From: a virus
Direction: 5' to 3' (one strand)
Length of the DNA: 20,566 nucleotides
Virus record (IMG/VR): IMGVR_UViG_3300009011_000063
Span: 1-20,566 of that record
Part shown: positions 1-20,566 of the stretch, one piece after another
Layout: every line of letters begins with the position of its first letter
Numbering within the stretch: the stretch's first letter is position 1
Made by a program: the position numbers and the translations under genes
The notes under the pieces: generated by a model
What the model saw: the letters and a program-made list of their open reading frames with translations, nothing else
What the model was told of the DNA's origin: nothing
Databases searched by the model: none

Positions 1-1
1 A

Positions 2-178
2 CGCTCACTTGCCCTGGCCTGTTTAAGTCCAGTACATGATCAAGGGATCAATCTACCCCCTATGATGGTGCGGTCAGATATCATGCATAAGTACCCGCCA
101 GCTATTTGTACTGCTTCAGTACTTACCGATATATCAGAATTAAAAGTACTGATACCTATCAATATGAAACACTGGTAA
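2..178 (+). CDS. 3' end of an unrecognised gene (partial, truncated by window start)
   Basis: A reading frame is open from the first bases and ends at a TAA at 176-178, giving 58 codons without a start. The C-terminal residues include LPPMMVRSDIMHKYPPAI and end in NMKHW. Two AGTACT motifs lie inside it, as in the rest of the phage-type DNA here, which supports it being coding sequence of the same genome. I do not recognise the family. It is a short fragment, so chance openness cannot be fully excluded, but codon choice (GTA, CTT, GAT, TCA) resembles the neighbouring genes. Confidence 0.5.
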   Translation, partial: RSLALACLSPVHDQGINLPPMMVRSDIMHKYPPAICTASVLTDISELKVLIPINMKHW

Positions 179-349
179 TTTATGAAGTGTCATGCAGTAC
201 TAATATGGGGATTAGTTGTATTTGATACCGATATATATAATTGGAATCTTCAGTAATTTTATTTTAGTGCTGTAACTCATTGATTTTAGTAGCAGTGTGT
301 TTTTTTCTTCTAGGGTTGAAAATAATCTTTATTTGCCGTTATTTTTTCC

Positions 350-378
350 TTGCAATATATTTTATCAACAATTAGATT
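350..378 (+). promoter_or_regulatory. Candidate sigma70 promoter for the coiled-coil gene
   Basis: In the gene-free stretch 179-423 the best promoter-like pair is TTGCAA (350-355) and TAGATT (373-378) with 17 bases between, about 45 bases before the ATG at 424. The rest of 179-423 is A+T rich, with one AGTACT near 196 and a second copy (226-236) of TACCGATATAT, the first copy being at 124-134. No open reading frame or RNA gene was seen there. Confidence 0.35.
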
Positions 379-423
379 GCATTCCACACAACGAATCAAC
401 CTAACTTAATAGCGAGAGAAATC

Positions 424-984
424 ATGACTACTAACTTCAGCAAAATGACACGTGAACAACTTGATGCCATGCAATTACAATTGTCAGAGGCAAAGAAACA
501 ACTAGATCAGATCGATGAGATGAAGAATGAAGTACAAGCATTAGCCGATAAGTATGGAAAGTCACTAAATGAATTACTCTCTATCGTAGGGGGAAGCACT
601 AAGACTTCAGCTAAGAAAAGTAGTAACAAAGAGTACTCTATAGTGCTTGATGGTAATGAGTATAAAGATACTGAGAAACTGACTAACAAAACGTTAAGTA
701 CTGATACATACAAGGAAGTTGTAGAGCAAGTTAAACAAAATGAAGAGTACAGTAAGTTTCCAGTTGAACAGATTGCACGTGAAGTATTCTTACAAACCTA
801 CAGTAAAGATTATTCAGATTCACATCCTTTGAATGCTCAGTTTAACGGTATCAAGTTTCATTTGAATGAACGCATGAATAATACCATCACATTACGTGTA
901 TACGAACAGTACTGCATGGTGGCTGGTGTTGAGCAGACCAAACAAGCCTTCAAAAAATATGTTACTGAAGCCTTTGATGCATGA
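424..984 (+). CDS. Coiled-coil protein with an H-NS-like N-terminus, function unknown
   Basis: 186 aa, hydrophilic, no membrane segment. Residues about 5-52 form a strongly charged heptad-like helix (REQLDAMQLQLSEAKKQLDQ, then KNEVQALADKYGKSLNELL), which looks like the oligomerisation region of H-NS-family proteins. A Ser/Thr/Lys-rich linker follows (about 57-70). The remaining 115 residues are mixed alpha/beta and do not show the H-NS C-terminal DNA-binding motif, so this is not a normal H-NS. The gene has an upstream promoter-like pair and a weak purine-rich ribosome site (GCGAGAG). It overlaps the next small gene by four bases (ATGA), implying translational coupling. A dominant-negative H-NS partner is one possibility, but this is inference from a coiled coil only. 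Confidence 0.6.
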   Translation: MTTNFSKMTREQLDAMQLQLSEAKKQLDQIDEMKNEVQALADKYGKSLNELLSIVGGSTKTSAKKSSNKEYSIVLDGNEYKDTEKLTNKTLSTDTYKEVVEQVKQNEEYSKFPVEQIAREVFLQTYSKDYSDSHPLNAQFNGIKFHLNERMNNTITLRVYEQYCMVAGVEQTKQAFKKYVTEAFDA

Positions 985-1151
985 AATGCCTTTGTGTAGA
1001 TAGATATGAAGTACTGAAGGCTGATGATGCCGGAAAGGTTCAGTACTTCATTGATGGGCACGAAGTACCGAATCTTGAAGAGATTGAAGCCACTCACGAT
1101 GACCGAAAACGGCTTCTGGTACTTGAAGTGCTTTTAGAGCAGGTAATGTAG
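981..1151 (+). CDS. Small protein, paralogue of the 2818-3015 product
   Basis: 56 aa, starting at the ATG that overlaps the preceding stop (ATGA) and ending at TAG 1149-1151. It is short and acidic, and is supported by the overlap and by similarity to the 65-aa product at 2818-3015. Both have a pattern of aromatic-E-(V/I), a Gly in a turn, then (Q/E)YF/YYIDG, two residues and V, an acidic stretch, an Arg and a closing L-x-VL helix. That shared pattern argues that both are real genes. Family and function are unknown. A long perfect hairpin (1152-1177) begins at the base after the stop codon. Confidence 0.65.
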   Translation: MKCLCVDRYEVLKADDAGKVQYFIDGHEVPNLEEIEATHDDRKRLLVLEVLLEQVM

Positions 1152-1177
1152 AAGTACTCAAGGACGCTTGAGTACTT
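1152..1177. repeat. Perfect 11-bp hairpin with AGTACT in each arm
   Basis: AAGTACTCAAG (1152-1162) and CTTGAGTACTT (1167-1177) are exact inverted repeats around a four-base GACG loop. The hairpin sits between the stop of the 56-aa gene and the stop of the leftward membrane-protein gene, the place of a shared terminator. There is no clean T-run directly after it on either strand, so intrinsic termination is unproven. Each arm carries one copy of the abundant AGTACT palindrome. Confidence 0.6.
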
Positions 1178-1188
1178 TACAAAAAATA

Positions 1189-1929
1189 TTACTTTTTAGT
1201 GTTTTTAATCGAAAAGTAATTTGATAGGTCATCGCTAAAGTTTTCTATGTTTTTATAGTTTTGACTCATTACTGTCATGCCGTCTTTAACTTTATCGATT
1301 TGTTTTTTTAGATTTACAATAAACTCATCATATTCATCTACTTCTAAATCTGATTTTGTAAGTGTACGTTTAATTCCAGTCCAGATCATCATGTTTGATT
1401 TGAAGACGGTCTTGTAAACAGAGATGATGTCTTCATGGTATTGAATTATCTCTGGCTGTAAGGTGCAGTTTAGTTTAGTGAGTTTTTTTATTTTATGTTT
1501 CAATAAAACTGGCGTGATTGATCTATCTCTTATTTTTTCAAGGTTTTTGTTGCACTCATCGATTGTGCAAAAATATGATACATCATCTGATATTAACTCA
1601 AGATTGCTTTCTAAGTAGAGAGCTAAAGAACTAACGCCAGTCCAGTGAGAGTTCAAGTTATAGTAATCATCCAGTATTAGTTCCTTAACTAAAGTATAGG
1701 AGTCTTCACTTTTCTTTTGATTAATCCAGTTTGGAGCTTGCTTAATTGCATATATTGCAATGAATGCGGTTGCAATCGTCCCTAATGTATTGAAGAAGTC
1801 CATTAGGTTCCCAAACTCAAAATGACCTTGGGATTCTTTCAATGCACCATTAATTACGAGCCACAATGAAAGTACTAACAGGATGGATATGGAAATTTTT
1901 AGGAAGGCATTATATATCTTGTTTATCAT
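1189..1929 (-). CDS. Two-TM membrane protein with cytoplasmic helical domain
   Basis: 246 aa from the ATG at 1929; a TTG at 1959 in the same frame would add 10 residues. The ATG is preferred because AAAGGT lies just before it and it starts 10 bases after the stop of the upstream MltR-like gene. Hydrophobic segments at about residues 10-28 and 46-63 form a hairpin. They are followed by about 180 residues of charged, helix-rich sequence that would face the cytoplasm. I do not recognise the family; the architecture is like that of many membrane partners or effectors in accessory gene pairs. The gene has only one AGTACT in 741 bases, unlike the surrounding phage DNA, and is more A+T rich, which suggests recent acquisition together with its upstream partner. 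Confidence 0.7.
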   Translation of the reverse strand: MINKIYNAFLKISISILLVLSLWLVINGALKESQGHFEFGNLMDFFNTLGTIATAFIAIYAIKQAPNWINQKKSEDSYTLVKELILDDYYNLNSHWTGVSSLALYLESNLELISDDVSYFCTIDECNKNLEKIRDRSITPVLLKHKIKKLTKLNCTLQPEIIQYHEDIISVYKTVFKSNMMIWTGIKRTLTKSDLEVDEYDEFIVNLKKQIDKVKDGMTVMSQNYKNIENFSDDLSNYFSIKNTKK

Positions 1930-1939
1930 TTCTTGACCT

Positions 1940-2467
1940 TTAATCTTGTTTTTTACCAATTATTTTATTTCGTGCTGTGCTACCCCAGCTTCTTTTTTGT
2001 AATTTGACTGAGGATACCAGGCGTTTTCTATATAGAAGGTCACACAAAATTATGGCAACAAAAAAAGAAAATTTACTTTTAGCCGTTTGTGGTACTTCAT
2101 CAGGCCCTAGCCAAGGAAGCTTATCCATTAAGGAACTTACTTTTGGACTTTCAAAGGAAACTCCCGCCCAACTATGACCAAACTCATTACGAATTTTTCG
2201 TAATATGCTAATTTCTTCGAATTCGTGATCCATCAACAAGCCAAGAGTATGAGCCATTGAAGCACGTGCAGAAAAGGTTCCTAAAGGCGATGCAAATCCT
2301 TTAAGTAATGATTCCTTACTTTTACCATCAATAAGATATGCATTTAAAATATCATATAACCATTCATCGAGTATTGAAGCTGCAAGTAGAACAGCACCAC
2401 GATCAGATTCTTTGTTAAATTCGTCTAAAAATAAACCAAAATTAATGACTTCAGGTTCTGTGTGCAC
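1940..2467 (-). CDS. MltR-like (mannitol repressor family) protein
   Basis: 175 aa with a GTG start, chosen because AAGGAA lies eight bases upstream and there is no other early start. The sequence follows the MltR family pattern: FNKESDRGAVLLAASILDEW near residues 17-36, an LG-x-FSAR-x-x-MA-x-x-LGL segment in the middle (about 62-77), then LRKIRNEFGHSW near 88-99. In E. coli MltR represses the mannitol operon, but no mannitol gene is present here, and phage-borne members probably have another role. It is the first gene of a leftward pair with the two-TM protein, separated by only 10 bases. There is no AGTACT in the gene. A toxin-antitoxin or defence function is a guess from the gene pair, not from a recognised domain. 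Confidence 0.7.
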   Translation of the reverse strand: MHTEPEVINFGLFLDEFNKESDRGAVLLAASILDEWLYDILNAYLIDGKSKESLLKGFASPLGTFSARASMAHTLGLLMDHEFEEISILRKIRNEFGHSWAGVSFESPKVSSLMDKLPWLGPDEVPQTAKSKFSFFVAIILCDLLYRKRLVSSVKLQKRSWGSTARNKIIGKKQD

Positions 2468-2538
2468 GGTCTTATTCCTTAACCCAAAAGTATTTTAATA
2501 TCACAAAATCATTAAATTTCATAGAGCTATGATAAATA

Positions 2539-2557
2539 CCTCATGATACATATGAGG
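2539..2557. promoter_or_regulatory. Small inverted repeat overlapping the ribosome site of the 87-aa gene
   Basis: CCTCAT (2539-2544) and ATGAGG (2552-2557) are exact inverted repeats with seven bases between. The right arm contains the GAGGA that serves as ribosome-binding site for the ATG at 2565, so the hairpin could mask translation or act as an operator. A TATGAT -10-like box lies at 2528-2533 without a clear -35. Confidence 0.35.
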
Positions 2558-2564
2558 ATTTACC

Positions 2565-2828
2565 ATGTTAAGAATCGAATATAACAATACATCTGATAAG
2601 TACTTCTTTCTGTACGTCACAGATGAAGTACGGATCAGTACTACAGAACCTGATTCCTTCAATCTTGAGTACAGGGATGGTAGAACGGTACAGATCCACA
2701 ACGTATGGTCGTATCACAATCCTACTAAGGATGCATTATTCGCACTGAGTCTACTCACGCAGCATTCAAACGAAGTACTAAGTGCGATTCAGGTACTCAA
2801 AGTTTGCGGAGGAAAAGATGAAGATTGA
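2565..2828 (+). CDS. Hypothetical 87-aa protein
   Basis: 87 aa with a GAGGA ribosome site seven bases before the ATG. The first 50 residues look like an antiparallel beta domain (alternating polar and aromatic residues, then DGRTVQIHNVWSYHN) and the last 35 like a helix. No membrane segment or known motif was seen. Its last 11 bases overlap the start of the next gene, so the two are likely co-translated. AGTACT occurs three times in the gene, as in other phage-type genes of the window. The family is not recognised. Confidence 0.6.
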   Translation: MLRIEYNNTSDKYFFLYVTDEVRISTTEPDSFNLEYRDGRTVQIHNVWSYHNPTKDALFALSLLTQHSNEVLSAIQVLKVCGGKDED

Positions 2829-3015
2829 TACATTAAAAGTAGGGCGTTTCGAGATCAGAAACACTGAAAAAGGGATTGAGTACTATATAGATGGTGAGCA
2901 AGTTCATTATCCCGAACTTGCTTGGGACTCACCAGAGCGTATCACTCTTGATGTACTTAAAGAGAAGTACGACCATGAAAGCCGTGATAGTGGTTTGAAG
3001 TGGGAAGTTAGCTAA
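2818..3015 (+). CDS. Small protein, paralogue of the 981-1151 product
   Basis: 65 aa. The ATG at 2818 is chosen over an earlier in-frame start because a GGAGG lies five bases before it. It overlaps the end of the 87-aa gene by 11 bases. The sequence RFEIRNTEKGIEYYIDGEQV aligns with the 56-aa protein encoded at 981-1151, and both end in an L-x-VL helix. No membrane segment or catalytic motif was seen. Its end overlaps the end of the leftward RipA-like gene by eight bases. Function is unknown; the conserved YxIDG core suggests a small beta-hairpin plus helix fold. Confidence 0.65.
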   Translation: MKIDTLKVGRFEIRNTEKGIEYYIDGEQVHYPELAWDSPERITLDVLKEKYDHESRDSGLKWEVS

Positions 3016-3700
3016 CACTTCTCTTGTCAAATTCTGCTTTATAAGACGAAATGTTTGATTTTTTTACTTTATTCCAAAATAACATAGGTAATGCAATTGA
3101 TATTAAGGAATATATACAGATGAAGATAAAAGCATGACTTAAACTTTCTATTGAGAAAAATGAAAATGACAGTGAGTAAATAAAAACAACCATCCAAAGC
3201 AAACATAATGTCTTTGCTACATATATGTTTATTTTACTAACGGATGGTTTTGGTAAGTCCAGTTTTGCGGTGATTTTGTATAGGTCACCAGATATATAAA
3301 ACTCTAACATATCCAAGTTTTTTTCCCAGTTTTCTTGCCAGAATTTACTGCCTTGGTTAGCTGCCAAGAATGCCAACCCGAAAATAAAACCCATTATGGA
3401 GAGTGCAGGGGTTAACAACTTTATGAATTCATTGCTACTGTTAAAAGAAAATCCTATCAATCCTGATAAGGCTGTCATGAATACCCAAAAGTAATTTGCT
3501 CTTTTCCAATAAAGATCAATCTCAAACTTTCTAATGTCGTGTGCTTTTGAGTACGCTTCTTTTATTTTTAAATACTCAATTGATTCAACCAGTTTTCCAC
3601 AAGAAAACGTTGCTAGTATTTCTCCACCATTAATATCTTTATCAAGTAACTTAGTCAAATAATCGGAATCTTGCTTTCTTACAGAAATATTATCTTCCAT
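3008..3700 (-). CDS. Four-TM membrane protein, RipA-like
   Basis: 230 aa from the ATG at 3700; a GTG at 3715 would add five residues, and neither start has a strong ribosome site. An N-terminal soluble helical part ends in DLYWKRANYFWVF, followed by hydrophobic segments at about 70-87, 94-113, 160-181 and 187-209. The WKR-aromatic entry into the first membrane helix and the two-plus-two TM layout resemble proteins annotated as RipA-family octameric membrane proteins, first described in Francisella; this assignment is from memory of the pattern. SLATT-like two-TM effector proteins are a looser alternative. It contains no AGTACT and is very A+T rich, so it is probably an imported accessory gene. 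It converges on and overlaps the 2818-3015 gene by eight bases. Confidence 0.6.
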   Translation of the reverse strand: MEDNISVRKQDSDYLTKLLDKDINGGEILATFSCGKLVESIEYLKIKEAYSKAHDIRKFEIDLYWKRANYFWVFMTALSGLIGFSFNSSNEFIKLLTPALSIMGFIFGLAFLAANQGSKFWQENWEKNLDMLEFYISGDLYKITAKLDLPKPSVSKINIYVAKTLCLLWMVVFIYSLSFSFFSIESLSHAFIFICIYSLISIALPMLFWNKVKKSNISSYKAEFDKRSVS

Positions 3701-3745
3701 TAAGTTTGGTTCCACTGATTACAGTTTGTTGGTACTATATACCTT

Positions 3746-3801
3746 CTCGCCATGAACCGTAACTATTCGGTTGTTCTGCAAACTCCGTGGTTCATGGCGA
3801 G
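3746..3801. repeat. Perfect 13-bp inverted repeat with a 30-base loop
   Basis: CTCGCCATGAACC (3746-3758) and GGTTCATGGCGAG (3789-3801) are exact inverted repeats. The element fills the gap between the end of the leftward exported-protein gene (3807) and the start of the leftward RipA-like gene. It is more G+C rich than its surroundings. No T-run follows on the minus strand, so it is not a textbook terminator. It could be an RNA hairpin that stabilises the upstream transcript, a small recombination site, or a remnant element. Confidence 0.6.
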
Positions 3802-3806
3802 TCCTA

Positions 3807-4154
3807 TCAGTTACAACCAAATTGATTGCAGTTTCTAGAGAAGCTATTTCCGTTTGAATCCTGTCCTCTGACGTTATAGTTTCCATTGCCGTAACTGGTC
3901 GTTGTAGAGTTCCAAGAATTCCCATCTGCATCATGCCCACGAGTCATCGTCTGATTTCCCATACGGGTACTGTTTTGATTCCAAGAACTACCAGTACTTG
4001 AATTATAGCCTTGAACGTTAGTTGTATTACCGTATCTCTGTACGTGGTAGGTATTGCCGGAATTATCAGTACAAGTCTGATAGGCATCACTACCAAAGCA
4101 CCCAGCCCATGACACTACAGGAATGAAGAGAAAAACCAATGCAATCCGTTTCAT
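3807..4154 (-). CDS. Exported Asn/Ser/Gly-rich small protein
   Basis: 115 aa. Residues 1-18 are a signal peptide (MKRI, hydrophobic core, SWAG). The next residue is Cys, but the WAGC sequence lacks the usual Leu of a lipobox, so cleavage by signal peptidase I is more likely than lipidation. The mature part is about 95 residues, very rich in Asn, Ser, Thr and Gly. It has repeats of the type (D/S)-x-(S/D)GN-(S/T)-W/Y/F and G-N-x-T, and Cys residues near both ends (CFGSDAYQTC and CNQFGC) that could pair. The periplasm or outer surface is the likely location. Function is unknown. The gene follows the 110-aa LexA-box gene in the same direction, after an 80-base gap. Confidence 0.6.
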   Translation of the reverse strand: MKRIALVFLFIPVVSWAGCFGSDAYQTCTDNSGNTYHVQRYGNTTNVQGYNSSTGSSWNQNSTRMGNQTMTRGHDADGNSWNSTTTSYGNGNYNVRGQDSNGNSFSRNCNQFGCN

Positions 4155-4233
4155 TTAGTTTACCAATGTAATTAATTTGAAAGGATATTTTAAAGCTAAT
4201 GTAGGTTTTTTATCACTACTAAAATTGGCAGTA

Positions 4234-4566
4234 CTAAAACGGCAACTCACCTTGCCTATCCATATCGACAAAATCCAAGTCACCACCATGTAATTTTAAC
4301 ATCATCTCGTGATGCGTAAACCAACTACCTATATCAAAAATTGATACTGGTTCATCCAGTACAAACCAATAGGCAGTTTGTGTAACCCTCCCGAACCAGA
4401 ACATACGTTGACCATCAACGGGTTTTGTCTCCACTAGCAGTACTTCGCCTGGTTCAATATACGGTAAATAAGCCTCAGTTTGATGAAGTACCGTTATTCG
4501 TTCATTAGTCCAAAAGTACTGAACACCTGAAGTTTGTGCAGGATTAAACGTGTTCTTGTTACCCAT
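4234..4566 (-). CDS. Hypothetical 110-aa protein under LexA control
   Basis: 110 aa, soluble, rich in aromatic residues (YFWTNERITVLHQTE, then RMFWFGRVTQTAYWFVLDEP), probably a small beta-barrel-like fold. It starts at the ATG at 4566, preceded by GAGGACTAAGG. A LexA-type operator overlaps a perfect TATAAT -10 box about 30 bases upstream, so this gene should be induced by DNA damage. No catalytic motif was recognised. SOS-regulated small phage genes often act in lysis, induction or DNA repair, but nothing in the sequence points to a specific one of these. Confidence 0.6.
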   Translation of the reverse strand: MGNKNTFNPAQTSGVQYFWTNERITVLHQTEAYLPYIEPGEVLLVETKPVDGQRMFWFGRVTQTAYWFVLDEPVSIFDIGSWFTHHEMMLKLHGGDLDFVDMDRQGELPF

Positions 4567-4590
4567 GCCTTAGTCCTCGCAATCTATATA

Positions 4591-4610
4591 TACTGTAATT
4601 ATATACAGTG
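4591..4610. promoter_or_regulatory. LexA (SOS) operator
   Basis: The 20-base site matches the gammaproteobacterial LexA consensus: TACTGT, an A+T-only eight-base centre, then ACAG, i.e. CTGT-N8-ACAG without mismatch in the conserved half-sites. It lies 24 bases before the start of the leftward 110-aa gene and covers that gene's -10 box. The rightward YdiV-like gene begins about 150 bases to the other side and may be affected less directly. Confidence 0.8.
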
Positions 4611-4627
4611 CATTTAATGGTTAACAA
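4598..4627 (-). promoter_or_regulatory. Promoter of the 110-aa gene, embedded in the LexA box
   Basis: On the minus strand TTGTTA (4622-4627) and a perfect TATAAT (4598-4603) are separated by 18 bases. The -10 lies inside the LexA operator, the classic arrangement for SOS repression. Confidence 0.6.
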
Positions 4628-4649
4628 GGTTAAGGCTAAAAAACAAATA

Positions 4650-4663
4650 AAAATGATCATTTT
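4650..4663. promoter_or_regulatory. 14-bp palindrome upstream of the YdiV-like gene
   Basis: AAAATGATCATTTT is a perfect palindrome in the divergent intergenic region 4567-4758, on the side of the rightward gene. It may be a second operator; the binding protein is unknown. Confidence 0.3.
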
Positions 4664-4758
4664 CAATGATTTAAGTTGATAATTGAGTGCTATGTGTACT
4701 TCCATTGATATCGAAATTGATCAATTATCGATCATCTATTCAAATCGGATATCAAAAA

Positions 4759-5313
4759 ATGGAAGCGTTTTGTACGGTGCTACACACAGAAGACGGGAAG
4801 ATTTGCGGCCTACAACTGGAAGGGAAGATTGAGAGTACTGATCAGATCATCACTCTATCGCATTTCATTAAGGGCAAAGCGGCATACATCGAACAGCACG
4901 ATCTCTTACTGGTACTGCCTATAGGGTTTAAAATCGCTTCAGTACTTAGCTTCGAGACAAACCTGAGTAAGTTACTCGATTCATATCCGTTCATACGTCT
5001 GATGATCAACGAGGATTTCCCAAACCTCATAGATGGTCATAAAAACCGGCTTCTTGATGAACTAAGCCAAAGTTATAACTTATGGCTGGGCAATCTTGGT
5101 AGTGGGGCAAAAACTAACTTAGTTGCAGTGATGGAAGGGTGTTTTGACGGCTTGATATTGGATACCGCTTTTACTGCTGGGAACAAGGGTAAAGCAATTT
5201 TCCAGGCAGTACTTAACGAAATGAACAAATACACAAACAACCTGATCGTGCCTGGTATCAATACTGGCAGGTACAGACCTGTACGCCTTTCGCACGTAGA
5301 ACAATTAATGTAG
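4759..5313 (+). CDS. YdiV/RflP-like degenerate EAL-domain protein
   Basis: 184 aa from the ATG at 4759, in a frame open back to a GTG at 4687. It aligns by eye with E. coli YdiV along most of its length: YPFIRLMINEDFPNL matches the YdiV segment FPFLELAINENYPGL, and LWLGNLGSG matches LMLANFGAG. GCFDGLILDTAF and LIVPGINT also have counterparts. The catalytic EAL signature is lost (GLQLEG replaces G-x-E-A-L) and the metal-binding DDFG is GNLG, so no cyclic-di-GMP hydrolysis is expected. YdiV binds FlhD and blocks flagellar gene expression. A phage copy could switch off host motility, but that is inference. The N-terminus is uncertain: frame 4692-4832 looks like the missing N-terminal piece (see findings). 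A lipoprotein gene follows after 11 bases. Confidence 0.7.
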   Translation: MEAFCTVLHTEDGKICGLQLEGKIESTDQIITLSHFIKGKAAYIEQHDLLLVLPIGFKIASVLSFETNLSKLLDSYPFIRLMINEDFPNLIDGHKNRLLDELSQSYNLWLGNLGSGAKTNLVAVMEGCFDGLILDTAFTAGNKGKAIFQAVLNEMNKYTNNLIVPGINTGRYRPVRLSHVEQLM

Positions 5314-5324
5314 GAATTATAATA

Positions 5325-5684
5325 ATGAAAAAACTACTCATAGCAGCAATCATTGCTTTAACCACGGCATGTACCCCGCATCACTCATGGATGGACAAAG
5401 CCTATGTTGGCTATGTTGATAACCAAGCTGTAGTGCTCTTTGATGCTGGTACACGTAATGGTACCAAGTATTACAGACCGCAGTTCCAACCTGATTGCCA
5501 TTACAACAAGGTATACTTTGATGAACAGTCGAGTACTGGCTGTGTAATCAACACGGCTCGTATAGCCGATATACACCCTTACAATGAGCATGTAGAGCGT
5601 GAACCACAACGTGTCAGTACTCAGACCAATCATGAGTTCTTGGAAGGGATGAACAGTACAATTCACATTACAGATGGGTTCTAA
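5325..5684 (+). CDS. Small lipoprotein, function unknown
   Basis: 119 aa with AGGA nine bases before the ATG. MKKLLIAAIIALTTAC is a lipoprotein-type signal with Cys16 as the predicted lipidated residue; the -3 residue is Thr, slightly off the consensus. The mature part starts TPHHSWMDKAYVGYVDNQAV and contains two further Cys residues (PDCHYN and TGCVIN) that could form a disulfide. Its position 11 bases after the YdiV-like gene suggests co-transcription. Phage lipoproteins often exclude superinfecting phages or modify the envelope, but no specific family was recognised. Confidence 0.65.
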   Translation: MKKLLIAAIIALTTACTPHHSWMDKAYVGYVDNQAVVLFDAGTRNGTKYYRPQFQPDCHYNKVYFDEQSSTGCVINTARIADIHPYNEHVEREPQRVSTQTNHEFLEGMNSTIHITDGF

Positions 5685-5685
5685 A

Positions 5686-5710
5686 ATGATGGTGAATTAT
5701 TCACCATCAT
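5686..5710. terminator. Hairpin between convergent operons (likely bidirectional terminator)
   Basis: ATGATGGTGA (5686-5695) and TCACCATCAT (5701-5710) form a perfect stem with a five-base loop. On the minus strand it is followed by TTTTAG, an intrinsic-terminator layout for the leftward three-gene operon. On the plus strand it follows the lipoprotein stop by two bases. It overlaps the last codons of the DUF4326 gene. Confidence 0.55.
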
Positions 5711-6287
5711 CAAGTTCATTTAGATATTGTGCCAACACATCGCCATGACAAGCATAAGGTTTGCAATGACATCCCAAAGTATGGCCTCTTAATGCCTTCA
5801 GCTTTTCTTTAAATTCGGTGCCACCTTTAAGATAATCGCGATCAAAATCATATTTGAACTTTCGTATTACTTCATCACGATCACCATCAGCACCTATTGC
5901 ATATGGATTACCCCAAAGGGTGCCTCTACCACAATAAGTATCGAAGTGATCACCTCTATCTTTATTTGATACGTAAGTGATTTTATCTTTGATATATCGA
6001 ACAGGTATCTTTTCAGATAGAACTTCGTAAGGAGCAATAAATACAGGTTTTAATGCAGAATCAAAGATTACAGCATGAGTTAAGTCAACAGAGAAAGGGT
6101 CAGCTAAAACTTCAGGAGCAAGTTTGTTCAACACGTCAGCAGTAACAAACTGACTGATCAGATTATGATGGTCTTCAAAATAAAATACTTGATAGTCATT
6201 TGACTTAGAGAAAATGCGAGAAAGTTTACGCTCAAACTTTCCCCTTGATGCAAAGTCAGGATGATACATTATCAGTACTTTCATCAT
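5697..6287 (-). CDS. DUF4326-domain protein
   Basis: 196 aa. Residues about 1-100 are an alpha/beta domain (MKVLIMYHPDFASRGKFERK start) that I do not recognise. The rest is DUF4326: TYCGRGTLWGNPYAIG, then an R-x-EVI-x-K-x-x-DF segment, then LRGHTLGCHCKPYACHGDVL. The paired Cys/His cluster (GCHCKP and CHGD) is the family signature. The start overlaps the DUF488 stop (ATGA-type overlap), making this the last gene of the operon. The biochemical role of DUF4326 is not established; the motif layout suggests a nucleotide- or nucleobase-related enzyme. An intrinsic-terminator-like hairpin covers the end of the gene. Confidence 0.75.
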   Translation of the reverse strand: MMKVLIMYHPDFASRGKFERKLSRIFSKSNDYQVFYFEDHHNLISQFVTADVLNKLAPEVLADPFSVDLTHAVIFDSALKPVFIAPYEVLSEKIPVRYIKDKITYVSNKDRGDHFDTYCGRGTLWGNPYAIGADGDRDEVIRKFKYDFDRDYLKGGTEFKEKLKALRGHTLGCHCKPYACHGDVLAQYLNELDDGE

Positions 6288-6724
6288 ATCAAGTGCTTAA
6301 CCTCAAAATCAGTATCCCAATGGCTGTTCAAGTACTCTATCACAAGACGACGATGACAGTGATGGGGTTTGTGTTCACTACATAGCAAGCAGCTATCTTC
6401 AATGACTGATTTGTCAATACGCTCAATGTTTCTTTTTGCCAACAAGTTCAAGAAGTTACTCTCGTAAACTTCCCACGAAACATTTCCTTTCTTATAGGGA
6501 TCTAACATTTCCTTAGTTGGGGCAAGGTCAGGCATATGAACATAATCAACATTACAAATTTCTTTTAAGAAGTACTTCAGATCATTCTTCTTAGCGAAGC
6601 CAGCAAGCTGAGAGACATTATTAAGCCGCACATCAACTAAAGTTTTCAGGTCAGGCTGAGATTTTATTAGATTACAGAACTTTGCAGCAGGTTTTTCTGT
6701 GAAGCCTATAGAAAATACTTTCAT
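6284..6724 (-). CDS. DUF488-domain protein
   Basis: 146 aa from the ATG at 6724, preceded by AGGA; a TTG two codons upstream is less likely. DUF488 features in order: KVFSIGFTEKP at the start, LVDVRLNNVSQLAGFAKK at about 29-46, HMPDLAPTKEML with the conserved Pro-x-Leu-Ala region, and SCLLCSEHKPHHCHRRLVIE near the C-terminus. The C-x-x-C-x-E and C-HRR motifs are the hallmark of the family. It is a soluble cytoplasmic protein of unproven activity; a nucleic-acid or nucleotide substrate is generally suspected. It lies two bases after the dual-OB gene and overlaps DUF4326, so all three are translated from one message. Confidence 0.8.
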   Translation of the reverse strand: MKVFSIGFTEKPAAKFCNLIKSQPDLKTLVDVRLNNVSQLAGFAKKNDLKYFLKEICNVDYVHMPDLAPTKEMLDPYKKGNVSWEVYESNFLNLLAKRNIERIDKSVIEDSCLLCSEHKPHHCHRRLVIEYLNSHWDTDFEVKHLI

Positions 6725-6726
6725 TA

Positions 6727-7407
6727 TCAATCCTGTATTTTTATCAAAGCTGCTAAAAATTTATAACATTCATTACGCTCAGTGAAAGGAGCCATGCTTA
6801 ATGTAGCGTAACATTCACCAAAGGGATAGTCCCCCTCAGACTTTTGTCCATATTCGGAATAGATATTTGTATCTGTTATGGAAATTTTGTAGTTCACCGA
6901 ATTATATCTAAATAACCCATGAAAACGTTTTCTGCCATTAAATGATGAAGTACTTATACGAATAGTTAAATCTTCTAATTTTATAAAATAAAGACTATTA
7001 GTCTGGGCAGTAACTAAATTAGAAGGAAAACTATCATTAACACCATAGCTTTCGTATGGGTTAAGCCAGAGCGAATGGGGTGTTTCAACAAATTGCTCTA
7101 AATGACTAACAGGCATTCTTCCAACTTTTTTCCATTTGAATGCAGTGTCGATAAATATGTTTTCGGCTTGAACAGGGTGGTTTGCTGCTCTCAATAAATG
7201 AATATCGACAATATCCAACACTTCAGGAATTCTGTAGTTTTGAAATTGGATTTCTCTAGTCGTAAGAGCATCATTACCATCAGGTAGGCTATCACCTACA
7301 GGACGGATCCAGATATGGTGCTGATTTTCATGCCATTTTCTTCCAGCGATACAGTAGTTACGACGCTTAGCTGAAGCTGCCAATAAAACTAATCTTGTAC
7401 TTGTCAT
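6727..7407 (-). CDS. Dual OB-domain protein
   Basis: 226 aa from the ATG at 7407, chosen because AAGGAAA lies seven bases upstream; a TTG at 7470 in the same frame has no ribosome site. The opening LVLLAASAKRRNYCIAGRKW followed by HIWIRPVGD is typical of proteins called dual OB domain-containing. A second beta-rich half follows (SLYFIKLEDLTIRISTSS, and KRFHGLFRYN). OB folds suggest binding of nucleic acid or nucleotides. It is the promoter-proximal gene of the three-gene operon, with a TTGACA -35 box upstream, and DUF488 and DUF4326 follow without gaps. Confidence 0.7.
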   Translation of the reverse strand: MTSTRLVLLAASAKRRNYCIAGRKWHENQHHIWIRPVGDSLPDGNDALTTREIQFQNYRIPEVLDIVDIHLLRAANHPVQAENIFIDTAFKWKKVGRMPVSHLEQFVETPHSLWLNPYESYGVNDSFPSNLVTAQTNSLYFIKLEDLTIRISTSSFNGRKRFHGLFRYNSVNYKISITDTNIYSEYGQKSEGDYPFGECYATLSMAPFTERNECYKFLAALIKIQD

Positions 7408-7432
7408 TGAAATTTCCTTTTCAAAAGCACAA

Positions 7433-7461
7433 TCAATAAGACAACTCTCAAAGAATGTCAA
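7433..7461 (-). promoter_or_regulatory. Promoter of the dual-OB/DUF488/DUF4326 operon
   Basis: On the minus strand a perfect TTGACA (7456-7461) and a weak TATTGA (7433-7438) are 17 bases apart, with the start codon at 7407. CACAATCAAT is directly repeated at 7428-7437 and 7462-7471, bracketing the promoter. A perfect 12-bp palindrome, ACGTTATAACGT, lies just upstream at 7477-7488. The repeats and palindrome are candidate operators. Confidence 0.45.
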
Positions 7462-7551
7462 CACAATCAATGTGTTACGTTATAACGTTAGTTTCTCCTC
7501 GGCTCCACTTTAATCGGGAGTTTTCGCAGCGTGCTCCTTGATTTATATATA

Positions 7552-7568
7552 GGGACAAAATATGTCCC
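7552..7568 (-). terminator. Weak hairpin after the PD-(D/E)XK-like gene
   Basis: GGGACA (7552-7557) and TGTCCC (7563-7568) form a short inverted repeat around AAATA, 9 bases beyond the stop of the leftward gene ending at 7578. On the minus strand it is followed by an A/T-only stretch rather than a pure T-run. The rest of 7489-7577 shows no reading frame. Confidence 0.35.
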
Positions 7569-7577
7569 CGAACCAAA

Positions 7578-8162
7578 TTAGATAATTATCATGCCTATCT
7601 TTTTGCAGTCATCATGATGATTTTTACAACGACACTTACACAAATTCACTTCACCATGAAAAACAGGTTGGTGAGGTGCATAATCTTCTAAGATAACTTT
7701 ATCTACTTTATTGACTAAACTAGGCGAGAAGTTTTGATAAAATCCGATACACCAATAAGAACGCATCTTTTGATTTGTTGAGCCGAAGTGTGAATCAACA
7801 ATAGTACGCAGTTTATAACCATCTTCTATAAGTTGTTCAAGTACTGCCGTAGGCTTGTTACCTACCTTTAATTCTACATACATGTAATGATCTTTGCGTG
7901 TCATTTTCTTTCTGATCAGCAAATCGACATACATGTGTATTCTTCCAGATTTAGTCCTACCGTCAGCCCTTGCCAATACTTCTCTTTTAACAACATAGTC
8001 ATGGTGAGACTCTAAATGATGCTCTAGTTCAATCTGCAACCATTTTTCCCAGTCGTTAGTATCTTTGCGAAGAAAACTCGACATCTTTTCTTTGGTGTTC
8101 TTATCTGCAAAAAAAGTACTCAACCCCTGATGCAGCACGTCGAAATCGTAATCCAGGTTCAT
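7578..8162 (-). CDS. PD-(D/E)XK nuclease-like protein with C-terminal Cys/His cluster
   Basis: 194 aa from the ATG at 8162; an ATG at 8174 adds four residues. The nearer start is preferred because GGGGAT precedes it. The catalytic pattern is visible: a Glu-rich helix WLQIELEHHLE, then YVDLLI with an Asp, then YVELKVGN supplying E-x-K on the next strand. This is the core of PD-(D/E)XK nucleases, as in restriction enzymes and repair nucleases. The C-terminal 20 residues hold CKCRCKNHHDDC, a possible metal-binding cluster. It is transcribed leftward, with only about 40 bases between it and the small terminase start, next to where lambda-like phages keep cos. Roles in packaging, host DNA degradation or exclusion are all possible. 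Confidence 0.6.
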   Translation of the reverse strand: MNLDYDFDVLHQGLSTFFADKNTKEKMSSFLRKDTNDWEKWLQIELEHHLESHHDYVVKREVLARADGRTKSGRIHMYVDLLIRKKMTRKDHYMYVELKVGNKPTAVLEQLIEDGYKLRTIVDSHFGSTNQKMRSYWCIGFYQNFSPSLVNKVDKVILEDYAPHQPVFHGEVNLCKCRCKNHHDDCKKIGMIII

Positions 8163-8203
8163 CCCAATCCCCATAAATACGTAAAAATAAGGATTTTATT
8201 TTC

Positions 8204-8716
8204 ATGATAAGTATTAATCAACTTTCAAAACAATACGGATACGATGAGTCTACCGTAAGGCAAATTTGGATTCCAAAAGGCTTAGATATGTCATTACCAG
8301 AGCACGAGATCCGAGCGTGGATAGTACTGAACGTTCTAAAACCTCTAAGAGAAACAGACTTACGCGAACAAATGGATCGCGAGAAGTTACGCAAGTTACA
8401 GGCAGAAGCAACCCAGGCAGAACTGGAACTAGCCAAGCAGCTAGAACAGGTAGTGGATGTTACCTATCTAGAATTTTCTCTATCTGAGTACTTCAGCCAG
8501 CTAAAGAACTACCTTCGTACAATCCCCCAAAAACATTACCTCGTGCTGTTTGAATCAGAGGATGCACTACAACTTAAAAAAAAACTAGCAGGCTTCATTG
8601 ATGAAGTACTGAATGAAATTGGCTCTCAGGAATACGAGATGCCAGAGGAAGAAAATGAACAAGGACAATTTAACGAAGATACTGAACAGGACAGTTCAGA
8701 AGATCCGACCGCCTAA
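8204..8716 (+). CDS. terS: Terminase small subunit (lambda Nu1-like)
   Basis: 170 aa. The N-terminus (MISINQLSKQYGYDESTVRQ) is a winged helix-turn-helix used in Nu1 proteins to bind the cos or pac site. A long charged helix follows (about 53-90, REQMDREKLRKLQAEATQAE), which mediates oligomer formation and contact with the large subunit. A second helical region and an acidic tail follow. Length and order match Nu1 (181 aa in lambda). The large-subunit gene overlaps its end by 62 bases, as expected for coupled terminase genes. AAGGA lies 11 bases before the ATG, a slightly long spacing. It is the first gene of the rightward morphogenesis operon. Confidence 0.85.
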   Translation: MISINQLSKQYGYDESTVRQIWIPKGLDMSLPEHEIRAWIVLNVLKPLRETDLREQMDREKLRKLQAEATQAELELAKQLEQVVDVTYLEFSLSEYFSQLKNYLRTIPQKHYLVLFESEDALQLKKKLAGFIDEVLNEIGSQEYEMPEEENEQGQFNEDTEQDSSEDPTA

Positions 8717-10550
8717 AAATCTTAAACCTTCGGATTGGTGTGAACAGAACCTAACATTCCCAGATGGCCCGATGGGTGGACAACGGCTTACATTATTTGA
8801 ATTTCAAAAAGAGCCACTGAACATTATAACTGATCACAAAATAGTCAAGGTGGTCATGCAGTCAAGTGCTCAACTTCTCAAGACGACAGTAATGCTTAAT
8901 GCCGCAATGTACTTTATGGCTAATGATAATTCCAATATGGCATTTGCATCCAGTACTGGAAAAGAAGTAAAGCTAATGAAGACGGGGAAGTTTGATAATG
9001 TGATTTCCCGTTCGGATATTCTCTCCGAAATAGTTACTGACAAGAACAATAAGAACTTTGCGAACAACGCAGACCAGACGCAAATGATTGATGGATCATT
9101 CCTGTACTGGCTGAACTTAAACGCCGCAAGTACCTTACGCGGGAAGACCATCAAGAGGCTATTCCTCGATGAAGTATCAAACGTAGAAGCAGATGGTGAA
9201 GAGGGCAACCCCTTGAGACTTGCAGAACAACGTGCAAGTACTTTCACTGATGGTCTTGTCATGGTGGCAAGTACCCCAAAGCTTAAAGATGACTTGATCT
9301 GCAATGAGTACTTACTCAGTGATCAACGCCGCTACTTTGTACCATGCCCACATTGTGACCATGAACATACACTTGAATGGGAAAACGTGCGGTTCAAATG
9401 GCGTCAGATTAATGGCGGTCGTCGTGCAATGCCAGATCAAGATACAGCAACCTTACATTGTCCAAAATGTGATGGCGAAATCAGTGAAGCACAACGAATA
9501 CGTATGGTTAAACAGGGAAGGTGGATTGCAAGTAATCCTGATGTAAAAGACATTGCCGGATTCCAAATCTCTAGGCTCTATTCCCCAATTACGACGATTC
9601 GAAAGTTAGTTGCGGAGTTTGCACAGGCACACTTTGAGTTTGATCTCATGAGTTTCTACAACAATGCCCTTGGTCTACCTTGGGATGATGAGATGAACTC
9701 TGATATCGACCTCGTAGTACTTGAGAACCTACGAGATAGTACTTTCGACATAAAGAACATACCCGATGAAGTACTTGCCGTGACACATGGTATTGACCAA
9801 CAGTTAGACCGTCTTGAAGTAACAACAATCGGTTTCTCTGAGAAGAAAGTATACGTACTGGGTCACCGTAGTTTCTATGCACCCGATTGTACGAAGCCAG
9901 GAGCAAAAGCCTACACAGAACTTGATCAATTCATCAATGCACCATTACGTACTGTCTCAGGTCGCCCGGTAAAAGTACTTGGTTCATTCATCGACAGTAG
10001 TAACGGTAATGCCACTGCTACTATCTATCGCTATGCATCAACCCGCAGGAACGTATACGCGATTAAGGGTAGTTCTTCAGCAAGTGGGGACTTGTTCAAG
10101 GCTAGTCGTGTAGGAGGACATGACTTGCTAATGCTCAATGTTAATGAAGGAAAGAACACGATAAGACGCCTACTTAATGGTGCCGTATCAGAAGAATGGG
10201 AGGAAATGCCTACTCACTTGCACTTCACCAATGGGCTACCAGATGACTATTTCGAACAGTTGACCAGCGAAGAACTTAAAAGAAAGGGGGATAACCTCTA
10301 TTGGGTACTGAAGAAAGGTTACAAGCGTAATGAATCACTGGACTGCTTGAATTATGCCCTGATAGCTAAAGAGTACTATCTCAGCAAATTGGGTGCACAA
10401 CCTTACGCAAAACTTCGTCAATTCGTATCAAAACAAAGAAATCCGAAACGCGATGATGCTACTGATGATAAATACACGGAAGAACAACCAATTGTATCTA
10501 AACCAAAGAATACACTACTTCAGAGGAAGCGTAATAACTGGTTTAATTAA
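8655..10550 (+). CDS. terL: Terminase large subunit (lambda gpA family)
   Basis: 631 aa from the ATG at 8655, chosen for the AGAGGAAG just before it; the frame is open further upstream without a better start. It is the ATP-driven packaging motor plus cos-cutting nuclease. The opening KPSDWCEQNLTFPDGPMGG is typical of the family. The ATPase has an adenine-binding or Walker A-like QSSAQLLKTT (69-78) and a Walker B KRLFLDE (167-173). A zinc-binding CPHC (231-234) and CPKC (269-272) pair follows. The nuclease part has VTHGIDQQLDRLE with Asp381 and FIDSSNG with Asp447. Length is close to lambda gpA (641 aa). Function is well supported; it acts with the small subunit and the portal. Confidence 0.95.
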   Translation: MNKDNLTKILNRTVQKIRPPKNLKPSDWCEQNLTFPDGPMGGQRLTLFEFQKEPLNIITDHKIVKVVMQSSAQLLKTTVMLNAAMYFMANDNSNMAFASSTGKEVKLMKTGKFDNVISRSDILSEIVTDKNNKNFANNADQTQMIDGSFLYWLNLNAASTLRGKTIKRLFLDEVSNVEADGEEGNPLRLAEQRASTFTDGLVMVASTPKLKDDLICNEYLLSDQRRYFVPCPHCDHEHTLEWENVRFKWRQINGGRRAMPDQDTATLHCPKCDGEISEAQRIRMVKQGRWIASNPDVKDIAGFQISRLYSPITTIRKLVAEFAQAHFEFDLMSFYNNALGLPWDDEMNSDIDLVVLENLRDSTFDIKNIPDEVLAVTHGIDQQLDRLEVTTIGFSEKKVYVLGHRSFYAPDCTKPGAKAYTELDQFINAPLRTVSGRPVKVLGSFIDSSNGNATATIYRYASTRRNVYAIKGSSSASGDLFKASRVGGHDLLMLNVNEGKNTIRRLLNGAVSEEWEEMPTHLHFTNGLPDDYFEQLTSEELKRKGDNLYWVLKKGYKRNESLDCLNYALIAKEYYLSKLGAQPYAKLRQFVSKQRNPKRDDATDDKYTEEQPIVSKPKNTLLQRKRNNWFN

Positions 10551-10558
10551 GGAATGAA

Positions 10559-14184
<3,626 letters not shown>

Positions 14185-14186
14185 TC

Positions 14187-14474
14187 ATGAGGGCGTTTAC
14201 TACTTCACAGTTAAACGTCCTGATTGATACTTTCGGTGAACCATTGGTACTTACTGATGGTTCACAACTTAACGTTATCTTCGAATCACAAACAGTAGCT
14301 ATTGATACTTCTGAAGGCTTCGTTGAAACGCAAGAAACCTACCTTACAACTAAAAAAGGCTTGATGGATTATTCCAGTACTTTCACGTACCAGGGGAAAC
14401 TTCAGGTTGTCTATAACATTGTTGATGACTTATCAGGAATCAACAATGTCTATTTTCGGGAGTCCAGCACATGA
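14187..14474 (+). CDS. Head-tail joining protein, FII-like
   Basis: 95 aa, starting two bases after the capsid stop. It is a small beta-rich protein (QLNVLIDTFGEPLVLTDGSQ, TYLTTKKGLMDYSSTFTYQ) in the position of lambda FII, which binds below gpW and attaches the tail. The TFGEP opening with a short beta sandwich fits head-tail joining proteins of this group. Its end overlaps the next gene by four bases (ATGA). The call rests on size, position and general fold; identity to FII itself is low. Confidence 0.6.
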   Translation: MRAFTTSQLNVLIDTFGEPLVLTDGSQLNVIFESQTVAIDTSEGFVETQETYLTTKKGLMDYSSTFTYQGKLQVVYNIVDDLSGINNVYFRESST

Positions 14475-14869
14475 ATTTAATCAAAATTAAGAATCATGTC
14501 AGTGATTCCCTTTTTTCGTTAGGACTTCAGGTAAGAAAAGCAGAAACAATCAATCAGGATGCAGGTGAGTACATTTTAATACTAACCAACTTATTAGAAC
14601 AAAATGAAAACATTCCCTTTGGTATTCAAAACTACAGTTCTCTAACCATGGATATTGCATGTACTTCAAAGGATGAATCTAAAGTACAGGATGTCATGGT
14701 GCAAGTATATGACTTAGTTAGGACTGTAGATTTCCAGAGGTCTTTCAGTACTGAACTTCAAATCAATGTGAGTACTATTACAGTACTTTCCATTGCAGAG
14801 GACACAGATACCACCAGTGGAATAAATACCTTGATGTTAACAGTTCAAATGAATTACATATCGAGGTAA
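14471..14869 (+). CDS. Tail terminator protein (lambda gpU-like)
   Basis: 132 aa, practically the same length as lambda gpU (131 aa), and next in order after the FII-like gene. The pattern is an N-terminal helix (NLIKIKNHVSDSLFSLGLQV), then strands, a helix (KVQDVMVQVYDLVRTVDFQR) and two final strands ending in LMLTVQMNYISR; this alpha/beta layout is that of gpU and related tail terminators. It would cap the tail tube and join it to the head. The four-base start/stop overlap with the gene before suggests coupled translation. No separate gpZ-like gene is seen. Confidence 0.65.
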   Translation: MNLIKIKNHVSDSLFSLGLQVRKAETINQDAGEYILILTNLLEQNENIPFGIQNYSSLTMDIACTSKDESKVQDVMVQVYDLVRTVDFQRSFSTELQINVSTITVLSIAEDTDTTSGINTLMLTVQMNYISR

Positions 14870-14873
14870 ATTA

Positions 14874-17800
14874 ATGTCATCCATCTTTCATGGTGGAAAT
14901 ACCTACATCTTTTACAATGAAGCGGCAGATAACGTTCAGCCAAACAACATTGCTTACAAGAATATTGACCAGCTAGGTAAATTTCCACAAGTAAAACTAA
15001 ATTCTAGTACTACCAGCATTGAAACATACAACGAAGAATACGCCGCGGTACTGGCAGGTAATCTTTCAATCGATTCAGTTTCAATCGTTGTCCATTACAT
15101 TGCAGATAATGAATCACATAAGTACCTTGATACAGCATATGCTAATGGTAAAAATTTCCAAATCAAAGTATCTCTATACGAATCTCAGGACTCACTAGAT
15201 CAACATTACATAATTCTTGGGGGCTACATCAGTGGTCTCCAGGACAGTGCAGATCAGAATGAGATCTATAACCGCACCTATACCTTCACGGCAGAAGATC
15301 TCATTGCCCGTGGAACAGCTACTGATCCTGCAACACTACACGTTGGTGATTTTGGTGTTGGTTCTGACGGTGAAACGACACCACACTACGAAGCAGTAAA
15401 TCCCACGGGTAATAGTTTTATCAAATTACCAGCACAACGCGAAGATAACCCTATCAGTGCTGATATGGGGGGGATTGCCTATGTTGATAATGGTGGCGAA
15501 CAGACCGCACAACTTGCAATGCCTGAAGTAGGTGATCTTGGCCTGTACATCAAAAATACCGATCACGATTGGACAGAGCTACCCGGTAAGAGTAAGAACG
15601 ATACCTACTATGTACCGATGGCCCGTACCGTTAATGGGAAGGCGTTAAGTACTAACATCACACTATCCAGTAGTGATACCGGTTCTGTACCTCTCACTCG
15701 TACCGTTAACGGCAAACCACTATCGGCAGATGTCAACCTTACCAGTACTGATACTGGTTCTGTACCTATTGAACGTACAGTCAACGGAAAGCCCTTATCG
15801 ATGGATGTAACCTTATCTAGTACTGATACAGGTTCTGTACCCGTTTCTACGAAGGTTAATGGCAAAACTTTATCCAGCGATATAGTACTGAACAAGTCAG
15901 ATGTAGGGCTTGACGCCGTTTTGAATGCTGTACAGTTAGTCGCCAGTAAAAATCTGTCTGATGTATCAAGTGCGGCAACTACACGAACAAATCTCAGTGT
16001 TTATTCAAAAGCTGAAGCAGTACCCGTAACACGAACAATTAACGGAAAGCCATTATCGGCAGATGTTGCATTGTACAGTACTGATACTGGTTCATTCAGC
16101 ATTGCAAATAACCTAAGTGAAGGTGTTCCGGGTACTATTCGTACAAATATAAGTGCGGCAAAATCTGGTAGTAACTCTGACATTACTTCAATGACTGCAC
16201 TTTCTGGTCCATTGCGTTTAGGTGGTGATGGTCAGGCTGATGGCGATGCAATTACTTTAAGACAACTCCAAGCAGCAACTGCTGGTGGTGGTTCGAACGG
16301 TGCAACGCTCAACGGGGTGATGAATAACTTCCTGGGTGCTGTTGAATGGTTTAATGGTACACGTGCAGCATTACCAGCAGGGCATGTAGCAGCAGACGGA
16401 CAACTACTTAAGCGTGCTGATTACCCGGATATCTGGAACGCTATCAGTACTGGCGTGTTCCTCAGTAATACTGATACTGCATGGCAGGCTACACCTACAA
16501 GCCGTGGTGTTTACTCTACTGGTGATGGTTCAACAACTTTCCGTATGCCAGACATTAACGGTGTATGGGTTCATCCAACTGACAGTACTCTAAATTCAAT
16601 CCCTGCTTTGTTCCTTCGTGGTGACGGTACAGTAGCGAATACGGGTAGTGGTGCGGGTGTCATTCGTTGGGGTGCTGCACCTAACATTACTGGTGCGTTT
16701 AATATTCTTGCTAATGGAGCATCACCGGGAACGCATTTCAATACAGATGCTTTATCTGGTGCTTTTTACCGCACTTCAAATACAACAGGAAGTACTCAAG
16801 ACGGTTGGACATCAAACTTCAATAGTAACTATACAGGTGGCACAGGTATTGATGCTAACCGTTCAAGTACAGCCTATGGACGAGATTCGACTACAGAAGT
16901 ACGCCCAAACTCAGTAAAGGGTATCTGGCTTATCCGTGTAAATGGATTATTCAGTGCCTCAAATACCAACTTCAACGTAATTAACGGCATAACAGCAGCC
17001 CCGGCAACTGGTGCAGTTGTTTACGGTGGTGACTCACGAAGTGCATTGCAATTAAATGGTGCAGATTACTTAGTAGCACGTATGCGAAGTAAAGTAGTTG
17101 GTGGTGGTGCTAAATCCGTAGCATTTGGATTAGTTGATAGTACTGGATCTTCAGTAGTCAATACTGAATGGACATTGCCTAGTACTGGTGGTGAGTTGTT
17201 AAGTAAATCGGAAACCGGATATACCAGTATCAACGGTAAAACGGGCGGTACAATTAGTAGTGCGACTACAATTAATGGACTTCTAACTACCAATGCATCA
17301 ATTAACACTAATGGAGCTATGACTGTATGGTCTCAACCCGCTTCTGCAACTACTGGATCATTCCTCAACGCACCTGGCCTTAAATCACGTTTAAACACTC
17401 GTGGTGCAAACGGGGATTCTTTGGGTGCTTATGGTGTAATGTATATGCAAGAATATGTTGGTAATTATCACCAACTAATATTCAACTTGAATGGTTTTAG
17501 TTCAGACTATAACTGGTTCATGCGTGCTGGCGGTCAAACATTTTCACCACTAGGTGAATTGCAATATTCTGGATCAGATATGCGTTTAAAATCTGATTTC
17601 ACTCAAACACCAGACGGTGCATTAAACAGAATAAACACTATTGGTTCAGTTGAGTTTACACTTAATGCAAGTGGACGCCGTTGCCGTGGATATGTAGCAC
17701 AGCAATTAGCAGAAGTAGATTCGATGTACACGTTTGAGGGTGGTGAATCAGTAGATGAAGATGGAAATACATTCACAGTACTAAATGTAGATCAAACGGC

Positions 17801-17924
17801 ATTAGTTTCTGATTTAATCCTTTCCGTTCAAACTCTCACATCTCAGATTGCAGATCTTCAATCTCAAATCAATGCGATGAAAGGTAATGCCGAAACTTCA
17901 TCAGACACCTCCTCAACACGATAA
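14874..17924 (+). CDS. Tail tube domain fused to tail fibre (collar and S74 chaperone)
   Basis: 1016 aa, with GAGG eight bases before the ATG. Residues about 1-155 match the tail tube protein encoded at 17980-18438, including SIVVHYIADNESHKYLDTAY against SITVNYLADNEVHSQLVAAN. Residues 190-246 are a linker. Residues 247-345 and 383-407 hold five 25-residue repeats of the VPxTRTVNGKPLSADV type common in long tail fibres. Residues about 486-580 are a tail-collar domain (FLGAVEWFNG to FRMPDINGVW, then FLRGDGT). A beta-rich shaft follows. The C-terminus is an S74 intramolecular chaperone beginning SDMRLKSDF, with predicted self-cleavage before Ser901 and a coiled-coil tail. It sits between the tail terminator and tail tube genes. 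A fibre attached to a tube subunit is unusual. Confidence 0.85.
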   Translation: MSSIFHGGNTYIFYNEAADNVQPNNIAYKNIDQLGKFPQVKLNSSTTSIETYNEEYAAVLAGNLSIDSVSIVVHYIADNESHKYLDTAYANGKNFQIKVSLYESQDSLDQHYIILGGYISGLQDSADQNEIYNRTYTFTAEDLIARGTATDPATLHVGDFGVGSDGETTPHYEAVNPTGNSFIKLPAQREDNPISADMGGIAYVDNGGEQTAQLAMPEVGDLGLYIKNTDHDWTELPGKSKNDTYYVPMARTVNGKALSTNITLSSSDTGSVPLTRTVNGKPLSADVNLTSTDTGSVPIERTVNGKPLSMDVTLSSTDTGSVPVSTKVNGKTLSSDIVLNKSDVGLDAVLNAVQLVASKNLSDVSSAATTRTNLSVYSKAEAVPVTRTINGKPLSADVALYSTDTGSFSIANNLSEGVPGTIRTNISAAKSGSNSDITSMTALSGPLRLGGDGQADGDAITLRQLQAATAGGGSNGATLNGVMNNFLGAVEWFNGTRAALPAGHVAADGQLLKRADYPDIWNAISTGVFLSNTDTAWQATPTSRGVYSTGDGSTTFRMPDINGVWVHPTDSTLNSIPALFLRGDGTVANTGSGAGVIRWGAAPNITGAFNILANGASPGTHFNTDALSGAFYRTSNTTGSTQDGWTSNFNSNYTGGTGIDANRSSTAYGRDSTTEVRPNSVKGIWLIRVNGLFSASNTNFNVINGITAAPATGAVVYGGDSRSALQLNGADYLVARMRSKVVGGGAKSVAFGLVDSTGSSVVNTEWTLPSTGGELLSKSETGYTSINGKTGGTISSATTINGLLTTNASINTNGAMTVWSQPASATTGSFLNAPGLKSRLNTRGANGDSLGAYGVMYMQEYVGNYHQLIFNLNGFSSDYNWFMRAGGQTFSPLGELQYSGSDMRLKSDFTQTPDGALNRINTIGSVEFTLNASGRRCRGYVAQQLAEVDSMYTFEGGESVDEDGNTFTVLNVDQTALVSDLILSVQTLTSQIADLQSQINAMKGNAETSSDTSSTR
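15612..15908 (+). repeat. Four tandem 75-base repeats in the fibre gene (a fifth at 16020-16094)
   Basis: Four consecutive units at 15612-15686, 15687-15761, 15762-15836 and 15837-15908 encode VP-x-x-RTVNGK-x-LS-x-x-(I/V)-x-L-x-S-x-DTGS; a fifth copy lies at 16020-16094. Most units contain one AGTACT near their end, or a GTACC at the unit start. Such repeats in fibre shafts allow length change by recombination. Confidence 0.8.
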
Positions 17925-17979
17925 ATAAACAAGAAAGTACTGAAAGGAATTCGGTACTATTACTTTATAAGGATTTTAA

Positions 17980-18438
17980 ATGGCTTTTGATATTCAAAGT
18001 GGTGCAAATATTCGTGCATCAATCGGTACTGCTGGAAATACCATTAGTACTACATTTACAGAAATTTCAGAACTCGCTTCATTCACCACTTCTGGCGGTA
18101 CATCAACAGTTATTGATGTGGTTACCTTCAACAGTCCATACAATCGTAAGCTATTGGGTACTAAAGCAGTTGCAGACATTTCGATCACAGTTAATTACCT
18201 TGCAGATAATGAAGTTCATTCACAACTTGTGGCAGCAAATGAAAACCAAACTCGTATTCAGCTAAAACTTGAGTACTTCCAGGATGCTACTAAGACTGAT
18301 GGCTTCTTTGTGGTCTATAACGGATTCGTATCTGGCGATCAATTAGCTGGCGATAAAGATTCAGTAGTAACACGTGAGTTTACCTTTGCAGTAGATGGCG
18401 GCCCGGTAGATAGCGGTCTAATCGACGTAACACCATAA
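17980..18438 (+). CDS. Tail tube protein (lambda gpV-like)
   Basis: 152 aa, with AAGGA seven bases before the ATG. It is the major tail protein, stacked as hexameric rings to form the tail shaft. The predicted fold is the tube beta-sandwich with one helix: TFTEISELASFTTSGGTSTV, then VVTFNSPYNRKLLGTKAVAD, then ISITVNYLADNE, and EFTFAVDGGP at the end. It lacks the C-terminal immunoglobulin-like domain of lambda gpV. The position before the G/GT genes and the tape measure gene fixes the role. A paralogous domain forms the N-terminus of the preceding fibre gene. The 55-base gap before it contains an AGTACT and a GGTACT. Confidence 0.85.
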   Translation: MAFDIQSGANIRASIGTAGNTISTTFTEISELASFTTSGGTSTVIDVVTFNSPYNRKLLGTKAVADISITVNYLADNEVHSQLVAANENQTRIQLKLEYFQDATKTDGFFVVYNGFVSGDQLAGDKDSVVTREFTFAVDGGPVDSGLIDVTP

Positions 18439-18454
18439 TATAAGGGATTACTCG

Positions 18455-18757
18455 ATGAATTTAGAACAACTAAAATCTGCTTTAAAGCCAGAACTACATA
18501 AGATCACTCTCACTAATGGTACTGAACTATACGCACATCGCCCAAAGCTTAGTGATCTTGAGAAATGTACTACTGCTAAAAGTACTCTAATCCATTGTAT
18601 TACTGATGAAACAGGTTATCACGTCTTCGCCGACGGTGAAGAGGCTGGAAAGGTTGATATCAATGAGATTGATACAGTACTAGCCAATGAAATTTATGTG
18701 AAAGCTCTGGAGTTGTGGAACGCTGAAACTACGCAGGATGAAGTAGAAAAAAAATAA
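18455..18757 (+). CDS. Tail assembly chaperone G-like (zero-frame product)
   Basis: 100 aa, with AAGGG before the ATG. The start NLEQLKSALKPELHKITLTN followed by LSDLEKCTTAKSTLIHCI and an acidic C-terminal half (DINEIDTVLANEIYVKALEL) fits tail assembly chaperones that follow the tail tube gene. These bind the tape measure protein during tail assembly. The gene ends in GAA AAA AAA TAA, so the slippery A-run lies directly at the stop codon. Most ribosomes should terminate here, and a fraction would slip back one base and continue into the T frame. Confidence 0.8.
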   Translation: MNLEQLKSALKPELHKITLTNGTELYAHRPKLSDLEKCTTAKSTLIHCITDETGYHVFADGEEAGKVDINEIDTVLANEIYVKALELWNAETTQDEVEKK

Positions 18758-19152
18758 GAACCGGTGATCCCCGCATCAACTTTTCACTAAAAATGATACA
18801 CAAGCGGGGCTTGTCGCCGGAAGAACTTAATCAGCTTGATCCAGAACTATTTGAAGCACTACTAATTTATGATGCAGTTATAGAACCTAATGGTGCAAGG
18901 GTAGATCAAATCAGGTATGCGAATCTTTGTCATCTAATTCTAATGTCATCGGGAAATCTTACAGAGCAGGGTATGAAGAAGGCCAAAGTAAACGATTGGG
19001 ATCTTTTTGGGTTGCTCAGTAATAAAAGTACTAAGCAAATTGCATCAGAATCAGCAAAGGCAAAAGAAGAAGAACAAAAACGCAACTTTAATGCACTTGC
19101 AGAAAGTATTAAAGATGCTGCATTAAAGGGTAAGAAGAATGGCAAAAAATAA
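18455..19152 (+). CDS. GT-like tail assembly chaperone made by -1 frameshift
   Basis: The second frame is open from the slippery site and needs no start of its own. An in-frame ATG at 18793 exists, but the coding region clearly begins earlier (IRTGDPRINFSLKMIHKRGL). Slippage of -1 on AAAAAAA at 18748-18754 joins the G frame to the T frame, giving about 232 aa (100 plus 132). The T part has PEELNQLDPELFEALLIYDA and a Lys/Glu-rich C-terminal helix (about 19030-19149). In lambda G and GT work in a fixed ratio, and the same translational layout occurs widely in long-tailed phages. The tape measure gene overlaps its end by 14 bases. Confidence 0.8.
18748..18754 (+). promoter_or_regulatory. Slippery heptamer for -1 frameshifting
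   Basis: A AAA AAA followed at once by TAA in the zero frame. Re-reading the last A leads into the open T frame (ATA AGA ACC and on). The heptamer fits the X-XXY-YYZ rule. No downstream pseudoknot was assessed. Confidence 0.75.
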
Positions 19153-20566
19153 GCAACAGATGATTTTTGAAGTCACGGGTAATGTTACGGGACTTCAGCG
19201 TGCTTTAGCAACAGGTGCAAATTCGCTTCAAACATTCGGACAACAGTCTGATGATCTTTTTGGTGGTTTCACTACTCAATTTGCAGAAATGACAGAGCGG
19301 TTCAAGGGATTCAATACTGGTATTCTTGGTGTAGCGGGTGCGGCCGGATTATTAGTTGGTGGTATCTATTCTGCAATTGATTCAAGTAATGAATTCGTCA
19401 AGACGTACAACGAAGTAAGTAAGGCATCAGGATTAACGGTAACTGAATTACAACAACTTCAAAAAACGTTTAATGGTGTTGGTTTTGATGTTGAAAAGTT
19501 TGGGGATATTAATCGTGATGTACTCGATCATTTGGGTGATGCTTTTCGTGATGGTAGTGGGCCAGCAGAAGATCTCAAAACTTACGGTGTTAACCTACAG
19601 GACTTGAATAAGTACTTAAATCAGACAGACGGCGGTATTAAATCACTTGCTACAGCATTCTATACAATGCAAAAGGCAGGTAAGAACAATGCCGAAATCA
19701 CTAACGCCCTTGAGACAATGGCGAGTGATGGTAGTAAATTGATTAGTACTTTTAAGCAGTACAATGATGTTGCCGATTTGATGAATGGTATTCATTCACA
19801 AACCGCTGTATTAACTGATGAGAATGCAAAGAAGTTTGCAGATTGGGATGCAAAGATTACTAATCTAAGTACTACATTCCAACTTTGGAAAGCTAACGCA
19901 CTTGCACCTACACTCGATGATATTCAAACCTTATTCGATTTAATGAACAAGGATTGGTCTAAGACTGATTTCATGCAAATGTTCCGTAACTTCTATTACG
20001 GTGGCGATAACGCGATAGCTAAAGTACTTCGACAGATTGATGGGGTAGATCCCTCTACAGTATTCGGTACTAAAGAGTGGAATGAAAAGCATAAAGATAC
20101 CAGTAAGCCAGGTACTGATGAACCGAAGCCTGTCTCAGGTGGTTGGGTAAATCAGGCGAAAGCAGATACAGCAGCTAAAGCAGCAGCACAGAAGGCAGAA
20201 GCGGCAGCGAAACAGGCTCAAGCTAAACGAGTTCAGGCACAGAAGAACTTAGAACAATCACTATCTCAGATTGGCATATCTGAAGGCGATATTCGTATCA
20301 AAACGTTCAACCGTCAGCAAAATGAGTTAGTAGCAAAGATCAATGAGTCTTCTAAAACACTCCAACTTTCTGAAGCACAAACTACTTCCTATCTGACTCA
20401 GGCATATGATTCCCGTACTAAGGCATTCAAAGCCATGATTGACGATATGATTGGGTACTCAGATCCCAATAAGGGATTGAAGCAGCTATCAGACAATATC
20501 GCGGCAGTAGGAAGTAATATGAGTAACGGTCAGGCTCATTGGTTACTGCAACAGCATAATCAGAGA
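19139..20566 (+). CDS. Tape measure protein, 5' part (continues past window end)
   Basis: The frame is open from the ATG at 19139 to the last base (476 codons) without a stop; the gene overlaps the end of T by 14 bases and has an AAGGG/AAGAAG ribosome site. The start MAKNKQQMIFEVTGNVTGLQ is typical of tape measure proteins. A hydrophobic segment (ILGVAGAAGLLVGGIYSAID, about 62-81) follows, then KASGLTVTELQQLQKTFNGV, a pattern seen in phage tape measure proteins. An Ala/Lys/Gln-rich helix follows (ADTAAKAAAQKAEAAAKQAQ). The product sets tail length and is injected with DNA. The C-terminal part, which usually carries any lytic domain, is outside the window. Confidence 0.9.
   Translation, partial: MAKNKQQMIFEVTGNVTGLQRALATGANSLQTFGQQSDDLFGGFTTQFAEMTERFKGFNTGILGVAGAAGLLVGGIYSAIDSSNEFVKTYNEVSKASGLTVTELQQLQKTFNGVGFDVEKFGDINRDVLDHLGDAFRDGSGPAEDLKTYGVNLQDLNKYLNQTDGGIKSLATAFYTMQKAGKNNAEITNALETMASDGSKLISTFKQYNDVADLMNGIHSQTAVLTDENAKKFADWDAKITNLSTTFQLWKANALAPTLDDIQTLFDLMNKDWSKTDFMQMFRNFYYGGDNAIAKVLRQIDGVDPSTVFGTKEWNEKHKDTSKPGTDEPKPVSGGWVNQAKADTAAKAAAQKAEAAAKQAQAKRVQAQKNLEQSLSQIGISEGDIRIKTFNRQQNELVAKINESSKTLQLSEAQTTSYLTQAYDSRTKAFKAMIDDMIGYSDPNKGLKQLSDNIAAVGSNMSNGQAHWLLQQHNQR

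Follow-up and report, generated by a model that had tools for sequence, protein, structure and literature searches.

The window analysed here is a 20.6 kb virus fragment whose + strand encodes the head and tail module of a siphophage. The genes run in the order small and large terminase, portal, an S78 protease/major capsid open reading frame (ORF), head-closure-like, terminator-like, a long gene joining tube and fibre parts, the tube gene, two chaperone-like genes and the tape measure gene. What we take to be the terminase, portal and terminator genes were named from gene order and from reading of the sequence. The probable tail terminator (14471..14869, + strand) has no family match and was assigned by position, its order being that of Vibrio relatives, where a tail-completion gene precedes the tube gene. 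In these Vibrio relatives, which have no fusion, the terminator and tube genes stand side by side. Downstream of the tube gene, two + strand ORFs within 18455..19152 (18455-18757 and 18793-19152) resemble tail-assembly chaperones (weak PHROG matches, 0.017 and 0.007) and precede the gene assigned by position to the tape measure protein (19139..20566, + strand), which is cut by the window end and has a full-length homologue of 734 amino acids in locus L002.

The remaining head-side and accessory genes gave three separate observations. The S78 prohead protease and the HK97-type major capsid protein apparently form one ORF (12403-14184), the TTG start of which was assigned mechanically; equivalents of this single ORF occur in L002, L035-L037 and L006, and Vibrio relatives have two genes. 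Near the terminase, on the − strand (5697-7470), lies a three-gene cassette encoding mSLOG-DUF4326, DUF488 and dual-OB domain proteins; two of its genes match the PADLOC candidate defence system PDC-M45 (M45A and M45C), and the cassette is kept in a Pantoea prophage (L012). The accessory region also carries, at 3008-3715 on the − strand, a gene of the 8xMP membrane protein family with a weak PADLOC match to Hydrolase-TM.

The fusion gene (14874..17924, + strand) is an ORF of 1016 amino acids that matches both PHROG 158 and tail-fibre PHROGs within one protein, with all parts encoded on the + strand. Its N-terminal tail-tube domain, seemingly a duplicated major tail protein (residues 1-152, 14874..15329), is supported by hhalign, AlphaFold2 and Foldseek. 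The conserved linker domain that follows (residues 153-245, 15330..15608) was defined by alignment and forms beta strands in the AlphaFold2 model (residues 181-236); it is retained by all members of the fusion family, including that of Escherichia phage DCP80, at 27-64% identity to the window. Fibre shaft repeats occupy residues about 246-443 (15609..16202), where direct reading of the sequence gave the motif TVNGKxLSxxVxLxxxDTGSVP and tail-protein PHROGs matched in several stretches. Residues 444-733 (16203..17072) form a region like the T5 lateral tail fibre (match to PDB 8hqz_d), which includes a tail collar domain at residues 489-526 (16338-16451) scoring 23.7 bits against Pfam Collar, just below the cut-off of 24. 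The C terminus is a Peptidase_S74 intramolecular chaperone (residues 901-1016, 17574..17921), for which PF13884 scored 26.3 bits over residues 901-948, above its cut-off of 22; self-cleavage before Ser901 is predicted from the sequence. An earlier note on this DNA had read the protein as a tube domain extended by fibre repeats, a collar and S74, about 860 extra residues in all, and the Pfam, PHROG and PDB matches agree with that reading.

Homology and fold of the two tube domains

The major tail (tube) protein proper is encoded directly after the fusion gene by an ORF of 152 amino acids (17980..18438, + strand) that matches PHROG 158 (E = 6e-22). The lambda-type tube families TTP_11/12 and Phage_tail_3 of Pfam also match this ORF, below the gathering score. 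Residues 1-155 of the fusion match the same PHROG, 'major tail protein' (E = 1e-9), and align directly, gap-free across 114 residues, with the 152-residue protein (28% identity; BLASTP, E = 6e-19, the value for one single comparison). Profile–profile comparison of the fusion-domain family with the tube-protein family by hhalign gave a probability of 99.8 over 142 columns (E = 8e-28).

AlphaFold2, given 16 unaltered homologues, modelled residues 1-250 of the fusion as a beta sandwich with one helix (residues 80-91) and an unstructured loop (residues 47-61), in keeping with the tube fold, in which a beta sandwich has a helix at its flank and a long stacking loop. Confidence was moderate (pLDDT 74), and one of the five models stood clearly above the others. 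Foldseek returned the tail tubes of lambda (gpV), 80alpha, NF5, Sf11, monocin and SPP1 as the best PDB matches to this model, followed by Hcp, with TM scores on the target of about 0.55-0.66 for single-domain tube proteins; no fibre-anchor fold was among these best matches. A sequence search of the PDB with the tube profiles yielded chance matches only, and the tube fold emerged from the fold search. The outcome that the earlier note had named as refuting its reading, a baseplate or fibre-anchor fold for residues 1-160, was thus looked for and tube folds were found, and the note's claim that both adjacent genes encode the tail tube fold is borne out by PHROG 158, hhalign and Foldseek. As judged from profiles and the predicted model, residues 1-152 of the fusion share the siphophage tail-tube fold. 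Where synonymous sites were unsaturated, dN/dS of the tube domain was about 0.03-0.16, and the tube part is therefore under strong purifying selection.

Recurrence of the fusion and exchange of fibre tips

A fusion accompanied by a separate tube gene was found in at least 14 loci (phages or prophages), the window included; these comprise the window, IMG/VR loci, DCP80 and three prophages found among 149 Pantoea-family genomes. One IMG/VR scan with alignment accounted for 13 loci, and matches occurred in 4 of the 149 Pantoea-family genomes, each with one long frame (813-1188 amino acids) and one short frame (154-180 amino acids). Two loci, L020 (448 amino acids) and L026 (154 amino acids), were left out, their fusion ORFs being cut off in short metagenome-contig stretches. 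Across the at least 14 loci, the fusion ranged from 698 to 1446 amino acids and the tube protein after it from 149 to 164. The pair sits between the tail terminator and chaperone genes in at least 14 phages or prophages, its two genes adjacent or separated only by a fibre chaperone or a further fibre gene. The fusion is thus an open frame in all of these loci, and we rejected an assembly or frame artefact as its source. A search for the same fusion in related phages, suggested earlier, has in this way brought up at least 13 further loci. Wider sampling gave no fusion besides the Pantoea one among 369 genomes of the class, the Pantoea fusion alone plus three lone short tube matches among 395 genomes of the order, and no match among plasmids. 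The tube–fibre fusion is rare.

In a tree of tube domains, the fusion domains formed one clade (support 96/91) and the tube proteins of the same phages another (91/87), with the divergent DCP80 included; five tube proteins from phages or genomes with no observed fusion served as the comparison set and formed a third group (100/97). This division of the two kinds of domain into clades fits a single old duplication that would have preceded diversification of the phage group, although the exact place of DCP80, on a long branch, is unsure. As a separate matter, the DCP80 record itself (PQ671644.1, L006), labelled Straboviridae, looks chimeric: a siphophage terminase-to-tail module fills its first 25-26 kb and is followed by T4-like genes (motA, rIIA).

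The fibre part has relatives of its own. One is the L-shaped tail fibre of the T5-like phage DT57C, matched by residues 444-733 (PDB 8hqz_d, E = 1.7e-53); another is a tail fibre of AAS21, a T5-like Pantoea phage, to which residues 390-1016 are 48% identical over 92% of their length. In the AAS21 fibre the match starts about 53 residues from the N terminus, which leaves no space for a tube domain ahead of it, so this fibre has a different anchor.

Among fusion relatives, identity to the window tends to drop from the anchor outwards, with higher-identity blocks in between. S74 was found in the fusions of the window, L016, L018, L019, L022 and L035. The L027 fusion, 67% identical in its anchor, is without S74, and an ORF judged Tfa-like by reading lies between it and the tube gene; L036 has a Tfa gene in place of S74 (Caudo_TAP), the L037 fusion ends in a different tail C-terminal domain, and no chaperone was recognised for the DCP80 fusion. 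Judged by these sequences, fibre tips and their chaperones (S74 or Tfa) are swapped while the tube anchor stays, and exchange of a tip with its matching chaperone over a constant anchor is how receptor-binding side fibres behave. In DCP80, a fibre-like ORF of 745 amino acids with the N terminus of a long-tail-fibre distal subunit lies between the fusion and tube genes (L001 10137-12374); it and the fusion are perhaps a two-part or branched side fibre.

In Pantoea RIT-PI-b, whose fusion has a 75% identical anchor, the tape measure gene is followed by genes for a distal tail protein (PHROG 1302), a hub-like and a small protein, and a central fibre that is J-like; beyond the J-like gene come small ORFs and a lysozyme. 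Gene order after the tape measure is similar in G045, G076, G098 and DCP80. Past the tape measure, these five complete tail modules showed no further fibre recognisable by S74, collar or Tfa, as searched by PHROG scans of the Pantoea and DCP80 proteins and by ORF reading for G045, G076 and G098. With no second side fibre recognised there, these phages probably have the fusion as their side fibre. A collar-like gene was likewise not recognised in the tail modules examined.

A proposed tube ring as fibre anchor

The closest known arrangement is that of T5, in which p140, a duplicated tube protein, forms an extra ring between the tube and Dit (PMC10038345), and three lateral fibres hang on this ring via the p132 collar (PMC10038345; PMC10713586). 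A similar tube-like extra ring is formed by gp54 of T4 (PMC10038345). Like T5 p140/p132/pb1 (TTMP/LtfC/LtfA in DT57C), the fusion would combine a duplicated tube protein, making an extra ring, with trimeric lateral fibres, and its fibre is homologous to the lateral fibres of T5-like phages (8hqz_d, AAS21). The two differ in construction: T5 uses three separate genes and a 12-subunit collar, whereas here the tube domain and fibre form one polypeptide encoded beside the tube gene, and the p140 ring is a pseudo-hexameric trimer whereas each fusion chain has a single tube domain. With its tube domain joined to the fibre and no collar-like gene recognised, the fusion falls outside the T5 p140/p132/lateral-fibre system. 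We regard it as a variant of the specialised tube ring that carries lateral fibres.

On the mechanism we consider somewhat more probable than its alternatives combined, a single duplication of the tube gene in the ancestor of the phage group would have been followed by joining of one copy to a lateral tail fibre, yielding a tube subunit with a fibre behind its tube domain. S74, or the Tfa protein in relatives, would fold the fibre as a trimer and so deliver three tube domains together. A six-subunit ring could then be closed by two fusion trimers or by one trimer and three ordinary tube subunits; two trimers per hexameric ring are plausible, and the mixed ring is an equally good solution on present evidence. 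The outcome would be a special end ring, probably at the distal end, bearing one or two trimeric side fibres. We favour the distal end because of the p140 precedent and the T5-like fibre; incorporation of the fusion in the tail, its ring position, its copy number and its ligand are inferred. The earlier note had placed fibres on some rings of the tube or on a special ring at the tail end or neck, which fits; its further suggestion that receptor binding could occur along the shaft is not supported, and T5 p140, the nearest precedent with a solved structure, favours one special end ring.

The fusion ring might instead adjoin the terminator, at the end of the tube nearest the head, with its fibres acting as whiskers of the neck comparable to the collar fibres found in lactococcal phages. 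The fusion gene lies directly between the terminator and the tube gene, on the head side, in the window and its relatives, a place that would suit a neck ring equally well, and siphophage gene order often mirrors virion position; but a tandem duplicate adjoins its parent wherever its product ends up. Likewise, residues 364-661 in the fibre part of L018 match PHROG 2370, 'neck passage structure', but the distal fibre belongs to the T5 lateral-fibre type, located at the tail tip, and the N terminus of known neck passage proteins is BppU-like rather than tube-like (PMC6669499). We consider a neck position unlikely. The neck passage structure of TP901-1 (ORF51) and of 936 phages does resemble the fusion in its proposed ring, trimeric fibres and carbohydrate-binding tips, but it has a BppU-like N-terminal ring domain and, in TP901-1, a gene at the end of the structural module. 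By the published definition (PMC6669499), the fusion, whose N terminus matches tube folds, is not a neck passage protein; a lead that the lactococcal protein has a tube-like N terminus proved wrong, the papers describing a BppU-like domain.

Co-polymerisation with the ordinary tube protein, such that a minority of shaft rings or subunits bear fibres in the manner of SPP1 gp17.1* or 936 TpeX, would accord with a tube domain that keeps the whole fold, with the 3:1 mixture of two tube forms in SPP1 (PMC8718954) and with the large binding modules along the tail of 936 phages (PMC6669499). However, the two domains share only about 28% identity, each having family-specific residues, as expected of dedicated neighbours and not of interchangeable subunits; the RKL of the stacking loop of tube proteins is lost in the fusions; and trimeric fibres force three tube domains together. 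This arrangement therefore seems rather unlikely to us. The broader idea of fibre-bearing subunits at several levels of the shaft, allowing side-on host binding and a three-/six-fold match solved inside the tube wall, we hold to be improbable. TpeX and gp17.1* resemble the fusion in that a host-binding or FN3 module sits C-terminal to a tube domain, but they arise from the tube gene itself by frameshifting and add one CBM or FN3 domain, whereas the fusion is a paralogue encoded separately, in which fibre and chaperone make up some 860 residues. As a one-frame ORF upstream of the tube gene and in a separate clade, it is not a frameshift-extended major tail protein.

The differences separating the two tube domains are distributed across the domain, with no single stacking face standing out, and so do not place the ring; tube-conserved positions are lost in the fusions about equally in the stacking loop (5/16 kept) and elsewhere. 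Large divergence and loss of conserved stacking-loop residues could also mean that the tube domain docks externally, on the tail tip or on Dit, and never rings the tape measure. Yet the domain is under purifying selection and all members retain it whole, stacking loop included, which makes such docking very improbable.

T4 gp54 and BplB of phage P1 resemble the fusion in being tube-fold proteins additional to the main tube protein, but these are proteins of myophages and carry no fibre; P1 BplB is a tube paralogue of unresolved role (PMC9024508). The repeats, collar and S74 or Tfa chaperone of the fusion family are of the same kinds as in lambda Stf/Tfa and further side fibres with S74 or Tfa. 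Such known side fibres are held at the tip non-covalently by an N-terminal part of their own, DT57C being an example; in the fusion, the tube ring itself would be the fibre anchor, covalently. The DT57C study states that receptor-recognition parts were on the baseplate or on podovirus neck proteins in every phage structure available at the time (PMC10713586). We found no description of a tube–fibre fusion in the open-access papers searched, subscription papers and preprints being outside the scope of the search. The fusion offers a system in which the seating of a three-fold fibre on a six-fold ring can be tested, as well as a natural blueprint for the display of large trimers on a phage tail.

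An RNA hairpin before the tube gene

Between the fusion and tube genes lies an RNA hairpin with a 9 bp stem (17936..17958, + strand; z = −2.75). Hairpins with z from −0.6 to −7.9 occur in the same gap of relatives (L015, L016, L018, L019, L021-L024, L027 and L035-L037), so that the place is kept while the sequence changes; the L019 group has a perfect 14-bp stem (z = −7.9), and the hairpin in the DCP80 gap is terminator-like. The element, on which our reading of the fusion does not depend, may be a 5' stabiliser or processing site that raises the tube protein above the fusion. In some relatives, a folded stretch is also present downstream of the tube gene.
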